NCBI RefSeq assembly: GCF_000787775.1
Contig: NZ_BBPM01000018.1
Span: 73,614 to 128,087 of the forward strand
DNA from: Streptacidiphilus carbonis
GTDB lineage: Bacteria > Actinomycetota > Actinomycetes > Streptomycetales > Streptomycetaceae
Direction: 5' to 3'
Length of the DNA: 54,474 nucleotides
Both the position numbers and the translations under genes were made by a program. This document shows positions 1 through 54,474 of the stretch, one piece after another; the first letter of the stretch is position 1; each line of letters starts with the position of its first letter. The notes under the pieces were generated by a model. The model was not told the origin of the DNA. It did no database searches and saw only the letters and a program-made list of their open reading frames with translations.

Positions 1-1219
1 GGGACGGACTGCATCGCGCGGTCGGCGGCGCCGGCGCGGACACCGGCGGCGCCGCCTCGACCCGGGTGGGCGCGGGGTCCGGCTCCGGGGCCGCCGCGGG
101 TTCGTCCGGCGCGTCCAGCACGGCCCGCAGCATCCGCCGGGCCCCGGCCTCGGTCAGCCGGTCGTCCGGGTCCTTGCGCAGCAGCCCCTCGATCACCGGG
201 ACCAGCGCCCCGCCGTTCTTCGGCGGCGTCAGCTCCTCGGTCATCACCGCGGTCAGCGTCGACAGCGCCGAGCCCTTGTCGTAGGGCGGATGCCCCTCGA
301 CCATCGCGTACAACGTCGCGCCGAGCGACCACAGGTCCGACGGGGCACCGGGGACCCGGCCCCGGGCCCGCTCCGGCGAGATGTACGAGGGCGCGCCGAC
401 CAGCATCCCGGTGGAGGTCACCGAGGGGTCGCCCTCCACCCGGGCGATGCCGAAGTCGGTCAGCACCACTCTTCCGTCGTGGCCGATCAGCACATTGGAC
501 GGCTTGACGTCGCGGTGCAGGATGCCCGAGCGGTGCGCCTCGGTCAGGACGCCCAGCAGGTCCAGGCCGATCTCCGCGGCCCGGCGCGGGGTCAGCACCC
601 CGTCCTCGCGGATCACCTGGCTCAGCGAACGGGACTCGACCAGCTCCATCACGATCCACGGCCGGTCGTCCTCCTCGACCACGTCGTAGACGGTGACGGC
701 GGCGGTGTGCCGGATCCGGGCGATCGCCTTGGCCTCGGTGAGGGCGCGGGCCACCAGCCGGCGCCGCTCGTCCTCGTCCACACCGGCCGCGAACCGCAGC
801 TGCTTCACCGCGACGTCGCGGCCCAGCATCTCGTCCTTGGCCCGCCAGACCGTGCCCATGCCGCCCTGCCCGAGCACGGACGCCAGCCGGTAGCGGCGCG
901 CGAGCAGCCGCCCGGCCGCCCCGTCGCCCTCCCCGGGCTTCTCGCCGGCCTGCTCCCCGGCCCTCCGGGCGCCGATGCTCCCGGCCCCGGCCGTCCGCAC
1001 CGCCGCGGGCTTCTGGACCGTCGACTTCTGGGCCGTCGACTTCTGGGCCGTCGGCTTCTGGGCGGCAGGCTCCTGCGCCGCAGGCTCCTTGGCCCCGGAC
1101 TTCTCGGCGTCCGACTTCTCAGCGCCCGACTTCTCAGCGCCCGACTCCTCGGCGCCGAACTTCTCGGCCCCGGCCTCCTGGGCCACGGCCTCCTGGGCAC
1201 CGGCACGCTCGTTGGTCAT
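1..1219 (-). CDS. Serine/threonine protein kinase, N-terminal part (cut by window edge)
   Basis: The frame is open from an ATG at 1219 to the left edge (about 406 codons), so the C-terminus is missing. Residues 1-105 are a low-complexity Ala/Glu/Lys/Gln extension with GAEKS-like and AQKST-like repeats. The Hanks-type kinase domain begins near residue 110: glycine loop GQGGMG (117-122), ATP lysine K139 in AVKQ, catalytic loop HRDVKPSN with D237, metal-binding D255 in DFG, then SPE. All key catalytic residues are present, so it should be active. A GGAGGGG ribosome site lies about 11 bases before the start. The visible C-terminal end is Pro/Ala-rich, as in the linkers of membrane-bound actinobacterial kinases, but no membrane segment is inside the window. 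glpD ends 47 bases upstream, so co-transcription is possible. Substrates are unknown. Confidence 0.9.
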
Positions 1220-1243
1220 CCGGATGAGGTCCCCTCCACCTTC

Positions 1244-1257
1244 GGTACGTACGTACC
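1244..1257. repeat. Perfect 14-bp palindrome between glpD and the kinase gene
   Basis: GGTACGTACGTACC reads identically on both strands. It sits in the 47-base gap between the glpD stop and the kinase start, just upstream of the kinase ribosome site. It could be a regulator site or chance in a short gap; no regulator gene adjoins it. Confidence 0.35.
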
Positions 1258-1266
1258 AATCCTCCC

Positions 1267-2976
1267 CTACCCCAACGGCACGATGTCCTGCGCCCCCAGC
1301 CGGGCCGCGTCCGCGGTCAGGTCGTCGGGCTGGGTCTGCGACTCCCGCTCCGCCTCCACCCGCTTCCGGTAGTGCTCCACCTCGCGGTCCACCTGCCCCT
1401 TGTCCCAACCGAGTTCACCCGCCATCAGCTCGGCCGTCTCCACCATCGAGGCGGTGCCGCGGTCGAAGGTCTCGATGGAGATCCTGGTCCGCCGGGCCAG
1501 CACGTCGTCGAGATGCCGGGCGCCCTCGAACCGCGCCGCGTAGACGACCTCGGCCCGCAGGTAGTCGTCCGAACCCGACAGTGCGTCAGCCAGCGTGGGA
1601 TCCTCGGCGATCAGCGCCAGCACCTCCTCGGCCAGCGAGCCGTAGCGGTTCAGCAGGTGCTCGATCCTGGCGACGTGCAGCCCGCTGCGCCGGGCCAGCT
1701 CGCCCCGGCCGTTCCACAGCGCCTGGTAGCCCTCGGCGCCGACCAGCGGCACACGCTCGGTGCAGGACGGCGGAACACGCTGGTCCAGGCCGTGCACCAC
1801 CTCGTCCACCGCGTCCGCCGCCATCACCCGGTAGGTGGTGTACTTGCCCCCGGCCACCACCACCAGCCCCGGCACCGCGTGCTGCACCACGTGCTCACGG
1901 CTGAGCTTGGAGGTCGCGTCCGACTCCCCGGCCAGCAGCGGACGCAGACCGGCGTAGACGCCCTCGACGTCCTCCCTGGTCAGCGGCACGGACAGGACCG
2001 AGTTCACATGGTCGAGCAGGTACTCGATGTCGGCGCTGCTGGCCGCCGGGTGGTCCTTGCCCAGGGTCCACTCGGTGTCGGTGGTCCCGACGATCCAGTG
2101 CCTGCCCCAGGGGATGACGAACAGCACGCTCTTCTCGGTGCGCAGGATCAGCCCGGTCGAGGAGTGGATCCGGTCCCGCGGCACCACCAGGTGGATGCCC
2201 TTGGACGCCCGCACGTGGAACTGTCCGCGCTCGCCCACCAGCGCCTGGGTCTCGTCCGTCCACACCCCGGTGGCGTTGACCACCTGCCGGGCGCGCACCT
2301 CGAACTCGCCGCCCTGCTCCAGGTCGTGCACCCGGACGCCGACCACCCGCTCGCCCTCGCGCAGGAAACCGACCACCCGGGCCCGGTTGGCTGCCAGCGC
2401 CCCGTAGGAGGCGGCGGTGCGCACCAGGGCGGTGACGAAGCGGGCGTCGTCCATCTGCGCGTCGTAGTACTGCACCGCGCCCACCAGGGCGTCCTTGCGC
2501 AGGCAGGGCGCCTGCCGCAGGGCCTGGCGGCGGCTGAGGTGGCGGTGCACCGGCAGCCCCCGGCCGTGGCCGCTGGAGACCGACATGGCGTCGTACAGCG
2601 CGATCCCGGAGCCGACATAGGGCCGCTCCCAGCCCCGGTGCTGCAGCGGGTAGAGGAACGGCACCGGCTTCACCAGGTGCGGCGCCAGCGTCCCCAGCAG
2701 CAGGCCGCGCTCCTTCAGCGCCTCCTTGACCAGGGCGAAGTCCAGCATCTCCAGGTAGCGCAGCCCCCCGTGGATCAGCTTGCTGGAACGGCTGGACGTC
2801 CCCGACGCCCAGTCCCTGGCCTCGACCAGCCCGGTCGCGAGACCGCGGGTCACGGCGTCCAGCGCCGTCCCCGCCCCGACCACCCCGCCGCCGACCACCA
2901 GCACGTCGAGTTCCTGCTCGGCCATGCGGGCCAGCGACTCCGCCCGCTCGACCGGTCCCAGTTTCGCGCTACGCAA
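1267..2976 (-). CDS. glpD: Aerobic glycerol-3-phosphate dehydrogenase
   Basis: This FAD enzyme oxidises sn-glycerol 3-phosphate to dihydroxyacetone phosphate at the membrane and passes electrons to quinones; it serves glycerol catabolism and lipid turnover. The 569-residue protein has the N-terminal dinucleotide fold (GGGVVGAG, residues 29-36), the motif [16 protein letters not shown] typical of GlpD, and a [13 protein letters not shown] block. Length fits the family. The chosen start is TTG at 2976 with a GGAGG site 5 bases upstream; an internal ATG at 2925 (MAEQELD) is an alternative, but the longer N-terminus resembles other actinobacterial GlpD proteins as I remember them. No glpF or glpK is adjacent. 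A terminator lies upstream (3049-3090), so the gene has its own promoter. Confidence 0.96.
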
Positions 2977-3048
2977 GGCTGCCTCCGTGTGCTCCGACAG
3001 GACCTACTGACGGCAAGTCTGCCGCTTCGCTCCAGAATCGCAGGCAAA

Positions 3049-3090
3049 CGTCCACGCCCCCGGCACGGGAACGTGCCGGGGGCGTGGACG
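3049..3090 (-). terminator. Rho-independent-type hairpin after guaB3
   Basis: A perfect 18-bp GC-rich stem (3049-3066 with 3073-3090) and a 6-base loop lie 30 bases past the guaB3 stop. They insulate guaB3 from glpD. There is no long U tract, as is usual in actinomycetes. Confidence 0.85.
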
Positions 3091-3120
3091 GAAGGACAAC
3101 GGTGGTGGGTCAGTCGTGGG

Positions 3121-4245
3121 TCAGTGGTGCGCGGTGGGCGCCACGGTGACCTCGACCCGCTGGAACTCCTTGAGCTCCGAGTACCCGGTGGTGGCCATCG
3201 CCCGGCGCAGCGCGCCGAACAGGTTCATGGTGCCGTCCGGGGTGTGCGAGGGGCCGTGCAGGATCTCCGCGGTGCTGCCGACCGTGCCCAGGTCCACCCG
3301 CTTCCCGCGCGGGAGCTCCTCGTGCACCGCCTCCATGCCCCAGTGGAAGCCCCTGCCGGGCGCGTCGTTGGCCCGGGCCAGCGCCGCCCCGATCATCACC
3401 GCGTCGGCGCCGCAGGCCACGGCCTTGGCCAGGTCCCCGCTGTAGCCGACGCCGCCGTCCGCGATCACGTGGACGTAGCGGCCGCCGGACTCGTCCATGT
3501 AGTCCCGCCGGGCCGCCGCCACATCGGCGACCGCGGTCGCCATCGGCACCTGGATGCCGAGCACGGTCCTGGTGGTGTGCGCGGCGCCGCCGCCGAAGCC
3601 GACCAGTACGCCGGCCGCGCCGGTGCGCATCAGGTGCAGCGCCGCGGTGTAGGTGGCGCAGCCGCCGACGATGACCGGGACGTCCAGCTCGTAGATGAAC
3701 TGCTTGAGGTTGAGCGGCTCGGCCGCGCCGGAGACGTGCTCGGCGGAGACCGTGGTGCCGCGGATCACGAAGATGTCCACCCCGGCGTCGACCACGGCCT
3801 TGGAGAACTCGGCGGTCCGCTGCGGCGACAGCGCGGCGGCGGTGACCACGCCGGAGTCGCGGATCTCCTTGAGCCGGCGGCCGATCAGCTCGGCCTTGAT
3901 CGGCTCGCGGTAGATCTCCTGGAGGCGGCGGGTGGCCACGGCCTCGTCCTTGACCTCGGTGATCTCGTCCAGCAGCGGCTGCGGGTCCTCGTAGCGGGTC
4001 CACAACCCTTCCAGGTTGAGCACGCCCAGGCCGCCCATCTGCCCGAAGACGATGGCCTGCTCCGGCGAGACCACGCTGTCCATCGGCGCGGCCAGGAACG
4101 GGAGCTCGAAGCGGTAGGCGTCGATCTGCCAGGCGATCGAGACCTCCTTCGGGTCCCGGGTCCGCCGGCTCGGTACGACGGCGATGTCGTCGAAGGCGTA
4201 CGCCCGTCGGCCCCGCTTGCCCCGCCCGATCTCGATCTCGGTCAC
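3121..4245 (-). CDS. guaB3: GuaB3-type IMP dehydrogenase-related protein
   Basis: This is a 374-residue TIM-barrel protein of the IMPDH/GMP reductase superfamily, in the actinobacterial GuaB3 branch that sits beside guaB. It keeps the nucleotide-binding scaffold (for example IADGGVGYSGDLAKA and the C-terminal LFGALRRAMATTGY) but has no CBS pair. The loop that is GPGSICTTR in true IMPDH reads GGGAAHTTR (218-226), so the catalytic cysteine position is His223. It is therefore unlikely to be a conventional IMPDH; a GMP reductase or regulatory role has been discussed for the group. GTG 4245 is chosen because it yields the usual MTEIEIGRGKRGRR start and has AAGGG 6 bases upstream; the frame is open further, to 4296. 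It follows guaB, with a hairpin between. Confidence 0.93.
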   Translation of the reverse strand: MTEIEIGRGKRGRRAYAFDDIAVVPSRRTRDPKEVSIAWQIDAYRFELPFLAAPMDSVVSPEQAIVFGQMGGLGVLNLEGLWTRYEDPQPLLDEITEVKDEAVATRRLQEIYREPIKAELIGRRLKEIRDSGVVTAAALSPQRTAEFSKAVVDAGVDIFVIRGTTVSAEHVSGAAEPLNLKQFIYELDVPVIVGGCATYTAALHLMRTGAAGVLVGFGGGAAHTTRTVLGIQVPMATAVADVAAARRDYMDESGGRYVHVIADGGVGYSGDLAKAVACGADAVMIGAALARANDAPGRGFHWGMEAVHEELPRGKRVDLGTVGSTAEILHGPSHTPDGTMNLFGALRRAMATTGYSELKEFQRVEVTVAPTAHH

Positions 4246-4304
4246 GTCCAGCCCTTCGCTCAACCTGTTACTGCCGGGCCCCAGTATCCCGTACAACGGC
4301 AGAA

Positions 4305-4322
4305 GGGCCGCCGAGGCGGCCC
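4305..4322 (-). terminator. Short GC hairpin between guaB and guaB3
   Basis: An 8-bp perfect stem GGGCCGCC/GGCGGCCC has a 2-base spacer. It is 30 bases after the guaB stop and 60 before the guaB3 start. It could be a terminator or an attenuating hairpin allowing partial read-through into guaB3. Confidence 0.6.
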
Positions 4323-4351
4323 CTCTGTGAGACGTTGCGGCCTGCTCCGGC

Positions 4352-5947
<1,596 letters not shown>

Positions 5948-6012
5948 CTACCGGTACACAGAAAGCCCTCTTGCGCCACAACCACCCCATGTGCTTAGCG
6001 CCACACCCACCA

Positions 6013-6039
6013 GGGGCGCGGGGAACTGCGCGCCCAGCC
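6013..6039 (+). repeat. Dispersed GGGGCGCGGGGAACTGCGCG-type intergenic repeat, copy 1
   Basis: This 27-base element begins GGGGCGCGGGGAACTGCGCG and ends CCCAGCC. It lies between the guaB upstream region and the shbA stop. Related copies are at 9503-9529, 27840-27866 (minus) and 34641-34665, all intergenic. This repeat is a common sight between Streptomyces genes. Confidence 0.85.
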
Positions 6040-6057
6040 GCGCACCCACGCGAACCG

Positions 6058-6696
6058 TTACGCGGACAGCCCCTCAGGCCCACCCAGAGCCAACGCACGA
6101 AGCCGACTCAACGCCCGGTGCTGGGCGACCCGCACCGCCCCCGCCGACATCCCCAGAACCTCGCCCGTCTCCTCGGCAGTGAGCCCCGCGGCCACCCGCA
6201 ACAGCACCAGCTCCCGCTGCCGAGCCGGCAGGCAGGCGAGCAGCTCCCGCGCCCACGCGGCCTCGCTGCTCAGCAAGGCCCGCTCCTCCGGACCGAGCGC
6301 GTCGTCAGGGGTCTCCGGCAGGTCCTCGGCCAGGAAGACGGACTGCCCCGGCCCCTTCATCGCCGCCCGCTGCAGATCGGCCACCTTGTGCGCGGCGATC
6401 CCGTACACGAAGGCCTCGAACGGACGCCCCTGGTCGCGGTAGCGCGGCAACGCGCACAGCACCGCGAGGCACACCTCCTGCGCCACGTCGTCCACATGGT
6501 GCCGGGCGCCCCCGGGCAGCCGGACCAGCCGGGCCCTGCAGTAGCGGAGCACCAGCGGATGGACCCGGGCCAGCAGTTCGTCGGTGGCCTCGGCGTCGCC
6601 GCCGACCGCACGGACCACGAGCGCACCGATGGGCACAGGGGCCCCACCGCTGCTCCGGCCGCCGCCCGCCGCGGTGGTCACTTCGTCGTCATGCAC
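6058..6696 (-). CDS. shbA: ECF-family RNA polymerase sigma factor, ShbA-type
   Basis: This is a small sigma factor with region 2 ([17 protein letters not shown]...[12 protein letters not shown]) and region 4 helix-turn-helix ([20 protein letters not shown]). Its place between bldM and guaB matches the ShbA locus, whose product in S. griseus drives transcription of the principal sigma factor gene hrdB. The 212-residue form from GTG 6696 (MHDDEVTT) fits the family best. The frame is open to 6828 and ATG 6753 is a possible start; none has a clear ribosome site, so the start is uncertain. The function is inferred from similarity and gene position. Confidence 0.85.
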
Positions 6697-6866
6697 CGGT
6701 CCATGGTGCCTGGTCGCAGAGGAAAACGCGGCACCGCACCCCGACTTGTGCATCGGAACGTTATGCGCCACCACTGACCCCTCCCGCCCACCGGCCGCCG
6801 GACTCCGCATTCGGTCCATGTACTCCATGGTGCGCCCTCGGCCGGGATTCCCCGCAACCCTCCCCT

Positions 6867-6887
6867 CCCCCGCCCATCGGGCGGGGG
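6867..6887 (-). terminator. Hairpin terminator downstream of bldM
   Basis: A perfect 9-bp stem CCCCCGCCC/GGGCGGGGG with a 3-base loop starts 14 bases past the bldM stop, before the shbA coding region. Confidence 0.75.
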
Positions 6888-6900
6888 CAGCACAGCACCG

Positions 6901-7512
6901 TCAGCGCACCAGGCCCCAACGGAAACCGAGGGCCACGGCGTGGGCCCGGTCGGAGGCGCCGAGCTTCTTGAACAGTCGCCGGGCGTGGGTCTTGACGGTG
7001 TCCTCGGACAGGAACAGCTCGCGGCCGATCTCGGCGTTGCTGCGCCCGTGGCTCATCCCCTCCAGCACCTGGATCTCACGCGCCGTCAGCGTCGGCGCGG
7101 CACCCATCTCGGCGCACCGCAGCCGCCTGGGCGCGAGCCGCCAGGTCGGGTCGGCGAGCGCCTGGGTGACCGTGGCGCGCAGCTCCGCCCGTGAGGCGTC
7201 CTTGTGCAGGTAGCCCCGCGCGCCGGCGGCCACCGCGAGTGCCACACCGTCGAGGTCCTCGGCGACGGTGAGCATGATGATGCGGGCGCCGGGGTCGGCG
7301 GAGAGCAGCCGCCGCACGGTCTCGACACCGCCGAGGCCGGGCATCCGCACATCCATCAGGACCAGGTCGGACCGGTCGGCCACCCAGCGGCGGAGCACCT
7401 CCTCACCGTTGGTAGCGGTGGTCACCCGGTCGACGCCGGGCACGGTCGCGACCGCACGGCGGAGCGCCTCCCGGGCAAGCGGTGAATCGTCACAGACGAG
7501 AACGGAAGTCAT
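6901..7512 (-). CDS. bldM: Response regulator BldM (sporulation control)
   Basis: A 203-residue protein with an N-terminal receiver domain (acidic D8/D9, phospho-acceptor position D54 in MDVRMPG, K in YLHKDAS) and a C-terminal LuxR-type helix-turn-helix (LTAREIQVLEGMSHGRSNAEIGR...VKTHARRLFKKL). Near-identity to remembered Streptomyces BldM and the shbA/whiD neighbours identify it. BldM works as a homodimer and, later in development, as a heterodimer with WhiI to control sporulation genes; it is an atypical orphan regulator with no partner kinase nearby. A SigBldN-like promoter is present upstream (7645-7672), and a hairpin terminator follows. Confidence 0.97.
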   Translation of the reverse strand: MTSVLVCDDSPLAREALRRAVATVPGVDRVTTATNGEEVLRRWVADRSDLVLMDVRMPGLGGVETVRRLLSADPGARIIMLTVAEDLDGVALAVAAGARGYLHKDASRAELRATVTQALADPTWRLAPRRLRCAEMGAAPTLTAREIQVLEGMSHGRSNAEIGRELFLSEDTVKTHARRLFKKLGASDRAHAVALGFRWGLVR

Positions 7513-8019
7513 GACCGTCCTCCGCAGCTGATCCGCGTCACGTTGAGCCTCCTGGCTGGTACGAGCTGGTACAAAGCGTCACCGGCACGGCCGTGGCGAC
7601 AGACGTCTTCCCCGACGTCCGAGCCGCTGACCGCCTCCGCACAACCAACGACCGTCACCCGAATGAGTTACGGGCCCGACGATCGCCTCCACCACTCTAT
7701 GTGGTCGACCCGTTACGGATCATCCACCGCGCAGTGCACTCCGGCGCACAGGCGCCGCGCACACAGCGCGCACACGTCGCACAGGGCTCCGCAGCCGACG
7801 GCCGAACCCGGCGTGGCGACCGCATTCGGCCTACCTCCAGCCCCAACGAGTACCCCCAGTCGCAGGACACGCCACCGCTCCTTTCGTCTGGTTTATGAGA
7901 TTTTCAGAACGTAGGACACATATGCAACGCTGATGGCCTCTTGTCCGATTAAATCTATGTGAGTCATATTTTCATCTACTAGGACCGGACCGCACCACGA
8001 CCTGAGGGAATGAGCAGCA
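7513..8019. promoter_or_regulatory. 507-bp divergent control region between bldM and whiD
   Basis: No convincing gene lies here; weak frames lack codon bias and starts. The bldM side holds the SigBldN-type promoter described separately and a further CGTAAC hexamer on the minus strand at 7712-7717. The whiD-proximal 160 bases (about 7870-7990) are strikingly AT-rich for this genome, consistent with promoters for whiD. A GAGGGA ribosome site precedes whiD. Confidence 0.75.
7645..7672 (-). promoter_or_regulatory. SigBldN-type promoter for bldM
   Basis: Read on the minus strand the region gives CGTAAC, a 16-base spacer and CGTTGG. This fits the CGTAAC-N16-CGTTG(A) signature reported for the developmental sigma factor BldN, whose known target is bldM p1. 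The start point would fall about 125 bases upstream of the bldM start codon. Confidence 0.8.
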
Positions 8020-8376
8020 ATGGCAGACTTCTCCCGCCTCCCCGGCCCCAACGCCGATCTCTGGGACTGGCAGCTCTCCGCCGCCTGCCGCGGTGTCGAC
8101 AGCTCCCTCTTCTTCCACCCCGAGGGCGAGCGAGGGGCAGCACGCAGCTCCCGCGAGCAGTCCGCCAAGGAGGTCTGCTCCCGTTGCCCGGTGCGCACCG
8201 AGTGCGCCACGCACGCTCTGGCCGTACGCGAGCCGTACGGCGTCTGGGGCGGGCTGACCGAGGACGACCGCGAGGAACTGCTGGGCCGCACCCGGCACCG
8301 TCCAGGCGCGAGCAGCGACCTCGACACAGAGACAGAGACAGAGGCAGAGGCAGACCTGGCGCCCAGCCGTCACTGA
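8020..8376 (+). CDS. whiD: WhiB-family iron-sulfur regulator WhiD
   Basis: This 118-residue Wbl protein has the four cluster cysteines C23, C53, C56 and C62 (C-x29-C-x2-C-x5-C), which ligate a 4Fe-4S cluster, and the GVWGG turn at 74-78. The start MADFSRLPGPNADLWDWQL matches remembered Streptomyces WhiD. WhiD is needed for late spore maturation, and Wbl proteins of this type bind region 4 of the principal sigma factor. The C-terminus ends in an acidic TETETEAEAD tail encoded by a hexamer repeat (8326-8354), outside the conserved core. It is transcribed divergently from bldM. Confidence 0.97.
   Translation: MADFSRLPGPNADLWDWQLSAACRGVDSSLFFHPEGERGAARSSREQSAKEVCSRCPVRTECATHALAVREPYGVWGGLTEDDREELLGRTRHRPGASSDLDTETETEAEADLAPSRH
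8326..8354 (+). repeat. Hexanucleotide tandem repeat in the whiD 3' end
   Basis: ACAGAG occurs three times, followed by one GCAGAG and a partial copy, coding for a Thr-Glu/Ala-Glu tail. The unit length keeps the frame if copies are gained or lost. Confidence 0.8.
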
Positions 8377-8438
8377 CCAGGGGAAACGTCAGAAGAATCG
8401 TTTCTTCACCCCCGGTGCGCACAGCGCGCCGGGGCAAC

Positions 8439-9437
8439 TCAGCGGGCCGGGACGGGCACCCGGGCCAGCCGGGCCAGCATCAGCTCCACCGCCGGCACCT
8501 GCGCCAGGTCCGGCAGCGTCAGCGCGACGACCTCGCGGAACACCCCCGAGGCCAGCGGCACCACGGCCACCCCGGCCGACCGCACCGACGCCAGCGCCAG
8601 CTCCGGCAGCACCGCGACGCCCAGACCCGCGCCGACCAGGCCAAGCACCGCCGGGTAGTCATCGGTTGCGAAGTCGATCCGGGGCGCGAACCCCTCCTCG
8701 GCGCACATGTCCACGAGATGGCCCCGGCACTGCGGGCAGCCCGCGATCCACTGCTCGTCGGCCAGCTCGGCCAGGAACACCGGGTCGTCCTCGCCGCGCC
8801 CGGCCAGCCGGTGCCCGGCGGCGACCACGCCCACCAGCCGGTCCTCCAGCAGCGGCCGGACCACCAGGTCGGACCAGTCGCAGGCGGCCGCCGAGACGGA
8901 GGCCTCCACCACGGCCTCGGCCCGCGCCTGCCGCCGCGACCCGCCCCCGTCGTCCAACGGCAGATGGAGCTCGGTGACGCGTCCCGGATAGCGGAAGGCC
9001 AACGCCACCTCGCAGTCCCCGCCGCGCAGCATCGCCAGCGACTCGGGCGGCTCAGCCTCGGTCAGCGACACCCTGATGCCCGGCTGCGCCTCGCGCACCC
9101 CGGCCACGGCCGCCGGCACCAGCGTCGAACTCGCCGTCGGGAAGGACACCAGCCGCACCCGGCCGGCCCGCAGCCCGGCGATCGCCGCCAACTCCTCCTC
9201 GGCCGCGGTGAGCCCGGCCAGGATCCCGGCGGCGTGCCGCACCAGCACCTCGCCGGCTTCGCTGAGCCGCACCCCCCGGCCGACCCGCACCACCAGCGGC
9301 GTCCCCACCGACTTCTCCAGCGCCTTCATCTGCTGGCTCACCGCAGGCTGGGTGTACCCGAGCTCCCGCGCGGCAGCGGAGAACGAACCGGTCCGCGCGA
9401 CAGCGCGCAGCACACGAAGATGACGGGCCTCGATCAT
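8439..9437 (-). CDS. LysR-family transcriptional regulator
   Basis: A 332-residue LysR-type regulator. The N-terminal winged helix (residues 1-60: HLRVLRAVARTGSFSAAARE then YTQPAVSQQMKALE) is followed by the periplasmic-binding-like effector domain. That domain carries a cysteine cluster, GCPQCRGHLVDMC, plus other cysteines, which could bind a metal or respond to redox state. No target operon is obvious: groEL1 lies upstream across a repeat, and whiD converges on its 3' end. The effector is unknown. Confidence 0.93.
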   Translation of the reverse strand: MIEARHLRVLRAVARTGSFSAAARELGYTQPAVSQQMKALEKSVGTPLVVRVGRGVRLSEAGEVLVRHAAGILAGLTAAEEELAAIAGLRAGRVRLVSFPTASSTLVPAAVAGVREAQPGIRVSLTEAEPPESLAMLRGGDCEVALAFRYPGRVTELHLPLDDGGGSRRQARAEAVVEASVSAAACDWSDLVVRPLLEDRLVGVVAAGHRLAGRGEDDPVFLAELADEQWIAGCPQCRGHLVDMCAEEGFAPRIDFATDDYPAVLGLVGAGLGVAVLPELALASVRSAGVAVVPLASGVFREVVALTLPDLAQVPAVELMLARLARVPVPAR

Positions 9438-9502
9438 CCCCCCAGCATAAGCGCGTCTATGACATCAGACCGAAACATGTGCACGGACTTATGCAACAGC
9501 AA

Positions 9503-9529
9503 GGGGCGCGAGGAACTGCGCGACCAGCC
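9503..9529 (+). repeat. Dispersed intergenic repeat, copy 2
   Basis: It matches copy 1 with a single change in the first half (GGGGCGCGAGGAACTGCGCG) and ends ACCAGCC. It lies between the LysR gene and groEL1. Confidence 0.85.
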
Positions 9530-9572
9530 ACCCCAGAAGGATGAACTCGCCGCAGACAGCTCCCCGCGCCCC
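9503..9572 (-). terminator. Inverted repeat downstream of groEL1
   Basis: GGGGCGCGAGGA (9503-9514) pairs with TCCCCGCGCCCC (9561-9572) with one mismatch and a 46-base loop. One arm is the dispersed repeat. It lies just past the groEL1 stop and may terminate the groES-groEL1 transcript. Confidence 0.5.
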
Positions 9573-9585
9573 GAGTGGGTCCTAC

Positions 9586-11304
<1,719 letters not shown>

Positions 11305-11344
11305 TCAGCGTCAGCTGGTGGAGCAGTAGTGCGGTGCTTGCTGC

Positions 11345-11653
11345 TTACTTCTCGACGATCGCGAGCACGTCGCGGGCCGAGAGGACCAGGTACTCCTGGC
11401 CGTTGTACTTGACCTCGGTGCCGCCGTACTTGCTGTACAGCACGATGTCGCCGACAGCGACGTCGAGCGGCAGACGCTGGCCGTCCTCGAAGCGACCCGG
11501 GCCCACGGCCAGGACAACGCCCTCCTGGGGCTTCTCCTTGGCAGTGTCCGGGATGACCAGGCCAGAGGCCGTGGTCTGCTCGGCCTCGAGCGGCTGGACC
11601 ACGATGCGGTCCTCGAGCGGCTTGATGGCAACCTTGGAGCTGGTGGTCGTCAC
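11345..11653 (-). CDS. groES: Co-chaperonin GroES (Hsp10)
   Basis: The 102-residue lid protein of the GroEL chamber has [16 protein letters not shown], the mobile-loop region [19 protein letters not shown] and [16 protein letters not shown]. The start is GTG 11653, preceded at 7 bases by a strong GGGGGAGG ribosome site; the open frame beyond is a leader without similarity. It is the first gene of the operon, with two CIRCE operators and a promoter upstream. Confidence 0.98.
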
Positions 11654-11755
11654 GTTCCGACCTCCCCCTTCGGAGATCACGGGGTGATACATGTCTTGGG
11701 TGCCAGAGGTGTGGCGCAAGCCCGTCGTCGCGGTGCCGGACCTGCCCTCTCGCGT

Positions 11756-11782
11756 TTAGCGCTCTCCGGGGGAGAGTGCCAA
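11756..11782. promoter_or_regulatory. CIRCE operator 1 (HrcA binding site), groES-proximal
   Basis: TTAGCGCTC, 9 bases, GAGTGCCAA. It matches the CIRCE consensus TTAGCACTC-N9-GAGTGCTAA at 16 of 18 positions. It covers the predicted groES transcription start. Confidence 0.9.
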
Positions 11783-11787
11783 CGACG

Positions 11788-11816
11788 ACACTAGGCCGCG
11801 GTTAGCACTCAGTCAA
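11788..11816 (-). promoter_or_regulatory. Vegetative-type promoter of groES-groEL1
   Basis: On the minus strand: TTGACT, 17-base spacer, TAGTGT. The -35 box lies inside the spacer of the upstream CIRCE, and the predicted start is in the downstream CIRCE. HrcA bound to either operator would block RNA polymerase. Confidence 0.75.
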
Positions 11817-11828
11817 CCAGAGTGCCAA
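11802..11828. promoter_or_regulatory. CIRCE operator 2 (HrcA binding site), promoter-distal
   Basis: TTAGCACTC, 9 bases, GAGTGCCAA; 17 of 18 consensus positions. Its centre is 46 bp from that of operator 1. It ends 29 bases before the start of the divergent methyltransferase gene. Confidence 0.93.
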
Positions 11829-11857
11829 CGACGCGCTTATTCGATGGATGACGGTGC

Positions 11858-13054
11858 GTGGATGATGGTGGCGTGGAGATCGAAGCGTTCCGTGCCCTGC
11901 TGACCGACGAGGGCCAGTCCCTGCTGGCCGAGCTGGCGGACTTCGCCCCGGGGCAGGAGCTCGCGGTGGCGACCCGGCTGCGGCGCGACCACGACGCGGC
12001 ACTGGTCTCTGCGGCGATCGGCCAGGCCGCGCTGCGGCGGCGGGCCGCGGCGAAGTTCGGCGCCGCGGACGCGGCCCGGATGTACTTCACCCCGGACGGG
12101 GTCGAACAGGCCACCCGCACCAGCGTCGCCGAACGGCGCGCGCAGCGCTTCGAGGCGCTGGGGGTGCGCCGCCTCGCCGACCTCTGCTCCGGCGTCGGCG
12201 GCGACGCGATCGCCCTGGCCCGGGCCGGTATCGAGGTGCTGGCCGTCGACCGCTCCCCGCTGACCTGCGCGGTGGCCGAGGCGAATGCCGCGGCGCTGGG
12301 CCTGGACGGGCTGATCGAGCAGCGCTGCGGTGACGTCGCCGACGTGCCGCTGACGGGATTTGACGCCGTGTTCGTCGATCCGGCGCGACGCGGGGGCCGG
12401 GGCAGGATCTTCGATCCTGAGGCCTACTCACCTCCGCTCAGCTGGGCCGTCGCCGCCGCGCGGCAGGCCCCCTTCGCCGCGCTCAAGGTGGCCCCCGGCA
12501 TCCCCCACGAGGCGGTGCCCGAGGGCGCCGAGGCGGAGTGGGTGTCGGACGGCGGGGACGTCAAGGAGGCGGTGCTGTGGTTCGGCACCCACCCCGCGCC
12601 CGGACAACCCCATCGGGCGACCCTGCTGCCGGCCGGCGTCACCCTCACGGGTGGCCTGCTGCCGGACCCGGAGCCGGGACCGGTCCGCCGCTACCTCTAC
12701 GAGCCGGACGGCGCGGTCATCCGGGCTCACCTGGTCGCCGAGGTCGCCGAACAGCTGGGCGCGGGCCTGATCGACCCCACCATCGCCTATCTGACGGCCG
12801 ATGAGCTGCGCCCCACGCCCTTCGCCACCGGCTACGAGATCACCGATGTGCTCCCCTTCGGCCTGAAGAAGCTCAAGGCGCTGCTGCGGGAGCGGCGGGT
12901 CGGCACCCTGGTCGTGAAGAAGCGCGGCTCCGCGGTCGAGCCGGAGGAGCTGCGCCGCAAGGTCAAGCCGGAGGGGCCGAACTCCTGCACGGTGTTCCTG
13001 ACCCGGGTGGACGGCGCCCCGGCCATGCTGCTGGGGCAGCCCGCCGACAGGTGA
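11858..13054 (+). CDS. SAM-dependent methyltransferase with C-terminal THUMP-like domain
   Basis: The 398-residue protein has a class I methyltransferase core: SAM loop LADLCSGVGGDAIALA (107-122), acidic VDRS at strand 2, and DPARR (174-178) at the catalytic strand. The C-terminal third (LPFGLKKLKALLRERRVGTL...VKKRG) resembles the THUMP-like extension seen in actinobacterial homologues. The GLKKLKAL and KKRG basic patches suggest RNA binding, so an RNA methyltransferase is plausible but the substrate is unknown. The start is GTG 11858; GTG 11873 is an alternative. The gene diverges from groES across the CIRCE region and converges on the deacetylase gene, with 25 bases between stops. Confidence 0.88.
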   Translation: MDDGGVEIEAFRALLTDEGQSLLAELADFAPGQELAVATRLRRDHDAALVSAAIGQAALRRRAAAKFGAADAARMYFTPDGVEQATRTSVAERRAQRFEALGVRRLADLCSGVGGDAIALARAGIEVLAVDRSPLTCAVAEANAAALGLDGLIEQRCGDVADVPLTGFDAVFVDPARRGGRGRIFDPEAYSPPLSWAVAAARQAPFAALKVAPGIPHEAVPEGAEAEWVSDGGDVKEAVLWFGTHPAPGQPHRATLLPAGVTLTGGLLPDPEPGPVRRYLYEPDGAVIRAHLVAEVAEQLGAGLIDPTIAYLTADELRPTPFATGYEITDVLPFGLKKLKALLRERRVGTLVVKKRGSAVEPEELRRKVKPEGPNSCTVFLTRVDGAPAMLLGQPADR

Positions 13055-13079
13055 CCGCTCGGGGCTTCTGGGTGGTGTA

Positions 13080-14006
13080 TCAGGGCTTCTGGATGTAGTC
13101 GTCCAGCCGCGCCACGGTGAAGCCCTGCTCCTGGATCCGCTTCAGCAGGTTGGTGAACATCGCGGTCATGGTCTCGCCCTTGAGCTCCGAGGGGCCGCGG
13201 AAGTGGGCCAGGATGATGTCGCCGTCCTGGAGCTTCTTGTCACCGGTCTGGTACTGCATGCCGGTGATCTGCATCGTCTCCTTCCAGTAGACGATGGCGC
13301 GCGGGCCGCAGGCCTGGACCGAGGCGTTCAGGGTGGACGAGTAGGCGCCGTCACCGTAGGGCGGGCGGAACAGGAAGGGCGCGACGCCGTACTGGGTGGT
13401 GAGGATCTTCTGGTCGCCGCAGACCTCCTCGCGCTGCCGGGCCGCGGACACCGTGCTCATCGGCGGGTGGTGCAGGGTGTGGTTCTGGATGCTGTTGCCG
13501 AGCGCCTGCAGCGGCTTGAAGTAGCCGTAGTCGTCCTTGATGGTGTCGTTCATCAGGAACATCGTGAAAGGCACCTTGAGGTCCCGCATCATCGCGACGA
13601 AGCGGGGGTCCTTCTCGGCGCCGTCGTCCAGGGTGACGAAGACGACCTTCTGGTCGGTCGGCACACTGCGGAACACCGGGACCTTGCCGGTCCTCGTCAG
13701 CTTGATCGGCTTGTCGGCGGGCGGCACCGGCGAGGGCCGCATCGGCTTGAGGCCCCACTTGCCCCAGAGCGCGGCGTCGGTGGACATCGCCAGCGGGTCG
13801 GCCGCGGCGGATCCGCTCGCGGCCGCCGAAGCGGCCGTGGAGGAGGCGCCCGCGGACGCCGCCCCTGCCGTGGGACCGCCCGCCGGAGCGGTGCCGCCCC
13901 CGCTGCACCCCGTCGCGAGCGCCGCCAGGGACACGGCCGCCGCCGCCATGCCAAGGGCCCGTCCGCTCCGGCTTCCCGGGCTCCAGCTTCCCCGTACGTG
14001 CTCCAC
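13080..14006 (-). CDS. Polysaccharide deacetylase (NodB-homology) lipoprotein
   Basis: This exported carbohydrate esterase 4 family protein carries a basic signal region and a hydrophobic stretch ending in the lipobox LATGC, so it is likely an outer-surface lipoprotein. An Ala/Ser/Gly-rich linker follows. The NodB domain shows motif 1 as TLDDG (usually TFDDG), metal site HTLHH, RPPYGDG, and the late DIILAHF. The usual motif 4 (DxxDW) is replaced by YWKETMQI, so activity could be altered. The substrate may be peptidoglycan or another surface glycan. The start is uncertain: GTG 14006 has GGGAG 9 bases upstream; the frame is open to GTG 14057, but those codons lie inside a 34-bp palindrome. It is 105 bases beyond tsaD. 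Confidence 0.88.
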   Translation of the reverse strand: MEHVRGSWSPGSRSGRALGMAAAAVSLAALATGCSGGGTAPAGGPTAGAASAGASSTAASAAASGSAAADPLAMSTDAALWGKWGLKPMRPSPVPPADKPIKLTRTGKVPVFRSVPTDQKVVFVTLDDGAEKDPRFVAMMRDLKVPFTMFLMNDTIKDDYGYFKPLQALGNSIQNHTLHHPPMSTVSAARQREEVCGDQKILTTQYGVAPFLFRPPYGDGAYSSTLNASVQACGPRAIVYWKETMQITGMQYQTGDKKLQDGDIILAHFRGPSELKGETMTAMFTNLLKRIQEQGFTVARLDDYIQKP

Positions 14007-14030
14007 CGTCTGCCGCTCCCGCTCCACGTG

Positions 14031-14064
14031 CCTGTTCGTACGCATGTGCATACGCACGAACAGG
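14031..14064. repeat. 34-bp near-perfect palindrome upstream of the deacetylase gene
   Basis: The arms begin CCTGTTCGTACGCATGT and end GCATACGCACGAACAGG: 14 of 17 positions pair. It looks like a dimeric-regulator operator overlapping the promoter or 5' leader of the deacetylase gene. Confidence 0.6.
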
Positions 14065-14110
14065 ACGTTAGCGACTCCCTGTCAGTTCCCAGTGATCAAT
14101 CAGGTAAGGA

Positions 14111-15205
14111 TTACTCGGACATCCGGTGCAGCTCGTCGTGGGAGAGCGGGAGGACCGGGCCGGCGGCCGGCACATGGGTCTCGGTCACCGGCAGCGAGGA
14201 GTCCGCGGACAGGTCGAAGGCGGAGGGGGCGCGGTCGCGCCAGACCATCTCCGAGCCCAGTGCGGCCACCATCGCGCCGTTGTCCGTGCAGAGCTTCATC
14301 CGCGGGACCCGGAGCTCGATGCCGGCCCGCTCGCAGCGCTCCTGCGCCATGGCCCGCAGCCGGGAGTTGGCGGCCACCCCGCCGCCGATCATCAGATGGT
14401 CCACCCCGTGGTCCAGGCAGGCCCGGACCGCCTTGCGGGTCAGCACATCGGTGACCGCCTCCTGGAAGGACGCCGCCACGTCCCGCACCGGCACCTCCTC
14501 GCCGGCCCGCCGCCTGGCCTCGATCCAGCGGGCCACCGCGGTCTTCAGGCCGGAGAAGGAGAAGTCGTAGGCGGGGTCCCGCGGACCGCTCAGCCCGCGC
14601 GGGAAGGCGATCGCGGCCGGGTCGCCCTCAGCGGCGTAGCGGTCGATCACCGGACCGCCGGGGAAACCCAGGCCCAGTACCCGGGCGACCTTGTCGAAGG
14701 CCTCGCCGGCCGCGTCGTCGACGGTCGCGCCCAGCGAGCGGACGTCGCTGGTGATGTCGGAGGTGAGCAGCAGCGAGGAGTGCCCGCCGGAGACCAGCAG
14801 CGCCATCGTCGGCTCGGGCAGCCGGCCGTGCTCCAGCTGGTCCACGCAGATGTGCGAGGCCAGGTGGTTCACCCCGTACAGCGGCTTGTCCAGGGCGTAG
14901 GCGTAGGCCTTCGCCGCCGAGACGCCGACCAGCAGCGCGCCGGCAAGGCCGGGCCCGGCGGTGACGGCGATGCCGTCCAGGTCGCTCGCCTTGATCCCGG
15001 CCTGGTCCAGGGCGCGCTGGACGGTGGGGACCATCGCCTCCAGATGCGCCCGGCTGGCGATCTCCGGGACCACCCCGCCGAAGCGGCCGTGCTCCTCGAC
15101 GCTGGTGGCGACCGCGTCGGCGAGCAGGGTGGTGCCCCGGACGATGCCGACGCCGGTCTCGTCGCAGGAGGTCTCGATGCCGAGGACCAGCGGTTCGTCA
15201 GCCAT
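14111..15205 (-). CDS. tsaD: tRNA N6-adenosine threonylcarbamoyltransferase TsaD
   Basis: It transfers the threonylcarbamoyl group from threonylcarbamoyl-AMP to A37 of ANN-decoding tRNAs (t6A), acting with TsaB and TsaE. The 364-residue protein has the ASKHA fold: [15 protein letters not shown] at the start, metal-binding [12 protein letters not shown] (HxxxH), [11 protein letters not shown], and [10 protein letters not shown]. Length is usual. Its start overlaps the end of rimI by 8 bases, showing translational coupling in tsaB-rimI-tsaD. Confidence 0.98.
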
Positions 15206-15734
15206 CGTGGCTCAGTGCTCCTACGTCGTGAAGGTTCTTCGGGTTCCCGGCGGGGTCGTCCAGCCGCATCACCAGGGCGTCGACCCCGGAGGGCTGGTAG
15301 TACTTCGGGCGGATGCCGATGGGCTGGAATCCGAAGCGCTCGTAGAGCCGCTGGGCGCGCGGGTTGTCCACCCTGACCTCCAGCAGCAACTCCTCGCAGC
15401 CCGCCGCGGCGGCCTGGTCGACCAGCCGGCCCAGCAGCCGGCTGCCCAGGCCGCTGCCCCACTGCGGCCGGGCCGAGGCGATGGTCTGCACGTCCCCGCT
15501 GCCCGCCACCGCCATCAGCCCCGCGTAGCCGACGACCGATCCCCGGGCGTCCTCGGCGACGGTGTACCAGCGGGTTGCCCCCGGGTGCCTGGTGTCGGCG
15601 AGCTCGGACCAGAACATCCCGGCCGACCAGGCGTCCTCGGGGAACAGCTCGCGCTCCAGCTCCAGCACCGGGGCGATGTCCCACCAGCGCATCTCCCGCA
15701 GCGTCAGGCCGCCGTTCGCGGACCGGGCCTTCAT
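15198..15734 (-). CDS. rimI: Ribosomal protein S18 alanine N-acetyltransferase RimI
   Basis: A 178-residue GNAT acetyltransferase with the acetyl-CoA loop region [15 protein letters not shown] and the C-terminal [23 protein letters not shown]. RimI acetylates the N-terminal alanine of S18; in actinobacteria it can act more broadly. Its ATG overlaps the tsaB stop (ATGA), and it overlaps tsaD by 8 bases, forming one operon. Confidence 0.95.
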
Positions 15735-16405
15735 GCCGGGAGCACCGTCTTGTAGTTCTTGGGCACCTCGGCGTCCGGACGGCGCAGGTAGAGCGGCGTC
15801 GGCGGGAGCAGCGGGCGCCCGGCTGCGAGCTCCCCGGCCGCGTACGCCGCGAGCGCCGCGGCCGACTGGTGCTCCGGCATGCCTTCAGGGACGTTGCGGA
15901 ACACCTCCGGGTAGAGCAGCGCGCCCGCGCCCACCGCGGGCAGCCCGCCGAGCCGCTCGGCCAGCTCGCCCGGGCGGTCCACCTGCGGGCCCTCCGCACG
16001 GCCCGCGGCGGCGTCGTAGCGGGCCCAGTAGACCTCCTTGCGGCGTGCGTCCGTGGCGACGGTGAAGGGGCCGCTCAGGCCCGCCTGGCGGGCCGCGTGG
16101 GCGATCCCGTCCAGGGTGCAGACGCCGTGCACCGGGATGCCCAGCGCGTGGCCCAGCGCGGCCGCCGTCGCCAGTCCCACCCGCAGCCCGGTGTACGGGC
16201 CGGGGCCGACCCCGACCGCCAGCGCGCCGAGCTGCTCCTTGCCGACGCCGGCGGTGCGCAGCACCCGGTCGACGACGGGAAGCAGCAGCTCCCCGTGGCG
16301 CCTGGCGTCCACCTGGTCGGCGGAGGCCAGCACCGCCCCGTCCTCCGTGTCCAGGAGGGCGGCGGTGACGGCGGGGGTCGCGGTGTCGAACGCAAGCAGA
16401 AGCAC
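15731..16405 (-). CDS. tsaB: t6A-synthesis scaffold protein TsaB
   Basis: The 224-residue ASKHA-fold paralogue of TsaD supports the t6A complex without being the transferase. It starts MLLLAFDTATPAVTAALLD (GTG codon) and contains GVGPGPYTGLRVGLATA, typical of TsaB, but not the TsaD HxxxH site. It is the first gene of the tsaB-rimI-tsaD operon. It diverges from the L,D-transpeptidase-like gene across about 95 bases, where the decamer GACGTTCAGG and a related GACGTTCAGA occur as a direct repeat. Confidence 0.95.
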   Translation of the reverse strand: MLLLAFDTATPAVTAALLDTEDGAVLASADQVDARRHGELLLPVVDRVLRTAGVGKEQLGALAVGVGPGPYTGLRVGLATAAALGHALGIPVHGVCTLDGIAHAARQAGLSGPFTVATDARRKEVYWARYDAAAGRAEGPQVDRPGELAERLGGLPAVGAGALLYPEVFRNVPEGMPEHQSAAALAAYAAGELAAGRPLLPPTPLYLRRPDAEVPKNYKTVLPA

Positions 16406-16499
16406 GGCACCAGGTTAGACGTTCAGGCCGGGTTGGACGTTCAGAGGATCCGGGATGAGAAGCTGGGAGGGCACAGGGAGTCCACCGCTGGAGGAGAGA

Positions 16500-17069
16500 G
16501 TGGCAAGGTTCGGTACGGGCGCTGTCGTCACCACGCTGACGGCCTCGGCGCTCGCGCTTGTCACGGTGCTGGCGCTGCAGGCCAAGAGCTCGGCCAACGT
16601 CACCTCGGCGGCCTCCGGCAAGCCGGGGGCCTCGGCCTCCGCCGCGGCGGGGGGCTCGGCCAAGGCCGGCGCCTCCCCCAAGCCTGCCGCCGTCCCGGCG
16701 CACTCGGGGACGGGCAAGCGGGTGGTCTACTCGCTGGGCGCCAAGCGGGTGTGGCTGGTGGAGGCGGCCGGCACGGCGAGCCGGACCTTCACGGTGCAGC
16801 CCAGCACGGTCAGCCCCAGCACCGGCACCTACAACGTGTACTCGCACAGCTCCGGGACCACGACCGGCTCGGACGGCGTCCAGATCAAGAACGTGGTGAT
16901 CTTCGCCGAGCGCGGCTCGACGGTCTTCGGTTTCAGCTCGGCGACGGACGGCACCACCGCGGCCCCGAATCCGGCCAAGAAGACCGGCGGCATCCGGGAG
17001 ACCCTGGGCGACGGGCAGGCGCTCTACGACTTCACGGTGGACGGCAGCAAGGTCGTCGTGGTCGCCTGA
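16500..17069 (+). CDS. Membrane-anchored L,D-transpeptidase-like protein lacking catalytic residues
   Basis: The 189-residue protein has a signal anchor (residues 5-28), an Ala/Ser/Gly/Lys linker to about 70, and a globular domain. That domain follows the YkuD layout: KRVVYSLGAKRVWLVE like the first strands, TYNVYSHS near the substrate loop, TVFGFSS where active enzymes have an IHG motif, and KTGGIRETLG (161-170) followed by ALYDFTVDGSKVVVV. In active L,D-transpeptidases the corresponding motif is SHGC[IV]R, so the His is Thr162 and the nucleophile Cys is Gly164. It is probably a non-catalytic wall protein. GTG 16500 has GGAGG at 5 bases; the frame also starts upstream at 16455. The assignment is from pattern reading only. 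Confidence 0.72.
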   Translation: MARFGTGAVVTTLTASALALVTVLALQAKSSANVTSAASGKPGASASAAAGGSAKAGASPKPAAVPAHSGTGKRVVYSLGAKRVWLVEAAGTASRTFTVQPSTVSPSTGTYNVYSHSSGTTTGSDGVQIKNVVIFAERGSTVFGFSSATDGTTAAPNPAKKTGGIRETLGDGQALYDFTVDGSKVVVVA

Positions 17070-17073
17070 CCGG

Positions 17074-17250
17074 TCAGGCGGCTGCCCGCGGCTCCAGCCC
17101 GGTCAGCTCGGGATCGTCGCCGGCCGCCGCCCGCTCCGGCTCCGCCTCCGCGGGCGGGGTGCTCACAACGGCGGCCGCTCGCGTCGCGGCCAGCAGGACG
17201 GCCATGCTGACGGGCTGCGCGTCCCCGCAGCGGGGCGTCGTACCGGACAT
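17074..17250 (-). CDS. Small hypothetical protein, 58 residues
   Basis: ATG at 17250 follows a strong GGGAGG ribosome site by 4-5 bases and gives MSGTTPRCGDAQPV followed by an Ala-rich helix and an acidic Glu/Pro/Asp C-terminus. It has one cysteine and no signal peptide or recognised domain. It lies 95 bases after tsaE in the same direction, so it could be the last gene of the alr-tsaE run. Its stop is 4 bases from the stop of the convergent L,D-transpeptidase-like gene. The ribosome site and placement support a real gene; function unknown. Confidence 0.55.
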   Translation of the reverse strand: MSGTTPRCGDAQPVSMAVLLAATRAAAVVSTPPAEAEPERAAAGDDPELTGLEPRAAA

Positions 17251-17345
17251 GTCGCCTCCCGTGACTGGCTTCCCAGGCGCTGACAACCACCATCTTCCCG
17301 ACAGCGCGTCGGAATAACAACCAAGGACGGGGATCTTGTCGGCGT

Positions 17346-17894
17346 TCAGACGCTGTCGACGGGTTCGCCGGCCCCGGCGGGCAGCAGCACCGCCCAGTCG
17401 GTACCCGCCCAGCGGTCGCCCAGACCCGTGAGGGTGACCCGTCGCTCGTCGTCGCCCTCGCCCGGCGCCTCGTCGCCGAGGGCACGCTCGATGCGGACCT
17501 CCAGCCGGGAGTCGGACAACTCCTCGACCCGGCCCTCGCCCCACTCCACGACCACCACCGAGTCCTGCAGCGAGACGTCCAGGTCCAGGTCCTCCATCTG
17601 GTCCAGGCCGCCGCCCAGCCGGTAGGCGTCGACATGGACCAGGGCCGGGCCGCCGGTCAGCGAGGGGTGCACCCGGGCGATCACGAAGGTCGGCGAGGTG
17701 ACCGCGCCGCGCACGCCCAGGCCGGCGCCGAGGCCGCGGGCGAGCGTGGTCTTGCCCGCGCCCAGCTCGCCGGAGAGCAGCACCAGGTCGCCCGGGCGCA
17801 GCAGCGGGGCCAGCCCGCGGCCGAGGTCCTGCATGGCCGCGGCGTCGGGCACGGTGACGGCGGTGACGGTCGGGGTGCTGCCGGTGCTGCCCAT
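17346..17894 (-). CDS. tsaE: tRNA t6A synthesis ATPase TsaE
   Basis: The 182-residue P-loop ATPase resets the TsaB-TsaD complex during t6A formation. It has Walker A GELGAGKTT (42-50), SPTFVIARVH, HVDAYRL and VVVVEWGEG, all hallmarks of the family. The C-terminus is longer and more acidic than in E. coli, as is common in actinobacteria. It follows the alpha/beta hydrolase by 72 bases. TsaE is separated from tsaB-rimI-tsaD by the small gene and the plus-strand transpeptidase-like gene. Confidence 0.96.
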   Translation of the reverse strand: MGSTGSTPTVTAVTVPDAAAMQDLGRGLAPLLRPGDLVLLSGELGAGKTTLARGLGAGLGVRGAVTSPTFVIARVHPSLTGGPALVHVDAYRLGGGLDQMEDLDLDVSLQDSVVVVEWGEGRVEELSDSRLEVRIERALGDEAPGEGDDERRVTLTGLGDRWAGTDWAVLLPAGAGEPVDSV

Positions 17895-17966
17895 CTGCGG
17901 TCGGATCCTTCCGGTGGTGAGGGGGCGGGTTGGGAACGCGGTTCGGGAACGCGGGTCGGGACGCGG

Positions 17967-19403
17967 TCAGGCCGGGGACTCCTCCACGGCGGCCGGGGCG
18001 GCCGGGGCGGTGCCCAGTGCCAGGTCGCGCACCGGCTGCGGCAGCGGCGCGCCGGAGCCGCGGGCGGCCTGCTCCAGCAGCAGCGCCAGCTGGGTGTCGA
18101 CCAGGTCGGGCAGTTCCAGCATCAGCAGGTGCCCGGCGTCCGGGACCACCACCAGTTCGGCGTCGGGGAGTTCGGCGGCGATGGCCTGGCTGTGCCGGGG
18201 CGGGGTGAGCAGGTCCTTGGTGCCGCACATGACCAGCGTGGGGACGTCCCGGAAGGCGGCCAGCGCGGCGGTCTTCTCGTGCAGGTCGAAGGCGGGGAAG
18301 AACTCGGCGACGACATCGATCGGGGTGGCCTCCAGCAGCCGCTGCGCGAAGCGCTCCACGGCCGGGTCCACGTCCTCCCGGCCGAAGGAGAACTTGCGGT
18401 AGACCGCCGAGGTCAGGTCGCTGCCCAGCCTGCGGCTCCGCTCCACCAGGTCGCGCTGCCGGCCGAGGGCCCTGAGCACCCCGGGGGCGACCCGGTGCAG
18501 CATCTTCGCCCCGTACGCGGGCAGGCCCAGGGTGACTCCGGACCAGCTGCCGGCCGTGGTGCCGAGCAGGGCGACGGCGGCGACCCGGTCGCGGAACAGC
18601 TGAGGGTGCTGGTCGGCCAGCGCCATCACGGTCATGCCGCCCATCGAGTGGCCGACCAGCACCAGCGGCCCGGTCGGGGCGACCGCGTCGATCACGGCCT
18701 TGAGGTCGCCGCCGAGCTGGTCGATGGAGGCGGGCTCACCGGCCAGATGGCTGCGGCTGCGCTCGGAGCGGCCGTGGCTGCGCTGGTCCCAGAAGACCAG
18801 CCGCAGGCCCTCGCGGAGAGCGGCCCGCTGGAAGTGCCAGACGTCCTGGTTGAGGCAGTAGCCGTGGCAGAAGACCACGGTCAGCGGCGGGGTGGGCACC
18901 ATGCCGAGCATGCTGCCGACACCCGACAGCACCCCGCCGAGCGGGCCGCCGCCGCCCGGACGGAAGCGGCCGAGCCAGCCCTTGCGCGCCGGCGCGGCGG
19001 CCGGCGCCGTATCCGCCGCGGCGGTCACCGCGTCGGGCGGGGGCTGCGGGCTGTCCAGCCAGCCGCTGCCGTCCAGCTCCACGTACAGCTCGGTGCCGTC
19101 GGGGGCGGCGACGGTGCGCGGACGGCCGCGCAGCGAGCCGAACGGTGCGGCGGCCTCCAGCTCGGCGCCGGCCCGTCGGCGCACGTCCCGGCCTATGGTG
19201 AGCCGCTCGACCGCGACGCCGGCGGCCGCGCCCGCGGCGACCACGCCCAGGGAGAGCCCGACCAGTCCGGCCCGGCGCCAGCGGCCGGCCGCGACATCGC
19301 TCGCCACCGAGCCCGCCGCCGCCCGCACCTGCTGGACGGCCTCGACGGCGGCGCCGGCGGCCGCGCCGGTGACGGAGGACAGCCCGGTCTCCTCGGTGCT
19401 CAT
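17967..19403 (-). CDS. Alpha/beta hydrolase with N-terminal membrane segment
   Basis: A 478-residue protein. The N-terminal part includes one hydrophobic segment (about 43-68, GLVGLSLGVVAAGAAAGVAV), so the enzyme is probably membrane-anchored. The hydrolase domain has the oxyanion-side motif VVFCHGYCLNQDVW, DQRSHGRSERS, nucleophile elbow LVGHSMGGMTV, acid-site region TLVMCGTKDLLTPP and histidine in PDAGHLLMLE, so the triad looks intact. The start ATG 19403 has GGAGGG upstream and overlaps the alr stop by 4 bases (ATGA), showing coupling. The open frame continues through alr but that extension is not coding. The substrate is unknown. Confidence 0.92.
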   Translation of the reverse strand: MSTEETGLSSVTGAAAGAAVEAVQQVRAAAGSVASDVAAGRWRRAGLVGLSLGVVAAGAAAGVAVERLTIGRDVRRRAGAELEAAAPFGSLRGRPRTVAAPDGTELYVELDGSGWLDSPQPPPDAVTAAADTAPAAAPARKGWLGRFRPGGGGPLGGVLSGVGSMLGMVPTPPLTVVFCHGYCLNQDVWHFQRAALREGLRLVFWDQRSHGRSERSRSHLAGEPASIDQLGGDLKAVIDAVAPTGPLVLVGHSMGGMTVMALADQHPQLFRDRVAAVALLGTTAGSWSGVTLGLPAYGAKMLHRVAPGVLRALGRQRDLVERSRRLGSDLTSAVYRKFSFGREDVDPAVERFAQRLLEATPIDVVAEFFPAFDLHEKTAALAAFRDVPTLVMCGTKDLLTPPRHSQAIAAELPDAELVVVPDAGHLLMLELPDLVDTQLALLLEQAARGSGAPLPQPVRDLALGTAPAAPAAVEESPA

Positions 19404-20590
19404 CCGCCCTCCGTCGCCCCGGTGTACCGCCGCGGGACCCGCGCCCCGATCCGGGTGACGATCTCGTAGGAGATCGTCCCGCAGGCCGCGGCCCAGTCCT
19501 CGGCGGTGGGCTCGCCCCGGTCGCCGGGGCCGAAGAGCACCGCCAGGTCGCCGACCTCGGCGCGGTCGCCGCCCAGGTCCAGCACGAACTGGTCCATCGC
19601 GACCCGTCCGGCGACGGTGCGCCACTTGCCGCCGAGCCAGACCGGCCCGGTTCCGCTGCCGTGCCGGGGGACGCCGTCCGCGTAGCCGACCGGGACCAGC
19701 GCGAGCGTGGTCTCGCCGGGGGTGGTGTAGGTGTGGCCGTAGCTGACGCCGTGTCCGGCCGGGACCGTCTTCACCTGCGCCAGCCGGGCCTGAAGGGTCA
19801 TCACCGGACGCAGCCCGAAGTCGGCCGGCCCGCCCACCTCGGGCACCGGGGACAGGCCGTACTGCGCCAGCCCGGCCCGGACCAGGTCGAAGTGGGCCTC
19901 CGGCATCAGCAGGGTGGCCGGGGAGTTGGCGAGATGGCGTACCTCGGGGCGCAGCCCGGCGGCCTCGGCGACCGTCAGGGCCTCGCGGAAGGCCGCGAGT
20001 TGGGCCTCGTTGGCGGGGTTGCCCGGCTCGTCGGCGCAGGCGAAGTGGGACCAGACCCCGGCGACGGTGAGCAGCCCCTCGGCCTCCGCGGCGCGGGCCG
20101 CGGCCACCAGGGCCGGCCAGTCGTGCGGCTGGGCGCCGTTGCGGCCCAGGCCGGTGTCGGCCTTGAGGTGGATCCTGGCCGGCCGCCCGGCGGCCCGCAC
20201 CGCGGCCACGACCTCGCGCAGGGCCCACTCGCCGCTGACCGAGATGTCGACGTCGGCGGCGACGGCCTGCTCCCAGGGCCCGTCGGGGGTCCACAGCCAG
20301 CAGAGCACCCTGGCCCGGTCGGCGGTGATCCCGGCCGCGCGCAGCGCCAGGGCCTCCTCGGGGGTGGCCGTGCCCAGCCAGGTCACCCCGGCGTCCAGCG
20401 CCGCCAGGGCGCACGGCACCAGCCCGTGGCCGTAGGCGTCGGCCTTGACCACGGACATGACCGCGGCCGACCCGGTACGGGCCCGGAGGGCAGCGAGGTT
20501 CCCCCGCAGCGCGGCCAGGTCGATCAGGGCCTCGGCACGCGTCGCGGCTCGGCGGTCCGGGGCGTCGCTCCCGGGAAGGTTGGAGTCCAT
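19400..20590 (-). CDS. alr: Alanine racemase
   Basis: It converts L-alanine to D-alanine for peptidoglycan precursors using PLP. The 396-residue protein has the PLP lysine K49 in VVKADAYGHG, the HLANSPATLL region, the second catalytic base tyrosine in GVSYGHTY, and GRVAMDQFVLDLG near the C-terminus. It lies in a minus-strand run behind acpS, the NAD(P)HX repair gene and an L,D-transpeptidase, and overlaps the hydrolase gene. D-Ala made here also feeds the donor stems used by transpeptidases. Confidence 0.98.
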   Translation of the reverse strand: MDSNLPGSDAPDRRAATRAEALIDLAALRGNLAALRARTGSAAVMSVVKADAYGHGLVPCALAALDAGVTWLGTATPEEALALRAAGITADRARVLCWLWTPDGPWEQAVAADVDISVSGEWALREVVAAVRAAGRPARIHLKADTGLGRNGAQPHDWPALVAAARAAEAEGLLTVAGVWSHFACADEPGNPANEAQLAAFREALTVAEAAGLRPEVRHLANSPATLLMPEAHFDLVRAGLAQYGLSPVPEVGGPADFGLRPVMTLQARLAQVKTVPAGHGVSYGHTYTTPGETTLALVPVGYADGVPRHGSGTGPVWLGGKWRTVAGRVAMDQFVLDLGGDRAEVGDLAVLFGPGDRGEPTAEDWAAACGTISYEIVTRIGARVPRRYTGATEGG

Positions 20591-20660
20591 TGCCGGACAT
20601 TGTCCCAGACCCGGGCGCGCGGCCGGACTCCCGTTCCCGGGGAGGCCGCCGCGGCCGGGC

Positions 20661-21257
20661 TCAGGTGCCCGGCTTGCGGCCGAAGACCTCGACCGGGTCG
20701 TGCAGCCTGAGCACGCCCCACAGCCTGCGCGCGTCCCAGCTGCTCAGATTGACGCAGCCGTGCGAGCCGGGCGGGGCGGACATCGGCTCCTGGACGGCGT
20801 GGAAGGCCTCGCCGCCGGAGAAGAACTGGCTGTACGGCATGGCCACGCCGCCGTAGAGCGACGACAGATGGTGCCGGTCGCGCCAGTACACGTGCCACAA
20901 CCCGGTACGGGTCGCATAGCCCCTGCGGCCGGTCCTGACCGGGACCGGGCCGAAGAGCAGCTTCCTGCCGTCCTGCACCCACATCCGCTGGTGGGTGAGG
21001 TCCACGCAGGCGATCCGGCCCATGGCGGTGGGACACCGGCCGGACGCACCGGGAGCGGCGGCCTGCGCCGGCGCCCCGCCGGTCGCCACGATCCCGGCCG
21101 CGGTCACCGCCGCCGCCGCGAGCAGCACTCCCGCCCGCAGCACTCCAACCCGCGGCACTCCCGCCCGCAGCACCCTGGTCAGCTGCAGCAAGCCCTCACC
21201 CTTCCCTGGCCCGCCGTCCGCCGGAGCCGACAAACCGTCATGCTCCGCCGGAGGCAC
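20661..21257 (-). CDS. L,D-transpeptidase (YkuD family), secreted
   Basis: A short exported enzyme with a signal region (about 30-66, ending GAPAQAAA) and a YkuD domain. Catalytic residues are visible: FH with H153, and SHGCVN with nucleophile C168. Such enzymes make 3-3 crosslinks or attach proteins to peptidoglycan. The GTG start at 21257 has no clear ribosome site, and the first 25 residues are atypical for a signal peptide; a downstream GTG or TTG near residue 23-29 is possible. It is 39 bases after the NAD(P)HX repair gene and 70 before alr, so likely co-transcribed. Confidence 0.9.
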   Translation of the reverse strand: MPPAEHDGLSAPADGGPGKGEGLLQLTRVLRAGVPRVGVLRAGVLLAAAAVTAAGIVATGGAPAQAAAPGASGRCPTAMGRIACVDLTHQRMWVQDGRKLLFGPVPVRTGRRGYATRTGLWHVYWRDRHHLSSLYGGVAMPYSQFFSGGEAFHAVQEPMSAPPGSHGCVNLSSWDARRLWGVLRLHDPVEVFGRKPGT

Positions 21258-21296
21258 TGATGTTCTGATCCGGACAGCTCTTCCGGACAGTACGGA

Positions 21297-22796
21297 TCAA
21301 ACCGTCTCGAACACCCCGCGCCACGCCGCAGTAAGCGCCGCGGCCACCTCCGTCGCGGTGACCGGCCCCGCGCCGACGGTGCGCGCCGCCAGGCCGTGCA
21401 GATAGGCCGCCACCGAGCCGGCGTCGAGCGGCGTCAGTCCGGCCGCCAGCAGCGACCCGGCCAGCCCGGAGAGGACGTCGCCGCTGCCCGCGGTGGCCAG
21501 CCAGGGCGTACCGGTCGGATTGACCCGCACCGGCGCCGCCGGGTCCGGTCCCGCCACCACCGTGGTCGAGCCCTTGAGCAGCACCGTGCAGCCGTACAGC
21601 TCCGCGATCCTGCGGGCATGGCCGATCCGCGCCGCCTCGACCTGTTCCCGGGTCGCCTCGACCCCGGCCCCGGCCAGCAGCGCCACCGCCTCCCCCGCGT
21701 GCGGGGTCAGCAGCAGATCGGCGCGCGGCGCGGCGCCGCTGCGCGCCAGCAGCCGCAGCCCGTCCGCGTCCACCAGCACCGGCACGCCCGCTTCCAGCGC
21801 CTCGTCCAGGGTCCGCTGCGCCTCCTCGCCGTCCGACAGACCGGGGCCGACCACCCAGGCCTGCACCCGGCCCGCGTCCTTCGGTCCGCCCCTGCTCACC
21901 AGCGTCTCCGGATGGGCCCGGACCACCTCCTCGGCCACCGCCGCCGGGCCGGCGAAGCGCACCGCCCCGGCGCCGCCGTGCAACGCGGACGAGACCGCGA
22001 GCACGGCCGCGCCCGGGTAGCGCTCCGAGCCGGCCGCGACGCCGACCACACCGCGCCGGTACTTGTCGCTCTCGGCCGAGGGCCGCGGCAGCAGCGCGGC
22101 GACATCCGCGTGCTGCAGCGCCTGCACCGCGGCCGGGCCCGGCTCGATCCCGATCTCCACCAGCCGCACCACGCCCGCGTACTGCGCCCCCGGGTCCACC
22201 AGCAGTCCCGGCTTGTGCGTGCCGAAGGTCACCGTCACCGTGGCGCGCACGGCCGCTCCCGCGACCTCGCCGGTGTCCGCGTCCACCCCGCTGGGCAGGT
22301 CCACGGCCACCACCGGGACCCCGGCCAGCCGCACCGCCCGCAGATACGGCAGTGCGGCATCGCGCAGACCGCCGCGGCCGCCGATCCCCACGATTCCGTC
22401 GACCACCAGGGCGGCCCGGCCGATCTCGGCCGACCCCTCGTCCTGATCCTCCGTCACCACGCCCCCGGCCGAGTGGAAGGCCGCCAGCCCGGCGCCGTGG
22501 GCCTTCTCCGGCGCCAGCAGCACCGCAGTCACCCGGGCTCCGCGCGCCGCCAGCCGCGCCCCGGCGAACAGGGCGTCACCACCGTTGTCACCACTGCCGA
22601 CCAGCAGCGCCACCCGACTGCCGTACACCTTGGCACGGCCCACTGACATCCCCCGGTCCGAGCCCCCCACCAGCAGTTCCACGCAGGTGGCCGCCAGTCC
22701 GGCCGCCGCCCGCTGCATCAGCGCGCCCTCGGGCAGCCGCCGCATCAGCGCGCCCTCCGCCGCCCGTACCCGCTCCACCGTGTGCGCACAACGCAT
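21297..22796 (-). CDS. nnr: Bifunctional NAD(P)H-hydrate epimerase / ADP-dependent dehydratase
   Basis: This two-domain metabolite-repair enzyme restores damaged NAD(P)HX. Residues 1 to about 215 form the epimerase (YjeF-N) with VALLVGSGDNGGDALFAGARLA and VVAVDLPSGVDADTGEV. The rest is the ribokinase-like dehydratase with LLTPHAGEAVALL, VLLKGSTTVV and the nucleotide site TAGSGDVLSGLAGSLL. At 499 residues it is standard for a fused protein. The ATG at 22796 with GAGGAG upstream gives the family start MRCAHTVERVRAAE; the frame is open to 22895 without similarity. It follows acpS by 35 bases. Confidence 0.96.
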   Translation of the reverse strand: MRCAHTVERVRAAEGALMRRLPEGALMQRAAAGLAATCVELLVGGSDRGMSVGRAKVYGSRVALLVGSGDNGGDALFAGARLAARGARVTAVLLAPEKAHGAGLAAFHSAGGVVTEDQDEGSAEIGRAALVVDGIVGIGGRGGLRDAALPYLRAVRLAGVPVVAVDLPSGVDADTGEVAGAAVRATVTVTFGTHKPGLLVDPGAQYAGVVRLVEIGIEPGPAAVQALQHADVAALLPRPSAESDKYRRGVVGVAAGSERYPGAAVLAVSSALHGGAGAVRFAGPAAVAEEVVRAHPETLVSRGGPKDAGRVQAWVVGPGLSDGEEAQRTLDEALEAGVPVLVDADGLRLLARSGAAPRADLLLTPHAGEAVALLAGAGVEATREQVEAARIGHARRIAELYGCTVLLKGSTTVVAGPDPAAPVRVNPTGTPWLATAGSGDVLSGLAGSLLAAGLTPLDAGSVAAYLHGLAARTVGAGPVTATEVAAALTAAWRGVFETV

Positions 22797-22831
22797 GACC
22801 CACTCCTCAGCAGCCCTGGGGCACGTCCGCC

Positions 22832-23200
22832 CTAGCCCTCGGCGATCACCACCGCCGACGCTACGCCCGCGTCGTGGCTCAGCGAGAGATGCCACGAACG
22901 CACGCCCAGTGCGTCGGCCCGCGCCGCCACCGTGCCGCGCACGGCCAGCGTCGGACGGCCGGAGGGCTCGGTGCTCACCTCCGCGTCCGTCCAGGACATC
23001 CCGCCCGGCGCACCGAGCGCCTTGGCCAGCGCCTCCTTGGCCGCGAACCGCGCCGCCAGCGAGGCGCCGCCGCGCCGCTCCCCGCTCGGCAGCAGCAGTT
23101 CGGCCTCGGTGAACAGCCGCTCGGCCAGGCTCGGCGTCCGCAGCAGCGACGCCTCGAAGCGGGCGATCTCCGCCACGTCGATGCCGACCCCGATGATCAT
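22832..23200 (-). CDS. acpS: Holo-[acyl-carrier-protein] synthase
   Basis: It transfers 4'-phosphopantetheine from CoA to the fatty-acid acyl carrier protein. The 122-residue protein shows [16 protein letters not shown] (metal Asp) and the family motif [12 protein letters not shown]. It is the first gene of the long minus-strand run, diverging from the SARP-like regulator across 183 bases. Confidence 0.97.
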
Positions 23201-23383
23201 TCTCAGCTCCTCGTCCCCGCCGGCGGCAGGGTCAACCCATGGTGCACCACCCGGCCCCGGCGCAGGTCCCCGCCGCCGGCCACGGCGTCACGCCGGGGTG
23301 CGGGGGTGCGGGGTGCGGGAGGCAAGGGGGTCGCCCCCCGGAAGGTGGGGGCGGCGCCGTCCGGTTGCCTGGACAATGGGCGG

Positions 23384-26300
23384 GTGCGGATACAGCTGCT
23401 CGGACCCTTCCAGGTCACCGGCCCGGCCGGTGACCCTGTCGAGCTCGTCGGCGCCCGGACGCGGGTCCTGCTCACCGCGCTGGCGCTGGAGGCCGGACGG
23501 GCCGTGTCGGCGGCGGCCCTGACCGGGGTGCTCTGGCCGGGCGCGTCCCCGGCCAACCCGGCCAACGCACTGCAGGCCCTGGTCTCCCGGCTGCGCTCGA
23601 CCCTCGGCCGCGACCTGGTGGCCGCGGCCCCGCAGGGCTACCGGCTGGCGCTGGACCCCGGCCAGGTCGACGCGCTGCGCTTCCAGCAGTTGCTCAGGGG
23701 CGGTCCGTCCGCCGAACGGCTCAGCGCGGCCCTCGACCTCTGGCGAGGCCCGGCGCTCGCCGACGTCCCGGGCTTCGAGGACACCGCCGCCCGGCTGGAG
23801 TCGCTGCGCGACAGTGCCCGCGAGGACCTCTTCGAGGCCCGCATCGCCGCAGGCCGGGGTGCGGAGGTCTGCGCCGAGCTGGCCGCCCTCAGCGCAGCGG
23901 CCCCGCTCCGGGACCGCCCCCGGGCCCTGCTGATGCGCGCCCTGCACCAGGCCGGCCGCAGCGCCGAAGCCCTCACCGTCTACGAGCAGGGCCGCGCGCT
24001 GCTCGCCGACGAACTGGGCGCCGACCCCTCCCCGCTGCTCAGGCAGGCCCATCAGGCCGTGCTCACCGCCGGGCAGCCGGACCCGACGCCGCCGTCCTCC
24101 GGCCGGAACCCGCAGCCGACCGTGAGTGCGGCACCGGCACCTGCACCGGCACCGGACCCGTCCCACGCCGCCGCCGCGCCACCGGCCGCCCCGCGGCTGC
24201 CCGCCCAGCTCACCAGCTTCCTCGGCCGCGACGACGATCTCGCCGCCGTCGCGGAGGCGCTGCGGAACACCCGGCTGGTCACCCTCACCGGCCCCGGCGG
24301 AGCCGGCAAGACCCGGCTCTCGCTGGAAGCCGCCGCCCGGCACCACGCCCCGGTCCGGCTGGTGGAGCTCGCTCCCGTCGCCCACCCCGGCGACCTGCCG
24401 TCCACCCTGCTCACCGCGCTGCAGCTGCGCGAGTCCCTGGGCGCCCAGCGGCCCGGTCCGCACGCCCCGCATCCGCTGGGCGAGGCGGTCGACCGGATCG
24501 TCGACTCGCTGGGGGCCCGGGAGCTGCTCATCGTCCTGGACAACTGCGAGCACCTGGTCGACGCCGCCGCCGACCTCTCCGCCCGGCTGCTGGCCGGCTG
24601 TCCGGGCCTGCGCATCCTCGCCACCAGCCGGGAGCCGCTGGGTATCACCGGCGAGCAGCAGTACCCGGTGCTGCCGCTGGCGTTCCCCACCGCGCCGCAG
24701 CACACCGGCCCGCAGTACACCGGCCCGCAGCGCACCGGCCCTCTGCACACCGGCCCTCTGCACACCGGCCCGCAGCCGGAACCGGTGCTGACGGTGGAAC
24801 AGGCATTGGCCTTCCCCGCCGTGCGGCTGTTCCAGGAGCGCGCCGCGGCCGTCCGCGCCGGGTTCCGGCTGACCGCGGCCGACCTGCCGCCGGTCATCGC
24901 GGTCTGCCAGGCCCTGGACGGGCAGCCGCTGGCCCTGGAACTGGCCGCCGCCCGGATCAGCAGCCTCTCCCCCACCCAGATCTCCGACCGGCTGGCCGGA
25001 CGCTTCCAACTGCTCACCGGCGGCAGCAGGACCGCGCTGCCGCGCCACCGCACCCTGCGCGCGGTGGTGGACTGGAGCTGGGACCTGCTGGAGAAGCCCG
25101 AGCGCTCGCTGCTGGCCCGGATGTCCGTCTTCTCCGGCGGCGCCGAACTGGAGACCGTCGAACAGGTCTGCAGCTCCGCCGAGCTGACCGCGGATCAGGT
25201 CCTGGACGGACTCGCCTCCCTGGTCGACAAGTCGCTGGTGGTGCACACCTCCTCGGGCCGCTACCGGCTGCTGGAGACCATCAAGGCCTACGCTGCGGAG
25301 AAGCTCGCCCAGGAGGACGGTGCGGTCGCCGCGACCCGGACCGCGCACGCCGCGCACTTCACCGAGCTCGCCGAGACCGGCGAGCCCAGGCTCTACGGCC
25401 CCGGGCAGGTCGACTGGCTGGCCCGTTTCCTGGCGGAGCACGAGAACCTGGTCTCGGCGCTGCGCTGGTCGGTGGAGCAGGGCGACGCGGAGACCGCGGT
25501 GCGGCTGGTCGCGGCGATGGGCTGGTACCTGTGGCGGCGCGGCGAGCGCGGCGAGAACCTGCCGCTGGTGCACGCCGCGCTCGCGCTGCCCGCGGACGGA
25601 GTGCCGTTGCTGCCGCGCACCGTGGCCCACGGCATCACCGCCCTCTACAGCCTGGACACCAACTGGGACCCGGAGCCGGCCCTCGCGCTGATGCGCCAGG
25701 CCATGGCCCTGCGCACCGAGCTCGACGACCCCTTCGCCCATCCGCTGCTGCCGCTGCTGGACATCATGGACGCCATGTTCAGCCAGCGGGACTGGCGCAT
25801 CATCGGCCTCACCGAAGCGCTGTTCGAGGCGCCGGACCCCTGGGTCCGGGCGACCGCGCACCTCTTCATGGGCTACGCCCTGCAGAACGAGGGCCGCCCG
25901 GAAGAGGCCGACGAGCACCTCCGGAACGCCACCGAGCGCTTCGAGGCGGTCGGCGACCTGTGGGGGCAGTCCTTCGCCAGCGCCGGCCGGGCCGAGCTGG
26001 CCCAGTGGCGCGGCGACGGCGCAGAGGCCGTGCGGCTCTGGGAACTGGCCATCAGCATGGAGGAGGAGATGGGCGTCAGCGCCGACTCCGCCGACTACCG
26101 GGCCCGGCTGCTCTCGGCCCGCCGGGTGGGGCAGCCGCTGGACGACCGGACCCTGGCCGCCATGGAGAGCGAGGCGGAGGCCGCCATGCGGGACAGCTCC
26201 TGGCAGGTGGTGCTGACCACGCGGATGGCCCTGGCCGACGCCTACCGCAGGCTGGGCCGGGCCGAGCGGGCCCGGGACACGATGGCGCAGGTGGTGGACG

Positions 26301-26734
26301 CGGTCGGCGCCAGGCCCCATGCCGTCCCGCAGATGACCACGATCCTCCGCACGGCGCTGGCCCAGATCGAGCTCGCCGACGGCAGCCTGGACCTGGCCGA
26401 GGAACAGCTGCGCACCGCCGTCGCCGCCACCGTCGGCTTCTACGACGGCCCGATCATGGCGCTGGCCGTGCAGGGCTGGGCCGAGCTGGCCCTGCGGCGC
26501 GGCGACGCGGCCCGCGCCGCGGAGCTGATGGGCGCCGCGCACACCCTGCGGGGCATGCCGGACCACTCCTCCCCCGACGTCGCCCGGATCACCCGCGAGG
26601 CCTCGGCCCAGCTCGGCGAGGAGGCCTTCGCGCGGGCCTACGAACGCGGACGCGCCACCCCGAGGGAGGACATGTTCGCCTCGTTCGGGGTGGCCGTGGA
26701 AGGTTCGACGTCCGCCCCGCAGCCCGGTGCCTGA
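23384..26734 (+). CDS. Large AfsR/SARP-type transcriptional regulator with NTPase and TPR-like domains
   Basis: The 1116-residue protein begins with an OmpR-type winged helix (1-90, VRIQLLGPFQVTGP...LTGVLWPG). The bacterial activation domain spans about 95-235. A Pro/Ala linker leads to an NB-ARC/STAND-like ATPase with Walker A GPGGAGKT (303-310), LIVLDNCEHLV and RILATSREPLGI. The C-terminal half is helical and repeat-like, consistent with TPRs. Five copies of a pentapeptide (PQHTG-like, 438-462) sit in the ATPase region. Such proteins switch on genes, often for secondary metabolism, when a ligand triggers ATP-dependent assembly. GTG 23384 has no clear ribosome site and may be leaderless. It is not next to a biosynthetic cluster here. 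Confidence 0.9.
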   Translation: MRIQLLGPFQVTGPAGDPVELVGARTRVLLTALALEAGRAVSAAALTGVLWPGASPANPANALQALVSRLRSTLGRDLVAAAPQGYRLALDPGQVDALRFQQLLRGGPSAERLSAALDLWRGPALADVPGFEDTAARLESLRDSAREDLFEARIAAGRGAEVCAELAALSAAAPLRDRPRALLMRALHQAGRSAEALTVYEQGRALLADELGADPSPLLRQAHQAVLTAGQPDPTPPSSGRNPQPTVSAAPAPAPAPDPSHAAAAPPAAPRLPAQLTSFLGRDDDLAAVAEALRNTRLVTLTGPGGAGKTRLSLEAAARHHAPVRLVELAPVAHPGDLPSTLLTALQLRESLGAQRPGPHAPHPLGEAVDRIVDSLGARELLIVLDNCEHLVDAAADLSARLLAGCPGLRILATSREPLGITGEQQYPVLPLAFPTAPQHTGPQYTGPQRTGPLHTGPLHTGPQPEPVLTVEQALAFPAVRLFQERAAAVRAGFRLTAADLPPVIAVCQALDGQPLALELAAARISSLSPTQISDRLAGRFQLLTGGSRTALPRHRTLRAVVDWSWDLLEKPERSLLARMSVFSGGAELETVEQVCSSAELTADQVLDGLASLVDKSLVVHTSSGRYRLLETIKAYAAEKLAQEDGAVAATRTAHAAHFTELAETGEPRLYGPGQVDWLARFLAEHENLVSALRWSVEQGDAETAVRLVAAMGWYLWRRGERGENLPLVHAALALPADGVPLLPRTVAHGITALYSLDTNWDPEPALALMRQAMALRTELDDPFAHPLLPLLDIMDAMFSQRDWRIIGLTEALFEAPDPWVRATAHLFMGYALQNEGRPEEADEHLRNATERFEAVGDLWGQSFASAGRAELAQWRGDGAEAVRLWELAISMEEEMGVSADSADYRARLLSARRVGQPLDDRTLAAMESEAEAAMRDSSWQVVLTTRMALADAYRRLGRAERARDTMAQVVDAVGARPHAVPQMTTILRTALAQIELADGSLDLAEEQLRTAVAATVGFYDGPIMALAVQGWAELALRRGDAARAAELMGAAHTLRGMPDHSSPDVARITREASAQLGEEAFARAYERGRATPREDMFASFGVAVEGSTSAPQPGA
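24695..24769 (+). repeat. Five 15-bp tandem repeats inside the SARP-like gene
   Basis: The unit CCGCAGCACACCGGC (Pro-Gln-His-Thr-Gly) occurs five times with small changes (CCGCAG/CCTCTG start; TAC and CGC variants of CAC). Copy-number change would keep the frame. Confidence 0.9.
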
Positions 26735-26817
26735 CCGCGGCCGACGGACGGCGGCCTCAGCTGCGGCGCCATCCGCTGAGACGAATGTCTCGCCGCTGAC
26801 CGGCCGCTGACACGCAC

Positions 26818-27828
26818 GTGAACCCCACCCGCACCGACAATGGACAGGTGCCGACCACGCTGGAAGCCCAACGCCGCGCTGACGCGTCCCCCTTCGTCGA
26901 CCTCGTCCGATCGGAGTGGAGCGCGCTGCACGAGCGCACGCCCCTCCCGCTCTCCGCCGACGAGGTGGAACGGGTCCGGGGCCTCGGCGACGTCATCGAC
27001 CTCCAGGAGGTGCAGGACGTCTACCTCCCGCTGTCGCGCCTGCTCAACCTGTACGTCACCGCGACCGGGCGGCTGCGCGGGTCGCTCAACGACTTCCTCG
27101 ACAGCAACGAGCACACCCACACCCAGCCGGGCACCCCGTTCGTGATCGGCGTGGCCGGCAGCGTGGCCGTCGGCAAGTCCACGACGGCCCGGCTGCTCCA
27201 GGCGATGCTGGCCCGCTGGCCCGAGCACCCCAGGGTCGAGCTGGTCACCACCGACGGCTTCCTGCTCCCCAACGCCGAACTGCGCAGTCGCGGGCTGATG
27301 GCCCGCAAGGGGTTCCCCGAGTCCTACGACCGCCGTGCGCTGACCCGCTTCGTGGCCGACGTGAAGTCGGGCAAGGAGGAGGTCACCGCACCGGTCTACT
27401 CGCACCTGGTCTACGACATCGTCGAGGGCGAGCGGATGACGGTGCACCGCCCCGACATCCTCATCGTCGAGGGCCTCAACGTGCTCCAGCCGGCCCTCCC
27501 CGGCCTGGACGGCCGGACCCGGGTGGCGCTCGCCGACTTCTTCGACTTCTCGATCTACGTGGACGCCCGCGTGGACGACATCGAGCGGTGGTACCTGGAA
27601 CGGTTCCGCAAGCTCCGCGAGACGGCCTTCCAGGACCCCACCTCCTATTTCCGCCGCTACGCCGAGGTCCCCGAGGACGAGGCCATGGACTACGCCCGGC
27701 AACTCTGGCGCACCATCAACCGCCCCAACCTCGTCGAGAACGTGGCCCCCACCCGCGGCCGCGCCAGCCTCATCCTCCGCAAGGGCGCCGACCACAAGGT
27801 GCAGAGGGTCCGCCTGCGGAAACTGTGA
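26818..27828 (+). CDS. coaA: Pantothenate kinase, type I
   Basis: It phosphorylates pantothenate, the first and regulated step of coenzyme A synthesis, inhibited by CoA in this type. The 336-residue protein has Walker [13 protein letters not shown] (111-122), [21 protein letters not shown] and the C-terminal [16 protein letters not shown], all PanK-I marks. Start is GTG 26818. It follows the SARP-like gene by 83 bases and converges on glmM across a bidirectional hairpin. Confidence 0.97.
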
Positions 27829-27839
27829 CCGTCTGCCGT

Positions 27840-27866
27840 GGCTTGTCGCGCAGTTCCCCGCGCCCC
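27840..27866 (-). repeat. Dispersed intergenic repeat, copy 3
   Basis: Read on the minus strand it begins GGGGCGCGGGGAACTGCGCG and ends ACAAGCC, the best match to the shared consensus. It forms one arm of the coaA/glmM terminator. Confidence 0.9.
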
Positions 27867-27912
27867 CATCTGGCTGCGAGCGGGCCAGTTGCACTAGCTA
27901 GGGGGCGCGGGG
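27856..27912. terminator. Bidirectional hairpin between coaA and glmM
   Basis: CCCCGCGCCCCC (27856-27867) pairs perfectly with GGGGGCGCGGGG (27901-27912), with a 33-base loop, between two convergent stops. One arm belongs to the dispersed repeat. Confidence 0.65.
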
Positions 27913-27949
27913 CTGTGCTCGATTGACAGCGTGCGCGAACAGAAACCGT

Positions 27950-29311
27950 CTACAACGGCAGAGCAGTCCGCACGACCTCAGCCAGCCGCTCCGCAACGGC
28001 ATGAACCTGCTCGATGTCCGCAGCCTCGACCATCACCCGAACCAACGGCTCAGTCCCCGAAGGCCGCAGCAACACCCGGCCGGTGGAGCCAAGTTCGGCC
28101 TCGGCCTGCGCGACAGCGCGACGCAGCGTCTCGTCCGTCGAGGCCCGCCCCTTGTCCACGCCCTTGACGTTGATCAGCACCTGCGGCAGACAGGTCATCA
28201 CCCCCGCCAGGTCCTTCAGCGGCTGCTTGGTCGCGGCGACCCTCGCCGCCAGCATCAGCCCGGTCAGCGTCCCGTCGCCGGTGGTCGCGTGGTCCAGGAA
28301 GATCACGTGCCCGGACTGCTCACCGCCCAGGTTGAACCCGTGCTGCTTCATCGACTCCAGCACATAGCGGTCCCCGACCGCGGTCTGCACCAGGTCGATC
28401 CCCTCCCGCTCCATGGCCAGCTTGAAGCCGAGGTTGGACATCACCGTGGCCACGACCGTGTTCTTGGTCAGCGTCCCGGCCTCCCGCATCGCGCAGGCCA
28501 GCACCGCCAGGATCTGGTCGCCGTCGATCTCGTTGCCCTCGGCGTCCACCGCCAGACAGCGGTCCGCGTCGCCGTCGTGGGCGATCCCCAGATCGGCCCC
28601 GTGCTCGACCACCGCCGCCCGCAGGGGGGCGAGGTGGGTGGAGCCGATGCCGTCGTTGATGTTGAGGCCGGTCGGATCGTCGCCGATGGTGTGCACCACC
28701 TCGGCCCCGGCCCGCCGGAACACCTCCGGGGAGACCCGGGCGGCCGCGCCGTGCGCACCGTCGATGACGACCTTCAGGCCGTCCAGGCGGTTCGGCAGCA
28801 CCGACAGCAGATGCTGCAGGTACTGCTCGAACCCCTCCTCATGGCTGCGGACCCGGCCCACGGCCTCGCCGGTGGGGCGGGTCCAGGCGTGCCCCTCGAA
28901 GCGCTCGTACTCGGCCTCTATGGCGTCCTCGACCGCGTCGTCGATCTTCTGCCCGCCGCGGGCGAGGAACTTGATGCCGTTGTCCGGCATCGGGTTGTGG
29001 CTCGCGGAGAGCATCACGCCCAGGTCCGCGTCCAGTACATCGGTGAGGTAGGCCACCGCCGGCGTCGGCAGCACGCCGACCTTCAGTACGTCCACCCCGC
29101 AGCTGGCCAGGCCGGCGATGACCGCGGCCTCCAGGAACTCCCCCGAGGCCCGCGGGTCGCGGCCGACCACGGCGACCGGGCGGTGCCCCTCGAACGCGCC
29201 CGCGTCCCCCAGTACGTGCGCCGCTGCCACCGAAAGGCCAAGCGCCAGCTCGGCGGTGAGATCCACGTTCGCGAGCCCGCGCACACCGTCCGTGCCAAAC
29301 AGTCGTCCCAC
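27950..29311 (-). CDS. glmM: Phosphoglucosamine mutase
   Basis: It interconverts glucosamine 6-phosphate and glucosamine 1-phosphate on the path to UDP-GlcNAc for peptidoglycan. The 453-residue protein has the phosphoserine S104 in SASHNP, the metal loop DGDADR, the sugar-binding GEQSGH and the phosphate-binding [14 protein letters not shown]. It sits downstream of the rplM-rpsI block, separated by a strong terminator. Confidence 0.98.
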
Positions 29312-29362
29312 TGCTCAATCCTCCGCCGTTCGGTCAACCAGTTTCGAGGTCCATCAACGCAG

Positions 29363-29399
29363 CACGCCCCGGGAGCACATGGTGTGCTCCCGGGGCGTG
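29363..29399 (-). terminator. Strong terminator after rpsI
   Basis: A perfect 17-bp stem (29363-29379 with 29383-29399) and a 3-base loop lie between the rpsI stop and the glmM start. Confidence 0.9.
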
Positions 29400-29462
29400 A
29401 CAGTCCAGCTTCGGCCGCAGGCCCCCACTTCCGGAGGAGTGTGCGGCGCGAGGCGGGGAGGC

Positions 29463-29963
29463 TTAGCGCTTGCTGTACTGCGGCGCCTTGCGAGCCTTCT
29501 TCAGACCGGCCTTCTTGCGCTCGACGGCGCGCGGGTCACGGGTCAGGAAGCCGGCCTTCTTCAGGGCCGGGCGGTTCGCGTCGACGTCGACCTCGTTCAG
29601 CGCACGGGCGACACCCAGGCGCAGGGCGTAGGCCTGACCCGAGATGCCGCCGCCGTTGATGCGGGCGATGATGTCGTAACGGCCGTCCAGCTCAAGGAGC
29701 TTGAAGGGCTCGTTCACGATCTGCTGGTGCACCTTGTTGGGGAGGTACTCCTCCAGGGTGCGACCGTTGATCTTCCAGACACCGGTGCCGGGGACGATGC
29801 GCACGCGGGCGATCGCCTCCTTGCGACGGCCCAGGCCGGCGGCCGGAACGGCCTCGGCGAAGCGGCCCACAAGGGACTCGGTGGTGTACTCGGCGGGCTC
29901 CTCGACCTCAACCTCGAAGGTCTCGTCGACCTCGAGCGGGGTCTCGGCAGTGGTCTCGGCCAC
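29463..29963 (-). CDS. rpsI: 30S ribosomal protein S9
   Basis: The 166-residue S9 has an acidic actinobacterial N-terminal extension (about 35 residues), then [17 protein letters not shown], and the conserved C-terminus KAPQYSKR that reaches the P-site tRNA. GTG start with a GAGGAG ribosome site. It is the second gene of rplM-rpsI, 44 bases after rplM. Confidence 0.98.
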
Positions 29964-30007
29964 GGTTCTCCTCAGCTGCGTTTCTGTTTTCGGGGGTGTG
30001 GCCGGTG

Positions 30008-30451
30008 TTACTGCGCGACCTGGGTGATCTCGAACGGCACCGGACGCTGGGCAGCGTGCGGGTGCTGGTCGCCCGAGTAGACCTTCAGCTTGGAGAGCAT
30101 CTGGCGACCCAGGGAGTTCTTGGGGATCATGCCCTTGATGGCCTTCTCGACGGCCTTCTCCGGGTTCTTCTCCAGGAGGTCGTCGTAGCGCACGGCGCGC
30201 AGGCCGCCCGGGTAACCGGAGTGGCGGTAGGCCAGCTTCTGGGTCTTCTTGTTCCCGGACAGGTGCACCTTGTCCGCGTTGATGATGATGACGAAGTCAC
30301 CCATGTCAACGTGCGGCGCGTACACCGGCTTGTGCTTACCCCGGAGGAGGTTCGCGGCCTGAGAGGCCAGACGGCCGAGAACGACGTCTTGAGCGTCGAT
30401 AACGAGCCACTGACGCTGGACGTCGCCGGGCTTGGGGCTGTACGTACGCAC
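30008..30451 (-). CDS. rplM: 50S ribosomal protein L13
   Basis: The 147-residue L13 is recognised by [36 protein letters not shown] and the region [10 protein letters not shown]-like (here [18 protein letters not shown]). L13 is an early 23S rRNA assembly protein. It starts with GTG behind a GAAGG site and is led by a vegetative promoter at 30633-30662. Confidence 0.98.
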
Positions 30452-30632
30452 GGTCGTAGCCTTCGCTTTTCAGTGAGTGTGTCCTGACAGGACCACCCGG
30501 ACGATCGGAAGCAGCCGAGACGCACTTCCCCGGACGCAATCGGATGGGCGCGTCGCTGCTTATCGGCCCGGTGGACCGGCGTACCGACCTCTCACGTGAG
30601 ATGGAGCGAGCCAATACGCACAACGAACTCGC

Positions 30633-30662
30633 AGGATACCGGGACGGAGCCGTACGGGTCAA
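30633..30662 (-). promoter_or_regulatory. Predicted vegetative promoter of rplM-rpsI
   Basis: On the minus strand: TTGACC, 18-base spacer, TATCCT. The transcript would start near 30626, giving a leader of about 175 bases before rplM. The 274-base gap to the ABC-F gene contains no coding region I can support. Confidence 0.65.
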
Positions 30663-30725
30663 AATAGCCCGTTCGGACCCGCGGTACCCCGCAAGCCGTC
30701 GTTCAGTCTACGTCCTCTACCAAGG

Positions 30726-32399
30726 TCATCGGTCCCTTGTCACGCGGGACTCGTCCCAGACCGGCTCCGGGGCCTCGTAGACCCGGCCGTCCGAGCCGAA
30801 GACCACATAGCGGTCGAAGCTCCGGGCGAACCAGCGGTCGTGGGTCACCGAGACCACCGTCCCGTCGAAGCTCTCCAGCCCCTCCTGCAGCGCCTCCGCG
30901 CTGTCCAGGTCCAGGTTGTCGGTGGGCTCGTCCAGCAGCAGCGCGGTCGCTCCGGAGAGCTCCAGCCGAAGGATCATCAACCTGGCCTGCTGGCCGCCGG
31001 AGAGGTCCTGGAAACGGATCTCCTCCTGGTGATGCAACTCATAGCGGCGCAGCACGCTCATCGCCGCCTTGCGGTCCATCGCGTGCTCGGACTCCAGGAT
31101 CTCCCTGGTGGTCCGCCCGAAGAGCTCGGGGTGGGCGTGGGTCTGCGCGAAGTGGCCCGGGACCACTCTGGCGCCCAGCTTCCAACTGCCGGTGTGGGCC
31201 ACCTCCTCACCCGCCAGCAGCCGCAGGAAGTGCGACTTTCCGGAGCCGTTGGAGCCCAGCACCGCGACCCGCTCGCCGTAGAAGACCTCCAGGTCGAACG
31301 GCTGCATGAGGCCGGTGAGCTCCAGCCGTTCACAGGTCAGCGCGCGCACGCCGGTGCGGCCGCCGCGCAGCCGCATCGCGATGTTCTGCTTGCGCGGCGG
31401 CTCCGGCGGCGGGCCGATCTCCTCGAACTTGCGCAGCCTGGTGACGGCCGCCGCGTACCGCGAGGCCATCTCATGGCTCCGGGCCGCGTAGTCCCGCATG
31501 TCCAGCACCAGCCGCTTCAGCTGGGCGTGCTTCTCGTCCCAGCGGCGGCGCAGCTCGTCGAAGCGGGCGAAGCGCTCCTCCCTGGCCTCGTGGAAGGTGG
31601 CGAAGCCGCTGCCGTGCACCCAGACCTCGCTGCCGCCCGCCCCGGCCTCCACGCTGACGATCTTCTCGGCGCTGGCCGCGAGCAGCTCCCGGTCGTGCGA
31701 GATGAACAGCACCGTCTTGGACGTGGCCCGGATCTGCTCCTCCAGCCAGCGCTTGCCCGGCACGTCCAGGTAGTTGTCCGGCTCGTCCAGCAGCAGCACC
31801 TCGTCCGGGCCGCGCAGCAGCGCCTCCAGCACCAGCCGCTTCTGCTCCCCGCCGGAGAGGGTGTTCAGGCCCCGCCACTGGGCCCGGTCGTACGGCATCC
31901 CCAGGGCGGCCGTGGTGCAGACGTCCCAGACCGTCTCGTACTCGTAGCCGCCCACGTCGGCCCAGTCGGAGAGCGCCTGGGCGTAGGCGAGCTGGGCCTT
32001 CTCGTCGTCCTGCGCCATCATCGCCAGCTCGGCCGCGTCCACGGCCCTGGCCCCGTCCCGGATCCGCGCCGGGGCCACCGACACCAGCAGGTCGCGGACC
32101 GAGGCGTCCGGCGGCAGGGTGCTGGTCTCGTGCTCGTCGTCACGGGCAGGGGCGTGCCCGCCCCGTCCGGTGGTGCCGACGAACTGGCGCATCACGCCCA
32201 GTCCGCCGCTGATGGTGACCGAGCCGCCGTGCGGCTGCAGGTCGCCGGCGATCATCTTCAGCAGGGTGGTCTTGCCGGCGCCGTTGGCGCCGACCAGGGC
32301 GACCGCCGCGCCCTCCCCCACCCGGAAGGACACGTCGTCGAACAGCACCCGCCCGTCCGGCAGGTAGTACTCAAGGTGTGAAATCTCGACATGTCCCAT
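30726..32399 (-). CDS. ABC-F family ATPase (ribosome-associated type)
   Basis: A 557-residue soluble protein with two ATPase cassettes and no membrane segments. Cassette 1: GANGAGKTT (37-45), signature LSGGEQKRL, Walker B LLLDEPDNYLD. A basic/coiled linker follows (EERFARFDELRRRWDEKHAQL). Cassette 2: GSNGSGKSH, signature LSGGQQARL, Walker B LLLDEPTDNLD. ABC-F proteins bind the ribosomal E site to help translation or protect against antibiotics. The second Walker A has His where Thr/Ser is usual, and both Walker B tails differ from the common DEPTNHLD. It lies upstream of the rplM-rpsI block. Whether it is housekeeping or a resistance factor cannot be read from sequence. Confidence 0.92.
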   Translation of the reverse strand: MGHVEISHLEYYLPDGRVLFDDVSFRVGEGAAVALVGANGAGKTTLLKMIAGDLQPHGGSVTISGGLGVMRQFVGTTGRGGHAPARDDEHETSTLPPDASVRDLLVSVAPARIRDGARAVDAAELAMMAQDDEKAQLAYAQALSDWADVGGYEYETVWDVCTTAALGMPYDRAQWRGLNTLSGGEQKRLVLEALLRGPDEVLLLDEPDNYLDVPGKRWLEEQIRATSKTVLFISHDRELLAASAEKIVSVEAGAGGSEVWVHGSGFATFHEAREERFARFDELRRRWDEKHAQLKRLVLDMRDYAARSHEMASRYAAAVTRLRKFEEIGPPPEPPRKQNIAMRLRGGRTGVRALTCERLELTGLMQPFDLEVFYGERVAVLGSNGSGKSHFLRLLAGEEVAHTGSWKLGARVVPGHFAQTHAHPELFGRTTREILESEHAMDRKAAMSVLRRYELHHQEEIRFQDLSGGQQARLMILRLELSGATALLLDEPTDNLDLDSAEALQEGLESFDGTVVSVTHDRWFARSFDRYVVFGSDGRVYEAPEPVWDESRVTRDR

Positions 32400-32449
32400 G
32401 GTCGGTAATTCTCTGCCGAGCGGACGCCGGGCCCAAATGGGTTTCGGTT

Positions 32450-33382
32450 TCAGCGCACCGGCGCACCCGCGCCGACCCGTGCCAGCACCGCCCGCGCCTG
32501 GGCGTCGGCGCCCGCTCGGTTGGGGTGGAAGGGGACGGCGACGCCCGGGGTGTTCAGCGACAGCGGCAGCAGGCCCTCGACCCAGCGCACCCTCGGGCCC
32601 TGGCAGACGTCGTGCCCGATCGACGGGGTGTAGGTGTCGACCAGCTCGGTCCCCCTCGGGTCCGCCGCGGCGGCCCGGCCCAGCATCGCGTCCACCGCGA
32701 CCAGGGTGCGGTGCAGATAGGGCATGTCCTGGTCGCCGATCGGGACGTACGGCCAGCAGCCGCCGCGCTCCGGGAAGACGGCGAGGTAGTTCACCAGCAG
32801 CACCCTGGCGTGCGGGGCCCGCTGGTGGATTCCTGCCAGCACACCGCCGACCACCTGCTGCTCGGCGGCGATCCGTGCCGTGAACGGGTCGTGCGGGCAG
32901 GTGGTGGTGGGCAGCGGCAGCAGTGCCAGGCAGCGTCCGATCAGGCCGATCAGGTCGAGGTCGTTGCCGCCGATGCCGACCGTCACCAGGTCGGTGTCCC
33001 GGCTCAGCCGGGAGAACTGCGGAGGGTTGGCGCCCAGCGGCACCGGCTGCGGCCCGGTCATGTCGCCGCTCACCGCGCCGCCGCAGGTGGCGTCCTTGAA
33101 GTCGGCCACCCCGAGCGCCGCCGCGACCTGGTGCGGGTAGTCGTAGGACACCTGGGCGCAGCCGGCCGGGACGGAGTCGGTGGTGACGCCCGGCAGGATC
33201 GCGCTGTCGGCCTGGTAGGAGTCGCCCAGCGCCACGTACTCGCGGTACCTCGGCACCGCTCCGTCGGCCGGTGCCCGGACGGCCGCCGAGGCCGCCGCCG
33301 CGGCCGTCGTCGCGACCAGCGCCGGCAGCAGGCAGCCGAGGAGGGCCGCGGCCCGGGCTTTGCGGCAGAGCATGCTCAGCAA
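32450..33382 (-). CDS. Secreted SGNH/GDSL-family esterase or lipase
   Basis: The 310-residue protein has an N-terminal signal peptide (to about residue 33) and an SGNH hydrolase domain: block I YVALGDSYQAD with S55, a glycine in the CGGAVSGD region, block III VTVGIGGNDLDL, and block V HPNRAGADAQ with the catalytic His. Six or more cysteines suggest disulfides, as in the Streptomyces lipase/esterase group. It lies 50 bases upstream of the ABC-F gene in the same direction and diverges from the membrane protein gene. The substrate is not predictable. Confidence 0.93.
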   Translation of the reverse strand: MLSMLCRKARAAALLGCLLPALVATTAAAAASAAVRAPADGAVPRYREYVALGDSYQADSAILPGVTTDSVPAGCAQVSYDYPHQVAAALGVADFKDATCGGAVSGDMTGPQPVPLGANPPQFSRLSRDTDLVTVGIGGNDLDLIGLIGRCLALLPLPTTTCPHDPFTARIAAEQQVVGGVLAGIHQRAPHARVLLVNYLAVFPERGGCWPYVPIGDQDMPYLHRTLVAVDAMLGRAAAADPRGTELVDTYTPSIGHDVCQGPRVRWVEGLLPLSLNTPGVAVPFHPNRAGADAQARAVLARVGAGAPVR

Positions 33383-33561
33383 GGTGTTGCCCCATCAGTT
33401 CCGGTGACCCTGTCGCGCCCGCGACCCGCGCGAGAATAGACCCACAGGCGGCGCACAGCGCAGCGAAAGGGGCGCTCGGCGGCCGATTTCACCCTGCTGG
33501 ATGAACCGTCCCGACCTGCGGGATGTCCCGGAATCAGGGAATCCCGTTATGCTCGCGGCCC

Positions 33562-34611
33562 ATGAGCAATGGGCCCGCACCGGACAATGCCACCAAGCCG
33601 CTCCCTCGCCGGGGAGCGGACACCCCTGGGCGCATCCCAACGCAGTACGGACCGGGGAACCCCGTCGCCGAGACCCTGTCGGAGGGCCAGTTCCGGGTCC
33701 GCCCCGGGGCCCCCAACCTGCCCATCCCCGAGCCGCAACGGGTCGGGGAGCCCGACGGCGAGGCCGGGCCGATGTCCTACGCGGTCCGTCCCGGCACCCC
33801 CGACGAGACCGCCCACGACACCTTCCAGGCCATGCTGGACCAGCAGGAGGCAGCCGGGGCCAAGCGGCGCCGCCGGCTCCGGCTGGCCGTGGCGACGGTG
33901 GCCCTGCTGGGCCTGGCCGGCGCCGGCGGCACGCTGCTGGCGGCGCACCCGGACAAGCACCGGGCCGCGGCGCCGAAAACCTCCGCTCCGGCGGTCCCGG
34001 TGCAGCAGACGCCGACTGACGCCCCGTCGACCGCGGTCTCCAGCGCACCGCCGACCCTCGCGCCGAGCCCGTCCGCAGTGAACCCGATCTCCCTGCTCGG
34101 GGCGGCGGCGACCGACACCGCACCGCTCAGTGCGGTGACGCTCTTCCCCGGCAAGAGCGTCACCGTCAACAGCCATTCCTACACGCAGGCACTGACAACG
34201 ACCTCCGTGTGCGCCCCGGCGGTCACCCCCAACCTCGCCGCGGTGCTCACCAAGAACGGCTGCCTGAAGATGTTCCGGGCCAGCTACGCCGTCGGGACGA
34301 CCGCGGTGACCGTCGGCGTCGGCGTCTTCGACAGCGCGGCCCAGGCGACGGCGGTCAAGGCGCAGTACACCGCGGGCAACCTGGAGCCGCTGTCCGGCGG
34401 GACCCTCCCGGCGTTCTGCCACGCCGTGGCCTGCCGGCTGAGCATCAACGCCTACGGCCGCTACGCGTACTTCACCGTCGCCGGCTACACCACCGGCAAA
34501 CCCGTCCCGGCAGCCGACACCGCGGCCCTCGCCGCAGGCGCCGACATGGGCCGCATGGTCTACGAGAACCTCCTGTCCCGCGCCCAGTCCGAGGCCGCCC
34601 CCAGGAAGTAG
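33562..34611 (+). CDS. Single-pass membrane protein with extracellular domain, unknown function
   Basis: A 349-residue protein: a cytoplasmic, Pro-rich N-terminus with repeated RPGAP/RPGTP-like turns (1-100), a basic KRRRRLR stop, a single transmembrane helix (about 107-128), a Pro/Ser/Thr/Ala linker, and an extracellular domain from about 190. That domain has four cysteines (SVCAP, NGCLK, FCHAVAC), probably two disulfides. I do not recognise the family. Start ATG 33562 is preferred over an upstream in-frame ATG at 33523. It diverges from the SGNH gene. Confidence 0.8.
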   Translation: MSNGPAPDNATKPLPRRGADTPGRIPTQYGPGNPVAETLSEGQFRVRPGAPNLPIPEPQRVGEPDGEAGPMSYAVRPGTPDETAHDTFQAMLDQQEAAGAKRRRRLRLAVATVALLGLAGAGGTLLAAHPDKHRAAAPKTSAPAVPVQQTPTDAPSTAVSSAPPTLAPSPSAVNPISLLGAAATDTAPLSAVTLFPGKSVTVNSHSYTQALTTTSVCAPAVTPNLAAVLTKNGCLKMFRASYAVGTTAVTVGVGVFDSAAQATAVKAQYTAGNLEPLSGGTLPAFCHAVACRLSINAYGRYAYFTVAGYTTGKPVPAADTAALAAGADMGRMVYENLLSRAQSEAAPRK

Positions 34612-34640
34612 AACCTCCGAGAGCAAGTTGCACCCGCCCA

Positions 34641-34665
34641 GGGGCGCGGGGGGGCGCGACAAGCC
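34641..34665 (+). repeat. Dispersed intergenic repeat, degenerate copy 4
   Basis: It starts GGGGCGCGGG and ends GCGCGACAAGCC; the central AACT found in the other copies is replaced by a G run. It lies between the convergent membrane protein gene and truA. Confidence 0.7.
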
Positions 34666-34693
34666 ACGCACACGCCGCAGCCAACAGCAGCAC

Positions 34694-35596
34694 CTACCGA
34701 GGCGCCAGCACCCGCAGGTTCCGCGCCGCACGGCTCCGCGCCGCGAGGTCCTCGTCCGCCGGATACCCGACCTCCTCAAGCGTCAGCCCGTACGGCCGCA
34801 CCACACTCACCGCCGAGTTCCGCGCCCCCGCGGCCAGCACCTCGCCGGGGAACGAGACCGGCCGCTGCCCCCCTCCGACCAGCAGCATCGAGCCGACCAG
34901 GGCCCGCACCATGTTGTGGCAGAAGGCGTCGGCCCGCACCGTGCCGACCACCAGCCCGGGCAGCTCGGGACCGAGCAGCGCGTCCCCCGGCAGCCGCTCC
35001 CAGGAGAACTCCAGCAGCTCCCTGATCGTCGTCGCACCCTCGCGCTTCTTGCAGTACGCGGCGAAGTCGTGCTCCCCCACCAGCAGCCGGGCCGCCTCGT
35101 TCATCGCGTCCACGTCCAGCGGCCGGTCGTGCCAGAGCACATGCCCGCGCCGCAGCGGGTCCACCCCGGCCGGGTGGTCGCAGATCCGGTAGGCGTAGCG
35201 GCGCCACACCGCGGAGAACCGGGCGTCGAAGCCGGCCGGGGCCCCGGCCACCCGCCAGACCCGGATGTCCCCGGGCAGCCGCCCGGCGAGCCTGCGGCGC
35301 AGCTTCTCGCCCTCCGCGACCCAGACGTCCCCCGGCAGGTCCACATGGGCCACCTGGCCCCGCGCGTGCACCCCCGCGTCGGTCCGGCCGGCCACCGTCA
35401 ACGGGAAGACCTCGGGCTGCCGCAGCACCACCCGGATCGCGTCCTCCAGCTCGCCCTGGACCGTCCGGCGGCCGCCCTTCTGCTTGGCCCAGCCGGAGAA
35501 CTCCGTCCCGTCGTACGACAGGTCCAGCCGCACCCGGACCAGCCCGTCGGCCGGACCGTCCCGCCGGGGCTCCTGCTCTTCCACACAGTCAGTCAC
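34694..35596 (-). CDS. truA: tRNA pseudouridine synthase A (positions 38-40)
   Basis: It isomerises uridines 38-40 in the anticodon arm. The 300-residue protein shows [16 protein letters not shown], catalytic D73 in [24 protein letters not shown], and [14 protein letters not shown]. It follows rpoA-rplQ as in many bacteria, but a strong hairpin precedes it, so expression may depend on read-through or its own promoter. Confidence 0.97.
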
Positions 35597-35619
35597 GAAC
35601 TCTCCCGAAGGTACAAGAA

Positions 35620-35653
35620 CGGGCCCGCCCTCCCCGAGGGGAGAGCGGGCCCG
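35620..35653 (-). terminator. Terminator after rplQ
   Basis: A 16-bp stem with one mismatch (35620-35635 with 35638-35653) lies just after the rplQ stop and ends the ribosomal supercluster. Confidence 0.85.
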
Positions 35654-35666
35654 CTGCGGAAGGCGG

Positions 35667-36182
35667 TCAGCCCTCCTTGGTCTCCTCGACGGCGTCCGCA
35701 GGAGCGGCGTCCTCGACCGGGGCAGCGTCAGCCGGAGCGGCGTCGACCGGAGCGGCAGCCTCGGTCTCCTTGACGGAGCGCTTGGTCGCGGCCTCGGCCT
35801 CGCCGACCGCGGTCTGCGCCACGGTCAGGGCCTCGACCAGCTCGATGACGGCCATCGGGGCGTTGTCGCCACGACGCGGGCCGACCTTGGTGATCCGGGT
35901 GTAGCCACCGGGACGGTTCTCGTAGCGAGGAGCGATCTCGGTGAAGAGGGTGTGCAGCACGGCCACGTCGGTGATGGTCTTGCGGACCTCACGGCGGTTG
36001 TGGATGTCACCCTTCTTGGCCTTGGTGATCAGCTTCTCCGCCACCGGGCGCAGGCGGCGAGCCTTGGCCTCGGTGGTGGTGATCCGGCCGTACTGGAACA
36101 GCTCGCGGGCCAGACCGGCCAGCAGCAGACGCTCGTGGGAGGGACCGCCACCGAGGCGGGCACCCTTCGCGGGGCGAGGCAT
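35667..36182 (-). CDS. rplQ: 50S ribosomal protein L17
   Basis: The 171-residue L17 has the core [41 protein letters not shown] and [10 protein letters not shown] long acidic tail after about residue 115 is built of AAP/ADA/VEE repeats absent from E. coli L17; similar extensions occur in actinomycetes. It is 161 bases after rpoA. Confidence 0.98.
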
Positions 36183-36343
36183 GGTGTCTCCTTGGATCTC
36201 CGACCCCCGGCCGTACCAGGTACCGGGGCGGGCGCAGCGGCACTGTTGCCGCTACGGCTTGGTCATACAGCCATCAAGAGTACGGGACCGCCGGAGCGGT
36301 CCCGTACCACCTGAACGGTGATCAGTGCTGGATCAGAACTGGA

Positions 36344-37363
36344 TCAGTACTGCTCGGTCTCGGCGAAACCCGGGTCGTCGTCGTCGGCGCCGAAGGCGTC
36401 GGCGGCGGCGGTCGGGTCGAATCCGGGCGGGCTGTCCTTGAGGGCCAGGCCCATGCCGGCCAGCTTCGCCTTGACCTCGTCGATCGACTTCGCACCGAAG
36501 TTGCGGATGTCGAGCAGGTCGGCCTCCGAGCGGGCGACGAGCTCACCCACGGTGTGGATGCCCTCGCGCTTGAGGCAGTTGTACGACCGAACGGTGAGCT
36601 CGAGCTCCTCGATCGGCAGGGCGAGATCGGCGGCCAGGGCGGCGTCCGTGGGGGACGGGCCCATGTCGATGCCCTCGGCGTCGATGTTCAGCTCGCGGGC
36701 GAGACCGAACAGCTCCACCAGGGTCTTGCCGGCCGAGGCCATGGCGTCACGGGGACGCATGGCGGGCTTGGTCTCGACGTCGACGATGAGCTTGTCGAAG
36801 TCGGTACGCTGCTCGACTCGGGTCGCCTCGACCTTGTAGGTGACCTTGAGCACCGGGCTGTAGATGGAGTCGACCGGGATCCGGCCGATCTCCTGGCCCG
36901 ACTGCTTGTTCTGGACGGCGGAGACGTAGCCGCGACCGCGCTCGACGGTCAGCTCCATCTCCAGCTTGCCCTTGCCGTTGAGCGTGGCCAGGACCAGCTC
37001 GGGGTTGTGCACCTCGACACCGGCCGGGGGCGCGATGTCGGCGGCGGTGACCAGACCCGGGCCCTGCTTGCGCAGGTACATCACGACCGGCTCGTCGTGC
37101 TCCGAGGAGACGACCAGCTGCTTGATGTTCAGGATGAGGTCGGTGACGTCCTCCTTGACGCCCGGCACGGTGGTGAACTCGTGCAGGACACCGTCGATCC
37201 GGATGCTGGTGACAGCAGCGCCGGGGATCGAGGAGAGGAGCGTGCGGCGGAGCGAGTTGCCGAGGGTGTAGCCGAAGCCCGGCTCCAGCGGCTCGATCAC
37301 GAACCGGGAGCGGAACTCGTCGACGACCTCTTCGGTCAGCGACGGACGCTGAGCGATCAGCAT
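36344..37363 (-). CDS. rpoA: DNA-directed RNA polymerase alpha subunit
   Basis: The 339-residue alpha has an N-terminal assembly domain ([21 protein letters not shown]) and C-terminal domain ([37 protein letters not shown]) that contacts UP elements and activators. Start ATG 37363 has GGAGGA 8 bases upstream; the frame to 37420 lacks similarity. A hairpin stands between rpsK and rpoA, so rpoA probably has both read-through and its own promoter. Confidence 0.98.
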
Positions 37364-37420
37364 GAGGTGATTCCTCCAGATAGATCTTCGGCACCCACTA
37401 TTTGATGCCGACGAAAGCAA

Positions 37421-37454
37421 GGATACGGCCCCTGAGCGAACAGGGGCCGTATCC
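37421..37454 (-). terminator. Hairpin between rpsK and rpoA
   Basis: A perfect 14-bp stem GGATACGGCCCCTG/CAGGGGCCGTATCC with a 6-base loop, followed on the minus strand by a short T-rich stretch. It may partly terminate the infA-rpmJ-rpsM-rpsK transcript ahead of rpoA. Confidence 0.75.
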
Positions 37455-37491
37455 CGGTACTACATACCTGCCGAAGAGCAAGCGCGGTGCG

Positions 37492-37899
37492 TCAGACGCG
37501 ACGGCGCTTGGGGGGACGGCAGCCGTTGTGCGGGGTGGGGGTGACGTCCTGGATCGAGCCGACCTCCAGGCCGGTGGCCTGGATGGAGCGGATCGCGGTC
37601 TCGCGGCCGGAGCCCGGACCCTTCACGAAGACGTCCACCTTGCGCATGCCGTGCTCCTGGGCGCGACGCGCGGCGGCCTCGGCGGCCATCTGCGCGGCGA
37701 ACGGAGTCGACTTGCGGGAGCCCTTGAAGCCGACGTGGCCCGAGGACGCCCACGCGATCACGTTGCCCGAGGGGTCCGTGATGGAGACGATGGTGTTGTT
37801 GAACGTGCTCTTGATGTGCGCGTGGCCGTGAGCGACGTTCTTCTTTTCCTTGCGGCGGATCTTCTTCGCGCCGGCAGCCTGACGACCCTTGGGGGGCAT
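37492..37899 (-). CDS. rpsK: 30S ribosomal protein S11
   Basis: The 135-residue S11 has [38 protein letters not shown] and the C-terminal [18 protein letters not shown]. It is the platform protein of the 30S subunit, with usual length, 74 bases after rpsM. Confidence 0.99.
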
Positions 37900-37973
37900 A
37901 AGTCTGTTTCTCCTACTGAGGTGGTCGGTCCGCTAGCCCAGCGGGCCGGATTCAAGTCCGGTGTTGGGGCGGA

Positions 37974-38354
37974 CTACTTCTTGCCGGGCTTCTTCTTGCC
38001 GGCAATCGCGCGACGCGGACCCTTGCGGGTACGGGCGTTGGTGTGGGTGCGCTGACCGTGGACCGGCAGGCCGCGACGGTGGCGCAGACCCTGGTAGCAG
38101 CCGATCTCGACCTTGCGGCGGATGTCAGCGGCGACCTCACGGCGGAGGTCACCCTCGACCTTGAAGTTGGCGTCGACGAAGTCGCGCAGCTTGACCAGGT
38201 CGTCCTCGGTGATGTCGCGAACACGGATGTTCGGGTTGACACCGGTCTCGGCGAGGGCGAGCTTCGAGCGGGTACGGCCGATGCCGTACACGTAGGTGAG
38301 GGCGATCTCGATCCGCTTTTCGCGGGGGAGATCAACGCCGGCGAGGCGTGCCAT
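37974..38354 (-). CDS. rpsM: 30S ribosomal protein S13
   Basis: The 126-residue S13 has [30 protein letters not shown], and the basic tail [20 protein letters not shown], which reaches P-site tRNA and forms an intersubunit bridge. A 201-base gap separates it from rpmJ. Confidence 0.99.
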
Positions 38355-38555
38355 GAATGTGGCTCCTGTGTTCCTTCGGAGGTCTGACGCGATGCCTCTC
38401 CTTCGACTCTCGTCGATGGAGCCCCGGCCTCCGGACCGAGGGTGGCAGTCCGCTCATTCCGAGACTGTGCTGCCTCAGGAACGAGTGGATCGGGCATCCC
38501 GCTTCATGTTGTTTTTCGCGTCGCGCGAAGAGTTACGACCCGTGAAGGGAAGTGA

Positions 38556-38669
38556 TCAGCCCTGACGCTGCTTGTGGCGCAGGTTCTCGCAGATCACCAT
38601 GACCCGGCCGTGACGGCGGATCACCTTGCACTTGTCGCAGATCTTCTTGACGCTCGGCTTGACCTTCAT
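38556..38669 (-). CDS. rpmJ: 50S ribosomal protein L36 (zinc-binding form)
   Basis: A 37-residue protein starting [20 protein letters not shown] and ending [10 protein letters not shown]. It keeps the zinc ligands CxxC, a later Cys and a His (C11, C14, C27, H32), so it is the C+ form rather than a zinc-free paralogue. ATG 38669; 63 bases after infA. Confidence 0.98.
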
Positions 38670-38732
38670 GGGATTCAGGTTCTCCGGGTCGAGCGCGCCG
38701 CGAGTGCACGCGGCGCGAGATCTGCTTCTTGC

Positions 38733-38954
38733 TTACTTGTACCGGTAGACAATTCGACCACGGGTCAGGTCGTACGGGCTGAGCTCGACGACGACCCGGT
38801 CGTCCGGGAGGATGCGGATGTAGTGCATACGCATCTTGCCGCTGATGTGGGCGAGGACTTTGTGCCCGTTCTGCAGCTCTACCTTGAACATGGCGTTCGG
38901 CAGAGACTCGATGACGGTGCCCTCGATCTCGATGGCGCCTTGCTTTTTGGCCAT
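38733..38954 (-). CDS. infA: Translation initiation factor IF-1
   Basis: The 73-residue OB-fold protein ([37 protein letters not shown], ending GRIVYRYK) blocks the A site during initiation. It leads the alpha block infA-rpmJ-rpsM-rpsK. The 207-base gap towards map shows a possible -10 TAGACT on the minus strand, but no convincing -35. Confidence 0.99.
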
Positions 38955-39161
38955 GTCCTGCGGGTATCGCCTTCCGGGGTTCGACTACCGTAGTCGGCAC
39001 TCACGCAGGGACCGCTAAGTCCACCTCGCCGCAACGGACGAAGGCATGCGGGAGCAAGCTACGAGTGAGCCGACACAGCAGTCTACGTCAGCGGACAAGC
39101 GATCGCGAAATCCGTTCTGTCCGCGTCGGCTCGTGCCGCGGTCCGCGCCTCAGCCCGTGCC

Positions 39162-39995
39162 TCAGGCCAGCGGGTCCGGCGCCGCGGTGATGCCCAGCTC
39201 GGCCAGCTTGGCCCGGCCGCCGTCGAAGGCGGTGAGCACCAGCGGCCCCTCCTCGGTGACGGCGATGGAGTGCTCCCAGTGCGAGGACCAGGTGCCGTCG
39301 TTGGTCTTGACGGTCCACTCGTCGGCGAGGGTGTGCGTCTTGGGGGTGCCGAGGCTGACCATCGGCTCGATGGCGATGGCGAAGCCGGGGACCAGCTTCA
39401 TACCGCGCCCGCGCTTGCGGTCCACGTAGTTCAGCAGGTGCGGGTCCATGTGCATGGCCGAGCCGATGCCGTGGCCGCCGAAGTCCTCGATGATGCCGTA
39501 CTTGCCTTTGGGCGGCAGCGGCTGCCGGCGGATGTAGGACTCGATGGCCCGGCTGATATCCGAGAGCCGGTTGCCCTTCTTCACCTGGGCGATGCCGGCC
39601 CACATCGAGTCCTCGGTGACCTGGCTGAGCCGCAGCAGTTCCTCGGCGTGGCCGCCGCCAACGAAGCAGGTGATCGCCGCGTCGCCGTGCCAGCCGTCGA
39701 CGATGGCGCCGCAGTCGATGGAGATCATGTCGCCGTCGGCCAGCACCCGCTCGCCCGGGATGCCGTGAACCACCTCGTCGTTGACGGAGGCGCAGATCAC
39801 ACCCGTGAAGCCGTGGTAGCCGAGGAAGTTGGAGGTGGCGCCGTGGTCGGCGATCACCTTGGCGGCGATGGAGTTCAGCTCCCCGGTGCTGATCCCCGGT
39901 GCCACCGCCTCCCGGCAGGCCTTCAGCGCCTCGGCGACGACCAGGCCCGCCTCCCGCATCTTCTTGATCTGCTCGGGGGTCTTGATCTCAACCAT
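39162..39995 (-). CDS. map: Methionine aminopeptidase, type I
   Basis: It removes N-terminal methionine. The 277-residue enzyme shows the metal-ligand blocks SIDCGAIVDGWHGDAA (two Asp), GHGIGSAMHMDP (His), FAIAIEPMVSLG (Glu), and the last Glu in HWEHSIAVTEEG. The ATG at 39995 gives the family start MVEIKTPEQIKKMREAG and has GGAAGG upstream. It follows adk by 162 bases in the secY-adk-map block. Confidence 0.98.
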   Translation of the reverse strand: MVEIKTPEQIKKMREAGLVVAEALKACREAVAPGISTGELNSIAAKVIADHGATSNFLGYHGFTGVICASVNDEVVHGIPGERVLADGDMISIDCGAIVDGWHGDAAITCFVGGGHAEELLRLSQVTEDSMWAGIAQVKKGNRLSDISRAIESYIRRQPLPPKGKYGIIEDFGGHGIGSAMHMDPHLLNYVDRKRGRGMKLVPGFAIAIEPMVSLGTPKTHTLADEWTVKTNDGTWSSHWEHSIAVTEEGPLVLTAFDGGRAKLAELGITAAPDPLA

Positions 39996-40157
39996 GCGCT
40001 CTCGCCTTCCAGTACCGCGGGGTAATCGGGGGGTCCGGGGCACCCCCGGAAAGTCGCAGCCGGTGCCGCCGCCATCCACGGTACGGCCCGGTCGCTCAAC
40101 GCGCGTCGGCCGTGACACCCGTCAGGGCGTCACGGCCGGCGTGCTGGTGCGAGGGGG

Positions 40158-40820
40158 TCAGCCCTCGCCGTCGTTCTTCCGCAGCGCCTCGATCGCGCGC
40201 TGGGTCACCTCGTCGACCTTGCCCAGCGCAGAGATGGTGGTGACCAGCCCCTGCTTCCGGTAGTACTCGATGATCGGCTCGGTCTGCGTGTGGTAGACGT
40301 CCAGGCGGACGCGGACGCTCGCCTCGGTGTCGTCCGAGCGCTGGTACAGCTCACCACCGCACTCGTCACAGACCCCGTCGACCTTCGGCGGGTTGTACTC
40401 CACGTGGAACACGTGGTTGCCCTCGTTACGGCAGATCCGCCGACCGGCGATCCGGCGGACGACCTCGTCCTCCGGGACCTCCAGGTCCAGCACGCCGTCC
40501 AGCGCGATGCCCCACTCGACCAGGATCGCGTCCAGTGCCTCGGCCTGGGCCACATTGCGCGGGAACCCGTCGAGCAGGAAGCCGTCGGCGGCGTCAGCCT
40601 GGGCAAGGCGGTCCTTGGCCATGGCGATCGTCACCTCGTCCGGCACCAGCTTGCCCGAGTCCATGATGCTCTTGGCAGCGAGACCGAGCTCGGTGCCCTG
40701 GCTGATGTTGGCGCGGAAGAGGTCACCGGTGGACACATGGGGAATGGACAGGGTCTTGGCCAGCAGCGCGGCCTGAGTACCCTTCCCGGCCCCAGGCGGC
40801 CCGACGAGGACAATACGCAT
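40158..40820 (-). CDS. adk: Adenylate kinase
   Basis: It equilibrates AMP, ADP and ATP. The 220-residue protein has the P-loop GPPGAGKGT (7-15), the AMP-site regions HVSTGDLFRANI and LLDGFPRN, and a long LID. The LID holds CRNEGNHVFH and VCDECGG, giving three cysteines and nearby histidines that may hold a structural zinc. Its ATG overlaps the secY stop by one base (TGATG). Confidence 0.98.
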   Translation of the reverse strand: MRIVLVGPPGAGKGTQAALLAKTLSIPHVSTGDLFRANISQGTELGLAAKSIMDSGKLVPDEVTIAMAKDRLAQADAADGFLLDGFPRNVAQAEALDAILVEWGIALDGVLDLEVPEDEVVRRIAGRRICRNEGNHVFHVEYNPPKVDGVCDECGGELYQRSDDTEASVRVRLDVYHTQTEPIIEYYRKQGLVTTISALGKVDEVTQRAIEALRKNDGEG

Positions 40821-42127
40821 CAGCGGAGGAACCCTTCGTAGTTGCGCTGCTGGAGCTGGCTCTCGATCTGCTTCACAGTTTCAAGGCCGACACCAACAAT
40901 GATGAGGATGCTCGTACCGCCGAACGGGAAGTTCTGAGACGCTCCGAACAACCCGAGCGCCACCAGTGGCACCATCGCGATCAGGCCCAGGTACAGCGAG
41001 CCGGGCCAGGTGATCCTGGTAAGCACGTAGTTCAGGTATTCGGCCGTCGGGCGGCCCGCCCGGATGCCCGGGATGAAGCCACCATACTTCTTCATATTGT
41101 CGGCAACTTCTTCGGGGTTGAAGGAGATGGCGACGTAGAAGAAGGCGAAGAAGACGATCAACAGGAAGTACAGCCCGCCGTAGAGCGGTTTGTCGCTCTT
41201 GACCAGGTTTGAGTCAACCCACTGGGCCCATCCGGCGGTTGATCCGCTCAGCTGGACGATCAGGCCCGGGATGTAGAGCAGCGAGCTGGCGAAGATGACC
41301 GGGATCACACCGGCCTGGTTCACCTTCAGCGGAATGTAGGTCGAGGTCCCGCCGTAGGCCCGCCGGCCGATCATGCGCTTCGCGTACTGCACCGGGATCC
41401 GGCGCTGCGCCTGCTCCACGAAGACCACCAGGGCGACCATGGCCAGGCCCATGATGATCACGAAGGCGAAGGTGGCCCAGCCCTTCTGGACCTTGATCGC
41501 CCAGAGCGAGGACGGGAAGCCGGCCGCGACCGAGGTGAAGATCAGGATCGACATGCCGTTGCCGATGCCCCGGTCGGTGATCAGCTCACCCAGCCACATG
41601 ATGACCACGGTGCCCGCGGACATCGTGATCACCATGGTGGCGATCCGGAAGATGCTCTGGTCCGGGACGATCTGACTGGTGTCGCAGTTGACGCTGCCGA
41701 ACAGGGCGCCGCTGGAGGCGGTCGCCACGATGCCGGTCGCCTGCAGGATGGCCAGCGCGATGGTCAGGTAGCGGGTGTACTGCGTGATCTTGGTCTGCCC
41801 GGCCTGGCCCTCCTTCTTCAGGGCGTCCAGACGCGGGATCACCACCGTCAGCAGCTGAAGGATGATGCTGGAGGTGATGTAGGGCATGATGCCCAGCGCG
41901 AAGACGGTGATCTGCAGCAGAGCGCCGCCACTGAAGAGGTTGACCAGGCCGAGCAGCCCGTTCCCACTCTTCGCGGAAGCGTTCACACACGCCTGGACGG
42001 CCTTGAAGTTCACTCCCGGGACGGGGATGTGCGCACCCATCCGGAAGACGACCATGATGCCCAGCGTGAACAGCAGCTTCTTGCGCAGGTCGGGCGTCTT
42101 GAACGCCCGGGCGAACGCGGTGAGCAC
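40820..42127 (-). CDS. secY: Protein translocase subunit SecY
   Basis: The central pore of the Sec translocon: 435 residues with ten hydrophobic segments, starting MLTAFARAFKTPDLRKKLLF and containing the plug and pore region FSGGALLQITVFALGIMPYI and the cytoplasmic loop SFNPEEVADNMKKYGGFIPG. GTG 42127 has GGAGG close upstream; the open frame beyond it to 42223 is not conserved. Unlike E. coli, a strong terminator separates it from rplO, so it needs its own promoter. Confidence 0.98.
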   Translation of the reverse strand: MLTAFARAFKTPDLRKKLLFTLGIMVVFRMGAHIPVPGVNFKAVQACVNASAKSGNGLLGLVNLFSGGALLQITVFALGIMPYITSSIILQLLTVVIPRLDALKKEGQAGQTKITQYTRYLTIALAILQATGIVATASSGALFGSVNCDTSQIVPDQSIFRIATMVITMSAGTVVIMWLGELITDRGIGNGMSILIFTSVAAGFPSSLWAIKVQKGWATFAFVIIMGLAMVALVVFVEQAQRRIPVQYAKRMIGRRAYGGTSTYIPLKVNQAGVIPVIFASSLLYIPGLIVQLSGSTAGWAQWVDSNLVKSDKPLYGGLYFLLIVFFAFFYVAISFNPEEVADNMKKYGGFIPGIRAGRPTAEYLNYVLTRITWPGSLYLGLIAMVPLVALGLFGASQNFPFGGTSILIIVGVGLETVKQIESQLQQRNYEGFLR

Positions 42128-42274
42128 GGTGCCTCCTGCAGCTCCCTGCCGAGCCGGCGGGAGGGACGGGTGATCTGGGCCCGCTACGAGTGCAACAGGG
42201 CCGGAAGACGGTGGGTGTGCCACCGTTCGGCGACGGCACGCGGACAGAATCTGCGGCCAACCTACAAGTGGACT

Positions 42275-42297
42275 CCACGGACTCTAACAGTCCGTGG
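42275..42297. repeat. Inverted repeat upstream of secY
   Basis: CCACGGACT and AGTCCGTGG flank a 5-base spacer. The minus-strand spacer edge includes TAGAGT, a possible -10 box for secY, though no clear -35 lies 17-18 bases away. It is about 150 bases upstream of the secY start and could be an operator or a leader hairpin. Confidence 0.5.
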
Positions 42298-42357
42298 CCA
42301 CTCGAATGAAGCGCGTGGCCCGCACAGCTTGGCCCCACCCGGCGGCCGGCACGCCAG

Positions 42358-42399
42358 AAGGCCCGGTTCCCCCCTGCGAACAGGGGGGAACCGGGCCTT
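42358..42399 (-). terminator. Very strong terminator after rplO
   Basis: A perfect 19-bp stem (42358-42376 with 42381-42399) with CGAA loop lies 22 bases past the rplO stop. It closes the spc block and makes secY-adk-map a separate unit. The remaining 230 bases to secY hold the promoter region. Confidence 0.95.
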
Positions 42400-42420
42400 G
42401 AAGGCTTGTCAGGTGAGAGC

Positions 42421-42876
42421 TCAGATGAGCTCGGTCACCGAACCGCCCGCAGCGGTGATCTTCTCCGCGGCGGAGCCGGAGACGGCGTCAACCGAAACCT
42501 GCAGCGCGACGGTGATCTCACCGGTGCCGAGCACCTTGACGAGCGAGTTCTTGCGAACCGCGCCCTTGGCGACCAGGTCCTCGACGGTGACCTCGCCACC
42601 CTCGGGGTAGAGCGCACCGAGCTTGTCCAGGTTCACGACCTGGAACTCCACCCGGAACGGGTTCTTGAAGCCCTTGAGCTTCGGCAGGCGCATGTGAAGG
42701 GGCATCTGGCCACCCTCGAAACGCGCCGGCACCTGATAGCGGGCCTTGGTGCCCTTGGTACCACGACCAGCGGTCTTACCCTTGGATGCCTCACCACGAC
42801 CCACACGGGTCTTGTTGGTCTTGGCACCCGGGGCGGGACGCAGGTTGTGGATCTTCAGCGGGTTCTGCTCCGCCAT
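42421..42876 (-). CDS. rplO: 50S ribosomal protein L15
   Basis: The 151-residue L15 has [33 protein letters not shown] and the conserved [19 protein letters not shown]. It is the last gene of the spc block; its ATG is one base from the rpmD stop codon. Confidence 0.99.
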
Positions 42877-43059
42877 TTAGTCCACCTCCTCGACCGTGAC
42901 GAGGTGGCGGACGGTCTGGGCCATCCCGCGGATCTCGGGACGGTCCTCCTTCACGACCACGTCATGCATGCGCTTGAGACCAAGCGAACGCAGGGTGTCA
43001 CGGTGGTTCTGCTTGCTGCCGATGTAGGACTTGGTCTGGGTGATCTTGAGGCGAGCCAT
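42877..43059 (-). CDS. rpmD: 50S ribosomal protein L30
   Basis: The 60-residue L30 ([34 protein letters not shown], ending VTVEEVD) is full length. Its ATG overlaps the rpsE stop by one base (TAATG), showing coupling. Confidence 0.98.
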
Positions 43060-43685
43060 TACGCAGCCCCCTGCCCAGCCGCACGCGCACGCAGCAGGGC
43101 TGCGGGAGCGACGTCCTCGAGCGGCAGGCCACGGCGGGCCGCGATCTCCTCCGGGCGCTGAAGGCCCTTCAGAGCGGCGACCGTGGCGTGCACGATGTTG
43201 ATGGCGTTGTCGGAGCCCAGGGACTTCGACAGGATGTCGTGGACGCCCGCGCACTCGAGCACGGCGCGCACGGGACCACCGGCGATGACACCGGTACCCG
43301 GCGAAGCCGGCTTGAGCAGGACGACGCCCGCGGCCTTCTCACCCTGGATCGGGTGGGGGATGGTGCCCTGGATGCGGGGAACCTTGAAGAAGTTCTTCTT
43401 CGCTTCCTCGACACCCTTGGCAATGGCCGCGGGAACTTCCTTGGCCTTGCCGTAACCGACACCTACGGTGCCGTCGCCATCGCCAACCACGACCAGCGCG
43501 GTGAAGCTGAAGCGACGACCACCCTTGACAACCTTGGCGACACGGTTGATCGCGACAACACGCTCGACGTACGCGGTCTTCTCGACGACGGGAGCGCCGT
43601 CACGACCATCCCGCTTACGGTCACGCCGCTCGCCACCGCCGGTGCCGCCGCCGGCGCCGCTACCGCGGCGCTGGGGTCCAGCCAT
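43059..43685 (-). CDS. rpsE: 30S ribosomal protein S5
   Basis: The 208-residue S5 has a Gly/Arg-rich actinobacterial N-terminal extension (about 30 residues), then [40 protein letters not shown] and the C-terminal [19 protein letters not shown]5 controls decoding accuracy at the mRNA entry tunnel. Confidence 0.99.
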
Positions 43686-43730
43686 TGGATTTACCTCTCT
43701 CGTTTACGTCCGCCAGCTTGGGCGAGCGGG

Positions 43731-44114
43731 TCAGAAGTCGAGCCCGGACTCACGGGCGGCGTCCGCCAGGGCGGCGATGCGCCCGGCGTACTGGTTGCCC
43801 GCGCGGTCAAAGACGACCGACTCGATGCCGGCGGCCTTGGCGCGCTCGGCGACCAGGGCTCCGACCTTCTTGGCCTGCTCGGTCTTGTCACCGTCGACGC
43901 CCTTGATGGACACGTCGAGGGTGGACGCCGAAGCCAGCGTGTGGCCCGCGAGGTCGTCGATCACCTGCGCCAGAATGTGGCGGTTGGACCGGGACACGAC
44001 CAGGCGCGGACGCACCGGCGTACCGGAGACGCGCTTGCGGACGCGGATGGCGCGGCGCTTGCGGGCGGCAGCCTTGTAGGCGTTGCCCTTGCCGATCTTC
44101 ACACTGAGGCTCAT
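43731..44114 (-). CDS. rplR: 50S ribosomal protein L18
   Basis: The 127-residue 5S-rRNA-binding L18 has [35 protein letters not shown] and [19 protein letters not shown]. It lies 3 bases after rplF. Confidence 0.99.
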
Positions 44115-44117
44115 GAG

Positions 44118-44657
44118 TTACTTACCACTCTTTCCGACCTTGCGGCGGATGACCTCGCCGGCGTACTTGACACCCTTGGCCTTGTACGGGTCGGGCTTGC
44201 GCAGCTTGCGGATCTTGGCCGCGACCTCACCGACCTGCTGCTTGTCGATGCCGTCCACGTGGAACTTGGTGGGCGACTCGACGACGAAGGCGATGCCTTC
44301 GGGGGCCTCGATCAGGATGGGGTGGCTGTAGCCGAGCGCGAACTCCATGGAGGAGCCCTTCGCTGCGACTCGGTAGCCGACGCCGCTGATCTCGAGCGAC
44401 TTGCGGTAGCCCGCGGTCACGCCGGTGATCATGTTCGCCACCAGCGTGCGAGTCAGGCCGTGCAGGGCCTTGGACTGACGCTCGTCGTTGGGGCGGGTGA
44501 CGAGCAGAGTGCCGTCCTCACCCTTGGCGATGTCGATCGGCGCGGCAACGGTGTGGGCAAGGGAACCCTTCGGGCCCTTGACCGAGACCGTGCGGCCATC
44601 GATGGTGACGTCCACGCCGGCGGGAACCGGGATGGGCAGCCGTCCAATGCGAGACAT
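44118..44657 (-). CDS. rplF: 50S ribosomal protein L6
   Basis: The 179-residue L6 has [31 protein letters not shown], the repeat domain [20 protein letters not shown], and the C-terminal [19 protein letters not shown]. It is placed at the base of the L7/L12 stalk. Confidence 0.99.
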
Positions 44658-44680
44658 TGCTGTACCTCCGTTTCCCTGAG

Positions 44681-45088
44681 TTACCAGACGTAGGCGAGGA
44701 CTTCCCCACCCACGCCCTTCTTGGCTGCCTGCTGTCCGGTGAGCAGACCCGCGGAAGTGGAGATGATCGCCACTCCCAGGCCGCCGAGCACCTTCGGCAT
44801 AGCGGTGGACTTGGTGTAGACCCGCAGACCCGGCTTGGAGATCCGCTTGATGCCCGCGATCGAGCGCTCGCGGTTGGGGCCGAACTTGAGGTCGACGGTC
44901 AGCTTCTTGCCGACCTCGCCCTCCTTGGGCTCCTCAACCTTCCATCCCGTGATGTAGCCCTCCTGCTGGAGGATCTCGGCGATGTGAGTCTTGATCTTGC
45001 TGTGGGGCATCACGACAGTGTCGTGGTAGGCCGAGTTCGCGTTTCGCAGACGCGTCAGCATGTCTGCGATCGGGTCGGTCATGGTCAT
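44681..45088 (-). CDS. rpsH: 30S ribosomal protein S8
   Basis: The 135-residue S8 starts [20 protein letters not shown] and ends with the family motif [22 protein letters not shown]. It binds the central domain of 16S rRNA and, in E. coli, represses the spc operon. It is separated from rpsN by 203 bases. Confidence 0.99.
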
Positions 45089-45291
45089 GATGGCCTGTGG
45101 CCTCTCTCACCGCGGTTTCCCGAAGCGCGCAGCCCGGGGTTCAACCAGAGCGGGCGCGGCGCGGGGACCTACGGTGTAGTAAGACTTTTTCGGGGCAACA
45201 GGGCCCCGACCTAGCCACCCTACGGGACTCCCGGAGGAGTTCCAAAAACGGCGGCCAGGCCGGAGACCTCTGTATGCCCAGAACTACTGGA
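45089..45291. other. 203-bp gap inside the spc block between rpsN and rpsH
   Basis: This is the longest gap within the spc gene run and has no coding frame I can support. It contains an inverted repeat TCGGGGC/GCCCCGA (45190-45196 and 45203-45209) beside a T/A run, and a second imperfect one around 45224-45242. These could be a processing site, an internal promoter region or a binding site for a ribosomal protein. Confidence 0.4.
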
Positions 45292-45477
45292 TTACCAGGA
45301 GCTCTTGGTGACGCCCGGCAGCTCGCCGCGGTGAGCCATCTCACGAAGGCAGACGCGGCAGAGGCCGAACTTGCGGTACACGGAGTGCGGGCGACCGCAG
45401 CGCTGGCACCGGGTGTAACCCCGGACGCCGAACTTCGGCTTGCGCTCCGCCTTCGCGATGAGGGACTTCTTCGCCAT
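45292..45477 (-). CDS. rpsN: 30S ribosomal protein S14, zinc-binding (type Z)
   Basis: The 61-residue short S14 has the zinc finger [20 protein letters not shown] and the C-terminal [11 protein letters not shown]. It is the C+ form; zinc-free paralogues are usually elsewhere under Zur control. ATG 45477, 4 bases after the rplE stop. Confidence 0.98.
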
Positions 45478-45481
45478 GTGC

Positions 45482-46051
45482 TCAGTTCTCCTTGAACGGG
45501 AAGCCAAGGGCACGCAGCAGCGCCCGGCCCTCGTCGTCGGTCTGGGCAGTGGTGACCACCGTGATGTCCATGCCCCGCTGCCGGTCGACCTTGTCCTGGT
45601 CGATCTCGTGGAACATGACCTGCTCGGTCAGACCGAAGGTGTAGTTGCCCTTGCCGTCGAACTGCTTCGGCGACAGACCGCGGAAGTCGCGGATGCGCGG
45701 GAGCGCGAGCGACACCAGGCGGTCCAGGAACTCCCACATGCGGTCCCCGCGAAGGGTGACGTGGGTACCGATCGGCTGGCCCTCACGCAGCTTGAACTGC
45801 GCGATGGACTTGCGGGCCTTGGTCACGGTCGGCTTCTGGCCGGTGATCGCGGTGAGGTCCTTGACCGCGCCGTCGATCAGCTTGGAGTCGCGGGCGGCGT
45901 CGCCCACACCCATGTTGACCACGACCTTGACCAGGCCGGGGATCAGCATGACGTTCTCGTAGGAGAACTGCTCCTGCAGCTGACCCTTGATCTCGGAGCG
46001 GTAGCGCTCCTTGAGACGGGGGGTCACCTTCTCAACAGAGGTGTCGGTCAT
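45482..46051 (-). CDS. rplE: 50S ribosomal protein L5
   Basis: The 189-residue 5S-rRNA-binding L5 has [53 protein letters not shown] and [16 protein letters not shown]. Its ATG overlaps the rplX stop by one base. Confidence 0.99.
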
Positions 46052-46386
46052 CAGATGTCCTCACCGGTTCGCTTGGCAACGCGGATCTTGTTGCCCTCGT
46101 CATCGAAGCGGTAACCGACGCGGGTGACGACCTTCTTGCCGTCCTTCTCCACGACGAGCTGAACGTTGCTCACGTGGATCGGGGCCTCAGTGGTCACGAT
46201 GCCGCCGGTCTGGGCACCACGGGCGGTCTGGCCGACCTTGGTGTGCTTCTTGACCCGGTTGACACCCTCGACCAGGACGCGGTTCTCAGTGGGGATGGCC
46301 TGGATGACCTTGCCCTGCTTGCCCTTGTCCTTGCCGGTGATGACCTGGACCAGGTCACCCTTCTTGATCTTCATGCTGTTCGCCAT
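46051..46386 (-). CDS. rplX: 50S ribosomal protein L24
   Basis: L24 with the KOW motif [20 protein letters not shown] and [12 protein letters not shown]. The first ATG (46386, MANSMKIKK) has GGAGGT about 9 bases upstream; the second ATG (46374) would give the 107-residue form common in relatives. It lies 2 bases after rplN and helps start 50S assembly. Confidence 0.97.
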
Positions 46387-46388
46387 GA

Positions 46389-46760
46389 TCAGAGCACCTC
46401 CGGCGCAAGCGAGATGATCTTCATGAACTTCTTGTCGCGCAGCTCGCGGCCCACCGGGCCGAAGATGCGCGTGCCGCGCGGGTCACCATCGGTGTTCTTG
46501 AGGATGACGGCGGCGTTCTCGTCGAAACGGATGTAGGAACCGTCCGGACGACGGCGCTCCTTCACGGTGCGGACGATGACGGCCTTGACCACATCGCCCT
46601 TCTTCACGTTGCCACCGGGGATCGCGTCCTTGACGGTGGCGACGATGACGTCACCGATACCCGCGTAGCGTCGGCCGGAGCCACCGAGAACACGGATGCA
46701 AAGGATCTCCTTCGCACCAGTGTTGTCGGCGACACGCAGTCGCGACTCCTGCTGGATCAC
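46389..46760 (-). CDS. rplN: 50S ribosomal protein L14
   Basis: The L14 sequence [35 protein letters not shown] and [20 protein letters not shown] is full length (123 residues). It is the first gene of the spc block. The 127-base gap to rpsQ suggests an internal promoter or processing region, but no clear promoter boxes are visible. Confidence 0.99.
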
Positions 46761-46887
46761 AGCTTTCTCCTGATCGTCAACGATCGGGACCGGGCCGGCC
46801 CGCTGCTCACCCGAGCGCTCTCCCGCACTGCTCTCGCAGCGGGGGGAACCTCGGGCACATACGAGCCGCGCCCAATCGCGTTCGTTA

Positions 46888-47166
46888 CTACTTGGCCTTC
46901 TCGAGGATCTCGACGACGCGCCAGCGCTTCGTCGCGGACAGCGGCCGGGTCTCCATGAGGAGGACGCGGTCGCCGACGCCCGCGGCGTTGGCCTCGTCGT
47001 GCGCCTTCAGCTTGTTCGTACGGCGGATGACCTTGCCGTACAGCGCGTGCTTGACGCGGTCCTCGACGGCGACGACGACGGTCTTGTCCATCTTGTCGCT
47101 GACGACCAGACCCTCACGGGTCTTGCGGAAGCCGCGTGCTGCGGTCGTGTTCTCAGTCTCAGTCAT
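46888..47166 (-). CDS. rpsQ: 30S ribosomal protein S17
   Basis: The 92-residue OB-fold S17 has [20 protein letters not shown], a [19 protein letters not shown] block and [21 protein letters not shown]. It ends the S10 block. Its start overlaps the rpmC stop by one base. Confidence 0.99.
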
Positions 47167-47387
47167 CAGGCGCTCTCCACCGTCTCGATGCCCAGCTCGC
47201 GCTCACGCATCAGGGTGTAGATCCGCGCGATGTCCTTGCGGACGAGCTTGAGCCGTCCGTGGTTGTCGAGCTGCCCGGTCGCCGCCTGGAAGCGGAGGTT
47301 GAACAGCTCCTCCTTGGCCTCACGCAGCTTGGCAACGAGGGCCTCGTTGTCCAGCTCGCGAAGCTCTGCAGCCGTGGTGGTGGCCAT
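47166..47387 (-). CDS. rpmC: 50S ribosomal protein L29
   Basis: A 73-residue helical L29 with [33 protein letters not shown] and [13 protein letters not shown]. It lies at the exit tunnel near L23. It overlaps rplP and rpsQ by one base each. Confidence 0.99.
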
Positions 47388-47806
47388 CAGCTCTCACCTG
47401 CCTCGCGCCGGACAATCCGGCACTTCATCGGAAGCTTGTGCGCGGCGCGGGTGAGCGCCTCGCGGGCAATCTTCTCGTTCGGGTACGACAACTCGAACAT
47501 CACGCGTCCGGGGTGCACGTTGGCGATCCACCACTCCGGCGAGCCCTTGCCGGAACCCATGCGGGTCTCGGCGGGCTTCTTGGTGAGGGGACGGTCCGGG
47601 TAGATGTTGATCCAGACCTTGCCACCGCGCTTGATGTGACGGGTGATGGAGATACGAGCGGACTCGATCTGCCGGTTCGTCACGTACGCCGGGGAGACGG
47701 CCTGCAGGCCGTACTCACCGAACGCCAGCTCGGTACCGCCCTTAGCCATGCCACGCCGCTTGGGGTGGTGCTGCTTGCGGTGCTTGACCCTGCGAGGGAT
47801 CAGCAT
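47387..47806 (-). CDS. rplP: 50S ribosomal protein L16
   Basis: The 139-residue L16 has [40 protein letters not shown], the [20 protein letters not shown] block and [16 protein letters not shown]. It organises the A-site tRNA region. It lies 4 bases after rpsC. Confidence 0.99.
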
Positions 47807-47810
47807 GGGG

Positions 47811-48647
47811 TCAGGCCTCCGTTCCAGTGTCGTTCGAGGTGGAAGCCTCGGCCGGAGCCTCGGTCACCGCGGCCGGAGCCTCGGTGGCGGGACGACGACC
47901 ACGGCCACCGCGCTCGCCGCCGGCGGGACGCTCGCCCCGACGGGGGCGCTCGCCCGGACCGCCCGCACGGGGCGGACGGTTGCCGGCCTTGGCGGCGGCG
48001 TTGTCGGCACGGACCTCGGCGATGTTCTTGACGTCGCCCTTGTAGATCCAGACCTTGACGCCGATGCGGCCGAAGGTGGTCTTGGCCTCGAAGAAGCCGT
48101 AGTCCACGTTGGCGCGCAGGGTGTGCAGGGGCACGCGGCCCTCGCGGTAGAACTCCGAGCGGGACATCTCGGCGCCGCCGAGACGGCCGGAGCACTGGAT
48201 CTTGATGCCCTTGGCGCCCGACTTCATCGTGCCCTGCATGCTCTTACGCATGGCGCGACGGAAGGAGACGCGGGAGGACAGCTGCTCGGCAACGCCCTGG
48301 GCGACCAGCTGAGCGTCCATCTCGGGGTTCTTGACCTCGAGGATGTTCAGCTGGACCTGCTTGCCCGTGAGCTTCTCGAGGTCGCCGCGGATGCGGTCGG
48401 CCTCGGTGCCGCGGCGGCCGATGACGATGCCCGGACGAGCGGTGTGGATGTCCACCCGCACGCGGTCACGGGTGCGCTCGATCTCAACCTTCGAGATGCC
48501 GGCGCGCTCCATGCCGGACGTCATCATCCTGCGGATGGCGACGTCTTCCTTGACGTAGTCCTTGTACAGCTTGTCGGCGTACCAGCGGGACTTGAAGTCC
48601 GTGGTGATGCCGAGTCGGAACCCGTTCGGGTTGATCTTCTGACCCAT
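47811..48647 (-). CDS. rpsC: 30S ribosomal protein S3
   Basis: The 278-residue S3 has [20 protein letters not shown], the KH motif [17 protein letters not shown] and the C-terminal [20 protein letters not shown]. After about residue 215 a disordered tail follows, rich in [17 protein letters not shown]-like and Ala/Glu/Thr repeats, longer than in E. coli. Its start overlaps the rplV stop by one base. Confidence 0.99.
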
Positions 48648-48994
48648 TAGCGGGTGCCCTCCTTCGAGGCAAGAACCACGGTGATGTGGCTCGTCCGCTT
48701 GCGAATCCGGTACGCGCGGCCCTGGGCCCGCGGACGGAAACGCTTCAGGGTCGGGCCCTCGTCGACGTACGCCTCAGCGACGTACAGCGACTCCACGTTG
48801 TTGTGGTTGTAGTTGTGCACGGCGTTGGCGATGGCGCTGTCCAGCACCTTGCCGACCGGCACGCTCGCGGCCTGCGGAGCGAAACGCAGGACCGCCTGGG
48901 CCTCCGTGGCATTCATGCCACGGACAAGGTCCACCACGCGGCGGGCCTTCATGGGCGTTACGCGGATGTACCGCGCCGATGCCCTGGCTTCCAT
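48647..48994 (-). CDS. rplV: 50S ribosomal protein L22
   Basis: L22 lines the exit tunnel with its beta-hairpin loop ([19 protein letters not shown]). ATG 48994 ([20 protein letters not shown]) is chosen because it gives the usual 115-residue protein with AGGGGA 5 bases upstream; ATG 49021 is an in-frame alternative with a weak ribosome site. It lies after rpsS. Confidence 0.98.
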
Positions 48995-49038
48995 GGGAAT
49001 CCCCTTGTCGGTGTCTGTCATGGTCTTCGCACCCCGCC

Positions 49039-49320
49039 TTAGCGGCGCTTCGACTTGCGGTCGTCCTTGACGTGGCCGCGGAAGGTGCGGGTCGGCGCGA
49101 ACTCGCCGAGCTTGTGGCCGACCATCGACTCGGTGACGAACACCGGGATGTGCTTGCGACCGTCATGCACCGCGAGGGTGTGGCCCAGCATCGCCGGCAC
49201 GATCATGGAGCGGCGGGACCAGGTCTTGATGACGTTCTGGGTACCTGCTTCGTTCTGAACATCCACCTTCTTCATGAGGTGGTCGTCGACGAAGGGCCCC
49301 TTCTTGAGGCTGCGCGGCAT
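49039..49320 (-). CDS. rpsS: 30S ribosomal protein S19
   Basis: The 93-residue S19 has [39 protein letters not shown] and [23 protein letters not shown] 49320 gives the standard N-terminus; the frame upstream to 49422 is inside rplB and not coding. Confidence 0.99.
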
Positions 49321-49331
49321 CGAGACTGCTC

Positions 49332-50168
<837 letters not shown>

Positions 50169-50210
50169 GGCTTCTTCTGTCCTCGTCCGTTTCGGTTATC
50201 CGACTCGCCG

Positions 50211-50540
50211 TCAGGCGGAGGTCGGAGCCCCGAAGATGTCGATGGGCTTGCTGCCCTCTGCCAGCGTCACGATGGCGCGCTTGGTGTCCTTGCGCTTGCC
50301 GAAACCGGTGCGCGAGCGCTTGCGCTTGCCCACCCGGTTGATCGTGTTGACATTGGCGACCTTGACCGCGAAGACCGTCTCGACGGCCTGCTTGATCTGG
50401 GTCTTGTTCGAGCCCGGCGCCACGATGAACGTGTACTTGCCCTCGTCGAGGAGCGCGTAGCTCTTCTCCGAGATGACCGGCTTGAGCAGCACGTCACGGG
50501 GGTCCGTGAACGTCTTGCTGGTGATCGTCGCGTCGCTCAT
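50211..50540 (-). CDS. rplW: 50S ribosomal protein L23
   Basis: The 109-residue L23 has [39 protein letters not shown] and the internal loop [20 protein letters not shown]. It docks trigger factor and SRP at the tunnel exit. Its ATG overlaps the rplD stop by one base. Confidence 0.99.
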
Positions 50541-51217
50541 CAGGCGTCGCTCCCTTCGAGCTCGCTCGAAGAGGCAACGGCCTTCGCGGACGCGGCAGGG
50601 CCGGCCACAAAGCGCTCGAAGGCGGCCTGGGTGAAGACCACATCGTCGGAGACGAGCACGTCGTAGGTGTTCAGCTGACCGGCGTCCAGGATGTGCACCT
50701 CGGGCAGGTTGCGGGCGCTCTTGATCGCCAGCTCGTCGTCGCGCTCGACGACGAGGAGGACGTTCTTGCGTTCGCTGATCTTGCCGATCAGGGTGCGGGC
50801 AGCCTTGGTGGACGGCGCCTCGCCCGCGGTCACGCCGGTGACGACGTGGATGCGGGCGTTGCGGGCCCGGTCGGTGAGGGCGCCACGGAGCGCGGCGGCC
50901 TTCATCTTCTTGGGGGTCCGCTGCGAGTAGTCGCGCGGTACGGGGCCGTGCACGACGCCACCGCCGGCGAACTGCGGAGCGCGGGTCGAACCCTGACGGG
51001 CGCGGCCGGTGCCCTTCTGGCGGTAGGGCTTGCGGCCGCCACCGCGGACCTCGGCGCGGGTCTTGGTCTTGTGCGTGCCCTGGCGGGCCGCAGCCAGCTG
51101 GGCGACGACGACCTGGTGGATCAGCGGAATGCTGACCTTCGCGTCGAAGATCTCGGCCGGCAGCTCGACGGTGCCGACAGTCTCACCCGCGGGGGAGAGA
51201 ACATTGATGGTGCTCAT
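50540..51217 (-). CDS. rplD: 50S ribosomal protein L4
   Basis: The 225-residue L4 has the tunnel loop [20 protein letters not shown] and [20 protein letters not shown]. The start ATG 51217 ([20 protein letters not shown]) is 4 bases after rplC. In E. coli L4 represses its own operon; no comparable leader structure is proven here. Confidence 0.98.
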
Positions 51218-51221
51218 TGCT

Positions 51222-51866
51222 TCAGGCCCCCTTTGCCGCAGTGCGGACCAGGATGAGGCCGCCGTTCGGACCGGGGATCGCTCCCTTGATGAGGAGCAGG
51301 CCCTTCTCCGCGTCAACGGCGTGGACGGTCAGGTTCTGGGTGGTCACGCGCTCGTGACCCATACGACCCGCCATGCGCATGCCCTTGAACACACGACCCG
51401 GGGTGGCGCAGCCACCGATCGAGCCGGGCGAGCGGTGCTTGCGCTGCACGCCGTGGCCGGCGCCCAGACCGTGGAAGTTGTGGCGCTTCATGACACCCGC
51501 GAAGCCCTTGCCCTTGCTGGTACCGGTCACGTCGACCTTGATACCGGCCTCGAACACCTCAGCGGTGATCTCCTGGCCCAGGGTGTACTCGCCGGCGTCG
51601 CTGGTGCGCAGCTCGACGAGGTGGCGACGGGGGGTGACACCGGCCTTGGCGAAGTGGCCCGCGAGGGGCTTGTTCACCTTGCGCGGGTCGATCTCGCCGA
51701 AGCCGATCTGCACGGCGTCGTAGCCGGTGCCGTCAGCGGTGTGGACCTGGGTCACGACATTGGGCCCGGCCTTGACGACGGTCACCGGAACGATCCGGTT
51801 GTTCTCGTCCCAGACCTGGGTCATGCCGAGCTTCTCGCCCAGGATCCCCTTCATCTGCTTAGCCAT
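51222..51866 (-). CDS. rplC: 50S ribosomal protein L3
   Basis: The 214-residue L3 has [40 protein letters not shown] and [20 protein letters not shown], near the peptidyl-transferase centre. It is 15 bases after rpsJ. Confidence 0.99.
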
Positions 51867-51881
51867 CTTCGTTCAGCCCCT

Positions 51882-52190
51882 TCAGAGCTTGATCTCGATG
51901 TCGACGCCGGCCGGGAGGTCGAGTCGCATCAGAGAGTCAACGGTCTTGGGGGTCGGGTCGAGGATGTCGATCAGACGCTTGTGCGTGCGCATCTCGAAGT
52001 GCTCGCGCGAGTCCTTGTACTTGTGCGGCGAGCGGATGACGCAGTACACGTTCTTCTCAGTGGGCAGCGGCACCGGGCCTGCGACCTGCGCACCAGTACG
52101 CGTCACCGTCTCGACGATCTTCTTCGCCGAGGAGTCGATGACCTCGTGGTCGTAGGCCTTCAGCCGGATGCGGATCTTCTGTCCCGCCAT
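51882..52190 (-). CDS. rpsJ: 30S ribosomal protein S10
   Basis: The 102-residue S10 ([60 protein letters not shown]) is the first gene of the S10 operon. It also takes part in Nus-dependent antitermination. No tuf or fusA gene lies upstream; the next gene is divergent, as I recall for Streptomyces, where the str operon is elsewhere. Confidence 0.99.
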
Positions 52191-52786
52191 GGCTTCTTGT
52201 AGTCCTTCGTGTCGATATTGCTGCTTCTGCGGCCGAAGGCTCCGGGTGGAGCCCCCAGTGGCGTTCCGTTCGACCCACGCGGTCGGGCGTGTCGCGCTGC
52301 CCGCCATAAGAAAGCCTTGGTCGAACTCAGAGGCCCCAGGCGGCGGAACCGGGGGGTTCACACCTGGGGCGGAACGCCGGGTTGAGGGCCTGTCCGCACT
52401 TCCCGGAAGATTCCCGTACGTCCGTGCCGCAGCTGCCGCGCTTCGTCGAACATCAACTAGGCAACGGCCATCACGGGCACGACGAGTACTGTGGGACTCG
52501 CTTCCGGTCCTCCCGATGGGAGGCGCGCAGCATCGGCGCTCAACCGAGCAACTTGGACAGTGTGCCATACCGGACATGACCCACGCCAATCGGCCGGATC
52601 ATACTCCGATCCCCCGGAGAGCGGCCTCCCGGAACCCGTGAATTCCGGGCGCGGCGGGGCGGAAGATCCCTCACCTGACACACACTGAGGCACCGTCTGC
52701 TGTGTGGAATGTGTGGGGTAACGTGAGCCAGCGTCCGGGTGTGCTATCGGCCCACGCGCTGAACTGACCAAAGGGTTGACTCCAGT
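52191..52786. promoter_or_regulatory. 596-bp divergent region upstream of rpsJ and the DUF2142 gene
   Basis: No coding frame is supported. On the rpsJ side there are three stem-loops: GGCTCC/GGAGCC (52238-52253), GCCCCAGG/CCTGGGGC with a 22-base loop (52333-52370), and CCTCCC/GGGAGG (52509-52523). They suggest a long structured 5' leader of the S10 operon. I looked for -35/-10 pairs on both strands and found none with a convincing spacer, so no promoter is assigned. Confidence 0.55.
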
Positions 52787-54397
52787 ATGTCCTCGCTACT
52801 CGGCGCTCCGAGGGCCGGGATGATCGCAGGCCGCAAGCGCATCTGGCTCGCGGGTTTCCTCGTCTTCTTCGCCCTGATGACCTGTTGGACCTTCGCCACG
52901 CCGATGACGGCGGCACCGGACGAACCGGACCACATCACCCGGGCCGCGTCCGTGGCCCGCGGCGAGATCAACGGCCCACCGGTGGAGCGCGACAACATGA
53001 TCGCCGGGATACTCCGCGCGGAGGTCGTCACCGGCATCCACCTCCCGGAGCGGTATCTGTCGCTCGACGCGATGCATCGCTGCTACTCCAACCACTCCAG
53101 CACGCCGGCCGGCTGCCAGTCCTCCTTCCAGGGCGGCAGCCAGGACGTCGACATGATCACGACGGCAGGGCTCTACAACCCGCTGTACTACCTCGCCGTC
53201 GGCTGGCCGACGCTCTTCCTGCACGGGGTCGACGGGCTGTACGCGATGCGCGTGCTCAGCGCGCTGATCTGCGCCGTGCTGCTGGCGAGCGCGGTGGTCA
53301 CCGCCTCGGAGTGGCGGCGGCCGGGCATGGCGCTGCTGGGCGTCGTCGCGGCGGCCGTGCCGATGATGCTGTTCCTGGGCGGGACGGTCAATCCCAACGC
53401 GGTCGAGTGCGCGGCCGGCATCCTCGCCTGGGCCTCGGTGCTGTCGATCTTCATGGCCCCCGACCCGCTGCTGCTGAAACACCGGATGGCGCGGGCCGGC
53501 GTCGCCGCGGGCTCGCTCTTCTGCATCCGCCCGCTGGGGCTGGCCTGGGTCGCCGCCGCGGTCGTCTGCGGGCTTCTGGTGTCCGAACGCGCGACCGTCA
53601 TGGCGGTGGTACGGCGGCGGATCAGCTGGCTGTGGACCGGGATCGCCGGCGCGGCCTTCCTCGGCGGCGAGGTCTGGAACATGACCCACCCGGACCACTC
53701 CACCACCGCCGGAAAGCTGATGACGGCGCGTGAGGTCGCGGACTGGGCGTACCACTACACCCCGCACTTCATCGAGGAGATGATCGGCAACTTCGGCTGG
53801 CTGGACACCCCGTCGCCGGAGGTCACCCTGCTGATCTGGCCCGGGGTGATCATCGGCCTGCTGCTGCTGGCCCTGGCCAGCGGGCCCCGGCGGGTGGGCC
53901 TGGCGCTGGCGGCGGTCACCCTGGGGATCTTCCTGGTGCCCATCGCCGCCCAGGCCCTGGAGGCCCAGCTCGGCCCGATCTGGCAGGGCCGCTACCTGCT
54001 GCCCTTCGCGGTCGGGCTGCCGATCCTCGCGGCCTTCACCATCGCCAAGTACGAGCCGCTCGGCCCCACGGTGCGGCGCCGGATGGTGGCCCTCACCGTG
54101 GCGGCGCTCGCGTTCGCCGACTTCATGGCGTTCTTCTGGGCGCTGCGGCGCTACACGGTCGGCACCAGCGGCCCGCTGATCCCGACGCACGCGCACTGGC
54201 AGCCGCCGGGCACCTGGCCGCTGCTGACCGCGGTCTACCTGCTGGCGGTCGTGGCCCAGGGCGCCATCGTCATCGCCTTCGACCGCAACCGGTCGACGGT
54301 CGGGGCCGGCGGTCGCGGCGACAGCCGGACCGGTCCGGAAACGGCCGGCCCCGACCGGGACGACCACCGCCTCCTGAGGGTCAGCCGGGCCGAGTGA
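52787..54397 (+). CDS. DUF2142-type polytopic membrane protein
   Basis: A 536-residue protein with about 11-12 hydrophobic segments. It begins with a short basic N-terminus and helix (about 18-42), then the acidic motif PDEPDH (44-49) characteristic of the DUF2142 group, and a long extracellular loop (RYLSLDAMHRCYSNHSSTPA). Further features are TVNPNAVE, NFGWLDTPSPE and GRYLLPFAVGLPIL. The charged C-terminus is cytoplasmic or disordered. Members often sit in cell-surface polysaccharide or glycosyltransferase loci and resemble GT-C glycosyltransferases, but the reaction is not known. ATG 52787 lacks a strong ribosome site (AAAGGG about 11 bases upstream). It diverges from rpsJ. Confidence 0.85.
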   Translation: MSSLLGAPRAGMIAGRKRIWLAGFLVFFALMTCWTFATPMTAAPDEPDHITRAASVARGEINGPPVERDNMIAGILRAEVVTGIHLPERYLSLDAMHRCYSNHSSTPAGCQSSFQGGSQDVDMITTAGLYNPLYYLAVGWPTLFLHGVDGLYAMRVLSALICAVLLASAVVTASEWRRPGMALLGVVAAAVPMMLFLGGTVNPNAVECAAGILAWASVLSIFMAPDPLLLKHRMARAGVAAGSLFCIRPLGLAWVAAAVVCGLLVSERATVMAVVRRRISWLWTGIAGAAFLGGEVWNMTHPDHSTTAGKLMTAREVADWAYHYTPHFIEEMIGNFGWLDTPSPEVTLLIWPGVIIGLLLLALASGPRRVGLALAAVTLGIFLVPIAAQALEAQLGPIWQGRYLLPFAVGLPILAAFTIAKYEPLGPTVRRRMVALTVAALAFADFMAFFWALRRYTVGTSGPLIPTHAHWQPPGTWPLLTAVYLLAVVAQGAIVIAFDRNRSTVGAGGRGDSRTGPETAGPDRDDHRLLRVSRAE

Positions 54398-54448
54398 CGG
54401 GGGTCCGCCCCCGGACCTGCTGTCCATCGCCCCTTCGAACGCAGAACT

Positions 54449-54474
54449 GGCGGGTGCTCCGAGGAGCACCCGCC
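54449..54474 (+). terminator. Terminator after the DUF2142 gene (at window edge)
   Basis: A perfect 12-bp stem GGCGGGTGCTCC/GGAGCACCCGCC with a 2-base spacer ends exactly at the last base of the window, 51 bases past the stop. Confidence 0.85.

Follow-up and report, generated by a model that had tools for sequence, protein, structure and literature searches.

A conserved pseudo-L,D-transpeptidase of the Streptomycetaceae, usually encoded between tsaB and tsaE, probably acts in the cell envelope by binding or regulation rather than by catalysis

It was concluded that a gene in the analyzed stretch of Streptacidiphilus carbonis DNA (54,474 nucleotides of contig NZ_BBPM01000018.1, hereafter the window) encodes a conserved pseudo-L,D-transpeptidase, which in the envelope of the cell probably has a binding or regulatory function and not a catalytic one. 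The preferred reading, to which a probability of roughly 0.6 was assigned, was that of a membrane-anchored, extracytoplasmic protein that would bind a ligand in its former active-site groove and, with no catalysis of its own, tether or regulate the assembly of the wall. The features of the gene and its surroundings are collected in Table 1.

Table 1. Coordinates in the window of the pseudo-L,D-transpeptidase gene, its parts and its neighbors.
Feature	Position	Strand	Basis
Pseudo-L,D-transpeptidase gene	16500..17069	+	GTG start, 189 aa, stop 17067-17069; aligned relatives
Ribosome-binding site GGAGGAG	16490..16496	+	Sequence, directly upstream of GTG
Hydrophobic membrane segment, residues 8-26	16521..16577	+	Kyte-Doolittle mean 2.17
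Low-complexity Ala/Ser/Pro/Lys linker, residues 29-65	16584..16694	+	Sequence; poorly conserved in alignment
YkuD-derived domain (~120 residues), residues 66-189	16695..17066	+	Profile links
Asp125 of clade-specific GxDG motif	16872..16874	+	Asp in 161/161 Streptomycetaceae and f3 copies
Ser146 at former catalytic His site	16935..16937	+	His in 0/162 copies from the order, 27/27 outside
KTGGIR (residues 161-166) replacing SxGC-hydrophobic-R	16980..16997	+	Cys in 0/162 copies from the order, 27/27 outside
Gly164 at Cys site	16989-16991	+	Within KTGGIR
tsaB, conserved neighbor	15731..16405	-	TIGR03725; near gene in 84/92 Streptomycetaceae genomes with flanked locus
tsaE, conserved neighbor	17346..17894	-	TIGR00150; near gene in 74/92 Streptomycetaceae genomes with flanked locus
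Canonical L,D-transpeptidase with SHGC, possible non-obligatory partner	20661..21257	-	PF03734, E 1.1e-15

Gene and Protein

Judged by its aligned relatives, the open reading frame is real. The protein was conserved along its entire length, and a GTG-GC start was found at the equivalent place in most of the 32 relatives displayed. A longer reading of the frame began with an ATG at 16455; in most of the aligned relatives shown, what precedes the GTG bore no evident resemblance to it. A scan of positions 16350-17400 for promoters and terminators found none. The hydropathy analysis revealed one hydrophobic N-terminal segment, which supported the membrane anchor of the original prediction and may place the remainder of the protein outside the cytoplasm.

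A small ORF of 58 aa (17074-17250, minus strand) was convergent with the pseudoenzyme gene, the stops of the two being 4 bases apart. The window's copy of this ORF had no Pfam match at E ≤ 1. A stretch similar to LLAA..AA..VSTPP was observed in the ORFs at the equivalent place in three other loci (L029, L143 and L191).

Relation to YkuD Domains

The domain had been assigned to the YkuD fold by eye, and this assignment was supported by profile comparison, by Cys-bearing relatives and by the tree. When searched directly, the window's full-length protein matched nothing in Pfam and NCBIfam at E ≤ 10, its domain gave no match to PF03734 at E ≤ 1, and nothing convincing was found for the sequence in the PDB. 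Two alignments were compared: A4, containing 32 Cys-less copies from the order, and A3, containing 24 Cys-bearing sisters from other Actinomycetes. The profiles of A4 and A3 were matched by hhalign from end to end with a probability of 99.9 and an E value of 8.7e-37, and 39% of the columns across the entire domain were identical. All 24 members of A3 matched PF03734 (best E 7.1e-22), and the A3 profile found the YkuD structures 5bmq (E 2.4e-6) and 1y7m (E 0.0047) in the PDB. In the window's genome, the sole match of the A3 profile at E ≤ 0.001 was the pseudoenzyme gene itself (E 1.3e-20). Additionally, PF03734 was matched at E ≤ 1 by 17 of the 32 members of A4, the best E value being 6.1e-8.

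Some data counted against the YkuD reading. For the window's protein and 14 others (15 of the 32 members of A4), no match to PF03734 was obtained even with E ≤ 1 allowed, and the A4 profile found no YkuD chain in the PDB and nothing relevant in NCBIfam. Ten PF03734 matches were present in the window's genome, and the eight that were aligned all carried [S/T]HGC. The comparison of A4 with these eight canonical domains was weak (probability 16, E 0.0015), when the same comparison for A3 gave a probability of 96 and an E value of 1.6e-9. The AlphaFold2 models, each built from three sequences (the window's protein, L002 and L003), reached a pLDDT of 35.0 for the full-length protein and 33.6 for the domain only. 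Taken together, the absent direct matches, the weak comparison with canonical domains and the low pLDDT would fit a protein with no kinship to YkuD, whose likeness arose by chance or convergence. Such an explanation was considered scarcely credible in view of the end-to-end match to Cys-bearing relatives that all match PF03734, and of the PF03734 matches among the Cys-less copies themselves. We conclude from the profile comparisons that the domain is homologous to YkuD by way of the sisters, and that the Cys-less branch is strongly diverged.

The tree comprised 56 rows and few columns (107), with the active-site stretch omitted, and was unrooted. A single branch (96/85; recovered in 98% of the bootstrap trees) set all 32 Cys-less rows apart from the others, with one label change. 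The Cys and His would be the older state, because they are present across PF03734. Further, the Cys-bearing profile was searched against 119 genomes of the order. Matches were obtained in 118 of them, and the best match per genome was no better than E 5.0e-26. Two f30 genomes gave about 1e-54 with the same profile, a yardstick that is not independent, as the f30 copies belong to the profile. No Cys-bearing orthologue was seen by profile search in the 119 sampled genomes of the order.

The Cys-bearing sisters carried the domain C-terminally, after a linker. The N-terminal stretch in two Cys-bearing relatives (L102 and L103) resembles a peptidoglycan-binding domain.

Active-Site Residues

The published motif of L,D-transpeptidases is hydrophobic-G-hydrophobic-HG(S/T)...(S/T)xGC-hydrophobic-R(M/L), and the mechanism described there needs a Cys-His pair (PMC12729407). 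Both the catalytic Cys of (S/T)xGC and the catalytic His of G-hydrophobic-H-G were missing from the window's protein. The motifs quoted in the original prediction were present, TVFGFSS at residues 141-147 and KTGG at the start of KTGGIR (residues 161-166), which was followed by ALYDF...KVVVV.

The residues were read via a model of both groups, Cys-less and Cys-bearing, in the fetched loci, which were a subset of the matches found. After the removal of repeats, 162 distinct copies from the order were counted: 151 from the Streptomycetaceae, 10 from family f3 and one from family f2. The 27 Cys-bearing copies from outside the order came from 25 genomes, and the borderline L140 and L141 were kept among them. 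One locus, L123, was left out of the counts, being an unrelated canonical transpeptidase with SHGC caught by the profile.

At the His site, Ser was found in 141 of the 151 Streptomycetaceae copies, Gly in 5, Ala in 4 and Asp in 1, when the f3 copies carried Asp (6), Glu (3) or Ala (1), and the f2 copy carried Glu. The Cys site was occupied by Gly (136) or Ala (15) in the Streptomycetaceae and by Gly in all 10 f3 copies; Asp was read in the single f2 copy, a reading made uncertain by the adjoining alignment gaps. Both catalytic residues occurred together in every copy from outside the order. Because the substitutions were common to all copies read from the order, Ser146 and Gly164 were not due to chance or to a sequencing error. 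A local mutation was ruled out, since no copy read from the order kept either residue. The loss of the nucleophile and the His, as originally predicted, was supported by the profile comparison, the sister sequences and the tree. As to orthologues with an intact SHGC, none was found among the copies read from the order, and the Cys and His were kept in distant relatives, two of which occupy a partly matching locus; the loss is therefore old and clade-wide rather than local.

Among the Cys-bearing copies (for example, L083, L091 and L104), His in the SHGC position was recorded in 7 of 27 only, and the others had SDGC, SAGC or GGC.

Other residues of the site were retained. Arg166 was present in all 162 copies from the order. 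Asp125 was replaced by Asn in the single f2 copy, and it was found in 6 of the 27 Cys-bearing copies. By this distribution (161/161 against 6/27), the Cys-less clade is subject to a constraint that is absent from its Cys-bearing relatives. Eight residues were invariant in the 151 Streptomycetaceae copies, namely Pro66, Arg74, Val76, Trp85, Asp125, Phe145, Arg166 and Val187.

A catalytic alternative was also considered, in which the active site has been rebuilt and Ser146, Asp125 or Thr162 perform some other chemistry in the former active-site groove. It would agree with the invariance of Asp125 in the Streptomycetaceae and f3, with Ser146 in most Streptomycetaceae copies and with Thr162 in 131 of the 151. 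However, the residue at the His site varied between Ser, Gly, Ala, Asp and Glu across the order, so that no single nucleophile was kept there, which argues against such an enzyme, and Asp125 by itself makes no known catalytic set. Hence, a new catalytic activity was regarded as quite improbable, and the non-catalytic reading was preferred.

Distribution and Selection

A protein search recorded a match to the pseudoenzyme in every one of the 150 genomes sampled from the host's family. With profile A1, matches were obtained in 98 of 99 genomes of the order, and the sole miss was a genome 81% complete. In the search of the class, 92 of 296 genomes matched at E ≤ 0.01, 28 of the 92 being from the host's family; some of the weakest class matches covered only the membrane segment or the linker, and these were excluded from use. 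One match was obtained when the window's own genome was searched with the pseudoenzyme protein. The nearest named relatives were those of Streptacidiphilus jeojiense (87% identity) and S. fuscans (57%). No relative was found in viral contigs, and no match in plasmids.

Some genomes of the family held two or three copies. The extra Cys-less copies included a tandem pair in G123 (L110) and second copies distant from tsaB in G121 and G056 (L142 and L145).

The domain dN/dS, estimated by a simple counting method, was 0.13-0.44 in 11 of 11 pairs; the gene is under purifying selection. The loss of both catalytic residues could in principle mark a decaying relic with no function. Such a decay was given next to no weight, as the gene was present in nearly every sampled genome of the family and the order, no internal stops were found among the matches listed in the family and order searches, and the dN/dS values were low in all pairs.

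Gene Neighborhood

In the window, the gene was found in the neighborhood of the genes for TsaD, RimI, TsaB, TsaE, an alanine racemase and a canonical transpeptidase. Its usual position was between tsaB and tsaE. TsaB or TsaE was encoded within 4 kb in 85 of the 92 Streptomycetaceae genomes with a flanked locus, in 10 of 10 f3 genomes and in the one f2 genome. For the seven genomes with neither nearby, what was fetched may have been a second copy of the gene, or a stretch that was too short. Among the 128 loci with TsaB nearby, a count that includes several loci of the same genome, the gene was on the strand opposite to tsaB in 126.

In L188, a locus of a relative in the same genus, an ORF of 699 aa (7862-9961, minus strand) was located between the pseudoenzyme gene and tsaE; we take it to resemble a sedolisin-type acid protease. 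A gap of ~3 kb between the two genes was also observed in L003, L185 and L186.

The Cys-bearing relative of family f30 was found between RimI and an alpha/beta hydrolase plus alr in two of three genomes (L089 and L192, not L085), and these two loci were without TsaB or TsaE. The partly shared position speaks for orthology. The other Cys-bearing copies were mostly at different loci.

The original prediction had proposed that the pseudoenzyme could regulate an active transpeptidase such as the canonical one of the window. Among 20 larger regions, 9 had a match to the latter next to alr, which gave a weak indication of a tie, and the pseudoenzyme persisted where no match was found. An obligatory pairing of the two found no support in the neighborhood.

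The conserved genes to the left and right have their role in tRNA modification rather than in the wall, which counts against a wall role. These neighbors, together with the conservation of Trp85, Phe135 and other positions in the core of the fold, would suit a protein-protein module with a partner unrelated to peptidoglycan, in which the former groove is merely the core of the fold. This was judged unlikely, as positions of the former active site (Phe145, Ser146, Gly163, Gly164 and Arg166) were among the 40 most conserved columns, and the membrane segment suggests a place in the envelope.

Discussion

Since the Cys-His pair is indispensable in the published mechanism, a protein with neither a thiol nor a general base would form no acyl-enzyme and would perform no cross-linking. 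The scaffold is retained and carries Arg166 together with the clade-specific GxDG motif, which precedes the strand of the former His. In the most likely mechanism, the former active-site groove would bind a ligand, either a stem peptide of peptidoglycan or an enzyme of the cell wall, and the protein, located at the membrane, would tether or regulate the assembly of the wall without catalysis.

Among known proteins, the domain is related by profile, through the Cys-bearing sisters, to the YkuD-type L,D-transpeptidases (PF03734), such as YkuD of B. subtilis and Ldtfm of E. faecium. It shares with them the Gly-hydrophobic ahead of the His site and the Gly-x-hydrophobic-Arg around the Cys site, and Ldtfm is likewise described with a membrane helix (PMC12729407). 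In contrast, the pseudoenzyme is without the catalytic Cys and His, has a shorter loop between the two sites and carries the clade-specific GxDG. The sisters of A3 (GFHxIP...[S/x]xGC-hydrophobic-R) are alike in their identical columns, in their domain layout and in the partly matching locus of two f30 copies, but differ in keeping both catalytic residues and mostly in their loci. DpaA and Tlde1a represent the YkuD fold turned to other uses; unlike the pseudoenzyme, Tlde1a is reported to keep the catalytic Cys and His, and DpaA is described as hydrolytic. No report of a catalytically dead L,D-transpeptidase was found among the listed titles and abstract beginnings of the open-access literature searched by topic, nor was one found by a word search of a 2025 review.

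In S. coelicolor, TsaE is SCO4747 and TsaB is SCO4750 (PMC4932002), so the orthologue would be SCO4748 or SCO4749. Of these, SCO4749 is the likelier one, because a small minus-strand ORF adjoins tsaE. SCO4749 is listed among genes paired by transcripts that converge and overlap, its pair being affected when RNase III is lost (PMC3765725). No mention of SCO4748 was found in the open-access literature searched. The YkuD proteins named in passages of a sigma-E study of S. coelicolor were SCO3194, SCO4934 and SCO0736, not the pseudoenzyme locus.

A bolder and tentative view, considered somewhat less likely than not, is that the recruitment of a catalytically dead L,D-transpeptidase to a core regulatory role in the envelope was a single event that preceded the radiation of the sampled order. 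The protein would be a membrane-tethered receptor reading peptidoglycan stems or wall enzymes via a remodelled groove (GxDG, GFS and TGG-hydrophobic-R).

Dead enzymes act as regulators in many other families, and the growth and sporulation of streptomycetes depend on the remodelling of the wall. The pseudoenzyme gene described here is nearly universal, and uncharacterized, in the sampled streptomycetes.
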